Origin: Vampirovibrio chlorellavorus
GTDB taxonomy: Bacteria; Cyanobacteriota; Vampirovibrionia; Vampirovibrionales; Vampirovibrionaceae
DNA length: 64,000 bases
Assembly (NCBI RefSeq): GCF_003149375.1
Contig: NZ_QFWH01000002.1
Location: 1 to 64,000 of the forward strand
Direction: 5' to 3'
Shown piece by piece: positions 1 to 64,000 of the stretch (position 1 is its first letter; each line of letters begins with the position of its first letter). The notes below the pieces were generated by a model, which saw only the letters and a list, made by a program, of their open reading frames with translations, ran no database searches and was not told where the DNA came from. A program made the position numbers and the translations under genes.

Positions 1-132
1 GAAACAGCCTCAGTACGAAGAGCAGCCGGTCTACGATGTTCGGGATACATACGGGGTTCGTGATACGTATGGTGTGCGCCCCGTCTACGAGAAACAGCCT
101 CAGTACGAAGAGCAGCCGGTTTACGATGTTCG
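1..132 (+). repeat. 90-bp in-gene direct repeat, two copies visible
   Basis: Bases 1-42 recur at 91-132 with one difference, giving the peptide QPQYEEQPVYDVR twice. Between them lies a short DTYGVR duplication (43-72). The array probably continues upstream of the window. Confidence 0.8.
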
Positions 133-766
133 CAATAAATATGGCGTTCGTCAGATATACAAACCCGAACCGGTTTACACCGATCGACCGGTTTACCGGG
201 ATGTCTCCAAACCGATTTACGGGACGGATTATGGCATTAAAATCGAAAATAGCTCACCCTATTACCCACCCGTGGTCTGCTATCCGCCGGTGAAGAACCC
301 TCCGACTGGTTACCCGCCGGTCGTGACACCCCCGGTCGTTAAGCCGCCGGTGAAGACCCCCCCGACTGGTTACCCGCCGGTCGTGACACCCCCGGTTGTC
401 AAGCCGCCGGTGAGCAAACCTCCGGTGAATAATCCGCCGGTTGGTTCTCCTCCGGTGAGCAAACCTCCGGTGAATAATCCGCCGGTTGGTTCTCCTCCGG
501 TGAGCAAACCTCCGGTGAATAATCCGCCGGTCGGTTCTCCTCCGGTAAGCAAACCGCCAGTGAATAAGCCGCCGGTCGGTTCTCCTCCGGTGAGCAAGCC
601 TCCCGTGAATAAGCCACCGGTTAATTCTCCACCCGTCCAGAGGCCCCCTGTGACTCAGCCGTGGGGTAACGGCGGCCTCTTCACAGGCGCTGGTCAATGG
701 GCCCCTTACTTCGCAATGGTTTTTTATCGGTTCCTTTTCCACTGGATGCGGAATTACGGATTCTAG
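1..766 (+). CDS. Proline-rich tandem-repeat protein (5' end outside window)
   Basis: The reading frame is open from base 2 to a TAG at 764-766, so the start lies upstream of the window. The visible part is almost all repeats: a Tyr/Gln/Glu/Val-rich unit of 90 bp (cores at 1-42 and 91-132, containing QPQYEEQPVYDVR), two 60-bp units (284-403, with PPTGYPPVVTPPVVKPPV) and five 45-bp units (413-637, SKPPVNNPPVGSPPV and variants). The last 33 residues change to an aromatic/hydrophobic stretch (WAPYFAMVFYRFLFHW) that could anchor or insert in a membrane. Regular PPV spacing suggests an extended polyproline-type rod exposed at the surface. I recognise no family. A strong terminator follows. Confidence 0.75.
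   Translation, partial: KQPQYEEQPVYDVRDTYGVRDTYGVRPVYEKQPQYEEQPVYDVRNKYGVRQIYKPEPVYTDRPVYRDVSKPIYGTDYGIKIENSSPYYPPVVCYPPVKNPPTGYPPVVTPPVVKPPVKTPPTGYPPVVTPPVVKPPVSKPPVNNPPVGSPPVSKPPVNNPPVGSPPVSKPPVNNPPVGSPPVSKPPVNKPPVGSPPVSKPPVNKPPVNSPPVQRPPVTQPWGNGGLFTGAGQWAPYFAMVFYRFLFHWMRNYGF
284..637 (+). repeat. 60-bp (x2) and 45-bp (x5) in-gene tandem repeats
   Basis: Two 60-bp units lie at 284-343 and 344-403. Five 45-bp units start at 413, 458, 503, 548 and 593. Units are near-identical at the DNA level and multiples of three, so copy changes would keep the frame. Differences gather in the last two units (NN to NK, GS to NS). Confidence 0.9.
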
Positions 767-816
767 CAAACAGTCAAGCCCTGACCAGAACATAAGGTTC
801 AAGACAAACATCCGAG

Positions 817-853
817 AAAAACGCCGGGTTGCCTTCGGGCTCCCGGCGTTTTT
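817..853 (+). terminator. Rho-independent terminator after the repeat protein
   Basis: The stem AAAAACGCCGGG (817-828) pairs with CCCGGCGTTTTT (842-853), with a 13-base loop. The T-run forms the end of the stem. Confidence 0.85.
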
Positions 854-924
854 AATGGGCAAGCCCTCCCACGGCGGCTCTGCTAGAATAAGGATTCGGC
901 CTGCTCTGGCGTTGAAACCGGACG

Positions 925-1929
925 GTGTTGGGTACTCAGGAGCGTTTAGGGGAGGGTTCAGGGCACTTGCGGTTCACAGTCGGACAAGCGTTGGGCTTCT
1001 GGCCTTTGGTGCTGTTCGCCCTCATTCCGGGGTGGAAAATGGCCAGTGGACATTTGTCACGGGCCTGGCTGATACTGCTGTTGACCTTGTGGGGTGTATT
1101 GGGACTGTGCTGTGTTTGCGGAAGTCCCTCCGACTGGGCCGGGGGGGCCGGGCTATGGGCTGTCCTGGGGGGCTGGTATTACTTGCAGCGCCGCTATGCC
1201 GGACAGTCCGGGGTACTGGGGCTATGGGCCTGCTCGGCTTTTACCCTGCTGACGCTTTGGCTTTCCTTTACGACCGGATTGGCCCTGATGGTGGCCTTGA
1301 TGGGCTTTTCCGGCTTGCATTGCCTTTTGCACGAGCGGGAAGAACGGGCCGTGGGGTATGGGGTGGTGCCCCGGCGGGCGGTGTTCAGCCGTTGGGTGCG
1401 CTCGTGGGGTATGGCCTGGGCCCTGCCCGTCCTGCTCGGTTTTTGGGGAGGGCAGTTCCTGCCTCTTGACTTGAACTCAGCGGTTTGGGGTTGGCATGGC
1501 TCGTCCTCCTCTGGCCATGGCGTTCAGGTGCCGTGGGGGTATTTCTCATCCTTTCATCAGGAGTTTACGGCTCTTTGGGGTGCGGTGGGCGGTTCTGCCA
1601 GTCCCGGGAATCGGTCTGGCCCCATATTCGTCGCCATACTGAAAAGCACAGGGCTATTGCTGATTGGGCTGGTGCCCATTTTGGGCGTTCTGGGCGGGGG
1701 ATACCACATTCCGGGGCGATTTGTGTACCGCTTGCTCCAGCGGCCCGATGAAGAGTTGCTGTTGTTTTGGTTGTGTGCGCTGGCCCTGATTATGGCCACC
1801 GGCGGGCATTCTACCTCGGGTGCCATTGTGGCCCACGGATTTCTGGCGTTTTTGCTGGCATTTTGGGTGGGTTCGTTCAGGAGTGCCAAACGAGGCCCTC
1901 TGCGTTGGCTGGGGCAAGGGGGCCAGTAG
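925..1929 (+). CDS. Multi-pass membrane protein of unknown function
   Basis: A protein of up to 334 residues with about eight hydrophobic segments, the first at roughly 25-37 and the last at 297-318. The longest charged loop is at about 136-160 (HEREERAVGYG), and there is a Ser/Gly-rich loop near 190-230. The frame opens after a TGA at 913-915. GTG 925 is the first start, but TTG 967 is preceded by GGGGAGGG (950-957) at good spacing and may be the true start. I do not recognise the family; no catalytic motif is visible. Codon use is G-rich, and overlapping open frames in this segment make it less certain than its neighbours. Confidence 0.55.
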   Translation: MLGTQERLGEGSGHLRFTVGQALGFWPLVLFALIPGWKMASGHLSRAWLILLLTLWGVLGLCCVCGSPSDWAGGAGLWAVLGGWYYLQRRYAGQSGVLGLWACSAFTLLTLWLSFTTGLALMVALMGFSGLHCLLHEREERAVGYGVVPRRAVFSRWVRSWGMAWALPVLLGFWGGQFLPLDLNSAVWGWHGSSSSGHGVQVPWGYFSSFHQEFTALWGAVGGSASPGNRSGPIFVAILKSTGLLLIGLVPILGVLGGGYHIPGRFVYRLLQRPDEELLLFWLCALALIMATGGHSTSGAIVAHGFLAFLLAFWVGSFRSAKRGPLRWLGQGGQ

Positions 1930-2011
1930 CCTCGGATGAGTCTTGATTGTGCTTGTGGCACAATGGGGGCAGGTCTTTCCTAGAAAAAAGTGTGTAAAGA
2001 AAGGGCTTCTG

Positions 2012-2794
2012 ATGTCGCGGATTCGACTGGTTTCCTGGAATGTGAATGGTATTCGGGCCGCTATTAAAAAGGGATTTTTCGACTGGCTGGCTCAGGATCA
2101 GCCCGATATTCTGGGTCTGCAGGAAACCAAGATCAGCGCCGAGCAACTGACCTTGGATATGGTGGCGCCGCAGGGGTATCACACCTTCTGGAGCCATGCC
2201 AACAAAAAGGGCTACAGCGGGGTGGCCATTTTCACCAAGGAAAAGCCCATTTCCGTGACCGAAGGGCTGGGCGTTCCGGAGTGGGATACGGAAGGCCGCA
2301 CCCTGATTGCCGAGTATCCCAACTTTGTGTTGTATAACATCTATTATCCCAACGGGGGGCGGGGCGATGACCGCTTGCAGTACAAACTGGGTTTTTACGA
2401 TGTGTTTTTTGAGCATATCGAGAATCTGCGCAAGCAAGGCAAAAAGGTGATTGCCTGCGGGGATTTCAACACGGCCCATCATCCCATTGATCTGGCCCGC
2501 CCCAAGGAGAACGAGAAAATCTCCGGCTTTATGCCCATTGAGCGGGCCTGGGTGGACAAGTTTGTAGAGCATGGCTACATTGATACCTTCCGTCATTTTT
2601 ACCCGGACCAAAAGGACATGTACTCCTGGTGGAACATGCGCACCTTTGCCCGGGAGCGCAATGTGGGCTGGAGAATTGACTACTTTTTTACCAGTCCCGA
2701 TCTCAAGGGAAACCTGGTGGACGCGGGCATTGAAATGGACGTGCAGGGCTCTGATCATTGCCCGGTGACGTTGACCCTGAAATTTGACGAGTAA
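2012..2794 (+). CDS. xth: Exodeoxyribonuclease III (AP endonuclease)
   Basis: A 260-residue EEP-fold nuclease that cleaves at abasic sites and removes 3'-blocking groups in base excision repair. It shows the full Xth motif set in order: SWNVNGIRAAI at the N-terminus, the metal-ligand Glu in LGLQETK (E38), YSGVAIF, YYPNG, the active-site CGDFNTAHHPIDLARP, WRIDYFF and the terminal GSDHCPV with the catalytic Asp-His. ATG 2012 is chosen because AAGAAAGG lies just upstream and the protein begins at the first beta strand; an earlier in-frame start would add an unlikely basic tail. Length is normal for the family. It appears monocistronic. Confidence 0.95.
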   Translation: MSRIRLVSWNVNGIRAAIKKGFFDWLAQDQPDILGLQETKISAEQLTLDMVAPQGYHTFWSHANKKGYSGVAIFTKEKPISVTEGLGVPEWDTEGRTLIAEYPNFVLYNIYYPNGGRGDDRLQYKLGFYDVFFEHIENLRKQGKKVIACGDFNTAHHPIDLARPKENEKISGFMPIERAWVDKFVEHGYIDTFRHFYPDQKDMYSWWNMRTFARERNVGWRIDYFFTSPDLKGNLVDAGIEMDVQGSDHCPVTLTLKFDE

Positions 2795-2902
2795 TTGTTT
2801 GGCAATTCTGTCTTTGTTTGGACTTGATTTCTCCAGCGCTTCTTATTGAGATGATTTTTGAGAACTGTTTTACTGATTCAAGCCCTGGAGCCCTTTTTAC
2901 CC

Positions 2903-4198
2903 ATGAATACCAGCCTGAGCAAACTGTTGATCAATAGACAATCCGCACCTGTCCACCCCCCGGAAGTGGACAACAGCCGCTTGAGGCATCTTGCCGACAT
3001 GGCCGAGCAATTCGCTGAGCAAGGCGATGCGGAGCAACTTCACGAGCAGGATCGTGGGCATGGGGCTCGCAATGCGGATCAGTTCCAGGCCTCCTGGCAA
3101 AAACGACCCAGCGGCAGGGCCGGTAACGATTTTCACCCCTATCGACGAGAGCCCCTCAAGTCAAACTCAAGCGCCTTCAAGGCACCCGTGTCCCAGGCGG
3201 CCATCAAAATCCAGCAGTCCACGTTGTCCTTACTGGATGCCATTCTGCGGACACCCAACCCGAAAGACCGCAGTCAGATGCTGGACAGTATTTTGGGTAC
3301 CGGACATTGCAAAACGACACAGGTTCGCAGGATGGCCCTGGCTGGTATGGTGGGGAACGCCAGGAGCATTGCTAACCGGCTGGATCATCCGGATTTTGAC
3401 TTGAAGGCAAGCGGTCCGGCGCTGCAAACGCTGGTGGCTTTAAATCAGGCGGTCATGCTGGGGCATCTGGATGTGGTAAAGGTCATCCTGAACCACCCCA
3501 AAGTGACGCCCGAGTTTGTGAATCAGCCGGTTCCCCAGAACAATAATAAGCCGCAGTCCATTTTGTTGACGGCCCTGGATTGCGGTCAGGATGAAATTGC
3601 CCGCTATCTGCTCGGCCATCCAAAAATGGATGTCAATCAGCCTTCCGGGGATTTGTCTATGACCCCGCTGTACAAGGCCATTGTTAAAAATCCTGCCCTG
3701 GTCAAGGACATTTTAAATCACCCTCAGTTGAATTTATCGGCTCCTGCCGAGCGACCCCAAGGGGCTGTAGCTTTGGTGGCGGCGGCCTACTTCAACCGAC
3801 CCGAAACTTTTGATCAGTTGTTGGCTCACCCGAAACTGTCCAGGGATATTGTAAATTGCACCAACCCCAAGGGTGAAAACGCGCTATTCAAGATACGCTC
3901 GCATTCTCGCACCGAATTTGTCCAGACGCTTCGCCAGCACCCCAAATTCGATCTGAACTATGCGGCTTCCGCAGGTAAAACGGCGCTGGTGAAGGCAGCG
4001 GAAGTCGGAAATCTGAAAGCCGTGCAGCAGTATCTTCAGGAGGACAGTCTCGATCTGCAGGCTGAGGATCAGGATGTTGAAGCCCTTTTTGCCGCAGGCG
4101 TGGAGGGGCATTCCGCCATTTATGATCTCCTGAAATCTTCCACCGGATTGTGGCCTTTGCACCAGATGCCTGAGTCGCCCGAATTTTCCCAGTTTTAG
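2903..4198 (+). CDS. Ankyrin-repeat protein
   Basis: A 431-residue protein. The first 100 residues are polar and low in structure (Gln, His, Arg-rich) with no signal peptide. From about residue 165 to 415 there are roughly six to seven degenerate ankyrin repeats, each ending in an HP-K/D motif, for example DVVKVILNHPKV, EIARYLLGHPKMDVN, ALVKDILNHPQLNL, QTLRQHPKFDLN and KAVQQYLQEDSLDLQ. Ankyrin arrays bind other proteins; in host-associated bacteria they are often effectors, which is inference here. ATG 2903 is preferred over an upstream TTG, with GGAG about 12 bases before it. It stands alone on the plus strand before the convergent DnaQ-like gene. Confidence 0.85.
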   Translation: MNTSLSKLLINRQSAPVHPPEVDNSRLRHLADMAEQFAEQGDAEQLHEQDRGHGARNADQFQASWQKRPSGRAGNDFHPYRREPLKSNSSAFKAPVSQAAIKIQQSTLSLLDAILRTPNPKDRSQMLDSILGTGHCKTTQVRRMALAGMVGNARSIANRLDHPDFDLKASGPALQTLVALNQAVMLGHLDVVKVILNHPKVTPEFVNQPVPQNNNKPQSILLTALDCGQDEIARYLLGHPKMDVNQPSGDLSMTPLYKAIVKNPALVKDILNHPQLNLSAPAERPQGAVALVAAAYFNRPETFDQLLAHPKLSRDIVNCTNPKGENALFKIRSHSRTEFVQTLRQHPKFDLNYAASAGKTALVKAAEVGNLKAVQQYLQEDSLDLQAEDQDVEALFAAGVEGHSAIYDLLKSSTGLWPLHQMPESPEFSQF

Positions 4199-4214
4199 GG
4201 ATGGGCTGGCTCGC

Positions 4215-4892
4215 TTAGCGCTCGGACAGCACGCCCTGATAGATCAGCAAATCCTGCACGGTTTTGACGGCTGCGTTTTCCGCTTGCAGTTTTTCAATCA
4301 GGGCAAACAGAATGGCCGCGCTCATGCGCACATCGGCTTCGGCCCGGTGCGGATTGGGGTTGTGGTAGCCCACGGCGGTGGCCACCACAATGCCTTCGTA
4401 GCTGGGTAAGCTGGGCAGGGCTTTTTGGGCCAGCACCTTGGTGCAAAAGGCTCGGCTTAAATCGTAGCGATCGGCAAACACATCCAGCCCGCTCTGGCTG
4501 ATTTTTTCTTTCAAAAAGCCGATATCAAAGGAAACGTTGTGTCCCACGATGATGGGCGATGGCCCCAAAAAGGCGGAGAGTTCGCTGAGGGCCATGACCA
4601 AAGCCGGAGCGTTTTTAACCATATCGTTACTAATGCCGGTCAGCAGTTCCACCTCTTCCGGGATGGCTTCGGTGGGCTTGATCAGGGTGGAGTACTTGCC
4701 GATTTCCACCCCGTTTTTATACTGGATGGCGGTGACCTCGGTAATGGCGTTCCGCTTGGCGTTCAGCCCAGTGGTTTCCAAATCCAGCACGGAAAAAACG
4801 GCATCGCACAACGCCACTTTGGAAAGCGATACGGTGGGCTTTTCCTCGGCCACGACGGGCCCGGCCAAACTGCCAAACAACGACTGCTGCAT
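4215..4892 (-). CDS. DnaQ-type 3'-5' exonuclease (DEDDh)
   Basis: A 225-residue single-domain exonuclease like the proofreading subunit of DNA polymerase III. ExoI is DLETTGLN (Asp, Glu), ExoII is VGHNVSFDIGFL (His, Asp) and ExoIII is HRAEADVRMSA (His, Asp), so all DEDDh residues are present. The sequence resembles the exonuclease domain of PolC-type enzymes and DinG-linked exonucleases as much as E. coli epsilon, so the true partner is open. ATG at 4892 is chosen because AAAAGGATC lies upstream; a TTG at 4919 is less likely. It converges on the ankyrin gene with a 16-base gap. Confidence 0.88.
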   Translation of the reverse strand: MQQSLFGSLAGPVVAEEKPTVSLSKVALCDAVFSVLDLETTGLNAKRNAITEVTAIQYKNGVEIGKYSTLIKPTEAIPEEVELLTGISNDMVKNAPALVMALSELSAFLGPSPIIVGHNVSFDIGFLKEKISQSGLDVFADRYDLSRAFCTKVLAQKALPSLPSYEGIVVATAVGYHNPNPHRAEADVRMSAAILFALIEKLQAENAAVKTVQDLLIYQGVLSER

Positions 4893-5645
4893 ACTTACAT
4901 CGATCCTTTTGTCTAACACAACCGCACTTGGGCAAGTAAAACACGCAACCCGTCAAACACTACTGTGAAGCCAGGTTTGAGAGGGCAATGGCGTTTTGCG
5001 GTTGCTTTCCAATCTTACTTATTGTGACTCGTTTACTTCCATTCAATGAAAGAATAGACGAATGAATCCAGAACTGCGCTTTCAAAAATTCTTTATCCAA
5101 CAAATTTCCAGAAAGATTTCTGTAGAAAATTTCCAGAAGAAGGGTCAGGCCATCGGTTTTGACTATGCCCCTTTGGCCTTTTTGTCCGGTTAAGCATCAC
5201 CCCGTTTCTGTTCGCGAATTCAAAAACCATACGGACACCTTGCGTTTTTGTGGCAGAGCAGCAACTCCCTGCACTTTTTTGATGCCGGAAGTGATGACAC
5301 GCTGTCGCTTAAAAACGCTAACTCTATATCCCTTGGCAGCAGGGCTTGAATGACCTTGCCCGACTGCGGTACGAACGGATAAAACGCACTCGGCACTGTC
5401 GCTGAGCGGGTTTAGGACTGTTTTAATTGCGCCCCGTTCGATGAATCGATCATAACCGACCTTCGATGAAACTACGAAGTGTAGTAGCTGGCTTTTTTAC
5501 ACATTTTATTTCAAGAGTCCGAAAGCGCAGAGCTGCTCCGGTTTCTCATTGTAAACCCCGAATCCGAGACACGCAAAACGCCTGTTACGGGCTATAATAT
5601 CCCTCATGCGGTTAATCCCCCAGCGAGCCAAGAGAGGTAAACGGA
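4893..5645. other. Long intergenic region (about 750 bp)
   Basis: This is the largest gap in the window. It is more AT-rich than its flanks and no frame in it looks coding. It contains ATTTCCAGAA-like elements (around 5100-5140), two TTCGATGAA copies (around 5438-5470), a small ACTACGAAGTGTAGT hairpin and, near its end, a perfect TATAAT (5593-5598). I see no tRNA or recognisable RNA family. It probably holds divergent promoters for the exonuclease and the murF operon. Confidence 0.5.
5593..5598 (+). promoter_or_regulatory. Candidate -10 box for the pentapeptide-murF operon
   Basis: TATAAT matches the consensus -10 and lies about 48 bases before the ATG at 5646. No good -35 is visible at 16-18 bases, so strength is uncertain. 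Confidence 0.45.
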
Positions 5646-5993
5646 ATGGCAGACTCCCATGCCCTGAACTTGATCCAGGAAGAGCGATATCTGGAGTTCA
5701 ATAACTACGTGGATAACGCGGGGGGCGTGGTGGATTTAACCGGGGCTCACTTACGGGCGTACGACTTGCGCAAGTTCAAACTGCAGAAAGCGGACTTGAG
5801 TGGCGCTTATTTGCGTTCCGCAGACTTGCGCTCACTGGATTTGAGTCTGGCCAGGCTGGATGGGGCCAGCATGAAGGAGGCCAAGGTCAGTGGGGTGTTG
5901 TTCCCCCGTTACTTATCGGCTCAGGAAATTCAGTTGAGCCTGACCTTTGGAACCCGTTTGCGGGCCGATTTACAGTTGATGAGCTTGGAGTAA
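5646..5993 (+). CDS. Small pentapeptide-repeat protein
   Basis: A 115-residue protein with a central right-handed beta-helix type region: residues about 30-80 carry A(D/N)LXX-like pentapeptides (DLTGAHLRAYDL, ADLSGAYLRSADL, LDLSLARLDGAS). The C-terminal 30 residues (LFPRYLSAQEIQLSLTFGTR) are not repeats. Pentapeptide-repeat proteins act as binding scaffolds; some mimic DNA and bind gyrase, but this one is too short to claim that. A clear AGAGAGGT lies eight bases before the ATG. The gene ends nine bases before murF, so it is probably the first gene of the cell-wall operon. Confidence 0.85.
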   Translation: MADSHALNLIQEERYLEFNNYVDNAGGVVDLTGAHLRAYDLRKFKLQKADLSGAYLRSADLRSLDLSLARLDGASMKEAKVSGVLFPRYLSAQEIQLSLTFGTRLRADLQLMSLE

Positions 5994-6002
5994 AGGCTGG
6001 CC

Positions 6003-7433
6003 GTGTCTCATTTCACCTATCAGGAATTGTTAGAGGCCTCTCAGGGCAAAGCGGGTTCTCCTCACGCTCCGTTTGAGCGGGCCCGTTTGTGGACGGATAC
6101 CCGTAGTATCCAGCGGGGGGACTTCTTTTTGCCCCTGTCCGGGGAGCGCTTTGACGGGCATGATTACCTGGCGCAGGCTTTTCAGGCGGGTGCGGTGGGA
6201 GCCTTTGTGGCTGCGGACCAACTGGCCACGCATCCAGAATGGCAAACCTTTCCCAACCTGATTGCGGTGGCGTCCCCGGTGATGGCCTATTTGGCCATGG
6301 CCCGGCTGCACCGAAACAAGATTAATCCCAAAGTGATTGCCATTACCGGCAGCTCCGGGAAAACCACCACCAAGGAGATGCTGTTCGCGGCGCTTTCCCC
6401 CCTGAAAAAGACCCAAAAGACGGACAAAAACTTTAATAACGAAGTCGGCGTGTCTCAAACCCTGCTGGCCCTGGAGCCCGACACCGAAATTTTGATTGTG
6501 GAAATGGGCATGCGGGGCCTGCGCCAGATTTACATGCTTTCAGAAGCGGCTTGCCCGGATGTGGCCATCATTAACAGTATTGGCCCGGCCCATATCGGCT
6601 TGCTGGGCTCTCTGGAAAACATTGCCAAGGCCAAGCTGGAGATTACCGAAGGCCTCAATCCGGCCTCGGGAAAGCTGGTCATCAATCAGGAGGCCCCCCA
6701 TTTGGCCGATTTGACCCCCACGGTGTGGTCTGGCAAGACGGTGGCTTACAGCTTGGGTGAGGCTCGGAATGTCACCCCTGTCCTTATCGAGGGGCAGCCG
6801 GGCACTCGCTTTGACTATGCAGGCGTCTCGGTGACCTTGCCGGTACCCGGGGAGCATATGGTGGCCAACGCCCTTGGGGTGCTAAAAGTGGGGGAGGCAT
6901 TGGGCTTTACGGCAGCCCAACTGGCTCCCGGATTGTCTGCCTTTAAGCCGGAGAAAGGGCGGGGAGAACGCAAGGCCCTGAAAGGCTACACCGATGTGTG
7001 GGTCATTGATGACGCCTACAACGCCAACCCGGACAGTGCCAAGGCTTCTATCAAGGCATTTTTATCCACGGCCCAAGCCGATCAACAGCATTTTCTGGTG
7101 GTGGGCGGTATGAAGGAACTGGGCCATCTCAGTCGCCAGTATCACGAACAACTGGGCTTGTGGCTGGCTGCACAGCCCCACATTGATGCCCTGTTTACTT
7201 TGGGCGAAGAAGGGGCCTGGTTGGCGGAAGCGGCTGGCAATGCCCGCTTCCCGGTGCGCCATGCTCAAAGCCTTTCGCATTTGGTCAGCCAGCTTACCGG
7301 TGGCTCCTTTACCCTGCAAAAGGCCATTGTCTACCTGAAAGGCTCCCGGGCCTACCAGCTGGATCAACTCCCGGCCTTGCTGGAGCAAGCGGCCTTGAGC
7401 CCCGCTTCGGCCACTCAGGAGGCACGCCCATGA
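6003..7433 (+). CDS. murF: UDP-MurNAc-tripeptide--D-Ala-D-Ala ligase
   Basis: A 476-residue cytoplasmic Mur ligase that adds D-Ala-D-Ala to UDP-MurNAc-tripeptide using ATP. The N-terminal substrate domain (WTDTRSIQRGDFF, LSGERFDGHDY) is followed by the P-loop ITGSSGKTTTKEM near residue 115, the NFNNEVGVSQTLL motif, EMGMRG, the lysine/His region around GPAHIGLLGS and the C-terminal DDAYNANPDS. Starts with GTG at 6003 behind TAAAGG. It overlaps mraY by four bases (ATGA), indicating translational coupling. Confidence 0.97.
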   Translation: MSHFTYQELLEASQGKAGSPHAPFERARLWTDTRSIQRGDFFLPLSGERFDGHDYLAQAFQAGAVGAFVAADQLATHPEWQTFPNLIAVASPVMAYLAMARLHRNKINPKVIAITGSSGKTTTKEMLFAALSPLKKTQKTDKNFNNEVGVSQTLLALEPDTEILIVEMGMRGLRQIYMLSEAACPDVAIINSIGPAHIGLLGSLENIAKAKLEITEGLNPASGKLVINQEAPHLADLTPTVWSGKTVAYSLGEARNVTPVLIEGQPGTRFDYAGVSVTLPVPGEHMVANALGVLKVGEALGFTAAQLAPGLSAFKPEKGRGERKALKGYTDVWVIDDAYNANPDSAKASIKAFLSTAQADQQHFLVVGGMKELGHLSRQYHEQLGLWLAAQPHIDALFTLGEEGAWLAEAAGNARFPVRHAQSLSHLVSQLTGGSFTLQKAIVYLKGSRAYQLDQLPALLEQAALSPASATQEARP

Positions 7434-8419
7434 GCGTGGAACGGGTGGGGGCCGCCGTGGCTATTTTGACCCCGTTTCTGGTCAGTTTGGCCTTGGGGGG
7501 GCCGTATATTCGGTTTTTACAAAAGCGCTATATGGGTCAGTACATCCGGGAAGATGGCCCTCAGAGCCATCAGAGCAAGGCCGGGACGCCCACAGCGGGC
7601 GGGGTGCTGATTCTGTTTTCCCTGCTGGTGGGGTTGGCGGTGCTGTACGCATTGATGGGCACCCATTTTTTCGCTCCGGCGGTGGGCGTGGCCCTGGCCG
7701 TGACCCTGGCTTTTGGTCTGCTGGGCTTTGTGGATGACTATCTGAAAATCTCCAAAAAGAAAAACAAGGGCGTGACCGGCTATACCAAGCTGGCCGTTCA
7801 GGTGGTGGCCGGTTTGGGGGCGGGCTGGTACGCCTTACAAAGCCTGCCTCACGGTGGAGATGTCAGCGTGTTTGGCTGGTTTTCCATTCCCTTGGGCTTT
7901 CTCTATCCCTTGCTGGCGGCCTTTATTGTCACGGGTGCTTCCAATGCCGTGAACCTGACCGATGGGCTGGATGGCCTGGCCAGTGGAACGGCCTTGATGA
8001 CTTTTATTACCCTGGCCATGATGCTATTGGCCACAGGGCAGGGGGCGCTGGGCCTGTTTGCCCTGGGGGTGGCCGGGGCCTGTCTGGGATTCTTGATGTT
8101 TAACCGCAATCCGGCCCGTATTTTTATGGGAGATACCGGCAGTCTGGCCCTGGGAGGGGCCTTTGGGGCGCTGGTGGTTCTGGGGAAGCTGGAGTGCTGG
8201 GCCTTGTTGCTGGGCGCCGTCTTTGTGGTGGAAACCCTGTCAGTGATTTTGCAGGTGTACTCCTTTAAAACCACGGGCAAGCGCATTTTTCGGATGAGCC
8301 CCCTGCATCATCATTTTGAACTGGGCGGCTGGAGCGAGAATCGGGTGGTTTACAGTTTTGTGACCTTCCAGTTTTTTTGCTGTACCCTGGCCGTTTTTCT
8401 GTACAATTTTGCTATGTAA
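7430..8419 (+). CDS. mraY: Phospho-MurNAc-pentapeptide-transferase
   Basis: A 329-residue polytopic membrane enzyme that transfers phospho-MurNAc-pentapeptide to undecaprenyl phosphate, making lipid I. It shows the MraY signatures: GTPTAGG at the N-terminus, FVDDYLKISKKKNKG (catalytic Asp pair and basic loop), NLTDGLDGLASG, NPARIFMGDTGSLALGG and the cytoplasmic PLHHHFELGGWSE loop. About ten hydrophobic segments are visible. ATG overlaps the end of murF; murD follows after a short gap with GAAGG. Intact and of normal length. Confidence 0.97.
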   Translation: MSVERVGAAVAILTPFLVSLALGGPYIRFLQKRYMGQYIREDGPQSHQSKAGTPTAGGVLILFSLLVGLAVLYALMGTHFFAPAVGVALAVTLAFGLLGFVDDYLKISKKKNKGVTGYTKLAVQVVAGLGAGWYALQSLPHGGDVSVFGWFSIPLGFLYPLLAAFIVTGASNAVNLTDGLDGLASGTALMTFITLAMMLLATGQGALGLFALGVAGACLGFLMFNRNPARIFMGDTGSLALGGAFGALVVLGKLECWALLLGAVFVVETLSVILQVYSFKTTGKRIFRMSPLHHHFELGGWSENRVVYSFVTFQFFCCTLAVFLYNFAM

Positions 8420-8432
8420 GTGAAGGATGGCT

Positions 8433-9851
8433 ATGGCGACACAGGATTGGACTGATCAACCGCTCACGGTATTGGGGTTGTCTCGCAGCGGGGCGGCCGT
8501 GGCCCGCTATGTGGCCCAGCGGGGCGGTCGTGTTTTCCTGAGTGAGACCGTTCCAGCGGCCCCGTACAATGAAGCTCTCCGCCATGAGCTGAGCAGTTTG
8601 GGGGTGACCGTGGAAATGGGCGGTCACAGCAAGCAGTGCTTTACCCATGCCAATCTGGTGGTGGTCAGTCCGGGGATTCCGCCCAGCAGCGAGGCCATTG
8701 AGCAACTGCGCCTGAGCGGTAAAACGGTCATTTCCGAGGTGGAGTTCGCCTATCGTCAGGTTCCATCCATTCCCTTGGTGGGCATTACCGGCACCAACGG
8801 AAAGTCCACCACCACCACGCTGGTGTCCTGGATTCTCACTCAGGCGGGCAAGCAGGCCCCGGCTTGCGGCAATATTGGCGTCCCCATCACCGATGTCATT
8901 AACGGGCCGCTCCCCGATTATCTGGTGGCGGAGCTGAGTTCCTTTCAGCTGGAGTTTTCGCCGACCCTGACGGCCAAAGTGGCTGTTTTTACCAACTTCA
9001 AGCCCGATCACCTGGATTGGCACGGCTCTCTGGAAGCCTATCAGGAGGCCAAGCTGAAGTTATTCACCGGCCCGCAATCCCCGGAATGGTCCGTGGTACT
9101 GGCCGATGATCCGGTCAGCCAGCTGATTGCCAGCCGCACCACCAGCAAAATCCTGTGGTTCTCCCGGGATCAGCATCTGGTGGCCCAGTATGCCAACAAG
9201 GCCTATCTGGATGAAAGCCAGACCGTGGTCATTCATTTGGAAGGACAAGCCCCGGTGCGCTTGTTCCCGGTGGATTCCCTGCAACTGATTGGGGATCACA
9301 ACTTCGAGAATGTGCTGGCCAGCGCTTCCGCTGCCCTGTTGCTGGGCATTGAGCCCGTCCTGATTGCCCGGGCCTGTCAGTCCTTTCAGGGGCTGGAGCA
9401 TCGGCTGGAGCGGGTGGATGCGTTGGGGGCCAAGCAAGTGGTCTTCTACAACGATTCCAAGGCTACCAACACCGATGCGGCCATTTCTGCTCTGCGGGCC
9501 TTTAAGAACCGCAAGGTCATCCTGATTGCCGGGGGCTACGACAAAATGACCCCGCTGGATGACTTTGTGACCGCCGCGCAGGCCAACGCCAAGTCCGTCA
9601 TCCTGATAGGGGCGGCCAAGGAGCGCTTTGCCCAGGCCTTTGAAGCCAGTGGATATCACGCCGTGGAATTCGCCGAGGATTTGCCAGCGGCCATTGCCCG
9701 GGGCTATCACCTCAGCGATGGGGAGCCGGTGCTGTTTGCTCCGGCCTGCTCCAGCTTTGACATGTTCAAAAACTTTGAAGAACGGGGCCGGGCCTTTAAG
9801 GCGGGTGTGCAAGCCCTGAAAGCCCAAGTGCAAAATTCGGTGAGATCCTAA
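8433..9851 (+). CDS. murD: UDP-MurNAc-L-alanine--D-glutamate ligase
   Basis: A 472-residue Mur ligase adding D-glutamate to UDP-MurNAc-L-Ala. It has an N-terminal Rossmann-like domain (TVLGLSRSGAAVARY), the P-loop GITGTNGKSTTTTL, FTNFKPDHLDWHGS and the C-terminal NDSKATNTDAAISAL with the conserved Asn-Asp-Ser-Lys. ATG 8433 is preferred because GAAGG sits at workable spacing; another ATG six bases earlier (8427) would touch the same site. ftsW begins three bases after the stop. murC and murB, often neighbours elsewhere, are absent here. Confidence 0.96.
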   Translation: MATQDWTDQPLTVLGLSRSGAAVARYVAQRGGRVFLSETVPAAPYNEALRHELSSLGVTVEMGGHSKQCFTHANLVVVSPGIPPSSEAIEQLRLSGKTVISEVEFAYRQVPSIPLVGITGTNGKSTTTTLVSWILTQAGKQAPACGNIGVPITDVINGPLPDYLVAELSSFQLEFSPTLTAKVAVFTNFKPDHLDWHGSLEAYQEAKLKLFTGPQSPEWSVVLADDPVSQLIASRTTSKILWFSRDQHLVAQYANKAYLDESQTVVIHLEGQAPVRLFPVDSLQLIGDHNFENVLASASAALLLGIEPVLIARACQSFQGLEHRLERVDALGAKQVVFYNDSKATNTDAAISALRAFKNRKVILIAGGYDKMTPLDDFVTAAQANAKSVILIGAAKERFAQAFEASGYHAVEFAEDLPAAIARGYHLSDGEPVLFAPACSSFDMFKNFEERGRAFKAGVQALKAQVQNSVRS

Positions 9852-9854
9852 GCC

Positions 9855-11066
9855 ATGAGTCGAGCCTACGCCCAAGCAGCCTCTCGTTCGGTGAATCCCA
9901 CCCGGTATCGCACTGGCGGTGACTTTGGCCCCGGCGAACGCTTTGGGGATGGCGTTGGCAATGGGGCCCGGGCTGGCGCATTTGATCAGACCCTGATGTA
10001 CACCACGGTGGCTCTGGTGGTGGTGGGACTGGTTTCGGTATTCACGGCCAGCGCCGCTCAGGCCGATTTGGAAACCGGTAACAGTCTGACCTTGCTCTTC
10101 AAGCAATTGATTTCCGCCGTGATTGGCGCTGGGGCGCTGGTCTTTTTCATCGGCTTCCCTTTTGAGCGTCTGAAACGCTTGGCCCGCCCGTTTTCTCTGG
10201 TTTGCGTGGGCCTGTTGCTGATGACCATGTTTATGGGGACGACCGCCAACGGGAGTGAGCGCTGGATTATGCTGCCCTTTGGCTTTCAGTTTCAGCCATC
10301 CGACTTTGCCAAGGTGGGGGCCATTGCCCTGATGGCTCAGGCCACCAGCGAGCGCAGCATCTGGAGCATGGGAAGCTGGTTGAACTTGCTGATGGTGGGG
10401 ATGATGATCGTCCTGATTTTGCAGCAACCCAACCTCAGTGTGACCATGATTTTGGGTATTTTGACCTTTGCCATGATGTTTGTGGCCGGTCTGTCCCGCA
10501 GCATTGTGCTGGGTACTTTGCCCTTTATTGTTTTTCTGGCGTATCAAAAAATTCGCCATACCGAGTATCAGTGGAAACGCATCGTGGGCTGGCTCGATCC
10601 GTGGAAGGACGCCCAGGACGCTGGCTATAACCTCATTCAATCCTACTACGCCATTGGCTCGGGCGGATTGTTCGGGGTGGGGCTGGGTAATTCCATCCAG
10701 AAGCTGTATTACCTGCCCTTTCAGCACACCGACTTTATTTTTTCGGTAATTTGCGAAGAATGGGGCTTTTTCGGGGCGTTGATTGTGATGGGCCTGTTTG
10801 CCTTGCTGGGCTGGCGGGGGTTCACCATCGCCTGGCACTGCCCCAGCCGCTTCGGCAAAATGCTGGCTTTTGGCCTGACTTTGGCCATCGTGTTGCAGGC
10901 CATGATCAACATTAGCGTAACCATCGGCCTGATGCCGGTGACGGGCGTGACCCTGCCCCTGATCAGCTACGGAGGCACCTCCATGATTGTAACCCTGGCC
11001 ATGATTGGCATGCTGCTGAACATTTCCCGCACGCACCCGCTGCCACAACCCCAAGAGGAATTTTAG
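9855..11066 (+). CDS. ftsW: Septal peptidoglycan glycosyltransferase / SEDS protein FtsW
   Basis: A 403-residue SEDS-family protein that polymerises glycan strands from lipid II at the division septum. After a hydrophilic N-terminus of about 45 residues come ten hydrophobic segments with the SEDS motifs NGSERW, FQPSDFAK, GGLFGVGLGNS, the long loop QHTDFIFSVICEEWG and the terminal TGVTLPLISYGGTS. The catalytic Asp lies in the HTDFIFS loop. The position between murD and murG favours FtsW over RodA. The extended polar N-terminus is longer than in E. coli and could carry partner-binding sites. Confidence 0.94.
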   Translation: MSRAYAQAASRSVNPTRYRTGGDFGPGERFGDGVGNGARAGAFDQTLMYTTVALVVVGLVSVFTASAAQADLETGNSLTLLFKQLISAVIGAGALVFFIGFPFERLKRLARPFSLVCVGLLLMTMFMGTTANGSERWIMLPFGFQFQPSDFAKVGAIALMAQATSERSIWSMGSWLNLLMVGMMIVLILQQPNLSVTMILGILTFAMMFVAGLSRSIVLGTLPFIVFLAYQKIRHTEYQWKRIVGWLDPWKDAQDAGYNLIQSYYAIGSGGLFGVGLGNSIQKLYYLPFQHTDFIFSVICEEWGFFGALIVMGLFALLGWRGFTIAWHCPSRFGKMLAFGLTLAIVLQAMINISVTIGLMPVTGVTLPLISYGGTSMIVTLAMIGMLLNISRTHPLPQPQEEF

Positions 11067-11069
11067 GCG

Positions 11070-12215
11070 GTGGACATGCGGCTGGTGGTGACCGGTGGAG
11101 GCACGGGTGGCCATATTTACCCGGCCTTGGCCGTGGCCGAGCTGATGCGGAACGATCCTGCGGTGGCCTCGGTCACTTACATTGGCAAAACCGGGGGGCT
11201 GGAAAGTGAATTGGTGCCGCAGCATGGCATTGAGTTTCTGGGCATCAGTTTCTACGGGATGCCCCGAGGGAAAAGCCCGTTGCTGCCGTTTCGCCTATTG
11301 GTCTGGCTGGCCCGGCTGGAGCAGGCCAAGCGCAAGGCCCGGATGTATTTATCGGAAATCAAACCCCACGTGGTGTTTGGCACGGGCGGCTACGTCAGCG
11401 CCCCGGTGCTGATGGCCGCCCACGACCTGAAGATTCCCTATGTGGTGCATGAGCCGGATGCCAATCCCGGGTTGGTGAACCGGCTGATGGGCAGACAGGC
11501 GGCCGTGATTACCACCAGCTTTACGGAGGGGGCCGAATTGCTTCGTTACAGGCCCACTCAGGAGATTCTGGTGACCGGCAACCCCATTCGGGGGAGCATT
11601 GGGACGCTGTCCCGCCCGGAGGCTCAGAAGCTACTGGGGCTGGACTGGCCTGAAGACAAGAAAGTGCTGTTGGTGACTGGCGGTTCTCAGGGGGCCCGGC
11701 GGATCAATCTGGCCGTGGTGGAAGCCTTGCCCCGCTTGCTGGATGAATTGGGGCTGGCGGTCATTCATATTACCGGCAAAAAGCTGTATGACGAAACCAT
11801 GGAGGCGCTGGATGCGCTCGATCCTGCCCTGAAAAGCCATGCCTGCTATCAGGTGCGCCCTTATTCCGGGGAGATGGCCGCCCTGCTGGCCGTGGCCGAT
11901 GTGGCCCTTTGTCGGGCCGGTTCACTCAGTTTGTCCGAGATGTACGTGTGTGGCGTGCCTACCATCTTGGTGCCCTACCCGCATGCCGCCGCTGATCATC
12001 AGCGCAAGAACGCTCAGGCTTCCGTCAGGGCCGAGGCCTCGGTGATGATTGAGGACGCCGAGTGTACGGGGGCATCCTTGTTTCAGGAAATTAGCGGGCT
12101 ACTGAAAAATCCGCACCGTTTATTGGCCATGAAGTCCGCTGCCATTGGCTTGGGACACCCGGATGCCACCAGCCAAATCGTGAGTGGTCTGAAAAAAATT
12201 GCCCATTTTCCGTAA
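11070..12215 (+). CDS. murG: Lipid II synthase (UDP-GlcNAc transferase) MurG
   Basis: A 381-residue GT28 enzyme that adds GlcNAc to lipid I at the inner face of the membrane. The N-terminal glycine-rich GGGTGGHIYPALAVAE, the VFGTGGYVSAPV motif, VTGGSQGARRIN and the UDP-GlcNAc pocket CRAGSLSLSEM followed by PYPHAAADHQ are all present. GTG 11070 or ATG 11076 may start translation; both begin just before the first strand. It is the last gene of the operon. Instead of the murC-murB-ftsQ-ftsA-ftsZ genes common in other phyla, the next gene is tRNA-Gln. Confidence 0.96.
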   Translation: MDMRLVVTGGGTGGHIYPALAVAELMRNDPAVASVTYIGKTGGLESELVPQHGIEFLGISFYGMPRGKSPLLPFRLLVWLARLEQAKRKARMYLSEIKPHVVFGTGGYVSAPVLMAAHDLKIPYVVHEPDANPGLVNRLMGRQAAVITTSFTEGAELLRYRPTQEILVTGNPIRGSIGTLSRPEAQKLLGLDWPEDKKVLLVTGGSQGARRINLAVVEALPRLLDELGLAVIHITGKKLYDETMEALDALDPALKSHACYQVRPYSGEMAALLAVADVALCRAGSLSLSEMYVCGVPTILVPYPHAAADHQRKNAQASVRAEASVMIEDAECTGASLFQEISGLLKNPHRLLAMKSAAIGLGHPDATSQIVSGLKKIAHFP

Positions 12216-12232
12216 AAGTTGCGCAAAGGCAC

Positions 12233-12261
12233 TTGATCCCGGATGACCCTCTGGATAGAAT
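12233..12261 (+). promoter_or_regulatory. Sigma-70 type promoter for tRNA-Gln
   Basis: TTGATC (12233-12238) and TAGAAT (12256-12261) are separated by exactly 17 bases and lie just upstream of the tRNA, giving a start about 20 bases before the mature 5' end. Confidence 0.75.
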
Positions 12262-12289
12262 GTTAAAACTTTCAATCAATCAGTTTGAT

Positions 12290-12361
12290 TGGGGCGTCGC
12301 CAAGCGGTAAGGCACCTGGTTTTGGTCCAGGCATTCAGAGGTTCGAATCCTTTCGCCCCAG
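12290..12361 (+). tRNA. tRNA-Gln (TTG anticodon)
   Basis: It folds as a 72-base cloverleaf starting with T at position 1, as bacterial tRNA-Gln does: acceptor TGGGGCG pairs with CGCCCCA, the anticodon loop is TTTTGGT with anticodon TTG, and the T-loop is GGTTCGAATCC. G73 is followed by CTT, so CCA is not encoded and must be added after transcription. Confidence 0.95.
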
Positions 12362-12367
12362 CTTTTT

Positions 12368-12400
12368 AAAAAAGCCTTTGGTTTTGCCAAAGGCTTTTTT
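12368..12400 (+). terminator. Terminator after tRNA-Gln
   Basis: A 14-bp stem AAAAAAGCCTTTGG / CCAAAGGCTTTTTT with a 5-base loop and T-run. The matching A-run makes it usable in both directions, so it may also end the minus-strand PL7 gene. Confidence 0.9.
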
Positions 12401-12423
12401 GTGACTGATTAAGATATTGGGGT

Positions 12424-13545
12424 TTACTTTTTAGCAGGCTGTTCAGTTTGCTCCTGATCGGCCTGAGGCTCAGCGTTGGGCGTTTCTGCCCCTTTGCTGA
12501 TGTTTAATGCGTTGAAGGTTGCCTTGGCGCCTTCCGAGCTGCCGCCTTCATTATCTTGTAAGTAGACTCCGGCTTTGAAGTACATGTCACTGTTATTGAA
12601 ACTGGGGTCGAGTTTGACTTTGGTTGTTCTTCCATTCACGCTAAGCCCTGCCGTGCCATCCGGGGTCACGTCGATGTTGTAGTTGAATTTCTGACCCTTG
12701 GGCACATTCTCTGCCAGGACATAGCGTTGACGCCCGGCGCTGGGGGAATTACTCTCCAGGACGCTGGCTTCCACGGTTCCGTTTTCCCAGTGGAGCATAA
12801 TGGGAGGGCGGCCTGAGCCTCCCCGTTGATGCAATTGACCTACAGACACTTTGCCGTTTGAGGGGGTTTGATCCACAGAAAGTGTGGCGGACAGGCTACG
12901 CGGGCCTGAACTCATTTTCCACCCCTGGGCCTCACCCAGTTCGCTGCGGGTGGTATCGGAGTTTGCGCTGGTTGCCCCGTTCACCGGGGAGAAAAAGGTA
13001 AGCGCCCCATTTTCCTGTCTGAAATAAGGGCTTTGATAGCTGTTCAGGTCTTTGCCCTGCACCATATCCGGCCTTCCTTCCTGACCCGTGGGGAGCATGA
13101 GTTTAAAGCCAGACAGGTCCGTGATGCCGGATGCACCACCTGGATTGCCGTTTGGTGCGCCTTGCTGAACAGCGTTTGGCTGTCCGGCTGACGGTTGGGC
13201 GCTTGCCTGTCCGGCTGACGTTTGGGCGTTTGGCTGCCCCGCTGACTGGGCGGTGCCTGGTCTCACGGATGATGGGGCATAGCCATTTAATACCTGGCTT
13301 CTGCCTTGTTGGGCCAATAATTGTGACAGTACCGCAAAGGGATCACCCTGGCCCGGGTCAACGCTGCCAAGGTTAGGTGTCGCATTGGTGGTAGAAGCAC
13401 CGCCGCCACGACCTGAGCTGAAAAGCCTGAGCATACTGGATTGTTGCATGATATTTGCAATCATGGAGAAAAAACTGAACATATCGTCCACCCGTTGTGG
13501 GGATGGCTGGAAATTATTCACTAGGCTGACACGGTTGGCACCCAT
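12424..13545 (-). CDS. Polysaccharide lyase family 7 (alginate-lyase type) protein
   Basis: A 373-residue protein. Residues about 140-350 match the PL7 jelly-roll lyases, which cleave uronate polymers (alginate, polyglucuronate) by beta-elimination. The three family motifs are present: RSEL (200-203), QLH in place of the usual QIH/QVH (237-239) and YFKAGVYLQ (322-330), giving Arg200, Gln237, His239 and Tyr328 as likely catalytic residues. Residues 90-140 are a Gln/Ser/Ala/Pro repeat (SAGQPNAQ-like). There is no classical signal peptide, although a hydrophobic MFSFFSMIANIM lies at 22-33. ATG 13545 follows GAGGAT. Substrate is not predictable from sequence alone; algal or bacterial exopolysaccharide is plausible. 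Confidence 0.8.
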   Translation of the reverse strand: MGANRVSLVNNFQPSPQRVDDMFSFFSMIANIMQQSSMLRLFSSGRGGGASTTNATPNLGSVDPGQGDPFAVLSQLLAQQGRSQVLNGYAPSSVRPGTAQSAGQPNAQTSAGQASAQPSAGQPNAVQQGAPNGNPGGASGITDLSGFKLMLPTGQEGRPDMVQGKDLNSYQSPYFRQENGALTFFSPVNGATSANSDTTRSELGEAQGWKMSSGPRSLSATLSVDQTPSNGKVSVGQLHQRGGSGRPPIMLHWENGTVEASVLESNSPSAGRQRYVLAENVPKGQKFNYNIDVTPDGTAGLSVNGRTTKVKLDPSFNNSDMYFKAGVYLQDNEGGSSEGAKATFNALNISKGAETPNAEPQADQEQTEQPAKK

Positions 13546-13938
13546 GTGTGGATAATCCTCTTCATTTGCTAAAAGACCATGATGATAGGGCGCTGGTTTT
13601 CACAACACTTCCGAGAATGCGCATGAAGCATTCTGCAGGGTGAAGGACCGTCGATTGGTGACTTGGCTGAACGAATTGCGCCACAACAATAAGGGGTGTT
13701 TAACCCGCAGGGGTCGAACACAGCGCCTCACTGATTCTTGCAATAAAATAAAAACAAACAATAGAAAAAGATTGATCTTGGCTTTTTCGGGCCATTTCCA
13801 TTTCTTGCTTTTGTTTAGAGGGTGGTACGTTACAAGTCGAGTGAATTCATGGCAACAAAATCGGGTCGGCTGTTTTTATGCGAATACATGTGATTTGAGT
13901 GATTCAGATCGCTTTGGGGGACACGAGTATTTAGGGGT
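13546..13938. other. Intergenic region between divergent genes
   Basis: 393 bases, AT-rich around 13735-13770 (runs of A separated by C/T). It should hold promoters for both the PL7 gene and the helix-rich protein, but I see no clear -35/-10 pair. The open frame across 13640-13951 has basic, atypical composition and is not considered a gene. Confidence 0.4.
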
Positions 13939-15483
13939 ATGGCGACTGTGAGCTATCACGTCAACGCAGCCAATGGCTATGGATTGCAACCGGATCCGGT
14001 GACGGGTCAGTTACCCGTATTGCCGGGGGTTCCAGCGGGCTCGGGTGCGCAATATGTGGATTTGACGGGTCAGGCCTATCAGAGCGCATCGGGTACGCCG
14101 GTTACCCCACAAAATCTGATTACCCGGATGGACCAGGGGGCCAAGACCTCCAGCACGTCCAGTACGGGACTGGCCTTGACTTCCGAGTTGGCCGGGGCGA
14201 CTCCCTACGTTCAACCGTCCGGGGCATGGCAGAGCAAAGCCATTCCGGCTTCCGGCTTCTCTGCCGTGACACCTGCTGTCAGTGGCGGGCCCTCCAAGGA
14301 CGAAGGCAAGGCCGAGGAAAGCCGGGGAAAAAGCGAGGAGTCACGGGCGCAGAGGGATATGCCCGGCGTTCAGGATTCCGGGGATTCTCCCGGCAAAGCG
14401 GCCAAGGAAGGTATGCAGGGTGTCAAACAGGAATTGGTGAACGCTGGAAAGGAACTGATGGGTTCCCCGGAAGCAGGCCAGATTCAGCAGTTGACCCAGT
14501 CGCTCAGTCAGCAGAGCCAGCAGCTTTCCCAGATTGAAAAAATCTCCAAGCAATCCAAAATGCTGGATAAAAGCTCCAAAATGCAGGACAAGGCCAGCAC
14601 GATTCTGGACAAAATTGGCATGACGCTGGAAAAAACTGGCGAAGCCCTGAGCAACGCGGGTCAGGGGATGATTTCCAGCGGGCAGTCCATGTTGTCCAAT
14701 CCCTTTACGGCTGCGGCGGGTGCGGCCCTGATTGCCGCCGGTACCGCCCTGAAAATTGCCGGACTGGCTATGAAAGCCGCCGGAAAGGCCATGCAGGCGG
14801 CGGCCAAGGCCTTGGCTAAAATTGCCAAAGTGCTGTCTAAAATTGTTGAAACCCTGATGAAGGTTTTAAACAAAATTATGGACAAGCTGAACAAAGTGCT
14901 GGGCAATATCAGCAAGCGACTGAAAGATTTATTGAACCGCGTGCGGGCCAAGCTCAAATTGAACGGGGCTGGCGGCGGAAATTCGCTGGAAGCGGGCAAG
15001 GGCATGGGCTCTAAATTGTCCCCCGGCGGGGCTAAACCGTCCGCCAAGGTGGAAGCCGCCGCTGATGTGAAAGCCCCCGGTAAAAAAGTAGAACCGGCTG
15101 GAAAGCCAGGTCAAGGCAAGGCACAGTCTGCCCCGGATGAGGAGTCATCGGGTGGATTCGGCAGCTTTGTGAAAGAAACGGCCACTGATCTGGCCATAAA
15201 TCAGGCCGTGAACATGGGCACACAGGCCCTGAGTAACAAAATGAGCGGGCGGGCTACCGCTGGCTCAGCGGATGAGATGGTGGATGCGGCTCAGGCGAGC
15301 ATGGCTCCTGCTATTCCTTTGCCGGGCATGGGGCTACCGATGCCGTCCGCAGGCGGGTTTACCGCCACCAGTCAGCAATCCGTTTTACCGGCGGTGGGCG
15401 GTGCATTTCCCATTCCCGGGGCCGGGTTTGGCCCGCAGTCCTTTCCACAGCCATTTCAGCCGCCCATTCGGCAAGTGGGTTAA
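13939..15483 (+). CDS. Ala/Lys-rich amphipathic-helix protein, unknown function
   Basis: A 514-residue protein with three parts. Residues 1-115 are polar and Gly/Ser/Thr-rich; 115-250 are charged and Gln-rich with heptad-like coiled-coil segments (QQLSQIEKISKQSKMLDK). Residues about 253-336 form an unbroken helix-forming stretch, first Ala/Gly-rich (AAAGAALIAAGTALKIAG), then Lys/Leu/Ile-rich with strong amphipathic periodicity (LAKIAKVLSKIVETLMKVLN). The rest is Gly/Pro-rich. There is no signal peptide. The layout recalls pore-forming or translocator proteins with a coiled coil followed by a hydrophobic hairpin, but I recognise no family. The Shine-Dalgarno (GGGG) is unusually close to the ATG. 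Its stop overlaps that of the convergent helicase gene. Confidence 0.75.
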   Translation: MATVSYHVNAANGYGLQPDPVTGQLPVLPGVPAGSGAQYVDLTGQAYQSASGTPVTPQNLITRMDQGAKTSSTSSTGLALTSELAGATPYVQPSGAWQSKAIPASGFSAVTPAVSGGPSKDEGKAEESRGKSEESRAQRDMPGVQDSGDSPGKAAKEGMQGVKQELVNAGKELMGSPEAGQIQQLTQSLSQQSQQLSQIEKISKQSKMLDKSSKMQDKASTILDKIGMTLEKTGEALSNAGQGMISSGQSMLSNPFTAAAGAALIAAGTALKIAGLAMKAAGKAMQAAAKALAKIAKVLSKIVETLMKVLNKIMDKLNKVLGNISKRLKDLLNRVRAKLKLNGAGGGNSLEAGKGMGSKLSPGGAKPSAKVEAAADVKAPGKKVEPAGKPGQGKAQSAPDEESSGGFGSFVKETATDLAINQAVNMGTQALSNKMSGRATAGSADEMVDAAQASMAPAIPLPGMGLPMPSAGGFTATSQQSVLPAVGGAFPIPGAGFGPQSFPQPFQPPIRQVG

Positions 15484-18400
15484 AAGTCGGGCGATAGAAT
15501 CTCTTTGAGATCCTCAAACGAGAGCATTTTACCCACGGAGCGATCGGCGGCGATGATGGAATCCACCAGATCCCGCTTGCGATCCTGGAGCTTGAGAATT
15601 TTTTCTTCCACGGTGCCCTTGGTAATCAGTCGGTAGACGAACACGGTCTTGGTCTGTCCAATCCGGTGAGCCCGGTCGCTGGCCTGATCTTCCGCAGAGG
15701 GGTTCCACCACGGATCGTAGTGAATGACATAATCGGCCCCAGTCAGGTTTAAGCCCGTACCCCCGGCCTTCAGGCTCATCAGGAAAATGGGAATGGAATC
15801 ATCGTTGTTAAAGCGATCCACCATTACGTGGCGATCCCGGCTTTCCCCGGTCAGGTATTCGTATTTAATGCCCTTTTTATCCAGCCAGGTGCGAATGATT
15901 TTAAGCATTTCCACAAACTGGCTGAACAGCAGAATACGGTGCCCTTCGCTGATCACTTCCTCGATCATGTCCTTCAGGGCATCGAATTTGCCGGAATCCT
16001 TCAATCCGCCGGACAATTCCTCGCCCATAAGTTGCGGGTGACAGCAAATTTGCCGCAGTCGCAACAGGGCCGCAAAAATGGAATTGGTGGAGCCGCCCAC
16101 GCCTTTTTCGGCCACGTTGGCAAACACTTCTTCCTTGGTTTTTTCCAGCACTTCCAGATACAGTTCCCGCTGGGCTTCGGTCAGTTCGCAGTACTGTACC
16201 GCTTCAATCTTGGGTGGCAGATCTTTGGCCACGTCCTGTTTCAGGCGGCGCAGCATGAACGGGAAAACCTGCTTTTTCAGGCGACGCTCAGCGTCCCGGT
16301 TGCCCCGTTCTTCAATGGGGAACACGTAGCGGTACTTGAAATCGTCCTTGTCGTACAAGAAGTTGGGCATCAGGAAATCAAAGACGGACCACAGCTCCAT
16401 CAGGCGGTTTTCTACCGGGGTACCGGACAAAGCCAGTCGGTGAGAGGCTTGTAATGCTTTGCTGGCGGCTGCCGTCTGCGATTCGTAGTTCTTGATATTC
16501 TGCGATTCATCCAGAATGACGTAGCGGAACGGGTATTCCTTCAAGGCCCGAATATCCCGGCGCATCAGGGCGTAGCTGGTAATGACCGCGTCGGCCTCTT
16601 TAATTTTTTTGTATTGCACATGGCGATCGCTGCCGGTCAGGTTGACCACCGACAATTCCGGGGTAAACTTGGCGATTTCGTTCACCCAGTTGTACACCAC
16701 CGAAGTGGGACAAATGATCAGCGACGGCATGTGGCCATCCTGATTTTTGGCGTGTTGCAGCAGCACCAGCGTTTGCAGGGTTTTACCCAAGCCCATGTCA
16801 TCGGCCAAAATGCCGTTGAGGCCGTAAGAATACAGGAACCACAGCCAGTTGAACCCGGCCTTCTGGTATGGGCGTAATTCGGCCTGCACTTGCGGCGGCT
16901 TCTCGATTTCTTCCATGGAAGTCTGGGAGGAAATCACGCTCCAGAACTTGGAGAATTTCTTGCTGAGATCCAGCTCAATGCCCTGATCCACCAATTCGGC
17001 AATTAGCCCGGCCCGGAAGGTCTGGATTTGGTAGGTATCCTGATCGATATTCTCGGCATCGAAGAATTGCAAGGTTTTGGTGATGTGTAAAATGGCGGCC
17101 AGTGGAATTTCAATGTAGCCCACATCCTTCATAAAGAAGTATTTTTTTCCCTGCATCAGGTGGCGTTGCACTTCATCCAGGGTCATTTCCTTGTCCCCGA
17201 TGATGCAATCAATCTTCAGGATGAACAAATCCACGGTCTGGGCAAACTCAATGCGACCCCGCAGCTTGAGGGGATGATCAGAGGCCTTCAGCGACTTCAT
17301 GTCGTTTTCAAACTTGGCCTTCCAGGCATCCTGCTCCTGCTCCATGCGGCTTTTCAGGGTCAGGTTGTAAAAGTCGATGGCCTCATCGCCTTCGGCGAAA
17401 AAGTGGTTGGTCTGTAAGGGTTGCAAACCGGCGTCCAGCAGTTCCTGATAGGCGTCATGCTCGCTTTCAATGTCCCGTTTGACCCAGTAGATGTTCTCGT
17501 TTTCTTTTTTCTTGTCTTTCTTGGTGATCATGACATACGGGGTTTCGGGGGCCTTTTTACTGAAGGGCACCTTCACGCCATCGTAGTCAAAATCCAGGCT
17601 GACCCGAATTTTCAGGGTGGCCTCATCCAGCAGTTCCACGGTGACTATTTTGGTGGGCGGTCTTTTCTTGAGATCCACCTGATGCACAATGTCCGCCAGA
17701 TCCATGTCCACCACTTTGCGCAGTTGAGGCAGATCTTCGTACATAAACTTGCCGCCGTCGGCATCTTTAATGTCCGTAAAGCTGGATTTGGTCAGGTGAT
17801 TGGGCAGATCCGACAACTTGTTGGAGAGTGGGTAAATGCGATTTTTGTACAGCCCCCAGGGCACATCTCGGCCAAACAGGGTGATTTCTTCCAGCGGGTA
17901 GGCGTCATAGGGTTCCTGACGAATCCAGTGCAGCGACACCAGCACGTTACCGGCCATGGAGACATTCACGGACATCAGCAAAAACAGGGGATCATGCTCA
18001 AAAGCCAGTCGCTGACCGTTGGTGTTGCTGACTTCTTCCACTTGGGACAGCAACTGCATCAGGTTGTCGCCTTCCGCCACCGGGATATTAAACCAGCCGT
18101 GATCCGGCTTGCCTTTGGCGTATTTCAGAATGAACTGAACGGTGGTGATTTCCCGCTTCTGGACTTTGCTAAAGCTGTCTTCCCCTTGCCGGTTGCCCTG
18201 ATCCAGGGCCTGTTGCAAGACTTTTTCCAGATTGTGGATGATTTTGCCGCTGGCCCGATCTTCCACCTTAATGCCAATTTGCTTGGGCTTGTGGTGCTTG
18301 TCCGGCTTGATGATGAAGCGGTAACTGCCTTCAAAGCTGCTGGAGTCTAGCACGGTGACCAGCTCATCCTCAATGGGCAGGCGGTAATACTTTTGCCAGT

Positions 18401-18689
18401 AATGGCGCTTCACCGCTTCCAGTGCTACGGACACCGAGTGCTTGCACCACACTTCTTCCAGCGGACAGTCACAAACCGGCTCAACGTGATCTTTCTTGAA
18501 CTTGAGCTGGATATTGTAGGCCTCTTTGAACTTGCCTTTGACTTTGGCCCGCACGCCAATGGCATCCAGGGTAATGTGCTGCAACTGGTTCTCTTTGAAA
18601 TAGCTGTAGCCCCGACGCCAGCTGCCGGGCTTGGCCTGTTGTTTGATGTAGCCAAAATTAAAATCGATGAGGGTATCCAAAGTCTTCAT
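15480..18689 (-). CDS. SWIM zinc-finger SNF2-family helicase
   Basis: A 1069-residue DEAD/SNF2 ATPase. An N-terminal SWIM finger (CDCPLEEVWCKH, near residue 75-90) is followed by a long, poorly conserved middle region. Residues about 620-1060 carry the two-lobed motor: motif I DDMGLGKTLQ, motif II LDESQNIKN, motif III SGTPVENRLMELW, motif V AGGTGLNL and motif VI SDRAHRIGQ. Such bacterial proteins translocate on double-stranded DNA and probably remodel protein-DNA or RNA polymerase complexes. ATG 18689 is chosen as the first Met before the conserved region; the Shine-Dalgarno is weak. The stop codon shares bases with the convergent upstream gene. Confidence 0.92.
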   Translation of the reverse strand: MKTLDTLIDFNFGYIKQQAKPGSWRRGYSYFKENQLQHITLDAIGVRAKVKGKFKEAYNIQLKFKKDHVEPVCDCPLEEVWCKHSVSVALEAVKRHYWQKYYRLPIEDELVTVLDSSSFEGSYRFIIKPDKHHKPKQIGIKVEDRASGKIIHNLEKVLQQALDQGNRQGEDSFSKVQKREITTVQFILKYAKGKPDHGWFNIPVAEGDNLMQLLSQVEEVSNTNGQRLAFEHDPLFLLMSVNVSMAGNVLVSLHWIRQEPYDAYPLEEITLFGRDVPWGLYKNRIYPLSNKLSDLPNHLTKSSFTDIKDADGGKFMYEDLPQLRKVVDMDLADIVHQVDLKKRPPTKIVTVELLDEATLKIRVSLDFDYDGVKVPFSKKAPETPYVMITKKDKKKENENIYWVKRDIESEHDAYQELLDAGLQPLQTNHFFAEGDEAIDFYNLTLKSRMEQEQDAWKAKFENDMKSLKASDHPLKLRGRIEFAQTVDLFILKIDCIIGDKEMTLDEVQRHLMQGKKYFFMKDVGYIEIPLAAILHITKTLQFFDAENIDQDTYQIQTFRAGLIAELVDQGIELDLSKKFSKFWSVISSQTSMEEIEKPPQVQAELRPYQKAGFNWLWFLYSYGLNGILADDMGLGKTLQTLVLLQHAKNQDGHMPSLIICPTSVVYNWVNEIAKFTPELSVVNLTGSDRHVQYKKIKEADAVITSYALMRRDIRALKEYPFRYVILDESQNIKNYESQTAAASKALQASHRLALSGTPVENRLMELWSVFDFLMPNFLYDKDDFKYRYVFPIEERGNRDAERRLKKQVFPFMLRRLKQDVAKDLPPKIEAVQYCELTEAQRELYLEVLEKTKEEVFANVAEKGVGGSTNSIFAALLRLRQICCHPQLMGEELSGGLKDSGKFDALKDMIEEVISEGHRILLFSQFVEMLKIIRTWLDKKGIKYEYLTGESRDRHVMVDRFNNDDSIPIFLMSLKAGGTGLNLTGADYVIHYDPWWNPSAEDQASDRAHRIGQTKTVFVYRLITKGTVEEKILKLQDRKRDLVDSIIAADRSVGKMLSFEDLKEILSPDF

Positions 18690-19134
18690 CAGACGGTCTT
18701 TTTGTCCCAAAATCAGCTTACTTCTTTCTTTCTGCGGAAACAGTCTCGGCAAATGCCGGAAAAGGCCTTAATCAAGCAGGGAATGTGTCAGTCTAATACG
18801 GCGCGCCCTTAAAAAACGTTTGATCCTGATTGAATGAAGGAACGGAGGTCTTTCAAGCGGGACATAGTGTCCGGTGTTTACCAGCCATTGGCGATAACAT
18901 GCTGCCCACCGCAGACAACCACATACCCCTGCTTCATATTCTAACAGCATTGCGTGGGATTTCAATGCGTGAAATTGCGGACTGGCTGGCCTCTTTCCTG
19001 CGGGGCCCTTTAAGAAGGGGGAAACGGTATAGGGTCCAGCGTTTTGGCCTTCAAGTGCCGCTTGTTCACAGCGCCGGTGGGCTTGATCGTTAGTCCGTCC
19101 TGAACCTCAGTCATGCCTTAAAAAGTCAGTTAGC
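18690..19134. other. Intergenic region, no convincing gene
   Basis: 445 bases between two minus-strand genes. An open plus-strand frame (18830-19093, TTG start) has no Shine-Dalgarno and no recognisable motif. The region should contain the SNF2 promoter. No T-run hairpin is apparent after nagB. Confidence 0.4.
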
Positions 19135-19935
19135 CTAAAAATCAGTCAGGAGCGTCACGTTGGGGTGCTGTTTGAGCCAGGAGGCCGGACAGTTGATATC
19201 GGGCGGGGTTTGGGGATGAAAGGCCGTGGCCACAATGTCCTGTTTCCCGGCGCCGGTAGCCAGCATTAAAATATGGCGAGCCCCCAGAATGGCTTTTAAC
19301 CCCAGGGTAATGGCCTGCGTGGGGAGTCCCGGTTGAGTGGGGTCGGCAAAGTTGCTCATGCGGGTCAGCGGGGCTAACGCCACAATCCGGCTGGGGGAAT
19401 CCGGTTGGGAGCCAGGCTCGTTGAAGGCGATGTGTCCGTTTTTGCCAATGCCCAGAATGACCAGATCGGGCCCCTGATTCTGGGTGATCAGGGCCTCATA
19501 GGCGGCGGGGCATTCAAAATACTGGGCCATGTAGAATTTTTGGCCCCCCACAAAGCGCCACAGCTCGTTTTGCATAAAATCGGCGAAGGTCTGGTAGGGC
19601 AAGGGGCCATCAAACTCAGGCCGTACGTATTCATCCAACTGAAACAGGCGGCTTTTTTCCCAGTTGATGTCGTTTCGTTGGCGGAGTTGGGCGTACATGC
19701 CCAAGGGGGTATTTCCGGTGGGAAAAACGATGGACGCGCTGGGCTTTTGGGCCAATTGCTCGGCCACAATGGCAGCAGCCTGTTGGGCCACGGTGTTGGC
19801 GTCGGGAAGGTGAAGCCAGTGCAGGCCACGCGCGAAGGGGGCTTGGGACATGGTCGGTTGTTTGGGTCTTTCCAGGCCAGGGGCCACCGGGGATACAGGC
19901 GGTTTCACGGAGACCGCATACGTTTGATCATACAT
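19135..19935 (-). CDS. nagB: Glucosamine-6-phosphate deaminase
   Basis: A 266-residue isomerase-deaminase converting glucosamine-6-phosphate to fructose-6-phosphate and ammonia, linking amino-sugar recycling to glycolysis. The core has FPTGNTPLGMYAQL, the FQLDEYV motif with catalytic Asp, and the family signature GIGKNGHIAFNEPGS containing the catalytic His. About 45 extra residues precede the core. ATG 19935 lies behind AAAGGTG; a GTG at 19947 and an internal ATG at 19851 are alternatives. nagA is not adjacent. With anmK at 35 kb it fits peptidoglycan recycling. Confidence 0.92.
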   Translation of the reverse strand: MYDQTYAVSVKPPVSPVAPGLERPKQPTMSQAPFARGLHWLHLPDANTVAQQAAAIVAEQLAQKPSASIVFPTGNTPLGMYAQLRQRNDINWEKSRLFQLDEYVRPEFDGPLPYQTFADFMQNELWRFVGGQKFYMAQYFECPAAYEALITQNQGPDLVILGIGKNGHIAFNEPGSQPDSPSRIVALAPLTRMSNFADPTQPGLPTQAITLGLKAILGARHILMLATGAGKQDIVATAFHPQTPPDINCPASWLKQHPNVTLLTDF

Positions 19936-20118
19936 GGGATCTGGCACCTTTGGCTGAGTGGGATTTTAAAAGCGTGTAAATGGAGGAGGGAACAAAGGGA
20001 GGAGGGAATAGACGGAGGAGGGAATAGGGGTGGACGTCTTTGAGCGTGGCGGGTTCCAAGGGCATCGGCAGGCGCAGCTTTTTGTGATTAAATAGGGCAT
20101 ATTGACCCAGAGCCAACC

Positions 20119-20886
20119 ATGCCACCCATGACCGAGCCATTGCCTGAGACCTCGACTTCGCCGCTGGAGCCGGTGCAGCCTTCCCTGAAAGGGGAGTATG
20201 CCCGCCAGGGGGAATTTCACCGCAACCTGAACCCCAACTGGAGCTATTACCCGGTTTATATCAACAAGGTGGAATTGATTGACGAGCTGTTGCGCCGCTA
20301 TGGCTGCCAGTCCGGCAAAATTCTGGATGCTGGCTGCGGTGAGGGCGTTCTGGTGGAAAAGTACGCCCGGCAGGGTTGGGAGATTGTGGGAGTGGATAAA
20401 AACTACGCCTCGGCCTATGTGCAGGAAGGCAGTGTAACGGCGCTTCCCTTTGCGGATAATACCTTTGACACCCTGATGTGCCTGGATATGCTGGAGCATT
20501 TGTATTACAACGAACAATCTGTCGCTATCAGCGAGATTCGCCGGGTGGTGAAGCCCGGGGGCACCCTGATTTTTTCCTGTCCCAATCTGGCCCACTTTAC
20601 CAGCCGCCTCAAGCTGATGTTCCGGGGGCGCTTGTTGCGAACCGCTTCGGTGGGCCATCATCCCGGCGATCGGCCCATGCTGGAGTATCAGGAACTGTTT
20701 GAACGGGCAGGCTTTCGGGTGGTGGAGCGACAGGGAATCTTCCCCACGGTGCCGCCCATTTACCGCTTTGTGATGCGGCATCCGGCCAAAAGCCCGGGTC
20801 TGTTGCGCTTCTTGCGCAAGCTGCCGTTTCCGGTGAACTGGAATTTTCAGGTTCTGTTTGTCTGCCAGCTTGAAAAAGCGCTGTAA
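20119..20886 (+). CDS. Class I SAM-dependent methyltransferase
   Basis: A 255-residue methyltransferase. Motif I is ILDAGCGEGVLVEKYARQG, followed by the acidic VGVDKNY loop, then LPFADNTFDTLMCLDMLEH and the post-motif VKPGGTLIFSCPN, the order seen in the UbiE/UbiG-like Methyltransf_11 group. A C-terminal extension (RFLRKLPFPVNWNFQVLFVCQ) is basic and aromatic. It begins the plus-strand run methyltransferase-epimerase-SMR transporter with gaps of only 17 and 13 bases, so it may act on a nucleotide sugar or glycolipid, but the substrate is not evident. Confidence 0.85.
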   Translation: MPPMTEPLPETSTSPLEPVQPSLKGEYARQGEFHRNLNPNWSYYPVYINKVELIDELLRRYGCQSGKILDAGCGEGVLVEKYARQGWEIVGVDKNYASAYVQEGSVTALPFADNTFDTLMCLDMLEHLYYNEQSVAISEIRRVVKPGGTLIFSCPNLAHFTSRLKLMFRGRLLRTASVGHHPGDRPMLEYQELFERAGFRVVERQGIFPTVPPIYRFVMRHPAKSPGLLRFLRKLPFPVNWNFQVLFVCQLEKAL

Positions 20887-20903
20887 GAGAGGGGATTGCC
20901 CGA

Positions 20904-21458
20904 ATGATTTTTACCCCGACCCCGCTTGCTGGCGCCTTTGTGGTGGATATCGAAAAGCTGGAGGATGAGCGCGGTTTTTTCGCCGAAGGCTGGAAAGATG
21001 AGGTCGCAGCGGCCCACGGGATTTCGGTGGTCTTTAACCGCACCAATATTTCCTACAACCGCAAGGCCGGAACGGTACGAGGGCTGCACAGCCAGCGGGC
21101 GCCTTACGAGGAGGCTAAGCTGGTGCGTTGCATTCAGGGGGCCATTTTTGACGTGATCGTGGACATCCGGCCCCACTCTCCCACCTACCTTCAGTGGTAT
21201 GGCCTGGTGCTGAGCGCTGAGAACCATCGCATGTTGTACATGCCGCATGGCTTTTTGCACGGCTTCCAAACGCTGGTACCCGATTCCACCGTGTCTTATC
21301 AGGTGGCAGGCACCTACCAGCCACAGCAGGAAGTGGGGGCCCGGTTCGATGATCCGGCCTTTGGTATTGACTGGCCAGACGTCGGGGAGCGGGTACTGTC
21401 TCCCAAAGATCAGGCCTGGCCGCCTTTTCAGCCGCAAGCGCAAGCCATTTTGAGCTGA
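20904..21458 (+). CDS. dTDP-4-dehydrorhamnose 3,5-epimerase-like protein
   Basis: A 184-residue cupin-fold sugar epimerase of the RmlC family. The catalytic His lies in VRGLHSQ (RGLHYQ in classical RmlC), the Lys in EEAKLVRC, and the conserved MPHGFLHGFQTL and VSYQV (Tyr) follow. Classical RmlC acts on dTDP-4-keto-6-deoxyglucose; variants in the loops mean another dTDP- or CDP-ketosugar is possible. The other rml genes are not nearby. Translation likely starts at ATG 20904 behind AGAGAGGGG. Its neighbours suggest an envelope or surface-sugar role. Confidence 0.87.
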   Translation: MIFTPTPLAGAFVVDIEKLEDERGFFAEGWKDEVAAAHGISVVFNRTNISYNRKAGTVRGLHSQRAPYEEAKLVRCIQGAIFDVIVDIRPHSPTYLQWYGLVLSAENHRMLYMPHGFLHGFQTLVPDSTVSYQVAGTYQPQQEVGARFDDPAFGIDWPDVGERVLSPKDQAWPPFQPQAQAILS

Positions 21459-21471
21459 GGAGGGCCGTTTT

Positions 21472-21792
21472 ATGAACGCCTGGGTGTTGCTGGTATTGGC
21501 AGGTCTACTGGAAGTGGGCTGGGCTTTGGGTTTAAAGGCCACCCACGGCTGGACGCGTTTGTGGCCCAGTATTTTTACGGCAACGGCCATGGTCCTCAGT
21601 CTGGTCTTGCTGTCTCAGGCCCTCAAGGTGCTGCCCATCAGTCTGGCCTACCCGGTGTGGGTGGGGATTGGGGCGCTGGGTGTGGCCGTGGTGGGTATGT
21701 TCTTTCTGGGAGAATCGGTCTCGGTGATCAAGGTGATCTGCATTGGCTGTATCGCCCTGGGGATAGCGGGGCTCAAGTTGAGCAGTTCTTGA
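21472..21792 (+). CDS. Small multidrug resistance (SMR) family transporter, Gdx/SugE-like
   Basis: A 106-residue, four-helix inner-membrane exporter. The essential Glu is in LLEVGWALGLK, followed by RLWPS, LPISLAYPVWVGIGALG and the FFLGESVS loop. The wording around the Glu (EVGWALGLK) and in helix 2-3 resembles the guanidinium exporter Gdx (SugE) more than EmrE. A strong GAGGAGGG precedes the ATG, 13 bases after the epimerase stop, so it seems to be part of that operon and not under its own guanidine riboswitch, for which there is no space. Confidence 0.9.
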   Translation: MNAWVLLVLAGLLEVGWALGLKATHGWTRLWPSIFTATAMVLSLVLLSQALKVLPISLAYPVWVGIGALGVAVVGMFFLGESVSVIKVICIGCIALGIAGLKLSSS

Positions 21793-21852
21793 AACGGCTG
21801 ATAGACTTGTTGTGAGGGTTTTTCAGTCCATTGGGCCGGGTGGGATGACGGT

Positions 21853-21880
21853 TTGTTTTTGAACCCGACTGTGTTAATAT
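21853..21880 (+). promoter_or_regulatory. Candidate promoter for the EEP hydrolase gene
   Basis: TTGTTT (21853-21858) and TAATAT (21875-21880) with a 16-base spacer lie in an AT-rich stretch about 80 bases before the likely start codon. Confidence 0.45.
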
Positions 21881-21958
21881 TGCCAAGAATTTTAAAACAC
21901 AACTATTTTGAGTGCTTCGTCAGTTTATTGTCAGACAATTGGGATGTCAGGAATGGGA

Positions 21959-23230
21959 ATGGAGATCAGGCCATTGGGCCTCCCTCAAGGCATATTGGGT
22001 GATCCTAAAAGGGGTGTGAGTGTGATGATGACACGTTCTTTCTTTGCGCCAAGGGTGGCCGCTGGCAAGCTACCAGTCAGGGCTCCGGGGCCGGTGGTTG
22101 TTGATGCTTCCGGGGGGAGCAAGCAATGGGTGCGCCAAGCCCATACCAAACGTCTGACCTCTTTGTCCAGCGAGGAAATGGCCCGGTTCGCCCCGCTGCT
22201 TTTGCCATCCGCCTTTCTCTCTCATCCGGGGAAGGCAGTCGAGCCTGAGTTTCAGCCCATCATTCTGGTGGAGAATGAGGAGGCCAGGGATCATCTGCGG
22301 TTGTTGCGGCCCTTCCGCAAGTTGATGTCCTACAACGCGGAAAATTTCTACCAGTCTTCCAAAAACGCCCATATTAAGTCACAGGCTTCCATTCAGGCCC
22401 TGGCGGACGTGATTAATCAGGAGGAGCCGGATGTCATCGCCTTGCAGGAGGTGGGGGACAAAGGCCTGTTGACTCAATTCAATCTGAAGTACCTGAACGG
22501 GCGCTACCCCAATGTTATTAGTAAGCCGGTGTGGGTCAAAAGTCAGCATCAATTGGCCTTTATGACCAAAGGTAATATTCGTGTAGTGGACACCAAAAGT
22601 CATTGGACGGAATTCTGCAAACTCTCCCACGGGGCGGCGGTGCGTGATTTTTTAGAGGCCACCTTTGAGACGGAAAGCGGCTATCGGTTTACCGTATTCA
22701 ACGCCCACCTCAAGTCCATGCGCGGGGATGAGCTGAAGACTGCCCCGGTTCGTATGAAGGAGGCCACTGCCGCCGCCGCCATCCTGCGAAAGCGCCTGGA
22801 GGCCGAGCCTGACGCCCCCCTCTTCCTGACCGGAGATCTCAATACGCATCATCACAGCGAAGCGGGCCGCCCGGTCATCCAGACCTTGCAGCGTCTGGGT
22901 CAGGCGGAGGGAGAAGAGGCCCTGTCAGAAGTGATTCTCAAGGATCATCAGTGCATTCCCACCAACCGCTCCCATGGTTACCCGGATGCCAAGCTGGATT
23001 ACACCTTTACCTCCAAGGCCCTCACACCGCTGGTGCGTCAGGCTTATGTGGCCGGTTCGTTTGAGGCGTCCCCCTGGAAGGAGGCCTCGGATCACCTGCC
23101 GCTGGTGACCGTTTTTGAAGAGGGGCAGTCCCAGACCCGGCGTTCTCTGGATCTCTTGTCCACGCCGCCCCGGGTGGAGCCTCCCGGCAATCCCGGTGGA
23201 AAAAAACGCAAGTGGGAATTGATTGCCTGA
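21959..23230 (+). CDS. Endonuclease/exonuclease/phosphatase (EEP) family hydrolase
   Basis: A 423-residue protein with an EEP-fold domain from about residue 115. Landmarks are MSYNAENFY, the metal Glu in VIALQEVGDKG, FNAHLKSM, TGDLNTHHHSE (Asp-Asn), DYTFTSKAL and the terminal SDHLPLVTVFE. It is distinct from exonuclease III at 2 kb and could be a DNase or phosphodiesterase/phosphatase. The first 110 residues are disordered and basic with no signal peptide, and the last 30 are Pro/Gly/Lys-rich. ATG 21959 has AGGA at good spacing; ATG 22025 behind AAAAGGGG is equally possible. Function beyond the fold is unknown. Confidence 0.8.
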   Translation: MEIRPLGLPQGILGDPKRGVSVMMTRSFFAPRVAAGKLPVRAPGPVVVDASGGSKQWVRQAHTKRLTSLSSEEMARFAPLLLPSAFLSHPGKAVEPEFQPIILVENEEARDHLRLLRPFRKLMSYNAENFYQSSKNAHIKSQASIQALADVINQEEPDVIALQEVGDKGLLTQFNLKYLNGRYPNVISKPVWVKSQHQLAFMTKGNIRVVDTKSHWTEFCKLSHGAAVRDFLEATFETESGYRFTVFNAHLKSMRGDELKTAPVRMKEATAAAAILRKRLEAEPDAPLFLTGDLNTHHHSEAGRPVIQTLQRLGQAEGEEALSEVILKDHQCIPTNRSHGYPDAKLDYTFTSKALTPLVRQAYVAGSFEASPWKEASDHLPLVTVFEEGQSQTRRSLDLLSTPPRVEPPGNPGGKKRKWELIA

Positions 23231-23354
23231 CCCGTTCAAGGGTAAGATGGTCTTATCAGGAGAAAGTGTGTCGGCTCAATTCAGGACAAGTTCCGGGCGG
23301 GCACCGATTAGACACCGGCCAGATATCGGGCAGACAATGAGTTAGGAGTTTGGC

Positions 23355-24149
23355 ATGCAACGTTCACAAACAACCGGGGCTGAGTTACAGGTGGCCCAGT
23401 TGGCCAAGGCCATCGATCATACCAAATTGACGTTTGCGCCCGGCGAGGACGAAGAGGCTGCCATTGCCCAATTGTGCGAGGAGGCCCTGACCTACGGCTT
23501 TTACTCGGTCTGTGTGCAGCCCCGACATGTGGCCTTTTGCAAGGCCCGTCTGGCCGACTCCGGGGTCAAAGTGGCCACGGTCATTGGCTTTCCCTCGGCT
23601 AAAGTCAGGCTGGAGGCGGAGAGGCTGCAGCTCACCATCGGGCGTCAACCGCTATCGGATAAATTGTCGCAAACCCGTCAGGCCATTCTGGATGGGGCCG
23701 ATGAGCTGGATGTGGTGATTGATGTGCCGCAGTTGAAAGTGGATGCCCGCCGTGGGTCGGAGGTGGCCCGTCTGGGGCTGAAGTCCATTCAGGAGGCGGC
23801 TCAGGGGCGGCCCATCAAGACGATTATTGAAACTGACTTGCTGAGTGATGAGGAAGTGGTGCTGGCCAGTCGCTGGTGCGCGGAATTAAGACTGCTGATG
23901 GTCAAAACTTCCACCGGTATGGTGGAAGGGGGCTTGGGAGCCACGGTGGAAACGGTGAAGCGCATGGTGAACACGGTGCTAAAGGTTTACCCAAAAACCA
24001 GGGTGAAAGCCAGTGGCGGTATCAAAACCCGGGCTCAGGCAGAAGCCTTGCTGAAGGCGGGAGCTGCCCGGCTGGGCACCAGTTCCGGGGTTCAAATTGT
24101 GGCCGGAGAAGCCCTGCCGTTGGAAACGGTGGCAGAAAATCACTATTAG
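23355..24149 (+). CDS. deoC: Deoxyribose-phosphate aldolase
   Basis: A 264-residue TIM-barrel class I aldolase splitting 2-deoxyribose-5-phosphate into glyceraldehyde-3-phosphate and acetaldehyde. It shows IDHTKL at the start, VIGFPSAKVR, GADELDVVIDV, the Schiff-base Lys in MVKTSTGM and the second active Lys in KASGGIKT. GTTAGGAG lies well placed before ATG 23355. No other nucleoside catabolism genes are beside it. Complete and of normal length. Confidence 0.95.
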   Translation: MQRSQTTGAELQVAQLAKAIDHTKLTFAPGEDEEAAIAQLCEEALTYGFYSVCVQPRHVAFCKARLADSGVKVATVIGFPSAKVRLEAERLQLTIGRQPLSDKLSQTRQAILDGADELDVVIDVPQLKVDARRGSEVARLGLKSIQEAAQGRPIKTIIETDLLSDEEVVLASRWCAELRLLMVKTSTGMVEGGLGATVETVKRMVNTVLKVYPKTRVKASGGIKTRAQAEALLKAGAARLGTSSGVQIVAGEALPLETVAENHY

Positions 24150-24168
24150 GTCGGGCGGGTGGCCCGCA

Positions 24169-25440
24169 TTAAGCGATCTGGGCCAAATGACCTTCCAGGA
24201 TTTTGAATAGGGCCTGACAGTCTTTCTCTTTCAGATTATGGGCCACGCCGTCCATTTTTTTAAACGGAAGGCCAAGGTCGGCGGCCATTCTTTGGGCATC
24301 CCGATAATCCAGTTCCCGATCGGCGTCTCCGCTGATGATGAGCGTATTGAGCTTTTTAAACCGGGCGGCCTCCTCCAGCTTGGCCTGGGTATTCAGGTCC
24401 ACCCGCATCTTGCGGGTGTCAAAAAATTTATCGATGATTTTTAAGGCCACCGGTTTGGGTAATAAAAACAGACGATCGGCGATTTTCTTTTTCTGATAGG
24501 TGACCCCATCGCTCAATTTGGGAAAGCTGTTGAGTAGCACCACGCATTTGGGTTTTTTGCCCTCAAATTCGTTGTTGGCGTTTTGGGCAATGGTGGCTGC
24601 CATGTGAGAGGTGATGTGCGTTCCCAGCGAGTAGCCGACCAGAATTTGCTGCTCAAGCGGGATTTTCTTGTGCTTGCTTAAAAACTTGCACACTTCCACA
24701 CCGGACTTGTAACAGTTCTCCAGGGTGACTTTGCCCTCGCTGTTGCCAAAGCCGGGGTAGTCGTAAACCAAAATGCCATACCCCTGATCGCTGAAGGTTT
24801 TTAAATAATGCTTGAGGTTACTGATGTTGCTGTGCCTGCCGTGGCTGAAAACGATGGTGGGTTTGTTGCTGCCCGGTTCCTCGGGGATGTGCCAGGCTGA
24901 AATATCAATGCGTTTTCCACCGTCCGTTTTAAAGGGGATGGGGCATTTAATAATTTTGTCGGCCAGTTCGTCATCATCCAGCAACTCCAGCGAGCAACTT
25001 TTGATGGGTGAATAGAAAGTCTGACGCTCAATAAAGTCGTAGATCGCCTTGGGCATTTTGCCAAACACAAAGGTACTCATCAGGGCCATCCGGCATCCCA
25101 CGGCCACCAGAGAATTTACCGCCTCTTCCAAAAGCCGGTAGGATTTCCAGGCGCCTTCCTTGAAGGCGTGCCAGAGTTGGTCCCGAAACAGCGGTTTGGG
25201 TGACTGGGTAGGCTTTGCGCTGCTTGCCCCAAACTGGGGAGAGGCTGGGCCCAATCCGGGTTGGGCCTTTGGCTGGGGACTGGCGCATGCCACCTGTGGG
25301 GGTGTCCGTGTGTCCGGCTGGTGGCGGGAGTTATGAGTCAAGCCATCCCCCGGTGGCGGTGGGGGAGTGAACGCTCTGGGCGCTGGTTTGGTTGTATTGG
25401 AAAGGGATGAAACCACGGAAAAAAACCTGGCTTGGTTCAT
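24169..25440 (-). CDS. Alpha/beta hydrolase with disordered N-terminus
   Basis: A 423-residue protein. Residues 1-90 are Pro/Ser/Gln/Thr-rich and apparently disordered. A helical stretch at about 95-135 includes a hydrophobic segment (VNSLVAVGCRMALMSTFVF). The C-terminal 280 residues are an alpha/beta hydrolase: VFSHGRHSN as oxyanion region, DYPGFGNSEG, nucleophile elbow GYSLGTH, acid in SGDADRELDY and catalytic His in GVAHNLKEKD. The layout recalls the BEM46/ABHD13-like group. Substrate is unknown. Neither ATG 25440 nor an upstream TTG (25476) has a good Shine-Dalgarno. It converges on deoC. Confidence 0.82.
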   Translation of the reverse strand: MNQARFFSVVSSLSNTTKPAPRAFTPPPPPGDGLTHNSRHQPDTRTPPQVACASPQPKAQPGLGPASPQFGASSAKPTQSPKPLFRDQLWHAFKEGAWKSYRLLEEAVNSLVAVGCRMALMSTFVFGKMPKAIYDFIERQTFYSPIKSCSLELLDDDELADKIIKCPIPFKTDGGKRIDISAWHIPEEPGSNKPTIVFSHGRHSNISNLKHYLKTFSDQGYGILVYDYPGFGNSEGKVTLENCYKSGVEVCKFLSKHKKIPLEQQILVGYSLGTHITSHMAATIAQNANNEFEGKKPKCVVLLNSFPKLSDGVTYQKKKIADRLFLLPKPVALKIIDKFFDTRKMRVDLNTQAKLEEAARFKKLNTLIISGDADRELDYRDAQRMAADLGLPFKKMDGVAHNLKEKDCQALFKILEGHLAQIA

Positions 25441-25610
25441 GGGGGATGAGGCGTTAAGGCCATTAACACGCCTCAATTTAATTCTGTGCCGCCAGACCCT
25501 ACCGGGCGTTTACAAAACTTTAGTTCGTTGTGCCTGCTGAGTATGTCTGCTGGAACCGCAGGGAGGCAAACCCGTTGCAGCTTTCGCAAGGGGCCGTGAA
25601 CCCGTCATGC

Positions 25611-25641
25611 AAAAAGGCATCCCGCAATGTGGATGCCTTTT
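25611..25641 (-). terminator. Terminator of the septum-initiator gene
   Basis: Perfect 11-bp stem AAAAGGCATCC / GGATGCCTTTT with an 8-base loop; on the minus strand it ends in five T's. It lies 39 bases beyond the stop at 25680. Confidence 0.85.
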
Positions 25642-25679
25642 GATAGAGATACCTTGGGAAGGAAGTTGTTTGGAAAATT

Positions 25680-26075
25680 TTATTGGAAACGAACCGGAAG
25701 CTCGTTTTCACCCACCATGTTCAGATAGTTCCGGGCCAATTCCTCAATCCCTGAAGGAGAGGAATACACGCGGATTTTGTCGTTTAAAATCTTGTTTTCC
25801 ACTTTGGTTTGGTTGAAAAAGGTTTTAACAGAAGCCTGGCTGCTGGCCAGTTGCGATAAATTGAAGCTGGCTGTAATCAGGGTTCTGGCACATTGCACCA
25901 CCCCAAAAATCAACGCCGCGTTAATGGTCAGGTACAACAGGTACTCAAACCGGGTTGTTCTTTTTTTGTATTGAGATTTTCTGACCGGTTGCCGCTTTAC
26001 TTGCCGTTCTATAACGGGTTGTAGCTCGGGATAGGCAACCTCCGTGTAAGCAAATTGACGATTGGTATAAGCCAT
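25680..26075 (-). CDS. Septum formation initiator-like protein (FtsB/DivIC/FtsL type)
   Basis: A 131-residue bitopic membrane protein: a basic cytoplasmic N-terminus (RQVKRQPVRKSQYKKR), one transmembrane helix (about residues 46-66, YLLYLTINAALIFGVVQ), a coiled-coil segment (SQLASSQASVKTFFNQTKVENK) split by polar residues, and the terminal GIEELARNYLNMVGENE, very like the 'IE-AR-LGM-GE' end of FtsB/DivIC. These proteins join the FtsQLB/DivIB complex that activates septal synthesis. Which of FtsB or FtsL it is cannot be fixed. ATG 26075 sits behind AGGG. It lies apart from the mur-ftsW cluster. Confidence 0.75.
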   Translation of the reverse strand: MAYTNRQFAYTEVAYPELQPVIERQVKRQPVRKSQYKKRTTRFEYLLYLTINAALIFGVVQCARTLITASFNLSQLASSQASVKTFFNQTKVENKILNDKIRVYSSPSGIEELARNYLNMVGENELPVRFQ

Positions 26076-26496
26076 ACTCACCCTGGGTACTCTCTATCTG
26101 CTTTTCTCTATCTGCCTCTATTCATTGGAGAAAACGCCGAGGAAAGTAATCGCACTCAAGCCCTGTCCGTAAAACAAATACTTTCCATAAGACTGATATC
26201 ATCCACGCCCTATGATTATAGCAGAGATCCTCGGGTTGCCTACAAATTTTTTGACCTCCCTTTGTTTTTCTCCTGTAAAAAATTGATAATCCGTGGGCCC
26301 AATGCGGTTTTGAGGGATTTGTAAATTCTGTGAAGGCCCGGCCACAGCCCCTACCCGGCTTAACCTGTGTGCCGTATGCACTTCCTGCATTTGGAGGAGT
26401 CAGGACGCTGAGGGCGGTTTTCATTGCGTTTAATGGGGTATGATATAGTGAGGAAAGTGCCAATTGATTGATTTGTAACTGGTACCGTTGGGCGTT
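26076..26496. other. Intergenic region between divergent septum-initiator and pilMN genes
   Basis: 421 bases with no plausible gene. TATGATATAG near 26440 resembles a -10 box for the pil genes, but the -35 is poor. No RNA structure was recognised. Confidence 0.4.
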
Positions 26497-28017
26497 ATGA
26501 GTTTAAAAAAGCTGCCTGTTGCCATAAACGTGTTTCCGTCGCTGGATTACGTTGAACTGGTGCAGTTTGACGATAAAACCGGCGAGATCGAAAAAGCGTC
26601 CGCTTTGCCTTGTTCCTTTGACACGGCCGCCCGGCAGATGAGTGACCGGGATCAGATGATGCAGACCATTCGCGATCTGTTCAGCATGAATCGGATTCCC
26701 TATACCACGCCCGTTGTTTTGGTGTTGCCCAGCTTTTTTACCCGGGAAATTGAGCTGCCTGCCGAATTCAGCAAGGATGAGCTGCGCTTTGCCCTGGTTT
26801 CCGAGGCGGAGCGATTTTATATTTTCAAAAAAAGCGAGCCGCAAATTGGCTGGATCAATCTGGATGAATCCCGCTTGCTTTACTCGGCTTTTCCCAAGGC
26901 CGAAATTGAAAAATACATGAAAGTATTTCAGGAACTCCGTATTCCGTTGCTGGGCATTGAGTTAAGTTACTTCAGTATTTTGCGGGGACTGGTGGTAACG
27001 GGAGCGGTTTCTCAGGAACTGGAACAGGAGCAGCCCTGGTGCTTGCTGGTCATTAGCGACTACTCATTTTTTGCCTCTATTCAGCAAGGAACCAAAATTT
27101 TAAAGACTGCCGACGCGCCTCTATCGATCAACGAAGAGGACGATATGGCCACGATTCAGGAGATTATTCAGGACTTTGAGGCTTTTACGGATAACCAGTT
27201 TTTTGAACGCCTGGTATTCGTGAACAATGCCAATCGCCTGAAAAGTGAAGATTTGCTGTGTCGAATTGTGATGCCCGCCACCGTTACTCAAATTGACCAG
27301 AATGCCCTGACCCTGCGTTCAAGGGGGGCGCTGGACGGTGCTTTTCCATGTACTTTGGAGGGTCTGGGGGGGATATTTTACAAGCAATATGCCGATATGC
27401 CCGCCATCAACTTTCAGATGGAGGGCGGATCTGATCTGGCGGGCGTATTGCGCTACCGGCAAGAGGCCATGGTCTGGCTGATTGGTTCCAACGTGCTGGT
27501 GTTTCTTTTGTCCCTGTTGATTTGGGGAGTGATGGCCCTGTTTCTGTGGCAGAAGGACATGGAGCGGGCCTCCGTGAGTGAGCAGTTGGCCAAGCTGGGG
27601 GCTGGTATTGATACGGCCAAGATGGATGATGTCCAGCGTCGGAAATTTATTAAATCGGTGATTGATCGCAACGTGCAGGCCAACAATTTTCTGGTTCGTC
27701 TGGGCACCACGGTCCAGCCCAACGTGTGGCTGGAAAAAATCCAGTTGGCGGTTGGGGCTGCCGAAAAACCGCTGGCCATTTCTCTGGAGGGCAAAGCCAT
27801 TGAACTGGGTACGGTGAACGCCATGCTGGCCCCCCTTAACCAGATAGCCACAGGGTCCAATTTGCAGGTTTCCAATGCGGCTCCGGCCACATCCACGGAT
27901 GGGCAGGCCTATTTTACCTGGACCATTCAAAATCCGGACGCCACTCAATCCAGCGAGGGCGGTGGGCCGGGTATGCCCCCCTCGTCGCCGTCAGCGTTAC
28001 CCATGGGAGGCCCCTAG
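26497..28017 (+). CDS. Type IV pilus PilM-PilN fusion protein
   Basis: A 506-residue protein. Residues 1-310 read as a PilM-like actin-fold domain (VAINVFPSLDYVELVQF, VVLVLPSFFTREIELP, EAERFYIF, PLLGIELSYFSILRGL). Residues about 324-350 form a transmembrane helix (WLIGSNVLVFLLSLLIWGV), and 350-480 a coiled coil plus PilN-like periplasmic domain (FLVRLGTTVQPNVWLEKIQL). PilM binds the N-terminal tail of PilN on the cytoplasmic side, so a fusion makes structural sense. The tail is Gly/Pro/Ser-rich. pilO follows three bases later. No pilP or pilQ is next to it. Confidence 0.78.
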   Translation: MSLKKLPVAINVFPSLDYVELVQFDDKTGEIEKASALPCSFDTAARQMSDRDQMMQTIRDLFSMNRIPYTTPVVLVLPSFFTREIELPAEFSKDELRFALVSEAERFYIFKKSEPQIGWINLDESRLLYSAFPKAEIEKYMKVFQELRIPLLGIELSYFSILRGLVVTGAVSQELEQEQPWCLLVISDYSFFASIQQGTKILKTADAPLSINEEDDMATIQEIIQDFEAFTDNQFFERLVFVNNANRLKSEDLLCRIVMPATVTQIDQNALTLRSRGALDGAFPCTLEGLGGIFYKQYADMPAINFQMEGGSDLAGVLRYRQEAMVWLIGSNVLVFLLSLLIWGVMALFLWQKDMERASVSEQLAKLGAGIDTAKMDDVQRRKFIKSVIDRNVQANNFLVRLGTTVQPNVWLEKIQLAVGAAEKPLAISLEGKAIELGTVNAMLAPLNQIATGSNLQVSNAAPATSTDGQAYFTWTIQNPDATQSSEGGGPGMPPSSPSALPMGGP

Positions 28018-28020
28018 GCT

Positions 28021-28893
28021 ATGGGTTTGCAGCAGGACGGGATCAATCTGAAGCGCCTGGCGAGCAATTTTTTTGCGGTCATCCTGGACTTCAAAATTCT
28101 GGGGCTGATTGTGTTGAACATTCTGTTGATCTACATGGGCACCTGGGATACCGTGTTGCGCCCCTGTATGGAGCAGATGGAAGCCAGAACCAAGGGGCTG
28201 GAGGAGCAGAAAAAGCTGCTGGCTGAGCGTGAGGGGCTTGAACAGCAGTACAGCACGCTGGAGAAGCAGCTAAAAAGCATGAGGACGGAATTGATTCCGG
28301 TGCCTGCCGGGAATTCCTCCAAGGTTGTGGCGGTGACAGAGGCCGCCGAGATACTGGAACTGGTCAAGGGCAACAAGCGGGAGGAGACCGTGCTGCCGCG
28401 TCTGCTGCCGCCCCACGATCAGCGCAGTGAGGCATCCCTGACTTTCCTCTCCAGTGCCCAGATGGATTTATTGAAGCCTGATGGTGCCGATGCCAATGCG
28501 GGGAATGGTTCAGCGGGCGCCGCAGCGCCATCGCAAGCGCCATCCTCTCCCGACGCGGCTCCCGCCAACCCGGAGCTTGCTGGGGCAGGGTCTGCGGGTG
28601 GCACGTCCCCGGAGGCTTCCCAGGGAGTCCCGTTCCAGATTGGTTCCACGACATTGCCGGTGGAGCGGTTTGATTATGAACTGAAGGTGAGCGGAACGTA
28701 TCCCGCTCTGGTGGATGTTCTCAATGAGCTGGTGATTCGTAAGAAATTGATTCGGATTAACAAGGTCACCATCTCCCGACCGGAGAAAGTGGAGGACCCA
28801 CAGCCCGCCGCCGCTGATAATCCGGAGTTTCCCGTCAAGCTGAATATGGTGGCCAATATCTCAATGTATCTGTACGCCCATGGAAACCCTTAG
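28021..28893 (+). CDS. pilO: Type IV pilus assembly protein PilO-like
   Basis: A 290-residue bitopic protein. One transmembrane helix (about residues 26-41, ILGLIVLNILLIYMG) is followed by a coiled coil (MEARTKGLEEQKKLLAEREG), a PilO-type segment and, after an Ala/Pro/Gly-rich linker at 150-205, a ferredoxin-like domain (LPVERFDYELKVSGTYPALV, LVIRKKLIRINKVTISRP). PilN and PilO form the inner-membrane alignment complex. The 55-residue low-complexity linker inside the periplasmic part is unusual. It starts immediately after the PilM-PilN gene and overlaps the following formyltransferase by 14 bases. Confidence 0.75.
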   Translation: MGLQQDGINLKRLASNFFAVILDFKILGLIVLNILLIYMGTWDTVLRPCMEQMEARTKGLEEQKKLLAEREGLEQQYSTLEKQLKSMRTELIPVPAGNSSKVVAVTEAAEILELVKGNKREETVLPRLLPPHDQRSEASLTFLSSAQMDLLKPDGADANAGNGSAGAAAPSQAPSSPDAAPANPELAGAGSAGGTSPEASQGVPFQIGSTTLPVERFDYELKVSGTYPALVDVLNELVIRKKLIRINKVTISRPEKVEDPQPAAADNPEFPVKLNMVANISMYLYAHGNP

Positions 28894-29911
28894 CACTGAC
28901 ACCCGTCGCCTGAAAGTTTTGCTCTGCGGCTATGGTCATCTGGGGTTGGCCTTGCTTCAGGGGTTATTGAGCCTGCCCGATTGGTGCGAGGTGGCGGGCG
29001 TGTTTCGCTGGACGGCCCGACCCGGTGGACAGGCCTTTTGGGAGCCCGTGGAAGATGACTTTAAAGCCCTGGTGGCTCAGGCTGGATTGCGCGATATTGT
29101 CTGTCCCGGTATGAACAGTTTTGAATTCATTCAGTTGTTGCAGGAGATTCGTCCGCATGTGGTTTTGGTGGGTTCCTGGGGGGAAATATTAAAAGCCCAC
29201 GTGCTGGAATTTCCCGGTGTCATTCTGGTGAATTGTCATCCTTCATTGTTGCCCGCCCACCGGGGGGCCAATCCTTACGCCTCCGTCATTTTGCAGCAGG
29301 AGGAGGAAACCGGGGTTACCTTTCATCGCATGGCCGCCGGGATTGATACGGGGGCAATTCTGTTGCAGCGGGCTGTTCCCCTGAGTCGGGAAGAAACCGG
29401 CGATTCCGTCAGGGTCAAGTGCGTGGTGGCTGCTTATGAAATGGTTCCCGATCTGATTGGGCAGCTTCGGGATCATCTATTGTTGGGCCACCCCTTGCTG
29501 GAACGCCCTCAGGATGAAACGGCCAAAAGTTACTTTGGACAGCTCAAGCAGGAGTCCGGTTTGCTGGACTGGTCTCAGTCCCCGGAAGCCCTGTCCCGGC
29601 AAATTCGGGCCCTATACCCGTGGGTGGTGTGTTATTCGCGCCTGCAGGGACGGTGGCCCGTGCTGTTTTATCACAGCCGCTTTGTTCTGGAAGGGGCTGC
29701 CCCCGCAAAGGCTGTGGCGCCGGGGACCATTGTGCGCTTTGACTGGCGGACGGGCTTTGTTCAGGTAGCCCTGAGCGAGCCGGGTTGGTTGCTGCAGGTG
29801 GAACAGTACCAGGTGGCCCTGAGCGACCGATTTTTGATTCCGCCGTGGCTGGTGCGGCTGTTTGCCTTTGTATTGCTTCGTCCGGGGCTGCGGTTTTGGA
29901 ATGCGGGCTAG
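28880..29911 (+). CDS. Formyltransferase-family protein (Fmt-like)
   Basis: A 343-residue protein with an N-terminal formyltransferase domain and an Fmt-type C-terminal domain. The catalytic triad is visible as Asn and His in NCHPSLLPAHRGANPY and Asp in GIDTGAI. The C-terminal part has LDWSQSPEALSRQIRALYPW as in methionyl-tRNA formyltransferase. The loop reads SLLPAHRGANP where classical Fmt usually has SLLP-x-WRGA-x-P, and the N-terminus (LLCGYGHLGLALLQGL) differs, so a sugar or lipid N-formyltransferase is possible. The ATG lies inside the end of pilO, suggesting coupled translation. Confidence 0.75.
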   Translation: METLSTDTRRLKVLLCGYGHLGLALLQGLLSLPDWCEVAGVFRWTARPGGQAFWEPVEDDFKALVAQAGLRDIVCPGMNSFEFIQLLQEIRPHVVLVGSWGEILKAHVLEFPGVILVNCHPSLLPAHRGANPYASVILQQEEETGVTFHRMAAGIDTGAILLQRAVPLSREETGDSVRVKCVVAAYEMVPDLIGQLRDHLLLGHPLLERPQDETAKSYFGQLKQESGLLDWSQSPEALSRQIRALYPWVVCYSRLQGRWPVLFYHSRFVLEGAAPAKAVAPGTIVRFDWRTGFVQVALSEPGWLLQVEQYQVALSDRFLIPPWLVRLFAFVLLRPGLRFWNAG

Positions 29912-29992
29912 CGCTTGTGCTTGTTGTCTCCTGTTGTTGCGCCTTTGGTAACAAAAGGGATCTCTTGGCCAGCGGATGAAACCCTTTTGGGG

Positions 29993-29998
29993 TATAAT
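29993..29998 (+). promoter_or_regulatory. Candidate -10 box for gyrA
   Basis: A perfect TATAAT lies about 120 bases before the gyrA start. No -35 at normal spacing is seen, so the promoter may depend on an activator or be weak. Confidence 0.45.
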
Positions 29999-30119
29999 GG
30001 GCCCACATGTCAATGGGAATTAGTTAGAGTGCCGTGGAATCGGCAGAGTTCCTGATGATCCCGCAGTTTGAGCCTGTGTGTGTGCAGCACTTGGGCGCTT
30101 AACAGGAAAGGCAGATACC

Positions 30120-32654
30120 TTGAGTTCTCAGCAGATTTTTGGTGACGGCAAGATCCTTCCAATTAGTATTCGGGATGAAATGCGCCGTTCTTACATTGAT
30201 TACGCTATGAGCGTGATTGTGGGCCGTGCCCTGCCGGATGTGCGGGACGGCCTGAAGCCGGTGCATCGCCGCATTTTGTACGCCATGCACGAAATGGGCC
30301 TCTCCCCGGACAAGGCGTTTAAAAAATGCGCCAAGGTGGTGGGGGAAGTGCTGGGTAAATACCACCCGCACGGTGATACGGCGGTTTATGACGCCTTGGT
30401 GCGTCTGGCTCAGGATTTTTCCAGCCGTTACCCGTTGGTCAATGGTCACGGGAACTTTGGCAGCATTGAGGGCGATAACGCAGCCGCCATGCGATACACC
30501 GAGTGTAAACTGACCCATGTGGCCACCACCATGCTGGAAGACATCGAGCAGGACACGGTGGACTTTGTGCCCAACTACGACGGCTCGGAAGAGGAGCCCT
30601 CCGTGTTGCCGTGCCGTTTGCCCATGCTGTTGCTGAATGGCTCCAGCGGGATTGCCGTGGGCATGGCCACTAACATTCCGCCGTTCAACATGACGGAAGT
30701 GGTGGATGGTTTGGTGGCGCTGATTGATCAGCCGCAACTGACCCCGGATGACATGATGCAGTACATCAAGGGGCCGGATTTCCCCACAGGGGCTAGTATC
30801 ATTGGCTATTCCGGCATTCGGGAAGCCTTCCGTACCGGGCGGGGCAGTGTGGTCATGCGGGCTGTGGCTTCTATCGAACAGATTCCGGGCGGCGGTGGTC
30901 GTCAGGAGCGCACCGCCATCGTGGTCACCGAAACGCCCTTCCAGGTGAACATCAGTAACCTGATCGAGAAAATGGCCGATCTGGTGCGGGACAAAAAGCT
31001 GGAAGGCATCAGCGATCTACGCAACGAATCTGACCGGGAAGGCATGCGTCTGGTCATTGAACTGAAGCGGGACGCCAAGCCGGATGTGGTGTTGCGCAAC
31101 CTGTATAAGCACACCCAGTTGCAAACCACCTTTGGGGTCAACATGCTGGCCCTCGTTAAAAATCAGCCCCGCTTGCTGAACATTGTGGATGTCCTCAGCG
31201 AGTTCATTGAGCATCGGGTGGAGGTCATTGTCCGCCGCACCCAGTTCTTGCTAAATAAAGCGGAAGCTCGGGCCCACATTCTGGCCGGTTTGATGATTGC
31301 CATTGGCGATATGGATAACATTATCAAGCTGATCCGCAGCGCCAATTCCACCGAGGAAGCCCGGGAGAAGCTGACCACCAACTACAGTCTGGATGAGTTG
31401 CAAGCCAACGCCATTCTGGAAATGCAGCTGCGACGCCTGACCGGCTTGGAACGGGAAAAAATCAATGCGGAACATTCTGACTTAATGGTGAAGATTGCCG
31501 AGTACAACGAGATTCTGGCCAATCGGGGCCGGGTGCTGGAAATTATTAAAGTTGAACTGCTGGAAGCCAAGGAAAAATACGGCGATGTCCGTAAAACCTC
31601 CATCCAGCCGGATGAAAATGATGAGTTCAGCATTGAAGACCTGACGCCCAACGATGCCATGGCGGTGTTCATCACCAAGCAGGGCTACATCAAGCGCATC
31701 GCTCTGGATACCTTCCAGCGGCAAAGCCGGGCCACCCGGGGCAAAGGGGCCATCAAAACCCGGGATGAGGATGATGTCACCCACTTCTTTACCGCTGGCA
31801 TGCACAGCAAGGTGCTGTTCTTTACCAGCAAGGGACGGGCTTACGGCCTGAAGGTCTATGACTTGCCGGAAGGCGGGCGCACCGCCAAGGGCCTGGCCAT
31901 CATCAACCTGTTGGCCCTGGAGCAGGATGAGACGGTGACCGCTGTATTGCCGGTAACCGATTTCTCCTCGGGTCACTTTTTAATTATGCTGACCAAGCAG
32001 GGCTGGATTAAGAAAATTGAGCTGACCAACTTTGACAGCATCCGTCGCAATGGCATTATCGCCATTGGTCTGGAGGATAACGACTATCTGGGTTGGGTCA
32101 TGGCCACCACTGATCAGGATGATCTGTTAATTGGCACCAGCCTGGGGATGGCCATTCGTTTCCCGGTGAAGGATCTGCGCCCCTTGGGCCGAACCGCCCG
32201 GGGGGTGACCGCCATGAAAATGCGTGCTGGCGATGAGATTGTTGACTTCAGCACCCTGCCCAACAACGATCACACTGCCGATGTGTTGATCATCACCAAC
32301 GATGGTTTCGGTAAACGTACCAACGTGGCCGAATTCCGCTCCCAGAACCGGGGTGGTATCGGTCTGATTTCCACCAAGTTCAAAAACGCCAAGAGCCGGG
32401 TGACCAATACCTGCATCGTCACGGAAAACGACGAGCTGATGGTGGTCAGCGCCAATGGTGTGGTGGTTCGCCTCAGGGCCGGAGAGATTTCTCGCCAAAG
32501 CCGCATGGCCACCGGGGTGCGGCTGCAGAATCTGGATGAGAACGATTTCGTGGCCTCGGTTACCAAAATTGTGCCCATGGATGACGAGGAAGCCCTTTTG
32601 GGTGGGGAATCAGCCACCCGGGATGCGGGAGACGCTCCCCCTTCGGCGGAATAA
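30120..32654 (+). CDS. gyrA: DNA gyrase subunit A
   Basis: An 844-residue type II topoisomerase subunit that cuts and rejoins DNA during supercoiling. The N-terminus has [27 protein letters not shown], the quinolone-determining region is [21 protein letters not shown] (Thr where E. coli has Ser83; Asp87 kept), and the catalytic Tyr is in AMRYTE (about residue 126). The C-terminal beta-pinwheel follows. The GyrA-box region reads [17 protein letters not shown], the form I recall from cyanobacterial gyrases and unlike the Gly-rich E. coli box. TTG 30120 is chosen because GGAAAGG precedes it; an earlier GTG at 30078 has no such site. Confidence 0.95.
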
Positions 32655-32684
32655 AACTTCCAGCCACAAGCACAGCAGCAATCC

Positions 32685-32714
32685 AAAAGCCTCCGGTGTT
32701 GTCCGGGGGCTTTT
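32685..32714 (+). terminator. Terminator after gyrA
   Basis: The stem AAAAGCCTCCGG pairs with CCGGGGGCTTTT (one G-T), with a 6-base loop, 30 bases after the gyrA stop. Confidence 0.8.
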
Positions 32715-32767
32715 GCTTGCCGGGGCCTCTGGTTACAATAGACAGACAGATGCAGGGGAGGTTGGGG

Positions 32768-33232
32768 ATGGAACATATTAACGAATCGGTGGAAATTAAT
32801 GCGGCCCCTCCGCAGGTTTGGCAGGCCTTGCTGGATTTTGAGCGCTACCCGGATTGGAATCCCTTTATCATCCAGCTCAACGGGAAGGCGTCTGTGGGCG
32901 CGGTTCTGGAGGAGTGGGTCGTGGTTTCCAAAGAGAAGCGGGTGCGCTTTAAAACCACCATTCTGGCTCTGGAGCCGTCACAGAAGCTGGTTTGGCGTGG
33001 CGTTTACGGGGCTGGCTGGTTGCTGAACGGCGTCCATCAGTTTATTTTAGAGCCTTTAAATAACGGGCCTGATGGACAAAATACCCAGCGAACCCGCCTG
33101 ACCCAGAAAGAGACATTTTCCGGCGTGCTACTGCCTTTTATGAATATGCCAGAATCACGGCAAGGGTATCGGGCCATGAACGAGGCCCTCAAGCAGTGGG
33201 TGGAAAATGCCTGTGCTTCAACCCTGTCCTGA
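32768..33232 (+). CDS. SRPBCC-fold protein
   Basis: A 154-residue START/Bet v1-like protein of the polyketide cyclase group: ESVEINAAPPQVWQALLDF, YPDWNPFI, then EWVVVSKEKRVRFKTTILAL and KLVWRGVYG, the strand pattern of a single hydrophobic-cavity domain. Members bind lipids or small hydrophobic ligands. GGGGAGG lies six bases before ATG 32768. It is separated from gyrA by a terminator and has a 42-base gap to the U32 peptidase gene. Confidence 0.85.
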   Translation: MEHINESVEINAAPPQVWQALLDFERYPDWNPFIIQLNGKASVGAVLEEWVVVSKEKRVRFKTTILALEPSQKLVWRGVYGAGWLLNGVHQFILEPLNNGPDGQNTQRTRLTQKETFSGVLLPFMNMPESRQGYRAMNEALKQWVENACASTLS

Positions 33233-33274
33233 TTTTTGATATGCTCACCATGCACCAACCGGGATCCCTGAACC

Positions 33275-34690
33275 ATGACCGCAAGCGCATCCACCAAGCC
33301 AGAACTGTTGCTACCCGCCGGAAGTCCTGAAAAACTTAAGTACGCCATTGCCTACGGGGCCGATGCGGTCTATTTGGGCTTGCCCATGGCCAGTTTGCGC
33401 ACCCCCGGTCGGGGAGAGCAGTTTACCCCGCAAAATCTGGGGCAGTACGTTTCCTATGCCCAGGCCCGGGGGGTGAAGGCCTACACCACCATTAATATTT
33501 TTCCCTCCAATCACGATTTAAAGCGCATTATTCCTCACTTGGAGCTGCTGGAGGGCATTCGCCCGGATGCCATTATTTTTACCGATCCCGGCGTGTATCG
33601 GCTGGCCCGAAAATACGCCCCATCGGTGCCCTTGCACCTGAGTACTCAAGCTAACACCCTCAATGTGGAAGCCTGCGCTTTCTGGCAGGATCTGGGGGTG
33701 GAGCGGGTCATTCTGGCTCGGGAGGTGCCTTACCGGGAAATCGTGGAAATCCATGAGAAACTGCCCGATTTGGAGCTGGAGTGCTTTATTCACGGCTCTT
33801 TATGCGTGGCCTACTCCGGGCGCTGCGTGATCAGCGATTATCTGACCGATAACACCAAGAATTCCAACAAGGGCATGTGCGGCAACAGTTGTCGGTGGGA
33901 GTTTGAAACGCCCAAGCCGCATGCGGGCCTATCTGAGGCAGGTTCATCCGAGACGGGCGCTTGTGGTTGCGCTTCTTCTGATAACGCCGGAAAGTGCGAG
34001 GAGACTGAAAGCGGCCTGAAAAGCATGCAGATGGTGGAAACCACCCGGCCTAACAATATCTACACTTTTGAGGAGGATGAAAAAGGTTCTTACATGCTGA
34101 ACTCCAAGGATTTGTGCCTGGTGCGGCATTTGCGGGAGTTGCAGGATGCGGGCATTGTCTCCTTTAAAGTGGAAGGGCGCACCAAGAGCGTGTATTACGT
34201 GGCCACCGCCGGTCGGGTGTACCGGGAAGCCATTGACTATTTCCAGCAACACGCCACTGCCCCGGAGAGTTTGACCAATCGCTGGGTATCGGAATTGTCT
34301 CAGGCGGGTAACCGGGGCTTTACAGAAGGCTTTTTTGATGGGCGTCCCAACAAGGACGCCTACAACTATGAGGATTCTCGCAGTCACCAGACGGCCATGT
34401 TTCTGGGGACGGCCTTGCCGGATGAAGCGGGATCGGTGTTGACCGATGGCGGCTTGCGCTTTAAGGCCCGCAATCCCTTCCGGGTGGGAGACGCTGTGGA
34501 CTGGATCACGCCTTCGGGGATGGTTTCCTTCACGCTGGATGCGTTATATGATCAACAAGGGTTCCCGGTGCGGGAAGCCCAGACCAACCATGTGGTGACC
34601 ATTCCGGTACCGTCTGACTTGCAGGCGGATGAAGCCGCTTTGGTCTGGTCTATGATTCGAGGTAAGGAGTTGGCCGCCGTTGTTTCTTAA
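33275..34690 (+). CDS. U32 family peptidase-like protein (TrhP/YegQ type)
   Basis: A 471-residue protein with the U32 N-terminal barrel (ELLLPAGSPEKLKYAIAYGA, FTPQNL, YTTINIF, HLSTQANTLN) and the family signature ECFIHGSLCVAYSGRC with conserved Cys residues, followed by NSCRWEF. In E. coli TrhP/YegQ proteins of this class are needed for tRNA uridine hydroxylation rather than being proven proteases. Between residues about 212 and 250 there is an extra Cys/Ser/Glu-rich insert (GACGCASSDNAGKCEE) not expected in the family. The YqeG gene starts inside its last codons (11-base overlap). Confidence 0.88.
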   Translation: MTASASTKPELLLPAGSPEKLKYAIAYGADAVYLGLPMASLRTPGRGEQFTPQNLGQYVSYAQARGVKAYTTINIFPSNHDLKRIIPHLELLEGIRPDAIIFTDPGVYRLARKYAPSVPLHLSTQANTLNVEACAFWQDLGVERVILAREVPYREIVEIHEKLPDLELECFIHGSLCVAYSGRCVISDYLTDNTKNSNKGMCGNSCRWEFETPKPHAGLSEAGSSETGACGCASSDNAGKCEETESGLKSMQMVETTRPNNIYTFEEDEKGSYMLNSKDLCLVRHLRELQDAGIVSFKVEGRTKSVYYVATAGRVYREAIDYFQQHATAPESLTNRWVSELSQAGNRGFTEGFFDGRPNKDAYNYEDSRSHQTAMFLGTALPDEAGSVLTDGGLRFKARNPFRVGDAVDWITPSGMVSFTLDALYDQQGFPVREAQTNHVVTIPVPSDLQADEAALVWSMIRGKELAAVVS

Positions 34691-35165
34691 ACCGTCTCTC
34701 ATCGTTCAGGACATCACCACCATTGATCTGGCCCTGCTCAAGGCCAATGGCATCAAAGGGTTCATTTTTGATTTGGATAACACCATTATGGCCCCGCATA
34801 CGGGCGCTTTGGAGCAACGCATTGAAAGCTGGCTGGTGTTGTTGCAGGCGGAAGGCTTCAAGTGTCTGGTGCTGTCCAACAACAAAAAAGCGGACTACTG
34901 CCAGTTGGCCGAAAAGGTGTTGAATATCCCGGTCATCAGTCATGCGGCCAAGCCCCGACGTTCCCAGTTTCGCAAGGCCCTTCAGATGATTGGCTTGAGC
35001 GCCCGGGAAGTGGCCATGGTGGGCGATCGTCCCCTCACCGATATTTGGGTGGGGCAGCGCATGGGCGCTTTCACCATTTTGGTGGATCCGTTGATTAAGC
35101 ATCAGGAGCGCCGCTTGTACAAGGTGCTGCGGGGATTGGAGCGCCTGTTTGTTAAAGGGGGATAG
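34680..35165 (+). CDS. YqeG family HAD-type phosphatase
   Basis: A 161-residue HAD-IIIA phosphatase. The nucleophile motif is FDLDNTIM, motif II is LVLSNNKKADY and motif III/IV is AMVGDRPLTDIWVGQRMG, the pattern of the YqeG/GEP4 family, whose fungal member GEP4 dephosphorylates phosphatidylglycerol phosphate. TTG 34680 is supported by AAGGAG upstream and overlaps the U32 gene by 11 bases. anmK begins before its stop, so three genes in a row appear translationally coupled. Confidence 0.88.
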   Translation: MFLKPSLIVQDITTIDLALLKANGIKGFIFDLDNTIMAPHTGALEQRIESWLVLLQAEGFKCLVLSNNKKADYCQLAEKVLNIPVISHAAKPRRSQFRKALQMIGLSAREVAMVGDRPLTDIWVGQRMGAFTILVDPLIKHQERRLYKVLRGLERLFVKGG

Positions 35166-36336
35166 GACGACACCTCCGCTAACGGTGATGGGGTTGATGT
35201 CGGGAACCTCCGTGGATGGGGTGGATGCCTGTCTGGCCCGCTTCTTTCTGGAGTCCGGTCAATTGCGCTATGAGATTTTGGCCACTCACAGCCAGCCCAT
35301 GCCCGCCGATCTGCGGAATCGTCTGCTGCGCTGCATGGGGGACAAGCAGATTCATCTGGAAGAATTCTGTCGGCTGAACGTGGATGTGGGCACCCTGTTT
35401 GCGGAAACCGCCTGGGCCCTGATGCAGGCGCACGATATTCCAGCATCCGGGATTGACGCCATTGGTTCCCACGGGCAAACACTGTACCATTGGCCGCCCG
35501 GTCAGCCGGGTCAGTTGGGGGGCACCCTGCAAATCGGGGAACCGTCCTTGATTGCGGAAAAAACGGGCGTGCTGACCATTGCCGATTTTCGTCCCCGGGA
35601 TATGGCCGCCGGTGGTCATGGGGCGCCCTTGGTCTGTTTTGCCGATCAATGGCTGTTTCAGCATGAAACACTGGGCCGCTGCATCCAGAATATCGGGGGC
35701 ATCGCCAACGTCACCGTGGTGCCTTCTCTGGCGGATTGGCAGCAAACCCAGTTACCGGTGATGGCCTTTGATACCGGCCCCGGCAACATGTTGATGGACG
35801 CGGCCATGGAACACTTTTTTGGCAAAGCCTACGATGCCGACGGGGCGGTGGCCGCCAGCGGTCAGGTGCAGGCGGGGCTGTTGGCCCATTTGCTCCATCA
35901 TCCCTATTTGGCGCAAGATCCGCCCAAAACCACGGGACGAGAGCTGTTTGGAGCGCCCTATTTTCAGGAGTTGTTGACTCAGTTTCCGGCCATTGCCCCG
36001 GCGGACTGGCTGGCCACCCTGAACCGGTTTACGGCGGCCAGCATTGCGGATGCCTACGAACGCTTTGTGTTTCCCCGTTACGCGATATCCGAAGCGGTGG
36101 TGGGCGGCGGCGGCTCATTTAATCCGGTGTTGCTGGACAATTTACGGGCGTTATTCGCTGAGCAACAGCAAGTAATCACGGTGAAAGCACACGCTGAATT
36201 TGGTATTCCCGATCAATATAAAGAGGCCCTGGCCTTTGCCTTGCTGGCCTGGGCCAATCTAGAGGGGCTTCCCAATAATATTCCCACCTGTACCGGGGCT
36301 CAGCATGCCGTGATTATGGGCAAGCGGGTTCTATAG
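35149..36336 (+). CDS. anmK: Anhydro-N-acetylmuramic acid kinase
   Basis: A 395-residue sugar kinase converting anhydroMurNAc, a product of murein turnover, into MurNAc-6-phosphate. Present are the N-terminal MGLMSGTSVDGVD, the catalytic Asp in IADFRPRDMAAGGHGAPLV, NIGGIANVTV, FDTGPGNMLMD and the C-terminal GGGGSFNPVLL. Translation seems to start at TTG 35149, 17 bases inside the YqeG gene; ATG 35188 would lose the first strand context. murQ is not nearby. With nagB it supports cell-wall recycling. Confidence 0.93.
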   Translation: MLKGDRTTPPLTVMGLMSGTSVDGVDACLARFFLESGQLRYEILATHSQPMPADLRNRLLRCMGDKQIHLEEFCRLNVDVGTLFAETAWALMQAHDIPASGIDAIGSHGQTLYHWPPGQPGQLGGTLQIGEPSLIAEKTGVLTIADFRPRDMAAGGHGAPLVCFADQWLFQHETLGRCIQNIGGIANVTVVPSLADWQQTQLPVMAFDTGPGNMLMDAAMEHFFGKAYDADGAVAASGQVQAGLLAHLLHHPYLAQDPPKTTGRELFGAPYFQELLTQFPAIAPADWLATLNRFTAASIADAYERFVFPRYAISEAVVGGGGSFNPVLLDNLRALFAEQQQVITVKAHAEFGIPDQYKEALAFALLAWANLEGLPNNIPTCTGAQHAVIMGKRVL

Positions 36337-36355
36337 ACTCTCTCAACACGGGGAA

Positions 36356-37600
36356 TTAAGGGTTTCGGGTGAGATAGGCCTTGCTGTGCCGGGCTTTCTG
36401 GATGTCCATCCACACCCCCACCACACTGGCCATCGGGAAGGATAAAAAGATGCCCGAGAAGCCCATGATTTTGGTACACATCAAAAAAGTTAAAATAAAC
36501 AGGATGGGGTGCAGATCAAACTTGCGGCTGACCAGCCTGGGCCACAGCCAGTAGGCTTTCAGCAGGTAAAAGCAGCCCGCCACCAAAAGCACGGGCAGGA
36601 TATCAATGGGGTTGCCGCCCATTTCCACCACGGCGATAATGGGCAAGAGGCCCAGCCAGGGCCCAATGACCGGCAGAATGGAAACCCCGCCCAATACAAC
36701 ACCCAGCAACAAGGCGTATTTCACGCCCAGAATGAGCAGGGCGGCGTACATCAGGCCGCCGGATAAAAAGCTCATCAGCACTTGCCCTTTAACCACGGTG
36801 TAGAACTGTCGGTGTAGCCGGGTCAGGAACTGTTTGGCAGCGGCCTCGTGCCGGTTGGGCATCAGGTTGATCAGTCCCTGTTGCAGGGTTTTGCCATCCA
36901 GCAGCAAGTAAAAGGTTAATACCAGGGTGGTTAAAATATAAATGATGCTGCTGAGGGCTGTGGTGCCAATATCCAGCACATAGCGACCCAGTTTGGCGGC
37001 GTAGTTTTTGAAAATGCCGGTGAACTTTTGGGTGACCAGGGCGCGGGTGCCCGATAAAATCCGAGCCTTGGAGCTTTGGGCGGTGGCTTGCCTTAAAGGG
37101 CTTCCCCAGCCCGTGGAGCCTGAGAGAGTGGCAGGCTCCGTTCGCATGACTGTGGTCGTTACTGTGCTATTCTCGGGGGAGAGTGTTTCCGGATTGGCCT
37201 TGTTGAGGTGTTGGGGAATATCCCTGGCGAAGCCCTTGATCTGCAGGGAGAGGGGGGTGGCAATTTGCAAGACAGTCAGGCCAAACAGGGATAAGCCAAC
37301 CAGATACACCAGGGCGATGGCCAGCACCTTGGCCATGCCCGTCGGGATTTTTTTCTGTTTGCTGAAAAGGCGTTGGAGCGTTGCTTCCAGCCATTGCACG
37401 GGACTGAGCAATAAATAGGTCAGTATCAGGGAAGCGGCCAACATGGCGATAATGGCGGGCAGTCGCTCGGTCAGTGAGACGCCCACATAGGCCAGAAAAA
37501 CCAGACACAGTATAAACAGGTTCAACCGGGTCAACGGAGAAAAGATGACAGCCTGCCCGGTGGCAGAAGTCGACGCCTCAGGCGCTGGGGGCTTGGACAT
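36356..37600 (-). CDS. AI-2E family transporter (paralogue 1)
   Basis: A 414-residue polytopic membrane protein of the UPF0118/PerM/TqsA family, with seven to eight hydrophobic segments. The C-terminal half has the conserved VVKGQVLMSFLSGGLMYAAL, LGGVSILPVIGPWLGLLP and SGIFLSFPMASVV. A polar loop at about residues 130-185 is Thr/Ser-rich and longer than usual. Family members have been linked to autoinducer-2 export and to ion or osmotic efflux; which applies is unknown. Its start overlaps the end of the upstream paralogue by 23 bases. Confidence 0.87.
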   Translation of the reverse strand: MSKPPAPEASTSATGQAVIFSPLTRLNLFILCLVFLAYVGVSLTERLPAIIAMLAASLILTYLLLSPVQWLEATLQRLFSKQKKIPTGMAKVLAIALVYLVGLSLFGLTVLQIATPLSLQIKGFARDIPQHLNKANPETLSPENSTVTTTVMRTEPATLSGSTGWGSPLRQATAQSSKARILSGTRALVTQKFTGIFKNYAAKLGRYVLDIGTTALSSIIYILTTLVLTFYLLLDGKTLQQGLINLMPNRHEAAAKQFLTRLHRQFYTVVKGQVLMSFLSGGLMYAALLILGVKYALLLGVVLGGVSILPVIGPWLGLLPIIAVVEMGGNPIDILPVLLVAGCFYLLKAYWLWPRLVSRKFDLHPILFILTFLMCTKIMGFSGIFLSFPMASVVGVWMDIQKARHSKAYLTRNP

Positions 37601-38879
37601 GCGCGTCGCCTCCCGAAGTGTTTTGGCCTGCGCTTTGAGACGCCTTGGCGTCGTTTTCCAGTAACAGGCGAATGATCACATTCAGGGCGCTGGCCAGAGG
37701 CAGGGCCAGTAAAACGCCCAACAGCCCGGCCACCTGGGCGCAAATCAGCAGGGCCAGCAAAATGACCATGGGATGCAGGCCCATGACATCCCCCACCACT
37801 TTGGGGGCCAGTATGTTGTCTTTCACCGTTTGGTAAGCGTAGGAGCAGGCCCATACGTACAGGGCGGTGGCCGGGTCCATGTTCAGCAGAATGACCGTGA
37901 GGCCAATACCAATGCCAATCCAGGTGCCCACCACGGGCAGCAGTTCGGCGATGGCGAAAATGGAACCCAGCAAAAAGGCGTAGGGCACATGGAAAATGGA
38001 GTAAATCAGGAACATGTAAACGCCGGTTAAAATGCCCAGTAGCACTTGCCCTTTGACGAAGGCGAACATGACCTGATGGAAGGTTTCCAGTAAATAGGCC
38101 ATGGTGGGGCGACTGTGCAGGGGCAGCATGCGCAAAAACTCCTGCTTGATGCGTTTGGCGTCAATCAGGAAGTAAAAGGTCAGGATGAGTCCGGCTATAA
38201 AATAGATGAGGCCATTCACGGTGCCGGTGGCCACGGCAATCAGGTTGGGGATGGCCGAAATCAGAAAATTTTCCAGCTGGGACAGGGCGTTTTGAATCAC
38301 ACTTTGCTGGATGACCGTTTTCTCCTCCACGGAAACGGGTTTGCCGTCATCGGAGTGGTGTTTTACCATACCTTGTCGCTCTGCCTGTTGAATGTCTGTT
38401 TTAAAGACGCTGCGCAAGGTGCCCTGACCGACATTGCGATCGACCCAGTCAATGGCCGAATCCGAGGCTTCCATGGCCTGTACGCCCAGTCGCTGGCCCA
38501 GGTCTCCCAACTGAACCGCCAGAATGGGTAAAAAGCGAATGCCGCCCAGGGCGAGCCCGATGAGAACAACCGCGTAGACGATTAAAACCGCCAGAATCCG
38601 GGGATTGGCCTCGGGGGAACGTTGGGTCAGAAGGCGGTAGAGGGGCTGTTGATGGCCCCATTGGGAGCAGGCCAGAATGATTTTTTCCAATACATTGACT
38701 GGCCCAATCAGGATGTAGGTCACAATCAACACGCTGCCCATTAATGCGGTAATGGCGTAGAAATACTGGATTAACAGGGTCAAGCCGCCCAGCATCAGGA
38801 TGGTGCTGGCGATGCTCAGCATCAGGCGGAGGGTTTTCTCTGGCAGCAGAGATTGACTGGCCTCTTTCCCGTTCATCAT
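37578..38879 (-). CDS. AI-2E family transporter (paralogue 2)
   Basis: A 433-residue permease of the same family as its downstream neighbour, with FVKGQVLLGILTGVYMFLI, AIAELLPVVGTWIGIG and AQVAGLLGVLLALPLASAL in the conserved half. A soluble loop of about 75 residues (180-255) separates early and late membrane segments. ATG 38879/38876 behind AAGGTG is preferred; upstream sequence in the same frame is polar and lacks support. The two genes form an overlapping tandem pair, consistent with a heteromeric transporter or a duplication. Confidence 0.87.
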   Translation of the reverse strand: MMNGKEASQSLLPEKTLRLMLSIASTILMLGGLTLLIQYFYAITALMGSVLIVTYILIGPVNVLEKIILACSQWGHQQPLYRLLTQRSPEANPRILAVLIVYAVVLIGLALGGIRFLPILAVQLGDLGQRLGVQAMEASDSAIDWVDRNVGQGTLRSVFKTDIQQAERQGMVKHHSDDGKPVSVEEKTVIQQSVIQNALSQLENFLISAIPNLIAVATGTVNGLIYFIAGLILTFYFLIDAKRIKQEFLRMLPLHSRPTMAYLLETFHQVMFAFVKGQVLLGILTGVYMFLIYSIFHVPYAFLLGSIFAIAELLPVVGTWIGIGIGLTVILLNMDPATALYVWACSYAYQTVKDNILAPKVVGDVMGLHPMVILLALLICAQVAGLLGVLLALPLASALNVIIRLLLENDAKASQSAGQNTSGGDAHVQAPSA

Positions 38880-39327
38880 CACCTTATTATAAGCGTTTCC
38901 CCGGAAAACTGGGCCATTGCCACTACCGGTGATTTTCAGGCGGGCTGGCCTCCGGCCTGTCGCGGGAAGCGGTTCGCCCAAAGCAACCGGTTGGGAGGCT
39001 CATGCGTTTGGGGGAATTTATGCTTCTCTGGCGTGTTTGGTGTAAAGCGTTACCTGGAATTTCGATACAATGAGAAGAGCGTTAATCAGAAGATCACAAA
39101 TTAGAAGAGCATAAATGCCGGTCATGGCACACCTTGCAGCAGGCTGTGTGGCACAGGCGATACAGCCAGATAGAGTGATATCGATAGATGGATGGAACGT
39201 GATACGCACGCCCCTGATAACGCAAGGCCCTGATAGGATAAGAACCCCTGGCTGTTTGGCCCGGTTTGGCGGGCTTGGCCACCGAGAGTAATAACCCCCT
39301 GATGGGAAAGAGGAGCGAGGCTCAGGC
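38880..39327. other. Intergenic region before pilT
   Basis: 448 bases between divergent genes. It includes several GATA/TGATA-rich stretches (39170-39240) and a TACAAT at 39066-39071, but no convincing gene, RNA or complete promoter. Confidence 0.4.
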
Positions 39328-40410
39328 ATGATTCTGGAAGAATTACTGGTACAGGTTTTTGAACGGGGAGCCAGTGACCTTCACCTGTCTGCCGGTTTGC
39401 CGCCGGTGTTACGGATTGATGGCAATCTGGTGCGCATGGAGTTTTCCCCACTTTCCAAAGAGGATTGCCAACGACTGATTTTCAGCATGCTGACCAACGA
39501 ACAGCGCCGGGTGCTGGAGCAAAACTGGGATTTGGACTGCTCCTACGGGGTGTCCGGCCTGGGGCGTTTCCGGGTCAACGTGTACAAGGACCGGGGCTCT
39601 TACGCGGCGGCTTTGCGGACCATTCGGGCCGATGTGCCCACGTTTGAGCAACTTAATTTACCACAGGTGGTCAAGGAAATCGCCGAGCGACCCAAAGGGC
39701 TGGTACTGGTGACGGGGCCCACCGGTTCCGGTAAATCCACCACGCTGGCGGCCATGATCGATCATATCAACAGCACCAAGCCCCACCACATTTTAACCGT
39801 GGAAGACCCCATCGAATTTTTGCACACCTCCAAGCGCTGCGTGATTCACCAGCGGGAACTGGGTCAGGATACCCGCAGCTTTGATAACGCTTTGCGGGCC
39901 GCTTTGCGGGAAGATCCGGACGTGATTCTGGTGGGGGAGATGCGGGATCTGGAAACCATTCGTCTGGCCCTGACCGCCGCGGAAACGGGTCACCTGGTCA
40001 TGGGAACCCTGCACACTTCCAGCGCCATGCAAACCGTGGACCGGATTGTGGACGTGTTTCCACCGGAGCAGCAGCAGCAGATTCGGGTGCAGTTGTCCAA
40101 CAGTCTGGTGGCGGTTCTGTCTCAAGCGTTGTTACCCAAGCTGAACGAGCTGAAAGAAAAATCCGGTCGGGTCATGGCCCTGGAGATTATGGTGATTACC
40201 CCGGCCATTGCCAACCTGATTCGGGAAGGGAAAACCGCCCAGATTTACTCGTCCATTCAAACCGGTGCCCAGTACCAGATGCAGACCATGGAGACCTCTT
40301 TGAAGGATCTGTATCAGAAGGGGCTGGTGACCTTTGAGGACGCCTTGTCCAAGACCACCCGCCCCGAGGATTTCAAGCGGCTGGTGAGCGGGGGCGGGGC
40401 TGCCCGCTAG
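39328..40410 (+). CDS. pilT: Type IV pilus retraction ATPase PilT
   Basis: A 360-residue hexameric cytoplasmic ATPase that powers pilus retraction and twitching motility. It has the N-terminal PAS-like domain (GASDLHLSAGLPPVLRIDG), Walker A GPTGSGKSTT, the Asp box DPIEFLH, Walker B region RAALREDPDVILVGEMRD, the His box HLVMGTLHT and the C-terminal AIANLIREGKT, which corresponds to the retraction motif AIRNLIRE. Length is normal. It sits apart from the pilMN-pilO genes. Confidence 0.95.
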   Translation: MILEELLVQVFERGASDLHLSAGLPPVLRIDGNLVRMEFSPLSKEDCQRLIFSMLTNEQRRVLEQNWDLDCSYGVSGLGRFRVNVYKDRGSYAAALRTIRADVPTFEQLNLPQVVKEIAERPKGLVLVTGPTGSGKSTTLAAMIDHINSTKPHHILTVEDPIEFLHTSKRCVIHQRELGQDTRSFDNALRAALREDPDVILVGEMRDLETIRLALTAAETGHLVMGTLHTSSAMQTVDRIVDVFPPEQQQQIRVQLSNSLVAVLSQALLPKLNELKEKSGRVMALEIMVITPAIANLIREGKTAQIYSSIQTGAQYQMQTMETSLKDLYQKGLVTFEDALSKTTRPEDFKRLVSGGGAAR

Positions 40411-40590
40411 CAACCACAAAGCGGCATGGCTGGCAGACTGCTGGTGGCGACTGGCAATCAGGCCACAGAGTCAGTTGGGATTCCCCCGGTTCTTTACCCG
40501 GCGCATTCACCCGGTTCGGCTAAGCCGGTTCGTATACAATGAATAATGCGGTCAGCGGTTGTGCGGGCCGCCGATAGAAGGTGTGGCCCT

Positions 40591-41499
40591 ATGTATTTGA
40601 TGTTATCGGAGTATCTGGATCATTTATCCACGGAGCGGGGCTATGCGACCAACACGCTGGAAGCCTACGAGCGGGATATTCTGGAGTTCCTGAGCTATCA
40701 CGACAGTCAGCGGGTCAAGCTGTATCACATCTCCCGGCGGGAGGTGAACCGCTACCTGGGAGAACTGCGAGCCCGAAACAACGCCACGGCCTCTATCCTG
40801 AGAAAAATCAGCAGCATCAAGGGCTTTTACGAATGGTTGCAGATAAAAGGGGTATTGCGGGATAACCCGTTGACCTTGCTGGAACTGCCCAAGCGGCGCA
40901 AGTTGCTGCCCAGGGTCCTGAGTGTTTCTGAAGTCAGCCGCCTGCTGGCCTGCGATCAGTTGACCTTGCAGGACAAGTTAATTGTGGAGTTGCTGTACGC
41001 CTGCGGGCTGCGGGTTTCCGAGTTGACGGCCCTGCGAGTCAAATCCATCGATCTGGGTGGCGGGTACATTCGGGTGGTGGGCAAGGGCGATAAGGAGCGA
41101 CTGATCCCGCTGGGGGACGTCTCGCTGGGGATTGTGCGCCAATATCTGGGGGAAACCGGCCTGCAGGGAGAAGACCCATTGTTGGTGAGTTTTGAGGGCA
41201 AGGGCTCCCTGTGGAAAACCCCGCTCAATCGCCGGGAAGTATGGCAACGGGTGCGGGACCTGAAGTACCTGATTGGGCGAGAGGTATCGCCACACACGTT
41301 TCGACACAGTTTTGCCACCCACTTGCTGGAGAACGGGGCGGATCTGCGGGTTGTGCAGGAGTTGCTGGGCCATAGCGACATTTCCACCACGCAAATTTAT
41401 ACCCAGGTCAGTAAGCGCCATGTTAAATTGGCCCATCGCAATGTGTTTGATTGCAATGGTGATGGGGGCGGCAGCGAGAATTACGGCCTCGATAATTAG
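40591..41499 (+). CDS. Tyrosine recombinase XerC/XerD-like
   Basis: A 302-residue site-specific recombinase with the N-terminal SAM-like core-binding domain (YLDHLSTERGYATNTLEAY) and the full catalytic set: Arg in CGLRVSE, Lys in VGKGDKER, His-x-x-Arg in HTFRHSFATHLL, His in LGHSDISTTQIY, and Tyr in IYTQV. The size and lack of extra domains match chromosome-dimer XerC/D proteins rather than a phage integrase. ATG 40591 follows AAGGTG. A C-terminal tail of about 15 Gly/Asn/Asp-rich residues is unusual. It is monocistronic, with a terminator downstream. Confidence 0.92.
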   Translation: MYLMLSEYLDHLSTERGYATNTLEAYERDILEFLSYHDSQRVKLYHISRREVNRYLGELRARNNATASILRKISSIKGFYEWLQIKGVLRDNPLTLLELPKRRKLLPRVLSVSEVSRLLACDQLTLQDKLIVELLYACGLRVSELTALRVKSIDLGGGYIRVVGKGDKERLIPLGDVSLGIVRQYLGETGLQGEDPLLVSFEGKGSLWKTPLNRREVWQRVRDLKYLIGREVSPHTFRHSFATHLLENGADLRVVQELLGHSDISTTQIYTQVSKRHVKLAHRNVFDCNGDGGGSENYGLDN

Positions 41500-41716
41500 C
41501 ATCGGGTTATTGCAGAATTGCCTCTGGCGCTTGATGGGGCCTGCCTGACAGCGGGATATATTAAATTGGGCTTAATATATCTTAAATATACGTTCCGTCG
41601 TTTCAAAAGATTGTTTTTATATATTTGTAGGTCAGGAATTACAAATTTGACTCACTCTCCCTCCCTCACAAACACACACACTCCTCCCTCCTCTACTGGT
41701 TTCTTGCGTTTAAATG

Positions 41717-41747
41717 CCTCTTCGATTTTTTCGGAGAGGTTTTTTTT
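41717..41747 (+). terminator. Terminator after xerC/D
   Basis: The stem CCTCTTCGA / TCGGAGAGG (one T-G) with a 5-T loop is followed by eight T's. Confidence 0.85.
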
Positions 41748-41928
41748 GCCTGTCGGCTGGCATTTGTCGCCAGATTGTAAACAAATAGTAATAAACTGTT
41801 CCAGGCTGAATAATGATTGTTTTTATGCAATCACAAGGCTGGAATATACAAGACAGGCTGGGTTTGAAATTAAATAGGCTGGGTTCAGAATTCAAAATTA
41901 ATTAAACTCTTCTTTCATTTGCGCTTTT

Positions 41929-41973
41929 GCCATTTTTCGTAAGGCTGTATTGCCCCCGAAAAATGGCTTTTTT
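41929..41973 (+). terminator. Second terminator, possible end of a small RNA
   Basis: Perfect 11-bp stem GCCATTTTTCG / CGAAAAATGGC with a 17-base loop, then TTTTTT. No protein gene ends just before it. Confidence 0.8.
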
Positions 41974-42053
41974 ATTTGCTTGGAGAGTTTCTGAGGGATC
42001 TGGCCGCTGGAAAACGCGAGGGAACAGGGCACGCTTTGGGCTGGAGGCGTTTT

Positions 42054-42581
42054 ATGTTATTGAATAAAAACGGTGACCTCCCCACTTCCAGACACCCCCA
42101 ATTGGTTTATACCATGTCTGTTCATCAACCATACCCGCCCCAGTTCAGCCAGTTCAGGACGGCATATGCGCCCCGCCAGAGCGCTTCTACGATGCCGCCG
42201 TATCGACCCGGCATAAGCAGCCTGCCCGGCCATGGCTATCCGGGGAGGCGTCCTGCGGGCCTGCACGCCCATAACCAGAACGGTAATTCCTCCTTCTACG
42301 GGTATTACAGCGGCTATCTCTACTATTTATCACCCTATCAGCATCCCTTGGTCCTGCAACAGGCCAGTACGGCGGCCAACAACTGGGTTTTGGATGTGAT
42401 TGGCAAAATGCCCTGGCATCAGATTATTCCTACCTGGACGGAAGTCATCCGCATGGGCATGCGGTCCGCACAGGATCAGCTGCCCGCGAGCCTTGCCCGA
42501 TGGCGAGCCCGGCGTCCCGGGGAGGAGTCGTTACGGAACGTTACCGGGCAGGTGATGCACGGGGTAGGGCGTTGGGCCTAG
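42054..42581 (+). CDS. Hypothetical Tyr/Pro-rich protein
   Basis: A 175-residue protein rich in Pro, Tyr, Gln and Ser in its first half (YPPQFSQFRTAYAPR, MPPYRPGISSLPGHGYPGR, SSFYGYYSGYLYYLSPYQHP). The second half has amphipathic helices (ANNWVLDVIGKMPWHQIIP, RMGMRSAQDQLPASLARW). There is no signal peptide and no known family. ATG 42054 is preferred, with GGAGG six bases upstream; later Met codons are possible. It lies 117 bases before dnaX in the same direction. Confidence 0.65.
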   Translation: MLLNKNGDLPTSRHPQLVYTMSVHQPYPPQFSQFRTAYAPRQSASTMPPYRPGISSLPGHGYPGRRPAGLHAHNQNGNSSFYGYYSGYLYYLSPYQHPLVLQQASTAANNWVLDVIGKMPWHQIIPTWTEVIRMGMRSAQDQLPASLARWRARRPGEESLRNVTGQVMHGVGRWA

Positions 42582-42698
42582 CGAGCCGATTCGGACAGAG
42601 CGCCGATTCTGGGAGTGGTGACGGAGGGGCTCTTTATTCCGGGGGGCAAATTCAGTACACTGATGCTATCTTCCCAAGCAGGAGAATCAGGCAGGGCC

Positions 42699-44948
42699 AT
42701 GAGTACCGATCAACTGGATAGTCGTCCGCAACCCCGCATAGAGACTTACATCCCCCTGTATCGCAAGTATCGTCCCCAGTTGTTTGCCGATTTGGTGGGA
42801 CAGGAGGCCATTTCCCAGACGTTGGGTAACGCTATTAACCTGAACAAAGTGGCCCACGCCTACCTGTTTTGCGGCCCACGGGGAACCGGAAAGACTTCTA
42901 CCGCCCGTATTTTCGCCAAATCTCTCAACTGTGAGCAGGGGCCCACGGTTTCCCCGTGTTTGCAATGCGCCTCCTGCACGGGGATTGCCCAAGGCAACGC
43001 CCTGGATGTCATTGAATTCGACGCCGCCAGTAACAACGGGGTCGGTGATGCCCGGGAGCTGATTGAAAACTGTCAATACAGCTCCATGACCGGGCGCTTC
43101 AAGGTCTACATCATCGATGAAGTCCACATGCTGACCACTCCGGCGTTTAACGCCTTGCTGAAGACCCTGGAAGAGCCTCCGGCCAACGTTATTTTTATTT
43201 TCGCCACCACGGAAGCCCACAAGGTGCTGCCCACCATCATCAGCCGGTGCCAGCGCTTTGATTTTAACCGTATTACCACCGAGAACATCGTCTCCCGCTT
43301 GCGCTATATCGCCCAGCAGGAAGCCATCGCCATTGATGAAGAGGCCTTGCTGATGATTGGGCGTCACGCCCGGGGCGGGTTGCGAGACGCCGTGGGCTTG
43401 CTGGATCAGGTGTCTGTCCTCAGCCGGGCCCAGACGGATAAAGTCATCGGTCGCAAGGATGTGGCCCTGTTCATCGGCAACCTGGAAGAAGATCTGCTGC
43501 TGCGTCTGGGTGGGGCCATTGCCGAGCGTCGGGCCGCGGATTTGCTACACGAGCTGAATGAACTGCTGAACCGGGGCATTGAGCCCATTCAGCTCTTGAA
43601 AGATCTGACCGTGCATTTCCGAAATTTATTGCTGGTGCAGGCCTCGGGGGGAAACACTGATCCCGAGCTGTTATCCTTGCCGCCGGATTATTTTAATCAG
43701 CTTTCTCAGCAGGCGGCTTTGTTCCCGGCGGTGGAGGAAATTCCCCAGATTATCGGGCGGCTTTCCTCTGTGGAGCGCAACGTGCGCCAGAGTTCCCAGC
43801 CCCAGTTGTGGCTGGAAGTGGGCTTGATTGAGCTGGCCTACCGCTATGAGATTCAGTTGGTTCATGACTTGGCCGAACGAGTGTCCCGCTTGGAAAGCCA
43901 ATTGGCGGGCGGATTGCCTGCGTCTGCTCCCGGGCCTGCTGCTGGGCATGCTCCGGTGACCTCTGCCCTCCCTCCGAAACCGACAGGGAACCCGTCACCT
44001 GCCAAAGAGCCTGCGCCAGTGGCGATGGCTTCAGCTCCTGTTGCGCCGGTGCTTACGCCTTCGGCTCCTGCAATGTCGGAACCAATTCCTGTCACTGCTG
44101 CCCCGGCGGCCTCAGCGGCTCCCGTTGCTTCGGTAACTACCGTCCCAGCGCCGGTCAGTGGATCACTAGAGGCCCTGTATGCTCAGGCATGCGCTACCAT
44201 TCCCAGCCTGATGTTCCGCTCCCTGATTCAGCAGCAAACCTTTCCCCTCAGTCAGGATGGTGACATGCTGGTGGTGGGCTGCCTGAGCGAAGCCCATTTA
44301 AACACGGTCAAAAAGCCGGAGAAGATTGCCCACTTGCAGCGGGCCGTGGATAAAGCCTTTGGGCGGGCCATGCGTTTGGAATTGGTGCTGAAAAAAAAGA
44401 AGCCTGCCGGTGCTTCTGTGACTGTTTCCGAGCCTCTTTCTCCAGAGGTCTCTGTGCCGGTAGCCAGTGGGGCTCCGGAGCCGGTGGCGGCTCTCGCCCC
44501 GCCTGTCTCTTCGCAAGCATCGTCTTCTACCCCAGCCCCTGTCTCTGCATCGGCCACAGTTGTTTCCTCGGTGGCCATGGCGGAGCCTGCCGGTATGACC
44601 GAGCCAAACGCCCCCACGGGCACCGCCGTAGCGGAGAAGCCGGTCATTCCCTTTGCCCCGGCCATGCCCAAGGTTGAGGAAACCCCGCTCATCCCCCTGA
44701 ATTTTAACGCCCCGCCTCAGCCATTGCCAGCTTCTACCTCCGTGAACGCTGGCCCCCCGGCGGATGAGGACATGCCGCCCATGGACATGGGGGATCCGCC
44801 CCCTTTTTTGGATGAGGATGGGCCTGATTTGGCCCCGGTTTCCCCGCGCGCTTCGGCGACCGAAACGCTTAATCTGGCGGGCGATCCGGATTTGAGCGAG
44901 GCCAAAAAGCATGCCGTGGAGTTACTGCAAGGGCGCATTCTGGAGTAA
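42699..44948 (+). CDS. dnaX: DNA polymerase III subunits gamma/tau
   Basis: A 749-residue clamp-loader ATPase. Domain I has YRPQLFADLVGQEAI, Walker A GPRGTGKTSTARIFAK, the Cys4 zinc site (CEQ..CLQCASC), DEVHML and SRC-containing TIISRCQRFDF; the helical lid and collar follow to about residue 370. Then comes a long Ala/Pro/Ser/Val linker, a small folded domain (residues about 490-565) and another Pro/Ala-rich tail. Eight A's at 44391-44398 encode the Lys run after that domain. If RNA polymerase or ribosome slippage shifted frame by +1 (or lost one A), translation would stop at TGA 44419-44421, giving a 573-residue form. Confidence 0.93.
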   Translation: MSTDQLDSRPQPRIETYIPLYRKYRPQLFADLVGQEAISQTLGNAINLNKVAHAYLFCGPRGTGKTSTARIFAKSLNCEQGPTVSPCLQCASCTGIAQGNALDVIEFDAASNNGVGDARELIENCQYSSMTGRFKVYIIDEVHMLTTPAFNALLKTLEEPPANVIFIFATTEAHKVLPTIISRCQRFDFNRITTENIVSRLRYIAQQEAIAIDEEALLMIGRHARGGLRDAVGLLDQVSVLSRAQTDKVIGRKDVALFIGNLEEDLLLRLGGAIAERRAADLLHELNELLNRGIEPIQLLKDLTVHFRNLLLVQASGGNTDPELLSLPPDYFNQLSQQAALFPAVEEIPQIIGRLSSVERNVRQSSQPQLWLEVGLIELAYRYEIQLVHDLAERVSRLESQLAGGLPASAPGPAAGHAPVTSALPPKPTGNPSPAKEPAPVAMASAPVAPVLTPSAPAMSEPIPVTAAPAASAAPVASVTTVPAPVSGSLEALYAQACATIPSLMFRSLIQQQTFPLSQDGDMLVVGCLSEAHLNTVKKPEKIAHLQRAVDKAFGRAMRLELVLKKKKPAGASVTVSEPLSPEVSVPVASGAPEPVAALAPPVSSQASSSTPAPVSASATVVSSVAMAEPAGMTEPNAPTGTAVAEKPVIPFAPAMPKVEETPLIPLNFNAPPQPLPASTSVNAGPPADEDMPPMDMGDPPPFLDEDGPDLAPVSPRASATETLNLAGDPDLSEAKKHAVELLQGRILE

Positions 44949-45107
44949 GCGCCCGAAGAAGCTGTGCTGCGCTGTCCCTTGGGGATCCGCTGGGGGCCTC
45001 CGTCCCGCTGACCCGTTCCCCTGTTGGGCGGAACAGGATACAATAAATACTGGTGTGATGGGGATCGCGAATGCGCTTCCAGCCCAACATCCAAAGCCGA
45101 GGCAACT

Positions 45108-46940
45108 GTGGACGTGTGGAAAGCTAAAGTTTTCTCTTCGGAAAACAAGATTTTATTACTGGTCATTACCAGTATTTCGGTGTCGTTTTTAATTGTGGCC
45201 TTTGGCATTTACACCAACTACAACAATTCGCTGGCCGATAACTACGATCGCTTTGCCAACATGATTACCGAGGTGGTTTCCGTGGGCGGGGTGGAGCGGC
45301 TCTCCTCCAGCAATCCGGAATTTGGGGTAAAACGTTTTGCCGATGACATGGTGGCGGGCAGTGAGGACATTGCGGCCATTGAGTTTTACGATAAAAGCGG
45401 ACGACTGATTTACAAAAGCGCCAAGCCCTTGTCTGTGGCTGAAAGCAAGACTATGACCGATTATGTGGCCCCCCTGCGGCGGGTGCTGCACGATGACATG
45501 GAGCCGGAAGAGGTGGGCACGGTTCATGTGAAGCTGACCGGCAAAACCCTCCGGGATATCAAAGTCGCCACGGGTAATATTATTATCTGGGTCTTTTTAA
45601 GCGCCTGGTTTATTTCGGTGCTGGCCGTATCGCTCAACACTTATATTCTCAGCAAGCACCTGCGCACTTTTGTGCGGGGGGTTAAGCGCCTTTCCACCGG
45701 AGATTTTGGCTATAAAATCCTGGAGCATGACCTGTGGGGCGAGTTGAAAACGCTGGCCGAATCTTTCAACGATATGTCCATGCGCTTGCGGGCCTATGAG
45801 GATCAGAATCTGGAAACCATCACCTTTGAGCGCAACAAGCTCAAGGCCATTCTGCTCAGTATCGCCGATGGGGTGGTGGTGTGCGATATGCAGGCCAAGG
45901 TGGCCATTATCAACGATGCCGCCTGCGATATGCTGGGCTATAAATCCAGCGAATGGGCCCTGGGCAGCAATTTAAAGGACTACACGACCGAGAGCGGAAC
46001 CCGCTGCTTTGAGCCCATCATCGCGGACTTTGAAAAAGTGCTGGCCGACAAGCAAACCCCCTTACCCCCCTTGTTTATCCATAAGCTGGAAGTGCCGGGT
46101 ACCACACTGAAGATCATGCTCTCTCCCATTCAGGATACGGAGGGCGACATGCTGGGCTTTGTGCTGATTATGCACGATGTGACCAAGGAAACCGAAGTGG
46201 ATAAGATGAAAACCAGCTTCATTTCCAACGTATCCCACGAGTTGCGCACCCCGGTGACCACCATCAAAAGTTACGTGGATACCATCTACAACCACGGGAA
46301 AGATTTGGACGCCGAAACTTACGACGAGTTTATCGAGACCATCAACACGGAAACGGATCGCCTGAAAAAGCTGGTGAACGATATTCTGGACTTCTCCCGA
46401 CTGGATGAAGGGGCCGTGGTACTGGAGCGGGAGCTGGCCGATATGACGCCGGTCATCAACCTGACCGTGCAGTCGGTGAAGGTGTTGGCCGATCAGAAGA
46501 AGATTACCCTCAGCACGGCCATCGAATCCGGCCTGCCCAAGTTGTACATTAACAGTGATAGCATTGAGCGGGTGCTGCGCAACCTGCTGAGTAACGCCAT
46601 TAAATACACCGATGAGGGTGGGCGCATCCGGGTGCGGGCGGAAGTCACCGAGATTGGCGATGCCCTGGAAGTCTCCGTCCAGGATACCGGCAGTGGCATC
46701 GCGGAAGAGCATCTGCCCCATCTGTTTGATCGGTTTTATCGGGTGGAAAACAAGGTCCACACGGTGAAAGGCACCGGGCTGGGCTTGCATCTGGTGAAAG
46801 TGGCCATTGAGAATCATCATGGCGGTGAGGTATTCGTTAAAAGCGAAGTGGGCGTGGGGAGTACTTTTGGCTTCCGCATTCCCTTGGGAGAGCCCGGGGC
46901 AGACTTACCGGGAGAGGGCGCCAGGGCTTTACCCGCCTGA
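45108..46940 (+). CDS. Sensor histidine kinase (WalK/NblS-like layout)
   Basis: A 610-residue membrane sensor. A transmembrane helix (residues about 17-35) and a periplasmic domain of about 130 residues precede a second helix (about 165-185), a HAMP linker, a PAS domain (about 245-360), the H-box FISNVSHELRTPVTTIKSY with His377, and an ATPase domain with N-box NLLSNAIKY, DTGSGI, FDRFYRVE and GTGLGLHLV. Such TM-HAMP-PAS kinases include WalK and cyanobacterial NblS, which watch cell-wall or light/nutrient state. No response regulator is adjacent. GTG 45108 is chosen behind GAGG; a TACAAT lies at 45039-45044. Confidence 0.92.
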   Translation: MDVWKAKVFSSENKILLLVITSISVSFLIVAFGIYTNYNNSLADNYDRFANMITEVVSVGGVERLSSSNPEFGVKRFADDMVAGSEDIAAIEFYDKSGRLIYKSAKPLSVAESKTMTDYVAPLRRVLHDDMEPEEVGTVHVKLTGKTLRDIKVATGNIIIWVFLSAWFISVLAVSLNTYILSKHLRTFVRGVKRLSTGDFGYKILEHDLWGELKTLAESFNDMSMRLRAYEDQNLETITFERNKLKAILLSIADGVVVCDMQAKVAIINDAACDMLGYKSSEWALGSNLKDYTTESGTRCFEPIIADFEKVLADKQTPLPPLFIHKLEVPGTTLKIMLSPIQDTEGDMLGFVLIMHDVTKETEVDKMKTSFISNVSHELRTPVTTIKSYVDTIYNHGKDLDAETYDEFIETINTETDRLKKLVNDILDFSRLDEGAVVLERELADMTPVINLTVQSVKVLADQKKITLSTAIESGLPKLYINSDSIERVLRNLLSNAIKYTDEGGRIRVRAEVTEIGDALEVSVQDTGSGIAEEHLPHLFDRFYRVENKVHTVKGTGLGLHLVKVAIENHHGGEVFVKSEVGVGSTFGFRIPLGEPGADLPGEGARALPA

Positions 46941-47320
46941 GAGGCAACGCCGTCTAAGCCTCAAGCCCGGTCATTGCGGGTTTGGGTGCCGCCTGGACCG
47001 GTGAACGCTCCGTAAAAAGACCTCTTCTGGATTTTGGCGGCTGGCCTGCCTGTGGACTTGCCGTTTTCTGTCGTTTTGCCGAAGGCGCTTCATTTTCCTA
47101 ATAGAAGCCAAAAAAAAAGGCCCTACGGAAAAAGGGCCTTTTGAATTTTACGTAAGAAAGAAAGGAATGGTTAGACTATTCATATATTATCAGAATCCCC
47201 AAATGGATGAGTCAACAGCTGCCTGAATAGACACGAAAATTAACAATGTTGTAAACATACGAAACATTAAGGCGGCAGATCGCTTTTGTCCCTGCTCCGA
47301 ATCCAGGTTTGGCGGCTGCT
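46941..47320. other. Intergenic region between convergent genes
   Basis: 380 bases holding a bidirectional terminator (47110-47142) and a weak hairpin at 46963-46981. Nothing else is recognisable. Confidence 0.45.
47110..47142. terminator. Bidirectional terminator
   Basis: The stem AAAAGGCCCT / AGGGCCTTTT has an 8-base loop, flanked by nine A's on one side. On the minus strand this gives a nine-T run, serving the pilin-like gene; on the plus strand it ends the kinase gene. Confidence 0.85.
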
Positions 47321-47929
47321 CTAGTTCCAGTTGAACCAGGATGGGTCGAAGTTACCGGGATTGATGGTACACCCGGTATTATCACAACTATTGGGTTTGG
47401 GCTGTCCTCGTGTGGTGAGAAGGCCATTGTAATAAAGGGTGAATTGAACTGATTTGCCAGGACTGTCTGCGGAACTGCCGCTGTAAGTTCCATCTGGGTC
47501 AAAGTCAAACTCAATGACATTGAGTGTGCTGCTGCCTCCAAACCAGTAAGTATTCTGAAACCAGAGGATACCGCCGCCATGCAAAGAGACACAAGGATTA
47601 GCTGCATCGCAGGTTCTGGAGGTGAACCCGCGGATGGAATCAATCAATCGACCATCGGTAATCTGCGCGACGTAATTTATGTAAGGTATCAAGTCGGAGG
47701 ATTTGGTGTTGCTGGTAACAATGCCGTCCTGCTGCGCTTTTTGATAGGCGCCGGTAATCATGGCGGCCACTTCTTTAGCTCTGGCCTTGTTGGTGGCGGC
47801 CTGCTGAGTACTGACAAGTTTAGGAATGGCAAAGGTGGCGATGACCCCTAAAATAGCCAGAGAAACCAACAGTTCGGCCAGGGTGAAGCCCAGTGCAGTC
47901 GAAGGGAGCATGGGAGGGCTGCATCGCAT
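47321..47929 (-). CDS. Type IV pilin-like (prepilin) protein
   Basis: A 202-residue prepilin-type protein. A short leader ending in Gly is followed by the N-methylation motif FTLAELLVSLAILGVIATF, with the Glu at mature position 5, as recognised by PilD-type peptidases. The C-terminal globular part has two likely disulphides (TCDAANPC, SCDNTGC) and a Gly/Asp/Asn-rich loop (FDFDPDGTYSGSSAD). This could be a minor pilin or pseudopilin. The first ATG (47929) gives a 14-residue leader, the next (47911) an 8-residue one; neither has a strong Shine-Dalgarno. Confidence 0.87.
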   Translation of the reverse strand: MRCSPPMLPSTALGFTLAELLVSLAILGVIATFAIPKLVSTQQAATNKARAKEVAAMITGAYQKAQQDGIVTSNTKSSDLIPYINYVAQITDGRLIDSIRGFTSRTCDAANPCVSLHGGGILWFQNTYWFGGSSTLNVIEFDFDPDGTYSGSSADSPGKSVQFTLYYNGLLTTRGQPKPNSCDNTGCTINPGNFDPSWFNWN

Positions 47930-48020
47930 GTGGGGGCATTCCTGTTATTATTGGCGCATTACGGAGTCATCCAATGATCTATCGGATCATGTATTAAAAA
48001 ACTTTAGCTTAAGGTAGGCA

Positions 48021-48152
48021 TCCCTTCTCAACACGTTTCTAAAGCTGTGTGCAGATCAGAGACAAGTTGTGGCATTGTTTCTGGTAAAGCCACCCATCGT
48101 GAATTTTTTGAATTTGCTGCACTCAAACAGTGATAAGCGTGTTGAGAAGGGA
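48021..48152. repeat. 14-15 bp perfect inverted repeat with 102-base spacer
   Basis: CCCTTCTCAACACG (48022-48035) is perfectly complementary to CGTGTTGAGAAGGG (48138-48151), and flanking bases extend pairing by one T-A. No transposase lies between the arms. Confidence 0.7.
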
Positions 48153-48214
48153 GGTTTACCTGGTTTAAAACGCTAGAGAAGGGCATTATTGCGGGGGAGG
48201 CACTTTTTCCGGTT

Positions 48215-50716
48215 TTAATGGGCTGTGTCCGGTGAGGGGTACTCGCTTGGCACGCATTCACTATAGCCATCTGTGGGATTTGTATTTTCTGGTTTTGACG
48301 TCATACAAGCGTTTTCCGTTTTGTACTGGGTGCCCACCTGGTTCCGTCCGTTCTCCTTGGCCCGGTACAGTCCGCCATCGGCAAATTCGATGAGTTCGGA
48401 GGGTGCCTCGCCATGGGTGGGATAGGTGGCCACCCCGCAACTGATGGTGACGTGCTTGGCCACCCCTTCCGCAATGGCGTAGGCCTCTTCCGCCACGGAT
48501 TTGACGATTTTCTCCGCCACGGCCAAAGCCTCCTCTTCGTTGGCACGATCCAGAATGATGGCCATTTCCTCGCCGCCGTAGCGAGCCACCACATCTACGT
48601 TGCGCACGTTCTTTTTCAGTTTTCGGGCCACGTGTCGCAGCACTTCATCCCCGGCCTGGTGTCCGTAGGTGTCGTTAAACTTCTTGAAGAAGTCGATATC
48701 AATTAACAGCAGTGAGAATTTGTGCTTGAAACGATTGGCCTGATCCACGGAGCGGCGCATGTGATCCTGAAAGAAGCGGTGGTTGTAAAGGTTGGTCATG
48801 CTGTCGGTGGTGGCCAGGGCGTATGTTTTTTCATAATCCTGGTTGCGGAAAAAGTACTTGAGCATAAAGGTGACTGTAATGGTGATGACCAGACACAACA
48901 TGGGCATGGCCACGTTGACCCACAGGTGTTGGGATTGATACATGACAATGGTAAACAGCACGTACAGCACCGAGATATTGGCTGTGATCAGTACGCCAGC
49001 CAGCGGTGAGCGCATTTTGAAAGAACTCCATGCCGCTAGCAAACAAATGAGCAGGGTCAGGGAGAAGTTGACATAGGGAGGCACCCGCTGTAGATACCGC
49101 TTGTCGTTTTGATAGAGGTTGTCAAACAGGTTGGCTTGCAGCACCACGCCGGGCATGGTGGGATAGATAGAGGTGTTTTTGATGTCATAGGCCCCTACGG
49201 CGGTGGCCCCTACGAAAATAATTTTGTTTTTAAGCAGTTTTTTGAGGGCTTCATCCTCTTCATTCAGCGGCAGTCCGGCCTCTTCTTTTTTCATGGTGCG
49301 AATGACTTCCCAGGCGGAGATCATTTTGTAGGGCTGGGGAACGTATTTGCTGTTCAGGGCCGCTTCCAGCAGCGTGATGATCGATTCGGTTTTTTGGTGC
49401 TTGAGTTTGAGTTGGCGGAGTTCCCCGGAGGTCTTGGCGTTCTTCTGGGGTTGCTTCTCAGTCTCTTCAATGGTTTGAGTCAAATAGGCGTAGTAGACCT
49501 TTAGATCCCGAAGGGTTTGGGTGTACTCATCCCGCCGGATGTTTACGTTATACCAGTTCACCAGGAAGTTCCCGCTCTCATCCAGTGGGATGTCGTAGTC
49601 GGTAAACTGGAGGTGCCCATCCTTGGTGAGGGTCAGCACCGGTTTTTGATGGGGAAATTTTAAATCCAGAACGGCCCGTAAGCCCAGGTATGGAAAGTAT
49701 TTATATTCATAGTGTGGTTGCCGGGCGTAGATCAGGTTTCCGTAGTCGTCCACCAGATACCCCTGCGCGTCGACCGCCTTGGGCTCGGTGGGGTTGTGAT
49801 CCTCGTAGTGCCCCTCCTTCAGTTTGACCACCGGCAGGTATTCCGTCCTGGCGAACAGGTAACCATCCGCATCCGTCCGGTTCCCCTGGCTGTCGTACCA
49901 ATGCCCGCCTTTTTGTGTCAACGGCCTGTGGCTGGTTTGAATGAAGGGTTGATACTGGAAGCGAAATAACAACGGGTTGCTTCGGCTGACGCCGTCAAAA
50001 TCGGCCCCGTGGTTGATAATGCCGATGTTGCGCCCGGTCAGGAGCAGTTCATCCATAATGCTGCGGTAGTGGTTAAAGGTCATATGGTCGTTATCAAAGA
50101 AAACGGTGCCGTCGCGTCCATTTCGCTCCAGCTTCAGCATGTTGTTGGCGGAAGCCTGATTCAGCTCGGATCGCACTTCAACTGCCAGTGGGAGCAGGTT
50201 TTCTATATCCTTGGGGGTCATGTCCTTGCCCAGTTTCTGGTTTTGCAACAGCTCGTTGTCAAAGTTCATGCTCAGGAAAACATTGTTGTAATGTTTAAAG
50301 GCGTCTATCAGCTTCTGGTCGGCATCCTCACTGCCCTTGCGATGGGACACGAACATAATGTCATAGATGAGACTGCGCACCCCGGTTCGGTTCAAAAAGT
50401 GGATCATGCGGGCATGTACATCCCGGGGCCATGGCCACACCCCGAACTCATCGTTCAGCACGTTGAGCGAGGAATCATCAAACTGTAAAATCAAAATATC
50501 GGGACTGGGCCGCTTGGTCACTTCGCCCCATTGCATCTGGGCTCGAAGATCATAGGTTTTGAGTTCCAACTGGGCCACCATACGGTCAATACCAGCCAGC
50601 AGGAAGGTGACCAGAATCAAGGCCACCACCACGGTGGTCAAGGTTCCCTTGGCCAGAAGGTTCAGGATCTTCTGGAGTTTCAGTTTCCTGCTGTCGTCCT
50701 GCTGGGGGGCCGTCAT
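48215..50716 (-). CDS. CHASE2-domain diguanylate cyclase
   Basis: An 833-residue membrane protein predicted to make c-di-GMP. An N-terminal transmembrane helix (about residues 25-42) leads to a large periplasmic CHASE2 sensor domain (LKTYDLRAQMQWGE, DILILQFDDSSL, VWPWPRDVHARMIHFL), then three close transmembrane helices (about 570-650) and a GGDEF domain near the end. The active-site loop is GGEEM (E instead of D, still catalytic in many cyclases), and an RNVD motif five residues before it forms a product-binding I-site, suggesting feedback inhibition. ATG 50716 follows GGAGA. The sensor part contains a repeated Tyr/Asp/Gly/His-rich region (about 255-330). Confidence 0.9.
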   Translation of the reverse strand: MTAPQQDDSRKLKLQKILNLLAKGTLTTVVVALILVTFLLAGIDRMVAQLELKTYDLRAQMQWGEVTKRPSPDILILQFDDSSLNVLNDEFGVWPWPRDVHARMIHFLNRTGVRSLIYDIMFVSHRKGSEDADQKLIDAFKHYNNVFLSMNFDNELLQNQKLGKDMTPKDIENLLPLAVEVRSELNQASANNMLKLERNGRDGTVFFDNDHMTFNHYRSIMDELLLTGRNIGIINHGADFDGVSRSNPLLFRFQYQPFIQTSHRPLTQKGGHWYDSQGNRTDADGYLFARTEYLPVVKLKEGHYEDHNPTEPKAVDAQGYLVDDYGNLIYARQPHYEYKYFPYLGLRAVLDLKFPHQKPVLTLTKDGHLQFTDYDIPLDESGNFLVNWYNVNIRRDEYTQTLRDLKVYYAYLTQTIEETEKQPQKNAKTSGELRQLKLKHQKTESIITLLEAALNSKYVPQPYKMISAWEVIRTMKKEEAGLPLNEEDEALKKLLKNKIIFVGATAVGAYDIKNTSIYPTMPGVVLQANLFDNLYQNDKRYLQRVPPYVNFSLTLLICLLAAWSSFKMRSPLAGVLITANISVLYVLFTIVMYQSQHLWVNVAMPMLCLVITITVTFMLKYFFRNQDYEKTYALATTDSMTNLYNHRFFQDHMRRSVDQANRFKHKFSLLLIDIDFFKKFNDTYGHQAGDEVLRHVARKLKKNVRNVDVVARYGGEEMAIILDRANEEEALAVAEKIVKSVAEEAYAIAEGVAKHVTISCGVATYPTHGEAPSELIEFADGGLYRAKENGRNQVGTQYKTENACMTSKPENTNPTDGYSECVPSEYPSPDTAH

Positions 50717-50980
50717 GGGGGAGTCTCCATCGATGATTTGGCTTGCATAGTGCCTCAATGTTCCAAGGGAGGATACCCCCCCAGCATTGTTTGAGGCGCC
50801 TCTTTGTGCGGAGGCTTTATGAGTGTTTCGACCGCTTCTCTGGAATATTGAATTTTTTTGAAGTCGTTTTCTTTGGCTTTTGTATATATTTTTTAAATTT
50901 TTTATATAGAAAGACAATTGCCTTCTTTTAATTGTTTTTATTTTTTTAAAGCCAGTAATGACGATGGAGACCGCCACCTC

Positions 50981-52774
50981 ATGCATGAATTTCAGCCTAA
51001 GGATAGTCAGCTTTCGGTGGAAGAAAACCTGGAGACTTTGTTACAATCCACCTCTCACGGTCAGGAACTACTGGCTCATTTGCAAACGGCCTTGCCCAGC
51101 CCACTGGACCTTTTGTTAAAACCCGGTTTGGGCTCCTTGTTGGGTCATGTGACCACGCAACAGGCTTTGCCAGAGGAAGAGGCCGTTTTCAAGCCGGCCA
51201 GGACCATCCTGGGTCAGGAGTGTCGCCTGTCGGAATCTTTGTTGTGGGACATGCAAGAGCAGTTTTACCGGGAGGCGGGCATTAGCGCCTGGGAACAGAA
51301 TGTACCGTTGTTTATTACCAACAGCGCTTATATTGCCGAATCCTACGCTGAAATGGTTCTGGCTTTCGTGGAGGATTACTTTGAGCATCTGGATTTGAGC
51401 GAACCTCTGACCATTATTGAACTGGGTACCGGCACGGGACGATTCAGCCACCACATGCTGAAGGAACTGGAAAGCAAGCTGGCCAGCTTTACCAAGTATC
51501 AGTCCGTCCGAATTCGCTACGTGATGACCGATTTTACCGATAGCAACCCTACTTTCTGGGAGCAGCATGAACGGTTGAGGCCTTTTGTGGATAAAGGCAT
51601 GCTGGATTTTGCCGTTTTCAATCCGCTGGCCAATGATTCCGTGACCCTGCGGATGAGTGGTGAGATGTTAGCCCCCGGTTCTCTGAAAAACCCGGTAATT
51701 GCCATCGCCAACTACTTCTTCGATACTATTAAGCAGGACGTGTTCCGGATTGAATCCAAGGTGCTGAAAGAAGGATTGGTGACTCTGGAGCGCAATCTGG
51801 AAGGGGTCGATCCGGAATCCTCCCCCCAGCTCAGCGAGATTACGCCGGTCTACAACTACAAGGATCTCCGCAGTGATCAGTATTACGATGATGCTCGCCT
51901 GAACGCCATTTTAAAGCACTACCGGCATACTGTTCGTAATGGCAGTATTTTATTTCCCATCGGTGCTTTCCAAGTTATCAAGAACCTGGAAGCCTTGTCT
52001 GATAAGGGTTTGATGGTGATTTCCTCGGACAAGGCCTATACCAGCGTGGAAGAGATGACCCGGTTTTACAGGCATGACTATGCCCGCCACGAGGGTGCCT
52101 TCTCCTACATGGTAAACTACGACGCCATTGGCCAGTACTTTTTGAACCAGGACGGCCATTATTTCCACACAGAAGGCAGCAGTCTCAGTGTCCATACGGT
52201 TTGCTGCCTGAAATTAAACACCCCGGCGCAGAAGTTTGAACACCTGGATTATCTGTATCGTCATAAATTGAACCGGGCCAACACCATTAACAGTGTATGC
52301 GCCGCTATGCCCGGACGGGAAGAATACGGGAGCGCCGCTTATATCCAGCAGCTGTTGTCCCACATTCGTTTGAACCTGTGCGATCCCCGGGTGTTTTTGG
52401 CCATGGGCCAGCAATTGGTGGATGCCCTGCCTCAAGCCTTGCACTCTCAGGTGGCGGATTTGAAGCAGTTGATGGAGCAGACCTGGCAGAATTATTATTT
52501 CTATCCCGGTGAGGTCAACATTCCCTTCTGGTTTTCACAGATCTACTATGGCATGGGCGAGTATGACAAAAGCAACAAGGCGCTGGATGATGCCATCCAC
52601 TATTACGGTCAGCATGAGGCTTTGTACTACCTGAAAGGGCAGAACTATGAGCAGTTACAACAGTGGCATAAAGCCCGGGCTGCCTACGAATGTGCTTTGG
52701 TGATGAAGCCTGATTTTCCGGAAGCCACTGCCGCCCTGAAGCAGGTGGAGGCGAGGCTTAAAGACAAACCATAG
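50981..52774 (+). CDS. MidA-like SAM methyltransferase with C-terminal TPR region
   Basis: A 597-residue protein. The N-terminal region includes a SAM-binding motif (TIIELGTGTGRFSHHMLKEL) and the NDUFAF7/MidA-like layout, with AIANYFFDTIKQDVFRI in place of the usual NE-x-DALP. A long middle region is alpha-helical, and the last 120 residues carry tetratricopeptide-like repeats (FWFSQIYYGMGEYDKSNKAL, ALYYLKGQNYEQLQQWHKA). MidA-type enzymes dimethylate arginine in respiratory complex I; the substrate here is open. ATG 50981 is favoured. It is divergent from the c-di-GMP cyclase gene and overlaps the following convergent gene by 17 bases. Confidence 0.78.
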   Translation: MHEFQPKDSQLSVEENLETLLQSTSHGQELLAHLQTALPSPLDLLLKPGLGSLLGHVTTQQALPEEEAVFKPARTILGQECRLSESLLWDMQEQFYREAGISAWEQNVPLFITNSAYIAESYAEMVLAFVEDYFEHLDLSEPLTIIELGTGTGRFSHHMLKELESKLASFTKYQSVRIRYVMTDFTDSNPTFWEQHERLRPFVDKGMLDFAVFNPLANDSVTLRMSGEMLAPGSLKNPVIAIANYFFDTIKQDVFRIESKVLKEGLVTLERNLEGVDPESSPQLSEITPVYNYKDLRSDQYYDDARLNAILKHYRHTVRNGSILFPIGAFQVIKNLEALSDKGLMVISSDKAYTSVEEMTRFYRHDYARHEGAFSYMVNYDAIGQYFLNQDGHYFHTEGSSLSVHTVCCLKLNTPAQKFEHLDYLYRHKLNRANTINSVCAAMPGREEYGSAAYIQQLLSHIRLNLCDPRVFLAMGQQLVDALPQALHSQVADLKQLMEQTWQNYYFYPGEVNIPFWFSQIYYGMGEYDKSNKALDDAIHYYGQHEALYYLKGQNYEQLQQWHKARAAYECALVMKPDFPEATAALKQVEARLKDKP

Positions 52775-53765
52775 CCACACCCAGCGCGATGAGCAACGTG
52801 GCTAGCCCTGCACCTGCCAGTATAAATGCCAAATCCACAGCGCGCTGTTCGTAATGAATGGTGCGCTTCTGGATTTGATCGTAGACCGTGCGGAAATCGT
52901 CCTGCTTAAACACCCGAAAGTACTGCCCCCCCCCAAGACGGGCGGTTTCCCGCAGGGTGGTTTCATCAAAGTTAACCGGCAGTTGCAGCCCCTGGTAAGT
53001 AATGGTGCCCCCTTCCGGGCTGCCCACCCCAATGGTGTACACGGTGATGTTGGCGGCTCTGGCCTGCCGGGCGGCCAGTTCCGAGGGGAAACCCTCGTGG
53101 CTGTCCCCGTCACTGAGTAGCACAATTACCCGATCCGGGGTCTTTTTGTCCGGGCGCTCTGCGGTTTTTGGGGGTGTCTGCCCGGAGGTATCCGGGGGGC
53201 TCAGCACCTGTAAGGCGGCTTGCAGGGCGCTGCCAATCTCGGTGCGGGGTTTCAGGTCTTTCAGGTTCAGAGCCTTCAGGTAGTTCACCACCTCGGCGTG
53301 CTGGGGAATGGGCGGGGTGACCACGTAGGTGCTTCCGGCAAAAAACTCCAGGCCAACGCGAGCGTCCGAGGGAAGGCTTTCCACGAAGTCAATGGCCGCC
53401 TGTCTGGCCGCTGTGAGGCGATCTGGCTGGATGTCGTTGGCCATCATGCTCAGCGAGATATCCAGTACCAGCATGATATCGGCCGAGTTGACCGGTACCT
53501 GGGTTACGATGGTGGGACGAGACAGGGCCACCATCATCAGGGTCATTATCACGCTGACTGTCCCCGGAAACAGCAGGCGTTTCCACACCGGCGGTGCGGT
53601 TTTAATTTGCTCCACCACGGCGGCGTAACTGAAGTTCAGGGCCTGACGCACCAGTCGCTGACGCAGGCGTTTGAGGTACAGCCACCAGAAGAGGGGGACG
53701 AGCAGCAACAGCAGGAGCATCCAGGGCCATTGCAAATACAGGGTGGAAAGATCGTGCCAGTTCAT
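52758..53765 (-). CDS. VWA-domain membrane protein (BatA-like)
   Basis: A 335-residue protein with two N-terminal hydrophobic segments (WMLLLLLLVPLFWWLY; TVSVIMTLMMVAL), a von Willebrand factor A domain and a C-terminal transmembrane helix. The MIDAS metal site starts with LDISLSM (Asp-x-Ser-x-Ser), followed by LSDGDSHEG. This is the BatA layout of the aerotolerance operon, which acts with MoxR ATPase and DUF58. Its ATG overlaps the DUF58 stop as ATGA, and its end overlaps the convergent methyltransferase gene by 17 bases. Confidence 0.88.
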   Translation of the reverse strand: MNWHDLSTLYLQWPWMLLLLLLVPLFWWLYLKRLRQRLVRQALNFSYAAVVEQIKTAPPVWKRLLFPGTVSVIMTLMMVALSRPTIVTQVPVNSADIMLVLDISLSMMANDIQPDRLTAARQAAIDFVESLPSDARVGLEFFAGSTYVVTPPIPQHAEVVNYLKALNLKDLKPRTEIGSALQAALQVLSPPDTSGQTPPKTAERPDKKTPDRVIVLLSDGDSHEGFPSELAARQARAANITVYTIGVGSPEGGTITYQGLQLPVNFDETTLRETARLGGGQYFRVFKQDDFRTVYDQIQKRTIHYEQRAVDLAFILAGAGLATLLIALGVAMVCL

Positions 53766-54769
53766 CGGGGCCACCACCGGCTTTCACCGTTCAACAGGCT
53801 CAGCAGGGCATCCAGCGGGGGATGGTGGGTGGAAACAAGCGTGGCCGCCCCCAGCGTCTTGAGTTGTTGCAGGCGACTTTCCTGATAACTGGCTGCTTGC
53901 CTGATATAGGCTTGCAGACAGGCGGAATTTTGAGTGTCCACCTCAAGCGGGGCAGCACTTTCCGGATCGATCAGGCACAGTGTTCCCATTGCAGGCGGCA
54001 AGGCCGTCTCCAAAGGGTCGCTGAGCATCAGGCAAAGCAGCTTGACCCGCTGGGACAACTCCCCCAAGGCCAAGTGCCAGGGGCCGTCATGGGGCTGTCC
54101 TGCCTTTGGGTTCCATTTATCCAGAAAATCACTGAGGATGACCACCGTGCTGTGGCGGGCCGCTACCCGGTTCAGCTCTTGCCAGGTCCGCTTCAGGGGA
54201 TCGCCCGTGGCGGCGGACTCCTGGGTATCAATATGCGCTGCCCAGTGAAGCAGTTTCTGGGTGAGGTGCCGGGCGTGGCCGGGGCCATTGCCCGGCGGCA
54301 GTATATTGTTGCGGTTGGGCCCTATCAGGCAGGCTCCCAGTTTATGCCCCGCTTTTTGGGCCAGTAAGGCCAGCAATCCAAACAGTTCAATGGCCTGAGA
54401 CAGCTTGGTCTGTTGCTGCCCAAAGCGCATGGAGGGGGTAAAATCCACTACAATCCACAGGGTCAGTTGCTTTTCCTCATGATAATCCCGCACGTGGGGG
54501 GTTAGGGTGCGGGCAAACACGCTCCAGTCCATTTTTCGGATGTCATCGCCTGGGCGGTATTCCCGTAAATCGGCAAAATCCAGCCCGGTTCCCCGCAATA
54601 TGCCTTTCTGGTTACCGGCCATGGCGTATTTTAATTTCTGGCGCAGCAAAACCTCCAGACGGGCCAGCAGCACATCGGCGTTCTCCGGGATTTCGGTTTG
54701 CACAGGCGGCGGTGGCAGGCAGGCCATGGGATCCAGAATGGGATCGAGCCAACGCAGGAAGGCTGCCAT
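53762..54769 (-). CDS. DUF58 domain protein
   Basis: A 335-residue cytoplasmic protein with the DUF58 signature RGTGLDFADLREYRPGDD followed by IRKMDWSVFART. The following region (LWIVVDFTPSMRFG) has a VWA-like strand with Asp-x-x-x-Ser. DUF58 proteins pair with MoxR ATPases and VWA proteins as a chaperone-like module affecting envelope or stress functions. An AGGAG lies nine bases before ATG 54769. It is translationally coupled to the VWA gene. Confidence 0.9.
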   Translation of the reverse strand: MAAFLRWLDPILDPMACLPPPPVQTEIPENADVLLARLEVLLRQKLKYAMAGNQKGILRGTGLDFADLREYRPGDDIRKMDWSVFARTLTPHVRDYHEEKQLTLWIVVDFTPSMRFGQQQTKLSQAIELFGLLALLAQKAGHKLGACLIGPNRNNILPPGNGPGHARHLTQKLLHWAAHIDTQESAATGDPLKRTWQELNRVAARHSTVVILSDFLDKWNPKAGQPHDGPWHLALGELSQRVKLLCLMLSDPLETALPPAMGTLCLIDPESAAPLEVDTQNSACLQAYIRQAASYQESRLQQLKTLGAATLVSTHHPPLDALLSLLNGESRWWPR

Positions 54770-54773
54770 GGCT

Positions 54774-55748
54774 TCAGGCTCCTGTCATAACCGGGGCGGG
54801 AATGTCAGCCTGAATGTTTTTCAGTAGATTGTCCGGGGTCAACCCGCTGGCCAGCCCCTCGTAAGACAAAATAATGCGGTGGCGCAGGCAGTCATGAATG
54901 AGTTTTTCAATATCGCCGGGCGTCACGTACGTGCGACCGTTCATCAGGGCCAGGGCCTTACTGGCGTGGGCCAAGGCCAGAGAGCCCCGTGGGGAGGAGC
55001 CGTACTGGATGCCCTTTTGCTCGGGCCGTCGGGTGGCGTCGATGAGGGCCACAATGTACTGCATGAGTTTGGGGTCCAGATAAACAGTCTGGGCCTGTTG
55101 GCGCACCTCCAAAATGCGGGTCTGATCCAGGATGGCTTCCAGCGAGGGTAAGACTTCGCCGCTCATGCGCTGAATAATGACCAGTTCTTCTTCCGCCGAG
55201 GGGTAGTCGATGATCAGCTTGAACAGGAAGCGATCCAGTTGGGCTTCCGGCAAGGGAAAGGTGCCTTCCGACTCAATGGGATTCTGGGTGGCCATGACCA
55301 TAAAGGGCTCACTCAGCGTAAAGGTCTCTTTGCCGATGGTGACCTGATGCTCCTGCATGGCTTCCAGCAGGGCGCTTTGTACTTTGGCTGGGGCCCGGTT
55401 GATTTCATCGGCCAGTACAAAGTTGGCGAATAGGGGGCCCACTTCCGTGCTGAAAAGCCCGCTGTTGGGGTTGTAGATGCGGGTGCCCACCAGATCCGAT
55501 GGTAATAAGTCCGGGGTGAACTGAATGCGTTTGAACGCCAGATCCATGACCTGGCTGAGGCACTTGAGGGTCAGCGTTTTGGCCAGCCCCGGCGCCCCTT
55601 CCACCAGCACATGGCCTCCGGCGATCACGGCCACCAGCAGGCGCTCCAGCAGATGCTCCTGCCCCACGATGACCTTTTTCAGCTCATAGAGAACCCGCTC
55701 CAGCAGGGCCTGACTCTCTTGCGCTTGGCTCTCACTCAATCGACTCAT
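54774..55748 (-). CDS. MoxR family AAA+ ATPase
   Basis: A 324-residue AAA+ ATPase of the MoxR group. Walker A is EGAPGLAKTLT, followed by RIQFTPDLLPSDL, Walker B region FVLADEINRAPAKVQSALLEAM, sensor-1 MATQNPIESEGTFPLPEAQLDRF and SSPRGSLAL. It is first in the moxR-DUF58-VWA operon. ATG 55748 starts at the predicted transcription start of the promoter at 55755-55784, with no room for a Shine-Dalgarno, so the transcript may be leaderless. Confidence 0.93.
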   Translation of the reverse strand: MSRLSESQAQESQALLERVLYELKKVIVGQEHLLERLLVAVIAGGHVLVEGAPGLAKTLTLKCLSQVMDLAFKRIQFTPDLLPSDLVGTRIYNPNSGLFSTEVGPLFANFVLADEINRAPAKVQSALLEAMQEHQVTIGKETFTLSEPFMVMATQNPIESEGTFPLPEAQLDRFLFKLIIDYPSAEEELVIIQRMSGEVLPSLEAILDQTRILEVRQQAQTVYLDPKLMQYIVALIDATRRPEQKGIQYGSSPRGSLALAHASKALALMNGRTYVTPGDIEKLIHDCLRHRIILSYEGLASGLTPDNLLKNIQADIPAPVMTGA

Positions 55749-55754
55749 ACGCCT

Positions 55755-55784
55755 ATTGTACACCCGCAAGGGTTGGGATGTGAA
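55755..55784 (-). promoter_or_regulatory. Promoter of the moxR operon, possibly leaderless
   Basis: On the minus strand TTCACA (55784-55779) and TACAAT (55760-55755) are 18 bases apart. Transcription would begin about seven bases after the -10, at the ATG (55748). Confidence 0.7.
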
Positions 55785-55811
55785 ACCGGTTTGCGGCACA
55801 TTTCAGACCCC

Positions 55812-55840
55812 TTGTTAAATGGCGGGGTTGTTTCTACAAT
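55812..55840 (+). promoter_or_regulatory. Promoter of the hypothetical gene at 55.9 kb
   Basis: TTGTTA (55812-55817) and TACAAT (55835-55840) with exactly 17 bases between them, just upstream of a plus-strand gene. Confidence 0.65.
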
Positions 55841-55945
55841 GGCTCCATCCTGAGACGTTCAACCGTATTCAGGACACCGTTTGAAATTTTTTCATTTCGC
55901 TTGCTGATTGCTTTCATATCTTCAGATTCAAGTAGAGGGGATCTC

Positions 55946-56575
55946 ATGCAAAACTCGTTTATTTCTTCTTTTGCCGTGCGTAGTGACTTATTAACCAAAA
56001 GTCGGCAGACTGCGCTGGCCAGAAAAGGGCATACGCCGCTGAAGCCGCCGTCTCTCAACCAGTGGAATACCCTTCGCCCTTTATACCTCAAGAGTTTTCA
56101 GTGTTTTGGGGCCGGAGGGGGGACTAATACCCCTTTGGCGGAGGAGCCTGTTGAACCGGGCACCTTTCAGAAGGTGTTCTACATTCGGGAAGAGCCCCAC
56201 CTGTTGACGCCCAAGGGGCAGATCCTGAAGCTCAGTGATTCCCTTAAAGAAGCGGTTTCCGATACGGAAAAGCCCATGCCGGATCGGGTTCGACTGCGTT
56301 TGGTGTATGAGAAGACACCACCCATTGCGGGGATTCGTCAGTTTCTGGAAGACATGGCCAAACAGGCCCAGGGCAATAGCGCCCGCATGATCGGGGCCCG
56401 CCTGTTTATGGGCATGCCCCGCCACTTGCCGGAGATGGCCTTGCAGCAGTCGCCCCGAAATGATCGGGAAATTATTTTTGTGGTGGAAACCAAAAACCGC
56501 AGTCGGGAGGATCTCCTGAAGTTTGCCCGGTTTCTGGTGAAAGGCTCCCCGTTTTTACCGGAAAAATACGAATAG
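55946..56575 (+). CDS. Hypothetical protein
   Basis: A 209-residue soluble protein with no family I recognise. The first 60 residues are polar (MQNSFISSFAVRSDLLTKS, RKGHTPLKPPSLNQW). The rest is a mixed alpha/beta pattern with FYIREEPHLLTPKG, DRVRLRLVYEKTPP and REIIFVVETKNRSREDLLKF. There is no signal peptide or membrane helix. ATG 55946 is chosen because GAGGGG lies upstream. It has its own promoter and sits alone between two minus-strand operons. Confidence 0.75.
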   Translation: MQNSFISSFAVRSDLLTKSRQTALARKGHTPLKPPSLNQWNTLRPLYLKSFQCFGAGGGTNTPLAEEPVEPGTFQKVFYIREEPHLLTPKGQILKLSDSLKEAVSDTEKPMPDRVRLRLVYEKTPPIAGIRQFLEDMAKQAQGNSARMIGARLFMGMPRHLPEMALQQSPRNDREIIFVVETKNRSREDLLKFARFLVKGSPFLPEKYE

Positions 56576-56634
56576 CGCAAAACACCCCAATCGCGGGCAT
56601 CCAACGGGTGTCCAACGGATACTGCGGAGCCGGG

Positions 56635-57771
56635 CTAAATCGCGGGGCTGGCGGCGCCTTGCAGGACCTCTTGCACTTTGGCCAGTACCAGAGACACGGG
56701 CACTTGCAGGCAATCCGAGGTGGCGCAGTTCTCATTGCGTACGTCCCACAGGCAGGGACGGCAGCTTAAGTTTTCCACCGTGACCGCCTGAAAGCGGGCA
56801 TCGTTGGGGGGGAGTAATTTGCGCTCATCGGTGGGCCCAAAGATGGCCACAACCGGTTTTTGATAACCCACGGCCAGGTGCATGGGGGAGGAATCCACAC
56901 CGATCAGCACATCGGCGGCCAGCACCAAAGCTCCCAGTTGCAAAAGGTTTTTGGTTTGCCCGTACAAGCTATGGAATCCGTTCAGCGTGGCAGGCAGGGC
57001 CTGTTGAATCTGATCGATGGTCTCGGCGTCATCTGGCCCCCCGGCCAGATAGACCTGATGCCCCTGCTGGCAGAGCTGGGTGATGCACTCTGCCCACCGG
57101 GCGGGCGGCCAGCCTTTCAGGATGTTCTTTTGTACGCTGATGGCGCTGACCCCGGGGTGGATGAGAATTTTGGAGCCGGGCGGATGGGGTGGGATCACGC
57201 TGGCTGCCCATTGCCGATCGGCCTCGGAAGGGGGCTTGAGATGCGGCAGTACGGGGCGCATGGGTTGGTAGGCGTCTCCCAGAAGATACCGCAAAAAGCT
57301 GCTGGCCAGGGCGAAGTACATATCGGCGGCGTAGCCCTTGCGGGCGTGCCTGGGAGCCAGTGGGGCTTCGGTGGTCAGTAGCGCACGACTGACCGCCCCG
57401 GTTTGAAAGCCTACCCGAACGGGAATGCCACTGGCAAACAGCAAAACGGGAATAAAGGGACTGCTACCGCTGGAGATGACCGCGTCAAAGTCCCCGGTGC
57501 GTAAGCGGTTCCAGAGTTCGGCGAACAGGCTTTGCCGGGATTGTCCTTGCACTTGCAGCGGCACCACGGCATCAATGGTCAGCAGGTCTTTCACCGATTG
57601 ACTGCGCCGTTCCAGAAACAGGGTGCAGTGCGCTTGCGGCAGGGCACGCCGAACGTCCTCAATGACCGGGGCAAACAGAATTTCATCGCCAATGCCCCCA
57701 AAGTTGATGAAGGCGATGCGCTTGATGGCATCGGGTTTGATGGCGTCGGGCCGGAGTCGTTGCTTGCCCAT
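56635..57771 (-). CDS. Glycosyltransferase family 9 (heptosyltransferase-like)
   Basis: A 378-residue GT-B fold glycosyltransferase of the ADP-heptose:LPS heptosyltransferase family. The N-terminus has AFINFGGIGDEILFAPVI, and the C-terminal domain has LIHPGVSAIS, WPPARWAE, GVDSSPMHLAVGYQKPVVA and FGPTDERKLLPP, the nucleotide-sugar pocket. The last 50 residues keep the family Cys cluster (SCRPC...NCATSDC). Its ATG overlaps the stop of the IctB-like gene by one base. With heptose kinase upstream it probably adds heptose or another sugar to LPS core or a surface glycan. Confidence 0.88.
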   Translation of the reverse strand: MGKQRLRPDAIKPDAIKRIAFINFGGIGDEILFAPVIEDVRRALPQAHCTLFLERRSQSVKDLLTIDAVVPLQVQGQSRQSLFAELWNRLRTGDFDAVISSGSSPFIPVLLFASGIPVRVGFQTGAVSRALLTTEAPLAPRHARKGYAADMYFALASSFLRYLLGDAYQPMRPVLPHLKPPSEADRQWAASVIPPHPPGSKILIHPGVSAISVQKNILKGWPPARWAECITQLCQQGHQVYLAGGPDDAETIDQIQQALPATLNGFHSLYGQTKNLLQLGALVLAADVLIGVDSSPMHLAVGYQKPVVAIFGPTDERKLLPPNDARFQAVTVENLSCRPCLWDVRNENCATSDCLQVPVSLVLAKVQEVLQGAASPAI

Positions 57772-59240
57772 TACAGTTTGCCCTTAAAGGCGTTGGGGTG
57801 CTGGGGTTCGGTCAGTTTGGCCAAGGCGGCCACCATGAACCAGAACAGCAAGTTGACCGAGGGGCGGTACCAGATGGTATCGAAGATGCCGTACATAAAG
57901 GAGCCCACAATGCCTGTCAGCAGGGCGCTGACCAAGAGCTTTTCCGCAAGCGATAAGTAGACAGCATCCAGAGCCAGAAAGGCCCGCAATACCAGCACAA
58001 ACAGCAAGGAGAGGAAAATGGCCAGCCCAATAAACCCTTGTTCCACGGCAATTTCCAGAGGGACGCTGTAGGCACCTAAAGCGTTATAACCGGGCACCAT
58101 GTACAGGCCGTATACCAGTTTAAAGGTGCTGTTACCCGGCCCAATGCCCACAATGGGGTTATCTCGCACCATTTGGCTGGCGCTGTTGTAGACGTTCAGC
58201 CGGTAAGAAATACTGCTGTCCTCTCGCATGGCGAAAATGGAAGCTACCCGGGTGCGGATTTTCTCGGAACTCATCACCCCGCCGCCCACGGCCATCACGC
58301 TGACCAGTAACACAATCAGCCAAGTCGGTTTCATCCACTTGAACGCGCGCAGGGTGGGATGATGCCAGATGAGGTGCCCCACACAGGCAAACAGGCAAAT
58401 AAACATGCTGCCCATGGCCAGGAATCCGCCCCGAGAGCCGGTTAAGACCAGGGCAATCAGTATCAAAACCCCGGAGAACAAGCTGAGGAGAGAAATGAGC
58501 CAGGTTTTGGGTTTGGCGAAAATGCCGCAAATTCCGGCTGCGGCGGCAAAGCAGGGCACCAGAAATCCGGCCAGCAAGTTGGGGTTGGAGGGCTTTAAGG
58601 TGCCAAAGATGCGATCCATTTGCAGTTCCGGGTTAATCGTGGGATCGCTCCAGGTGGCCAGCGGCTGAATGTGGTTGAGGTGCTGGTAAAAGCCAATCAG
58701 GGACTCTCCCAGCCCCAGACAGACCAATAAGCCCATAATGGCGGCCAGGGTGCCGCTACCGCTTTGGCTGATGGTCCGAAAGACGATATAGCCCGCTACA
58801 AAGGTCAGCATTTTGGCCAAGCCAATCAGGCTGGTGAAGAAAAACGAGGAAAAGGCCGTGGATAAAGCCGCCGAGCCCAGAAAGCAGACCACCAGCACAT
58901 CCACAATGGTTAGTTGGTTGAGCCAGTTGGGCCGCAGGAGCAGGGCCGCAAGCAGCGTCACCCCGAACAACAGCCAGGTGACCGCCCCAATAATGCCGGT
59001 GCCGCTGAAGGTGAGTAGCACCAGTAAGCCAAAAACCCCCAGCGTCAATAAAAAACGCACGGCGGAACCATACCACATGGCGCTGGCCTGTTGATGGGGC
59101 AGGCGATTGAGGACTTGCGTCGGCCCGTTCAAAATTTTAGAGGCCCGCAACCATTCCGCGATTTGCAAGCCGCTGGTTTCCGCCAATCGAGCCCAGGGGC
59201 CCAGCAGTCGAGAGTTTTCCAGAGCGTCCTTCAGAATCAT
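57771..59240 (-). CDS. IctB-like / O-antigen ligase family membrane protein
   Basis: A 489-residue polytopic protein of the Wzy_C/WaaL superfamily with about 10-12 hydrophobic segments. It matches cyanobacterial IctB motifs I recall: NPNLLAGFLVPCFAAAAG, LTGSRGG, RVASIFAMREDSS, RLNVY, IVGIGPGNSTFKLVYGLY, ALGAYSVPLEIAVEQGFIGL and IFDTIWYRP. IctB was first described as a bicarbonate transporter, but the fold is that of O-antigen ligases/polymerases, and the setting beside heptose genes supports surface-glycan ligation. ATG 59240 follows GGAAG. An N-terminal cytoplasmic tail of about 45 residues precedes the first helix. Confidence 0.85.
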   Translation of the reverse strand: MILKDALENSRLLGPWARLAETSGLQIAEWLRASKILNGPTQVLNRLPHQQASAMWYGSAVRFLLTLGVFGLLVLLTFSGTGIIGAVTWLLFGVTLLAALLLRPNWLNQLTIVDVLVVCFLGSAALSTAFSSFFFTSLIGLAKMLTFVAGYIVFRTISQSGSGTLAAIMGLLVCLGLGESLIGFYQHLNHIQPLATWSDPTINPELQMDRIFGTLKPSNPNLLAGFLVPCFAAAAGICGIFAKPKTWLISLLSLFSGVLILIALVLTGSRGGFLAMGSMFICLFACVGHLIWHHPTLRAFKWMKPTWLIVLLVSVMAVGGGVMSSEKIRTRVASIFAMREDSSISYRLNVYNSASQMVRDNPIVGIGPGNSTFKLVYGLYMVPGYNALGAYSVPLEIAVEQGFIGLAIFLSLLFVLVLRAFLALDAVYLSLAEKLLVSALLTGIVGSFMYGIFDTIWYRPSVNLLFWFMVAALAKLTEPQHPNAFKGKL

Positions 59241-59259
59241 GGGGTCTTCCAATACTGCC

Positions 59260-59817
59260 CTAGTGCGCTTTGGCCGGGGCGGACGCCGATTGTTTGGCCG
59301 GTGAAGGGGTGGGTTTAATGTCTACAATGGCCCCGGAAACCCGGTAATCATGCCCTTCCACTTCAATGCCCAGACCGATTTTTACCTTGATGCCCTCGGT
59401 CACATAGCCGTCCGCGCTAAACAGGGCATGATCCTTGAGGGTGATGAGATAGTCGTAGCCGTAGGGATCGGCGGGATCTTCCAATGTTTTCAGGCTGCCA
59501 TTGGGCAACAGATAGGAACTGCGCTTGGGGGTCTGCTTGACGTCCAGAATTTCCACCTGCCCCCGGGGTTGGTTGCGAATGGTGATGGACAGCTTCTTGC
59601 CGGGCTGGAACAGATTGGGTTGCAAGGTTTTCAGGTTACGGATGTAAACCGTGTACTGAATGTCGCCCTCTCCCTGAATGACTTGCCCGGAAGTGCGGTA
59701 CATGCCGGACTGGGTGAGTAGAATGCCGCCCGCCACCAAGAGCCCAAGGGCCAGACCGCCAAAGTCGAAAATATTGATTTTGCCAAATAATCTGCCGGAT
59801 GGGTCGAGCAATGTCAT
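59260..59817 (-). CDS. DUF4330 domain protein
   Basis: A 185-residue protein with one N-terminal transmembrane segment (about residues 17-33) preceded by LLDPSGRLFGKINIFD, the DUF4330 signature, and a beta-rich periplasmic domain (YTVYIRNLKTL, LSITIRNQPRG, VKIGLGIEVEGHDYRV). The Lys/Ala/Pro/Ser tail is disordered. Function of DUF4330 is not known; I recall it from cyanobacteria. It sits between heptose kinase and the IctB-like gene, 19 bases from the latter, so an envelope-glycan role is inferred. Confidence 0.85.
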   Translation of the reverse strand: MTLLDPSGRLFGKINIFDFGGLALGLLVAGGILLTQSGMYRTSGQVIQGEGDIQYTVYIRNLKTLQPNLFQPGKKLSITIRNQPRGQVEILDVKQTPKRSSYLLPNGSLKTLEDPADPYGYDYLITLKDHALFSADGYVTEGIKVKIGLGIEVEGHDYRVSGAIVDIKPTPSPAKQSASAPAKAH

Positions 59818-59880
59818 GAACGTCGTCCTGTGCCTCTCGTGGTTACATTTGCCAGATAAAACTGTCAACGGGGTAAAGAT

Positions 59881-60948
59881 TTAGGCGCTGGCCACAGCTT
59901 GCTGAACCTGCTTGAGCAGGGCGTCATCCACACTTTCCAGGGCGGCCTGTAGTTCCTGCGGGTTGGTGGTGGCTGCCCCAAAGCGTTTCACCACAATACT
60001 GGCCGCTAAATTCCCCAAAATGGAAGCCTCCAGCAAGGTCGCGCCGGCGGTCAGGGCCAGGGTCAGGGTGCCTACCACGGTATCGCCCGCGCCGGTCACA
60101 TCAAACACTTCACTGTGGTTGAACACGGGAATATTGGTGGCCACGGGCTCTGCGCTGCCGTCCTGCCGCTCAAACAGGCTCATCCCCGATTCCCCACGGG
60201 TGATTAGCACGTTTTGTCCGTTGGTCTTGCGGAGTAAATCCTGTCCGGCTTGCAGCACCGCCTGCGGGGTGTCCAGCAGGTAACCCACGTTCTTTTCCGC
60301 CTCTGGCTGGTTGGGGGTGAGAATGGTAGCCCCCTGAAACGCGCTGAGATCCTGTTGGCTGTCTACGGCCATCATCAAGCCGTGTTTTTTGCTGAGTGCC
60401 TGACAGTGGGCAATCACTGCCGGGGTGAAGACCCCCAAGCCGTAATCGGAGAGGAGCAGGGCGTCAAAGGCTGGGGCTAATTGACTCAGGGTGTCCAGCA
60501 CCTGATTTTCAATCCTGGCCGAGATGGGGGCATTGGATTCCCGGTCAATGCGCACAATCTGCTGGGTGACCGAATGGTTGGCAATGCCGGAGATGCGGGT
60601 TTTGGTGCTGGTGGGGCGGTCTTCATCCTGAATCAGCCCGGCGGTGTCGATGCCATCCCGTTGTAAGGCGTCATTGAGGAGTGAGGCGTAGTAATCTTTC
60701 CCGGAAATGCCCACCACGGTGGTGCGCTTGGCCTTCAGTTTGGACACGTTGTGGGCGGCGTTGGCTCCGCCTCCCAGAATAATATCGGCCCGCTCGTGGC
60801 GTAAAATCAGCACGGGGGCTTCCCGGGACAGGCGATGCGTGGTGCCGTAGACCATCTCATCTATGACCATATCGCCTACCACCAGCACACGGCCCTGATT
60901 GAGTCGGGAAATAATTTTGCTCAACGTCTCTTTCATAGGGTTAATCAT
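59881..60948 (-). CDS. PfkB-family sugar kinase, heptose-7-phosphate kinase-like
   Basis: A 355-residue PfkB-family kinase equivalent to the N-terminal domain of HldE (RfaE). The start has LVVGDMVIDEMVYG, then HRLSREAPVLILRHE, the GGGANAAHNVSKL loop, the GISGKDYYASLL segment and the C-terminal DVTGAGDTVVGTLTLAL with the catalytic Asp. HldE domain I phosphorylates heptose-7-phosphate for ADP-heptose synthesis. No cytidylyltransferase domain is attached and none is adjacent, so the next step must come from another locus. It lies 41 bases after the TPR lipoprotein gene. Confidence 0.87.
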   Translation of the reverse strand: MINPMKETLSKIISRLNQGRVLVVGDMVIDEMVYGTTHRLSREAPVLILRHERADIILGGGANAAHNVSKLKAKRTTVVGISGKDYYASLLNDALQRDGIDTAGLIQDEDRPTSTKTRISGIANHSVTQQIVRIDRESNAPISARIENQVLDTLSQLAPAFDALLLSDYGLGVFTPAVIAHCQALSKKHGLMMAVDSQQDLSAFQGATILTPNQPEAEKNVGYLLDTPQAVLQAGQDLLRKTNGQNVLITRGESGMSLFERQDGSAEPVATNIPVFNHSEVFDVTGAGDTVVGTLTLALTAGATLLEASILGNLAASIVVKRFGAATTNPQELQAALESVDDALLKQVQQAVASA

Positions 60949-60989
60949 ACCCGTAAGCGGCTCACGGGTAAAGCCTTACGGGCCAAGCC

Positions 60990-61601
60990 TTACGGATTGG
61001 CGGTGGCTGAGCTTTCGCTGTCTGCCCCGGCGGATGCCTGCGTTTTTTTCAATCGGGCTTGCAGCGCCTCAATCTGCTTCTCCACTTCAGCGGCGTTTTT
61101 CAGGCCGGGCAGGGCTTGCTGATAGCTTTCAATGGCCAATTCATAGGCCTGTTGCGCCTCGGCTTTCATGGACGGGATTTTGGCCTTGTCCGCCTTGGGA
61201 TCGCTCTCGGCCTCACTTGCTTTAAAGGCCAATTGATCGGCCTTGGCCTCGTAGGTAATGCCCAGTGTTTTTTGCACTTGAGCCTTATCTAACTGCGATT
61301 TTTCCACCAGTTGCTTCAGCAGGGGAATGGCTTTGTCGTAACTGCCCTGGGTTTGGTAGGCGATGGCCAGATTGTAGGTGGTGTTGGGCTCATCGGGCTG
61401 GAGATCGTGGGCCGCTTCCAAGCGGGAAACCGCGCCATCAATATCGCCAGAGGCCATCAGGGCCTCAGCCTTTTCGTTAAGTTCGGCCATAGAGCGCTGG
61501 TAGACCACATTTTGCTGACAGCCGGTTAATACAAGGCTCATGCCGACAACGGCCACGGACAGGGCAATGGCTTTCACGCCGTTACTGAAGGACTGGGTCA
61601 T
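60990..61601 (-). CDS. TPR lipoprotein
   Basis: A 203-residue secreted lipoprotein. The signal peptide (VKAIALSVAVVGMSLVLTGC) ends in a lipobox, LTGC, with Cys as lipidation site. It is followed by three tetratricopeptide-like units (AELNEKAEALMASGDIDGAV, PNTTYNLAIAYQTQGSYDKA, AEAQQAYELAIESYQQAL) and an Ala/Lys/Ser-rich end. Its start lies 20 bases inside purN and has AGGA at good spacing. Such lipoproteins often assist outer-membrane or pilus assembly. The coupling to purN is positional rather than functional. Confidence 0.87.
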   Translation of the reverse strand: MTQSFSNGVKAIALSVAVVGMSLVLTGCQQNVVYQRSMAELNEKAEALMASGDIDGAVSRLEAAHDLQPDEPNTTYNLAIAYQTQGSYDKAIPLLKQLVEKSQLDKAQVQKTLGITYEAKADQLAFKASEAESDPKADKAKIPSMKAEAQQAYELAIESYQQALPGLKNAAEVEKQIEALQARLKKTQASAGADSESSATANP

Positions 61602-62241
61602 GGGCTTCCTGATTCTCCTCCCGATTCAAATGATTTTGTAGATACTGGCCAATGACGCTGGGGTACAGCCGATGCTCCTCGGCCAGCACTCTGGCGGCCA
61701 GACGCTCCGGGGTGTCATCCGCTAATACGGGTACCCGGCTTTGTCCCAAAATGGGGCCTTCATCCACCTGAGCGGTGACTAAATGCACACTGCAGCCGGA
61801 TTCCCGCTCTCCGTTGGCCAGTACGGCCTGATGCACCTTGAGGCCCACCATGCCTTTGCCCCCGTAAGCGGGTAATAAGCTGGGGTGAATGTTCAGGATG
61901 CGCCGCTCAAAAGCCGCCAGAATGGGGGCGCTGATGATGCGATCGTATCCGGCCAGCACCACCAGATCCACCTGATGCGATTTCAGGCACTGGGCAATGG
62001 CCTCATCCAGTGCGTTTCGGTTTTGGTAGTCGGCTTTTTCAAAAATGGCCGTGGGTAGGCCTTTCTCTTGGGCTTTTTGAAGTCCCACGGCCTCACGTTG
62101 ATTGGAAATAACCACGCTGATGCGGGTATTGGGCAGTTGGCCGGACTCGATGGCCTGCTGAATGGCCAAAAAATTACTGCCTCGACCGGAAAGAAGGACT
62201 CCCAGCCGAAACGGCTCTGCCTGCTGTCTGGAAAAACTCAT
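61582..62241 (-). CDS. purN: Phosphoribosylglycinamide formyltransferase
   Basis: A 219-residue purine enzyme that formylates GAR using 10-formyl-tetrahydrofolate. The start has LGVLLSGRGSNF, and the catalytic Asn-His-Asp are in NIHPSLLPAYGGKGM and VDEGPIL. AGYDRIISAPIL is the hydrophobic core. It overlaps the purM stop by four bases (ATGA). A longer N-terminal frame exists but runs into purM coding sequence and is rejected. Confidence 0.95.
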   Translation of the reverse strand: MSFSRQQAEPFRLGVLLSGRGSNFLAIQQAIESGQLPNTRISVVISNQREAVGLQKAQEKGLPTAIFEKADYQNRNALDEAIAQCLKSHQVDLVVLAGYDRIISAPILAAFERRILNIHPSLLPAYGGKGMVGLKVHQAVLANGERESGCSVHLVTAQVDEGPILGQSRVPVLADDTPERLAARVLAEEHRLYPSVIGQYLQNHLNREENQEAHDPVLQ

Positions 62242-63299
62242 TGCAGAATGACCTGAGCTTGCCCCTCGGCGGCGGGGATGAGCTGCCCAATGAGGAAGGC
62301 CTGCTCCTCGGTTTCTTGCCGGAAGCTCTCTAGCACGGCCTGCGCCTGATCGGCGGCCACCACCAGAATGTAGCCGATGCCACAGTTGAAGGTGTGCCAC
62401 AGGGTCTCGTTGGACAGATTGCCCAGTTTTTGGAGGTACTGGAAAATGGGCGGCATAGGCCAGTTGTTCGGGTTGATTTGGGCGGACACGGCTGGGGTCA
62501 ACACGCGAGGAATGTTGTCGTAGAAGCCACCGCCAGTCACATGCACCATGGCACGCACGGCCTGGGGGTGTTGTTCCAGAATTTTAAGAACCGGTTGCAC
62601 GTAAATGCGGGTGGGAGTGAGCAGCACATCGGCCAAAGGGGCTTTTAGTTCGGGGATAAACGTCTGCAAGTCCAGTGAGTGATCCTGAAACAGGATTTTA
62701 CGTACCAGGCTGTACCCGTTGCTGTGCAGGCCGTTGCTGGCCAAACCAATCAGTACATCGCCAGGCTTGATTTGCGCTTTGCGGGGGTAGAGACTTTCTT
62801 TTTCGGCCACGCCCACGCAAAAGCCCGCCAGGTCGTACTCGTTGGGCTCGTAAAAGCCGGGCATTTCAGCGGTTTCACCACCGATCAAAGCACAATTGGC
62901 CTGCTGGCAGCCTTCCGCAATGCCGTTGAGAATTTGGCTCAGTTGTTCTCCCTGAATTTTTTGCGTGGCCAGATAATCCAGAAAGACCAGCGGTTGTCCG
63001 CCATTCACCAGAATGTCATTGACACTCATGGCCACCAGATCGACGCCCACCGTATCGTGGCGGTCGGCCTGAAAGGCCAGTTTCAGCTTGGTGCCCACGC
63101 CATCGCAGCCGCACAGTAAGACTGGCTGTTGATAGCCCGGCGGAATTTCAAAAGCCCCGCTGAATCCCCCAATGCCGCCCAGGAGCCAGGGCTTTCTGGT
63201 TTTAGACGCCGCTTGTTTGGCAATATCGACCACGGCCTCAGCACTTTTTAGGTCAACACCGGCTTGCCGGTAGGCCTCATCGGAAGAAAGCGTGGTCAT
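62238..63299 (-). CDS. purM: Phosphoribosylformylglycinamidine cyclo-ligase (AIR synthetase)
   Basis: A 353-residue ATP-dependent cyclase making AIR in purine synthesis. It contains GGIGGFSGAFEIP, VLLCGCDGVGTKLKLAF, VDLVAMSVNDILVNGGQPL, GGETAEMPGFY and HVTGGGFYDNIPRVL, the AIRS signatures. A GAGGT lies six bases before ATG 63299. It heads the seven-gene minus-strand run. Confidence 0.96.
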   Translation of the reverse strand: MTTLSSDEAYRQAGVDLKSAEAVVDIAKQAASKTRKPWLLGGIGGFSGAFEIPPGYQQPVLLCGCDGVGTKLKLAFQADRHDTVGVDLVAMSVNDILVNGGQPLVFLDYLATQKIQGEQLSQILNGIAEGCQQANCALIGGETAEMPGFYEPNEYDLAGFCVGVAEKESLYPRKAQIKPGDVLIGLASNGLHSNGYSLVRKILFQDHSLDLQTFIPELKAPLADVLLTPTRIYVQPVLKILEQHPQAVRAMVHVTGGGFYDNIPRVLTPAVSAQINPNNWPMPPIFQYLQKLGNLSNETLWHTFNCGIGYILVVAADQAQAVLESFRQETEEQAFLIGQLIPAAEGQAQVILQ

Positions 63300-63405
63300 G
63301 AATTACCTCACAGTGTTTGTTACCCATTGCAGCAGGGTAGCCCAAAAGCAGGCTGGTGTCATTGGGCGTTATGCCTTGCTGGACTGAAAAACGCCCGTCG
63401 CTTTG

Positions 63406-63732
63406 TCAGTCCGGCACGTGAATGGTGGCGTGGGTAATGCCAAGGCGTCTGAAGTCGGCCTGAATCAGGGCGGGTCTGGCCGCTCCGTTGGCCTCAACCA
63501 CGTTGGTGGGCTCCACCACGATGGCCTGAGTGGCCTGATCTGATGGTAGAAGCGGTTGGGAAGGGGGAAACGTTTGCAAGGCCCGGGACTTGCCCAGCCC
63601 GCTGAACATGATGACACACAGCAGAATCACAGCCAGTAACGGTAAGCAGGCAATGCCCAGACGCAGAAGCATTCCCCGGACTGCGGCAATTTTTATTTTT
63701 TTGACAAGAACCGGTAACGACGCAGCCTGCAT
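63406..63732 (-). CDS. Small single-pass membrane protein
   Basis: A 108-residue protein with a basic N-terminus, one transmembrane helix (about residues 23-44, LRLGIACLPLLAVILLCVIMF) and a periplasmic tail rich in Pro, Ala and Asn. No family is recognised. The Shine-Dalgarno is not strong. The gap to purM (106 bases) and the location next to the tRNA suggest an independent gene. Confidence 0.55.
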   Translation of the reverse strand: MQAASLPVLVKKIKIAAVRGMLLRLGIACLPLLAVILLCVIMFSGLGKSRALQTFPPSQPLLPSDQATQAIVVEPTNVVEANGAARPALIQADFRRLGITHATIHVPD

Positions 63733-63874
63733 TAATTCCGTCTTTTCTCCCTCAAATCATAAAATTGAGGGGCCTGATGTGTTACCTTCCACCCTCTTGG
63801 TGCGTATTGGCTCGTTAAAAATTTGAATGGTCTGTCAATGGATGGATGTTTAGGATTGATATTTAAGAAATAAA

Positions 63875-63951
63875 TGGGGCGGATGATGGGACTCGAACCC
63901 ACGAATACCGGGACCACAACCCGGGGCCTTAACCTCTTGGCGACACCCGCC
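63875..63951 (-). tRNA. tRNA-His (GTG anticodon)
   Basis: The cloverleaf has the extra G-1 paired with C73, typical of tRNA-His: acceptor GCGGGTG pairs with CATCCGC, the anticodon loop is TTGTGGT (anticodon GTG), and the T-arm is GTGGGTTCGAGTCCCAT. CCA is encoded (63877-63875), unlike in tRNA-Gln at 12.3 kb. Confidence 0.95.
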
Positions 63952-64000
63952 ATAAAAAGTATCAAGTTGTTAAGTGGGCTTATTGTATCGAAGGCGTGAT

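What the first reader, a model, noticed from the sequence alone, without database searches (positions are those of the whole stretch)
56635..60948. IctB-like protein in a heptose/glycan cluster of a non-photosynthetic genome
The protein at 57771-59240 carries motifs I recall from cyanobacterial IctB (IVGIGPGNSTF, RVASIFAMREDSS, GAYSVPLEIAVE, IFDTIWYRP). IctB has been called a bicarbonate transporter, yet here it is flanked by a GT9 heptosyltransferase-like gene, a DUF4330 gene and a heptose kinase, with no carbon-concentration gene in view. This suggests an ancestral role in surface-glycan ligation and the bicarbonate label being misleading.
Basis: partly seen in the sequence, partly recalled or inferred. 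Interest (0 to 1): 0.65.

Follow-up and report, generated by a model that had tools for sequence, protein, structure and literature searches.

The report
Cyanobacterial "bicarbonate" protein resembles glycan enzyme
The protein long labelled IctB, a supposed bicarbonate transporter of photosynthetic cyanobacteria, is shared with their non-photosynthetic cousins, where it sits in an envelope-sugar operon; it looks like a surface-glycan transferase in which one key catalytic histidine has become an invariant tyrosine.

Summary
Window 57771-59240(-) is a genuine IctB orthologue from Vampirovibrio, a non-photosynthetic Cyanobacteriota. It lies in a tight four-gene operon: heptose-kinase-like > DUF4330 > IctB > GT9. 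TIGR00947 hits 183/194 genomes of the phylum, including 105/107 without PsaA/B; nine PsaA-bearing genomes lack it, seven of them Prochlorococcus-like. Two genomes matching diatom spheroid bodies, with broken rbcL and photosystem genes, keep ictB and DUF4330 intact (pairwise dN/dS 0.18, 0.15). DUF4330 directly precedes ictB in every non-photosynthetic locus examined, and also accompanies a Wzy_C ligase in Monoglobus (Clostridia). The predicted fold has one significant PDB match, WaaL O-antigen ligase. Both phosphate-binding Arg are kept, but the acceptor-activating His is Tyr in 112/112 IctB proteins (30/34 other Wzy_C proteins have His). By that residue IctB is not a canonical WaaL ligase. Best reading: an ancestral envelope-glycan GT-C transferase with an altered active site and DUF4330 as partner. 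That IctB is not a bicarbonate transporter, and looks Wzy/WaaL-like, is already published. New here, as far as searched: the phylum-wide operon, the DUF4330 pairing and the His-to-Tyr signature. Substrate and catalysis are undetermined.

The parts
59881..60948 (-). HldA/HldE-N-like heptose-7-phosphate kinase (PfkB family), first gene of the operon
   Evidence: PF00294 130 bits; TIGR02198 313.8 bits, cut-off 345; adjacent in 25 of 29 fetched non-photosynthetic loci
59260..59817 (-). DUF4330 protein, 185 aa from ATG: one N-terminal TM helix (16-37) plus an all-beta domain
   Evidence: PF14221 118.3 bits; start set by alignment A2; model mean pLDDT 74; no confident PDB fold match
57771..59240 (-). 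IctB (TIGR00947, Wzy_C fold), 489 aa, about 12 TM helices in the model
   Evidence: tree; model pLDDT 72, pTM 0.80; only significant PDB fold match is WaaL 7tpg_B
56635..57771 (-). GT9 (ADP-heptosyltransferase-like) glycosyltransferase; 1-nt overlap with ictB
   Evidence: PF01075 99.8 bits; TIGR02195 75.5 bits, cut-off 134.6; junction
58068..58070 (-). codon of IctB Tyr391, at the position of E. coli WaaL His338 (acceptor-activating His)
   Evidence: alignment: Tyr in 112/112 IctB with coverage; His 30, Asp 2, Glu 2 of 34 other Wzy_C
58431..58433 (-). codon of IctB Arg270 (= E. coli WaaL Arg215)
   Evidence: Arg in 111/113 IctB
58200..58202 (-). codon of IctB Arg347 (= E. coli WaaL Arg288)
   Evidence: Arg in 112/112 IctB with coverage
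58644..58646 (-). codon of IctB Asp199 in the modelled TM5-TM6 outer loop; invariant in IctB, candidate substitute acid
   Evidence: Asp in 113/113 IctB, 2/34 others; loop position; catalytic role is inference
57864..57881 (-). codons of IctB Asp454-Thr455-x3-Arg459, IctB-specific outer-face motif DTxxxRP
   Evidence: Asp and Arg in 112/112; Thr 110/112; Arg 0/34 others

Best explanation
IctB is a GT-C-type integral membrane glycosyltransferase of the Wzy_C/WaaL fold, inherited vertically from the common ancestor of Cyanobacteriota before photosynthesis. It works on the outer face of the cytoplasmic membrane, holding the diphosphate of an undecaprenyl-linked sugar with Arg270 and Arg347 and moving the sugar to an envelope acceptor. 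DUF4330 (one TM plus a periplasmic beta domain) is its dedicated partner. In Vampirovibrio and most non-photosynthetic relatives the two are made together with heptose-precursor genes (HldA, in some lineages HldC) and often a GT9, which suggests a heptose-containing glycan or core. The usual acceptor-activating His is an invariant Tyr, so acceptor activation must differ. One candidate is the invariant Asp199 in the TM5-TM6 outer loop, as proposed for the acid of CAZy family GT127. Shown: orthology, operon, co-occurrence, residue pattern, predicted fold. Inferred: lipid-linked donor, glycan product, partner role of DUF4330, catalytic residue.
For: Fold: the only PDB match at E<=0.001 is WaaL 7tpg_B (E 4.7e-6, prob 1.00, TM 0.48/0.56); transporters score E>=0.17. 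Residues: WaaL R215/R288 kept; roles of the Arg pair and His from PMC10920833. All IctB-specific conserved polar residues fall in modelled loops of one membrane face. Operon: DUF4330 directly upstream of ictB in 29/29 fetched non-photosynthetic loci, kinase in 25, GT9 in 15; in 46/46 genomes with both listed, same strand and 74-281 nt between domain matches. HldC between kinase and DUF4330 in L050 and L059. Co-occurrence over 194 genomes: both 182, neither 9, IctB only 1, DUF4330 only 2. Monoglobus: MurJ - Wzy_C ligase - GT4 - DUF4330 - DUF4330. Gut-type genomes tested have IctB as their only Wzy_C protein (3/3). Lipid A gene lpxC in 22 of 25 genomes tested. E. coli waaL likewise sits beside heptose genes.
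Against: No substrate or activity is known. Tyr replaces the ligase His in all IctB. Two IctB proteins also lack the first Arg (L053, L054). The heptose neighbours are not next to ictB in photosynthetic genomes, and f3 genomes lack the adjacent kinase. Kdo transferase is absent outside the class, so any shared product is not ordinary Kdo-heptose core LPS. Prochlorococcus-like genomes keep lpxC but lack IctB. Vampirovibrio has two further Wzy_C proteins, both with HN-type motifs, that could do standard ligation or polymerisation. ictB mutants were first reported as high-CO2-requiring (PMC7861388).
Confidence: 0.68

Rival explanations
1. IctB is a bicarbonate transporter or carbon-concentrating component, as its family name says; the copy in non-photosynthetic relatives serves anaplerotic bicarbonate uptake.
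For: Family title of TIGR00947; original high-CO2-requiring mutant (cited in PMC7861388). One photosynthetic genome, G051, lacks both IctB and a RuBisCO match.
Against: 105/107 PsaA-lacking genomes have IctB, while 9 PsaA-bearing ones lack it; the 7 Prochlorococcus-like ones have RuBisCO and carboxysome shells. Spheroid-body genomes with broken rbcL keep it under purifying selection. WaaL fold, no transporter fold match. The mutant lacking five uptake systems has no residual uptake although ictB is intact (Xu 2008, cited in PMC7861388).
Confidence: 0.04
2. IctB is a true WaaL-type O-antigen ligase using the standard mechanism, Tyr simply standing in for His.
For: WaaL is the only significant fold match, both Arg are conserved, heptose-operon logic resembles E. 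coli rfaD-waaF-waaC-waaL, and it is the sole Wzy_C protein in gut genomes tested.
Against: His to Tyr is absolute in IctB and Tyr is never seen in 34 other Wzy_C proteins. Known variants of this clan use Asp or Glu there (PMC10920833). Vampirovibrio has other Wzy_C proteins with the His.
Confidence: 0.16
3. IctB has lost glycosyltransfer and is a pseudo-enzyme or scaffold that binds undecaprenyl-diphosphate carriers, for example a polymerase/export cofactor working with DUF4330.
For: Loss of the acceptor-activating residue in all members, strict partner protein, persistent Arg pair.
Against: Many other outer-face polar residues are invariant (D199, N219, N221, D454, R459), which suggests a working site. 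GT127 shows that the acid can sit in another loop (PMC10920833).
Confidence: 0.14
4. The heptose-gene neighbourhood is accidental operon packing, and IctB/DUF4330 serves another envelope process such as a protein O-glycan or peptidoglycan-linked polymer.
For: In photosynthetic genomes ictB and DUF4330 are mostly far apart and away from heptose genes; Monoglobus is Gram-positive and its cluster uses GT4 and MurJ.
Against: Kinase-DUF4330-IctB order is kept across deep non-photosynthetic lineages; a heptose adenylyltransferase-like gene lies 3 kb from ictB in photosynthetic G131 (L085).
Confidence: 0.25

Closest known systems
Cyanobacterial IctB / TIGR00947 (slr1515, Synpcc7942_0357)
   Same: Same orthologous clade; same NPNL, invariant Tyr, DTxxxRP signature, single copy per genome
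   Different: Scores 254-344 bits in listed non-photosynthetic lineages against a 366 cut-off met by photosynthetic ones; here ictB sits in a heptose/DUF4330 operon and a non-photosynthetic cell
WaaL O-antigen ligase (CAZy GT121, PDB 7TPG)
   Same: Predicted fold, 12 TM helices, long loop before TM10, two diphosphate-binding Arg, heptose-gene neighbourhood in E. coli
   Different: Ligase His is Tyr; IctB-specific Asp199 and DTxxxRP; sequence too distant for a phmmer hit
CAZy GT127 polymerase (clan GT-C1)
   Same: Per PMC10920833, lacks the acid at the usual position and has an acid in the TM5-TM6 loop; IctB likewise has an invariant Asp in that loop
   Different: No sequence comparison was made here; the parallel is by description only
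Monoglobus (Clostridia) Wzy_C ligase with two DUF4330 genes
   Same: Best non-cyanobacterial match found (TIGR00947 174 bits); operon with DUF4330
   Different: Keeps the His; operon has MurJ and GT4, no heptose genes; Gram-positive host
Cyanobacterial Wzy/WaaL group 1 of Pereira et al. 2015 (PMC4594306)
   Same: That study already placed IctB among Wzy/WaaL-like proteins, noted NPNL, absence from some Prochlorococcus, and non-segregating mutants
   Different: In the passages read it called the domain match unclear; DUF4330, the operon, non-photosynthetic relatives and the His-to-Tyr change did not come up

Membership tests
IctB (TIGR00947) | Score over the curated cut-off 366.4 bits | tested here: not met
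   283.9 bits; listed non-photosynthetic members score 254-344, photosynthetic ones 434-650. The cut-off excludes the whole sister group, so the tree is the better test
IctB (TIGR00947) | Branches with cyanobacterial IctB, apart from other Wzy_C proteins of the same genomes | tested here: met
   99/95 support for the IctB clade; IctB-profile scores 427-670 for full-length members against under 118 for paralogues
IctB (TIGR00947) | Family signature: NPN, Tyr at the His position, DTxxxRP | tested here: met
   Window has all; NPN 113/113, Tyr, Asp, Arg 112/112
IctB (TIGR00947) | Bicarbonate transport | not testable with these tools
   Genome distribution and literature argue against it
WaaL O-antigen ligase (GT121) | WaaL / GT-C fold | tested here: met
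   Foldseek 7tpg_B E 4.7e-6; model of moderate confidence
WaaL O-antigen ligase (GT121) | Two conserved Arg (E. coli R215, R288) | tested here: met
   R270 and R347 of the window protein
WaaL O-antigen ligase (GT121) | Conserved acceptor-activating His (E. coli H338) | tested here: not met
   Tyr391; Tyr in 112/112 IctB
WaaL O-antigen ligase (GT121) | Ligates O-antigen to lipid A-core | not testable with these tools
   Needs mutants or biochemistry
DUF4330 (PF14221) | Score over gathering cut-off | tested here: met
   118.3 bits against 27.6
HldA / HldE-N heptose kinase (TIGR02198) | Score over the equivalog cut-off 345 | tested here: not met
   313.8 bits; best family by far, heptose specificity not proven

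The most novel reading that the evidence does not exclude
IctB plus DUF4330 is an ancient two-protein glycan-assembly machine of the whole phylum Cyanobacteriota, with a His-bearing relative in Clostridia. In the cyanobacterial ancestor the ligase His became Tyr and acceptor activation moved elsewhere (Asp199 is the candidate). The machine builds a still unidentified, near-essential envelope glycan, and the CO2 phenotype of mutants is a side effect of a damaged envelope.
Probability: 0.35. Interest if true: 0.75.

Novelty: new variant of a known kind. Interest (0 to 1): 0.57.

Why it matters
ictB has been put into rice, tobacco, soybean and maize as a carbon transporter, yet its function is still listed as unknown. 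Non-photosynthetic relatives and spheroid-body endosymbionts keep it without photosynthesis, so its core job cannot be carbon concentration. The work gives specific handles: a partner protein with no paper in the library searched (DUF4330), an operon, and single residues to mutate. The question of what IctB does becomes testable in model cyanobacteria.

Tried and rejected
Sequence search of IctB against the PDB found nothing useful by phmmer or by a profile of seven sequences; nor did the Monoglobus ligase. DUF4330 model against the PDB: best matches are elongation-factor beta barrels at TM 0.3 and E>0.005, not meaningful. Plasmid search with window DUF4330: no match; with Monoglobus DUF4330: only itself. 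Viral contigs: nothing. Rejected: motif resemblance by shared fold only (the tree and score gap exclude it); horizontal gain by Vampirovibrio (the tree follows kinship groups); Kdo-dependence (WaaA is absent outside the class). Photosynthetic neighbours of ictB (smpB-like, GUN4-like, a sensor kinase; recognised by eye from the translations, not tested) gave no clear functional hint.
Full report
What is there. The window belongs to a Vampirovibrio genome of 2.79 Mb, 92-93% identical at this protein to V. chlorellavorus. Published work describes V. [quoted passage not shown] The finding's gene, 57771-59240 on the minus strand, encodes 489 aa with all four quoted motifs. NCBIfam gives IctB (TIGR00947) 283.9 bits, far above the next family (54 bits) but below the curated cut-off of 366.4; Pfam gives Wzy_C. 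Around it lie a heptose-kinase-like gene, DUF4330 and a GT9 gene, all on the same strand with 63, 19 and -1 nt between them, so one transcript is likely (inference).

Orthology. In a tree of 45 proteins (IQ-TREE, C20 mixture) all IctB proteins form one group (99/95) apart from other Wzy_C proteins, which include paralogues from the same genomes, E. coli WaaL and a Monoglobus ligase; the photosynthetic IctB form one clade (100/100), sister to non-photosynthetic families f4, f6, f10, f13 and f14 (95/97), with the window's class outside. A larger quick tree agrees on the main groups. An IctB profile gives 427-670 bits to full-length members and under 118 to all other Wzy_C proteins. The tree follows the kinship groups of the genomes, as vertical inheritance would. 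The long branches of E. coli WaaL and some paralogues make their own placement unsure, but not the IctB split.

Distribution. TIGR00947 hits (E<=1e-20) are in 183 of 194 genomes sampled evenly from the phylum, DUF4330 in 184. Both 182, neither 9, IctB only 1, DUF4330 only 2; Fisher p 6e-13, though many absences are one related group, so independent events are few. PsaA/B is in 87 genomes. IctB is in 105 of the 107 without PsaA/B and is missing from nine with it: seven small f29 genomes that behave like Prochlorococcus (published as lacking IctB, PMC9477826) and G051, G185. So IctB and photosynthesis come apart in both directions. Two further genomes, G147 (2,794,318 bp) and G183 (3,020,309 bp), fit the non-photosynthetic spheroid bodies of Epithemia and Rhopalodia by size and by broken rbcL, photosystem and carboxysome genes (PMC5638926). 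Their ictB and DUF4330 are intact with every key residue, and the pairwise dN/dS is 0.18 and 0.15, though part of that divergence may predate the loss of photosynthesis. A carbon-concentrating role cannot explain this retention.

Operon. In 29 of 29 fetched non-photosynthetic loci DUF4330 lies directly upstream of ictB; the kinase is adjacent in 25 and GT9 downstream in 15. In 46 genomes with both listed the gap between domain matches is 74-281 nt, always on the same strand. In L050 and L059 a heptose-1-phosphate adenylyltransferase (TIGR02199, over cut-off) sits between kinase and DUF4330; the window genome has one elsewhere, just under cut-off. In photosynthetic genomes the pair is split apart, except in G058 and G083 where they lie about 3 kb apart on one strand; in G131 an HldC-like gene is 3 kb from ictB. 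In a Monoglobus plasmid record (Clostridia) a MurJ flippase, a Wzy_C ligase, a GT4 and two DUF4330 genes form one row. That ligase is the best IctB match found outside the phylum (TIGR00947, 174 bits) and keeps the ligase His. DUF4330 thus accompanies a Wzy_C enzyme in a second phylum, though from one record only.

Active site. The published O-antigen ligase mechanism uses two Arg on the lipid diphosphate and a His to activate the acceptor; polymerases of the same clan have Asp or Glu there, except GT127, whose acid lies in the TM5-TM6 loop (PMC10920833). E. coli R215, R288 and H338 (PMC3643930) map to R270, R347 and Y391 of the window protein in 489-aa numbering (add 4 for the 493-aa numbering used). 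Tyr is in 112 of 112 IctB proteins that cover the site; 34 other Wzy_C proteins have His (30), Asp (2) or Glu (2) and never Tyr. The gapless alignment around it (Tyr/His, then Glu at +9, Gly at +11) makes the equivalence safe. Residues nearly absent elsewhere but fixed in IctB include Asp199 (113/113 against 2/34) and Arg459 (112/112 against 0/34). In the model these fall in outer-face loops TM5-6, TM7-8, TM9-10 and TM11-12 (the helix count leaves out the short N-terminal helices). Two proteins (L053, L054) have Thr for R270.

Fold. AlphaFold on seven close sequences gave pLDDT 72 and pTM 0.80. Of the PDB only WaaL 7tpg_B matched below E 0.001. DUF4330 models as one TM helix and a beta domain (pLDDT 74) with no convincing structural relative.

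How it likely works. A lipid-linked sugar is presented at the outer face of the inner membrane; IctB holds its diphosphate with the Arg pair and transfers the sugar to an acceptor, helped by DUF4330. The acceptor may carry heptose in the non-photosynthetic lineages. Because the usual His is gone, catalysis must rely on another group; Asp199 is my candidate by analogy with GT127, an inference only. The alternative that IctB is non-catalytic is open.

What is already known. IctB is not the bicarbonate transporter (Xu 2008, Price 2013, cited in PMC9366323 and PMC7861388), belongs with Wzy/WaaL-like proteins and resists full knockout (PMC4594306), and a polymer role has been suggested (PMC9477826). 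I found no paper on DUF4330, and none of the passages read mention the His-to-Tyr change or the operon. Subscription papers were not searchable, so novelty is provisional.

Limits. No activity data; heptose specificity of kinase and GT9 is below equivalog cut-offs; Kdo transferase is confined to the window's class among genomes tested, so the glycan cannot be standard core LPS phylum-wide; weak TIGR00947 hits such as G053 were not inspected and may not be IctB proper.

Noticed in passing
G051: A one-contig 3.8 Mb genome with photosystems and BMC shell genes has no RuBisCO-large match and no IctB; a masked stretch or a real loss, not resolved.
   Followed up: no
G077, G096, G106 (family f3): Non-photosynthetic relatives carry a divergent RuBisCO-like protein (73-90 bits) without PsaA/B.
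   Followed up: no
G010, G018, G029: Lineages without PsaA/B carry bacterial microcompartment shell proteins, probably not carboxysomes.
   Followed up: no
Kdo transferase (WaaA N-domain) was found in all 7 Vampirovibrionia genomes tested and in none of 18 other Cyanobacteriota genomes.
   Followed up: partly
L053, L054 (family f4): Two IctB proteins have Thr instead of the first conserved Arg (FSTGAYV), a natural active-site variant.
   Followed up: partly
window 52758-55799: vWA-domain-like, DUF58-like and MoxR ATPase genes lie just downstream of the operon; the MoxR gene is conserved beside it in several close relatives.
   Followed up: no
L142:9441-15140: Monoglobus record has two tandem DUF4330 genes after a MurJ, Wzy_C, GT4 set: a possible Gram-positive glycopolymer locus.
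   Followed up: partly
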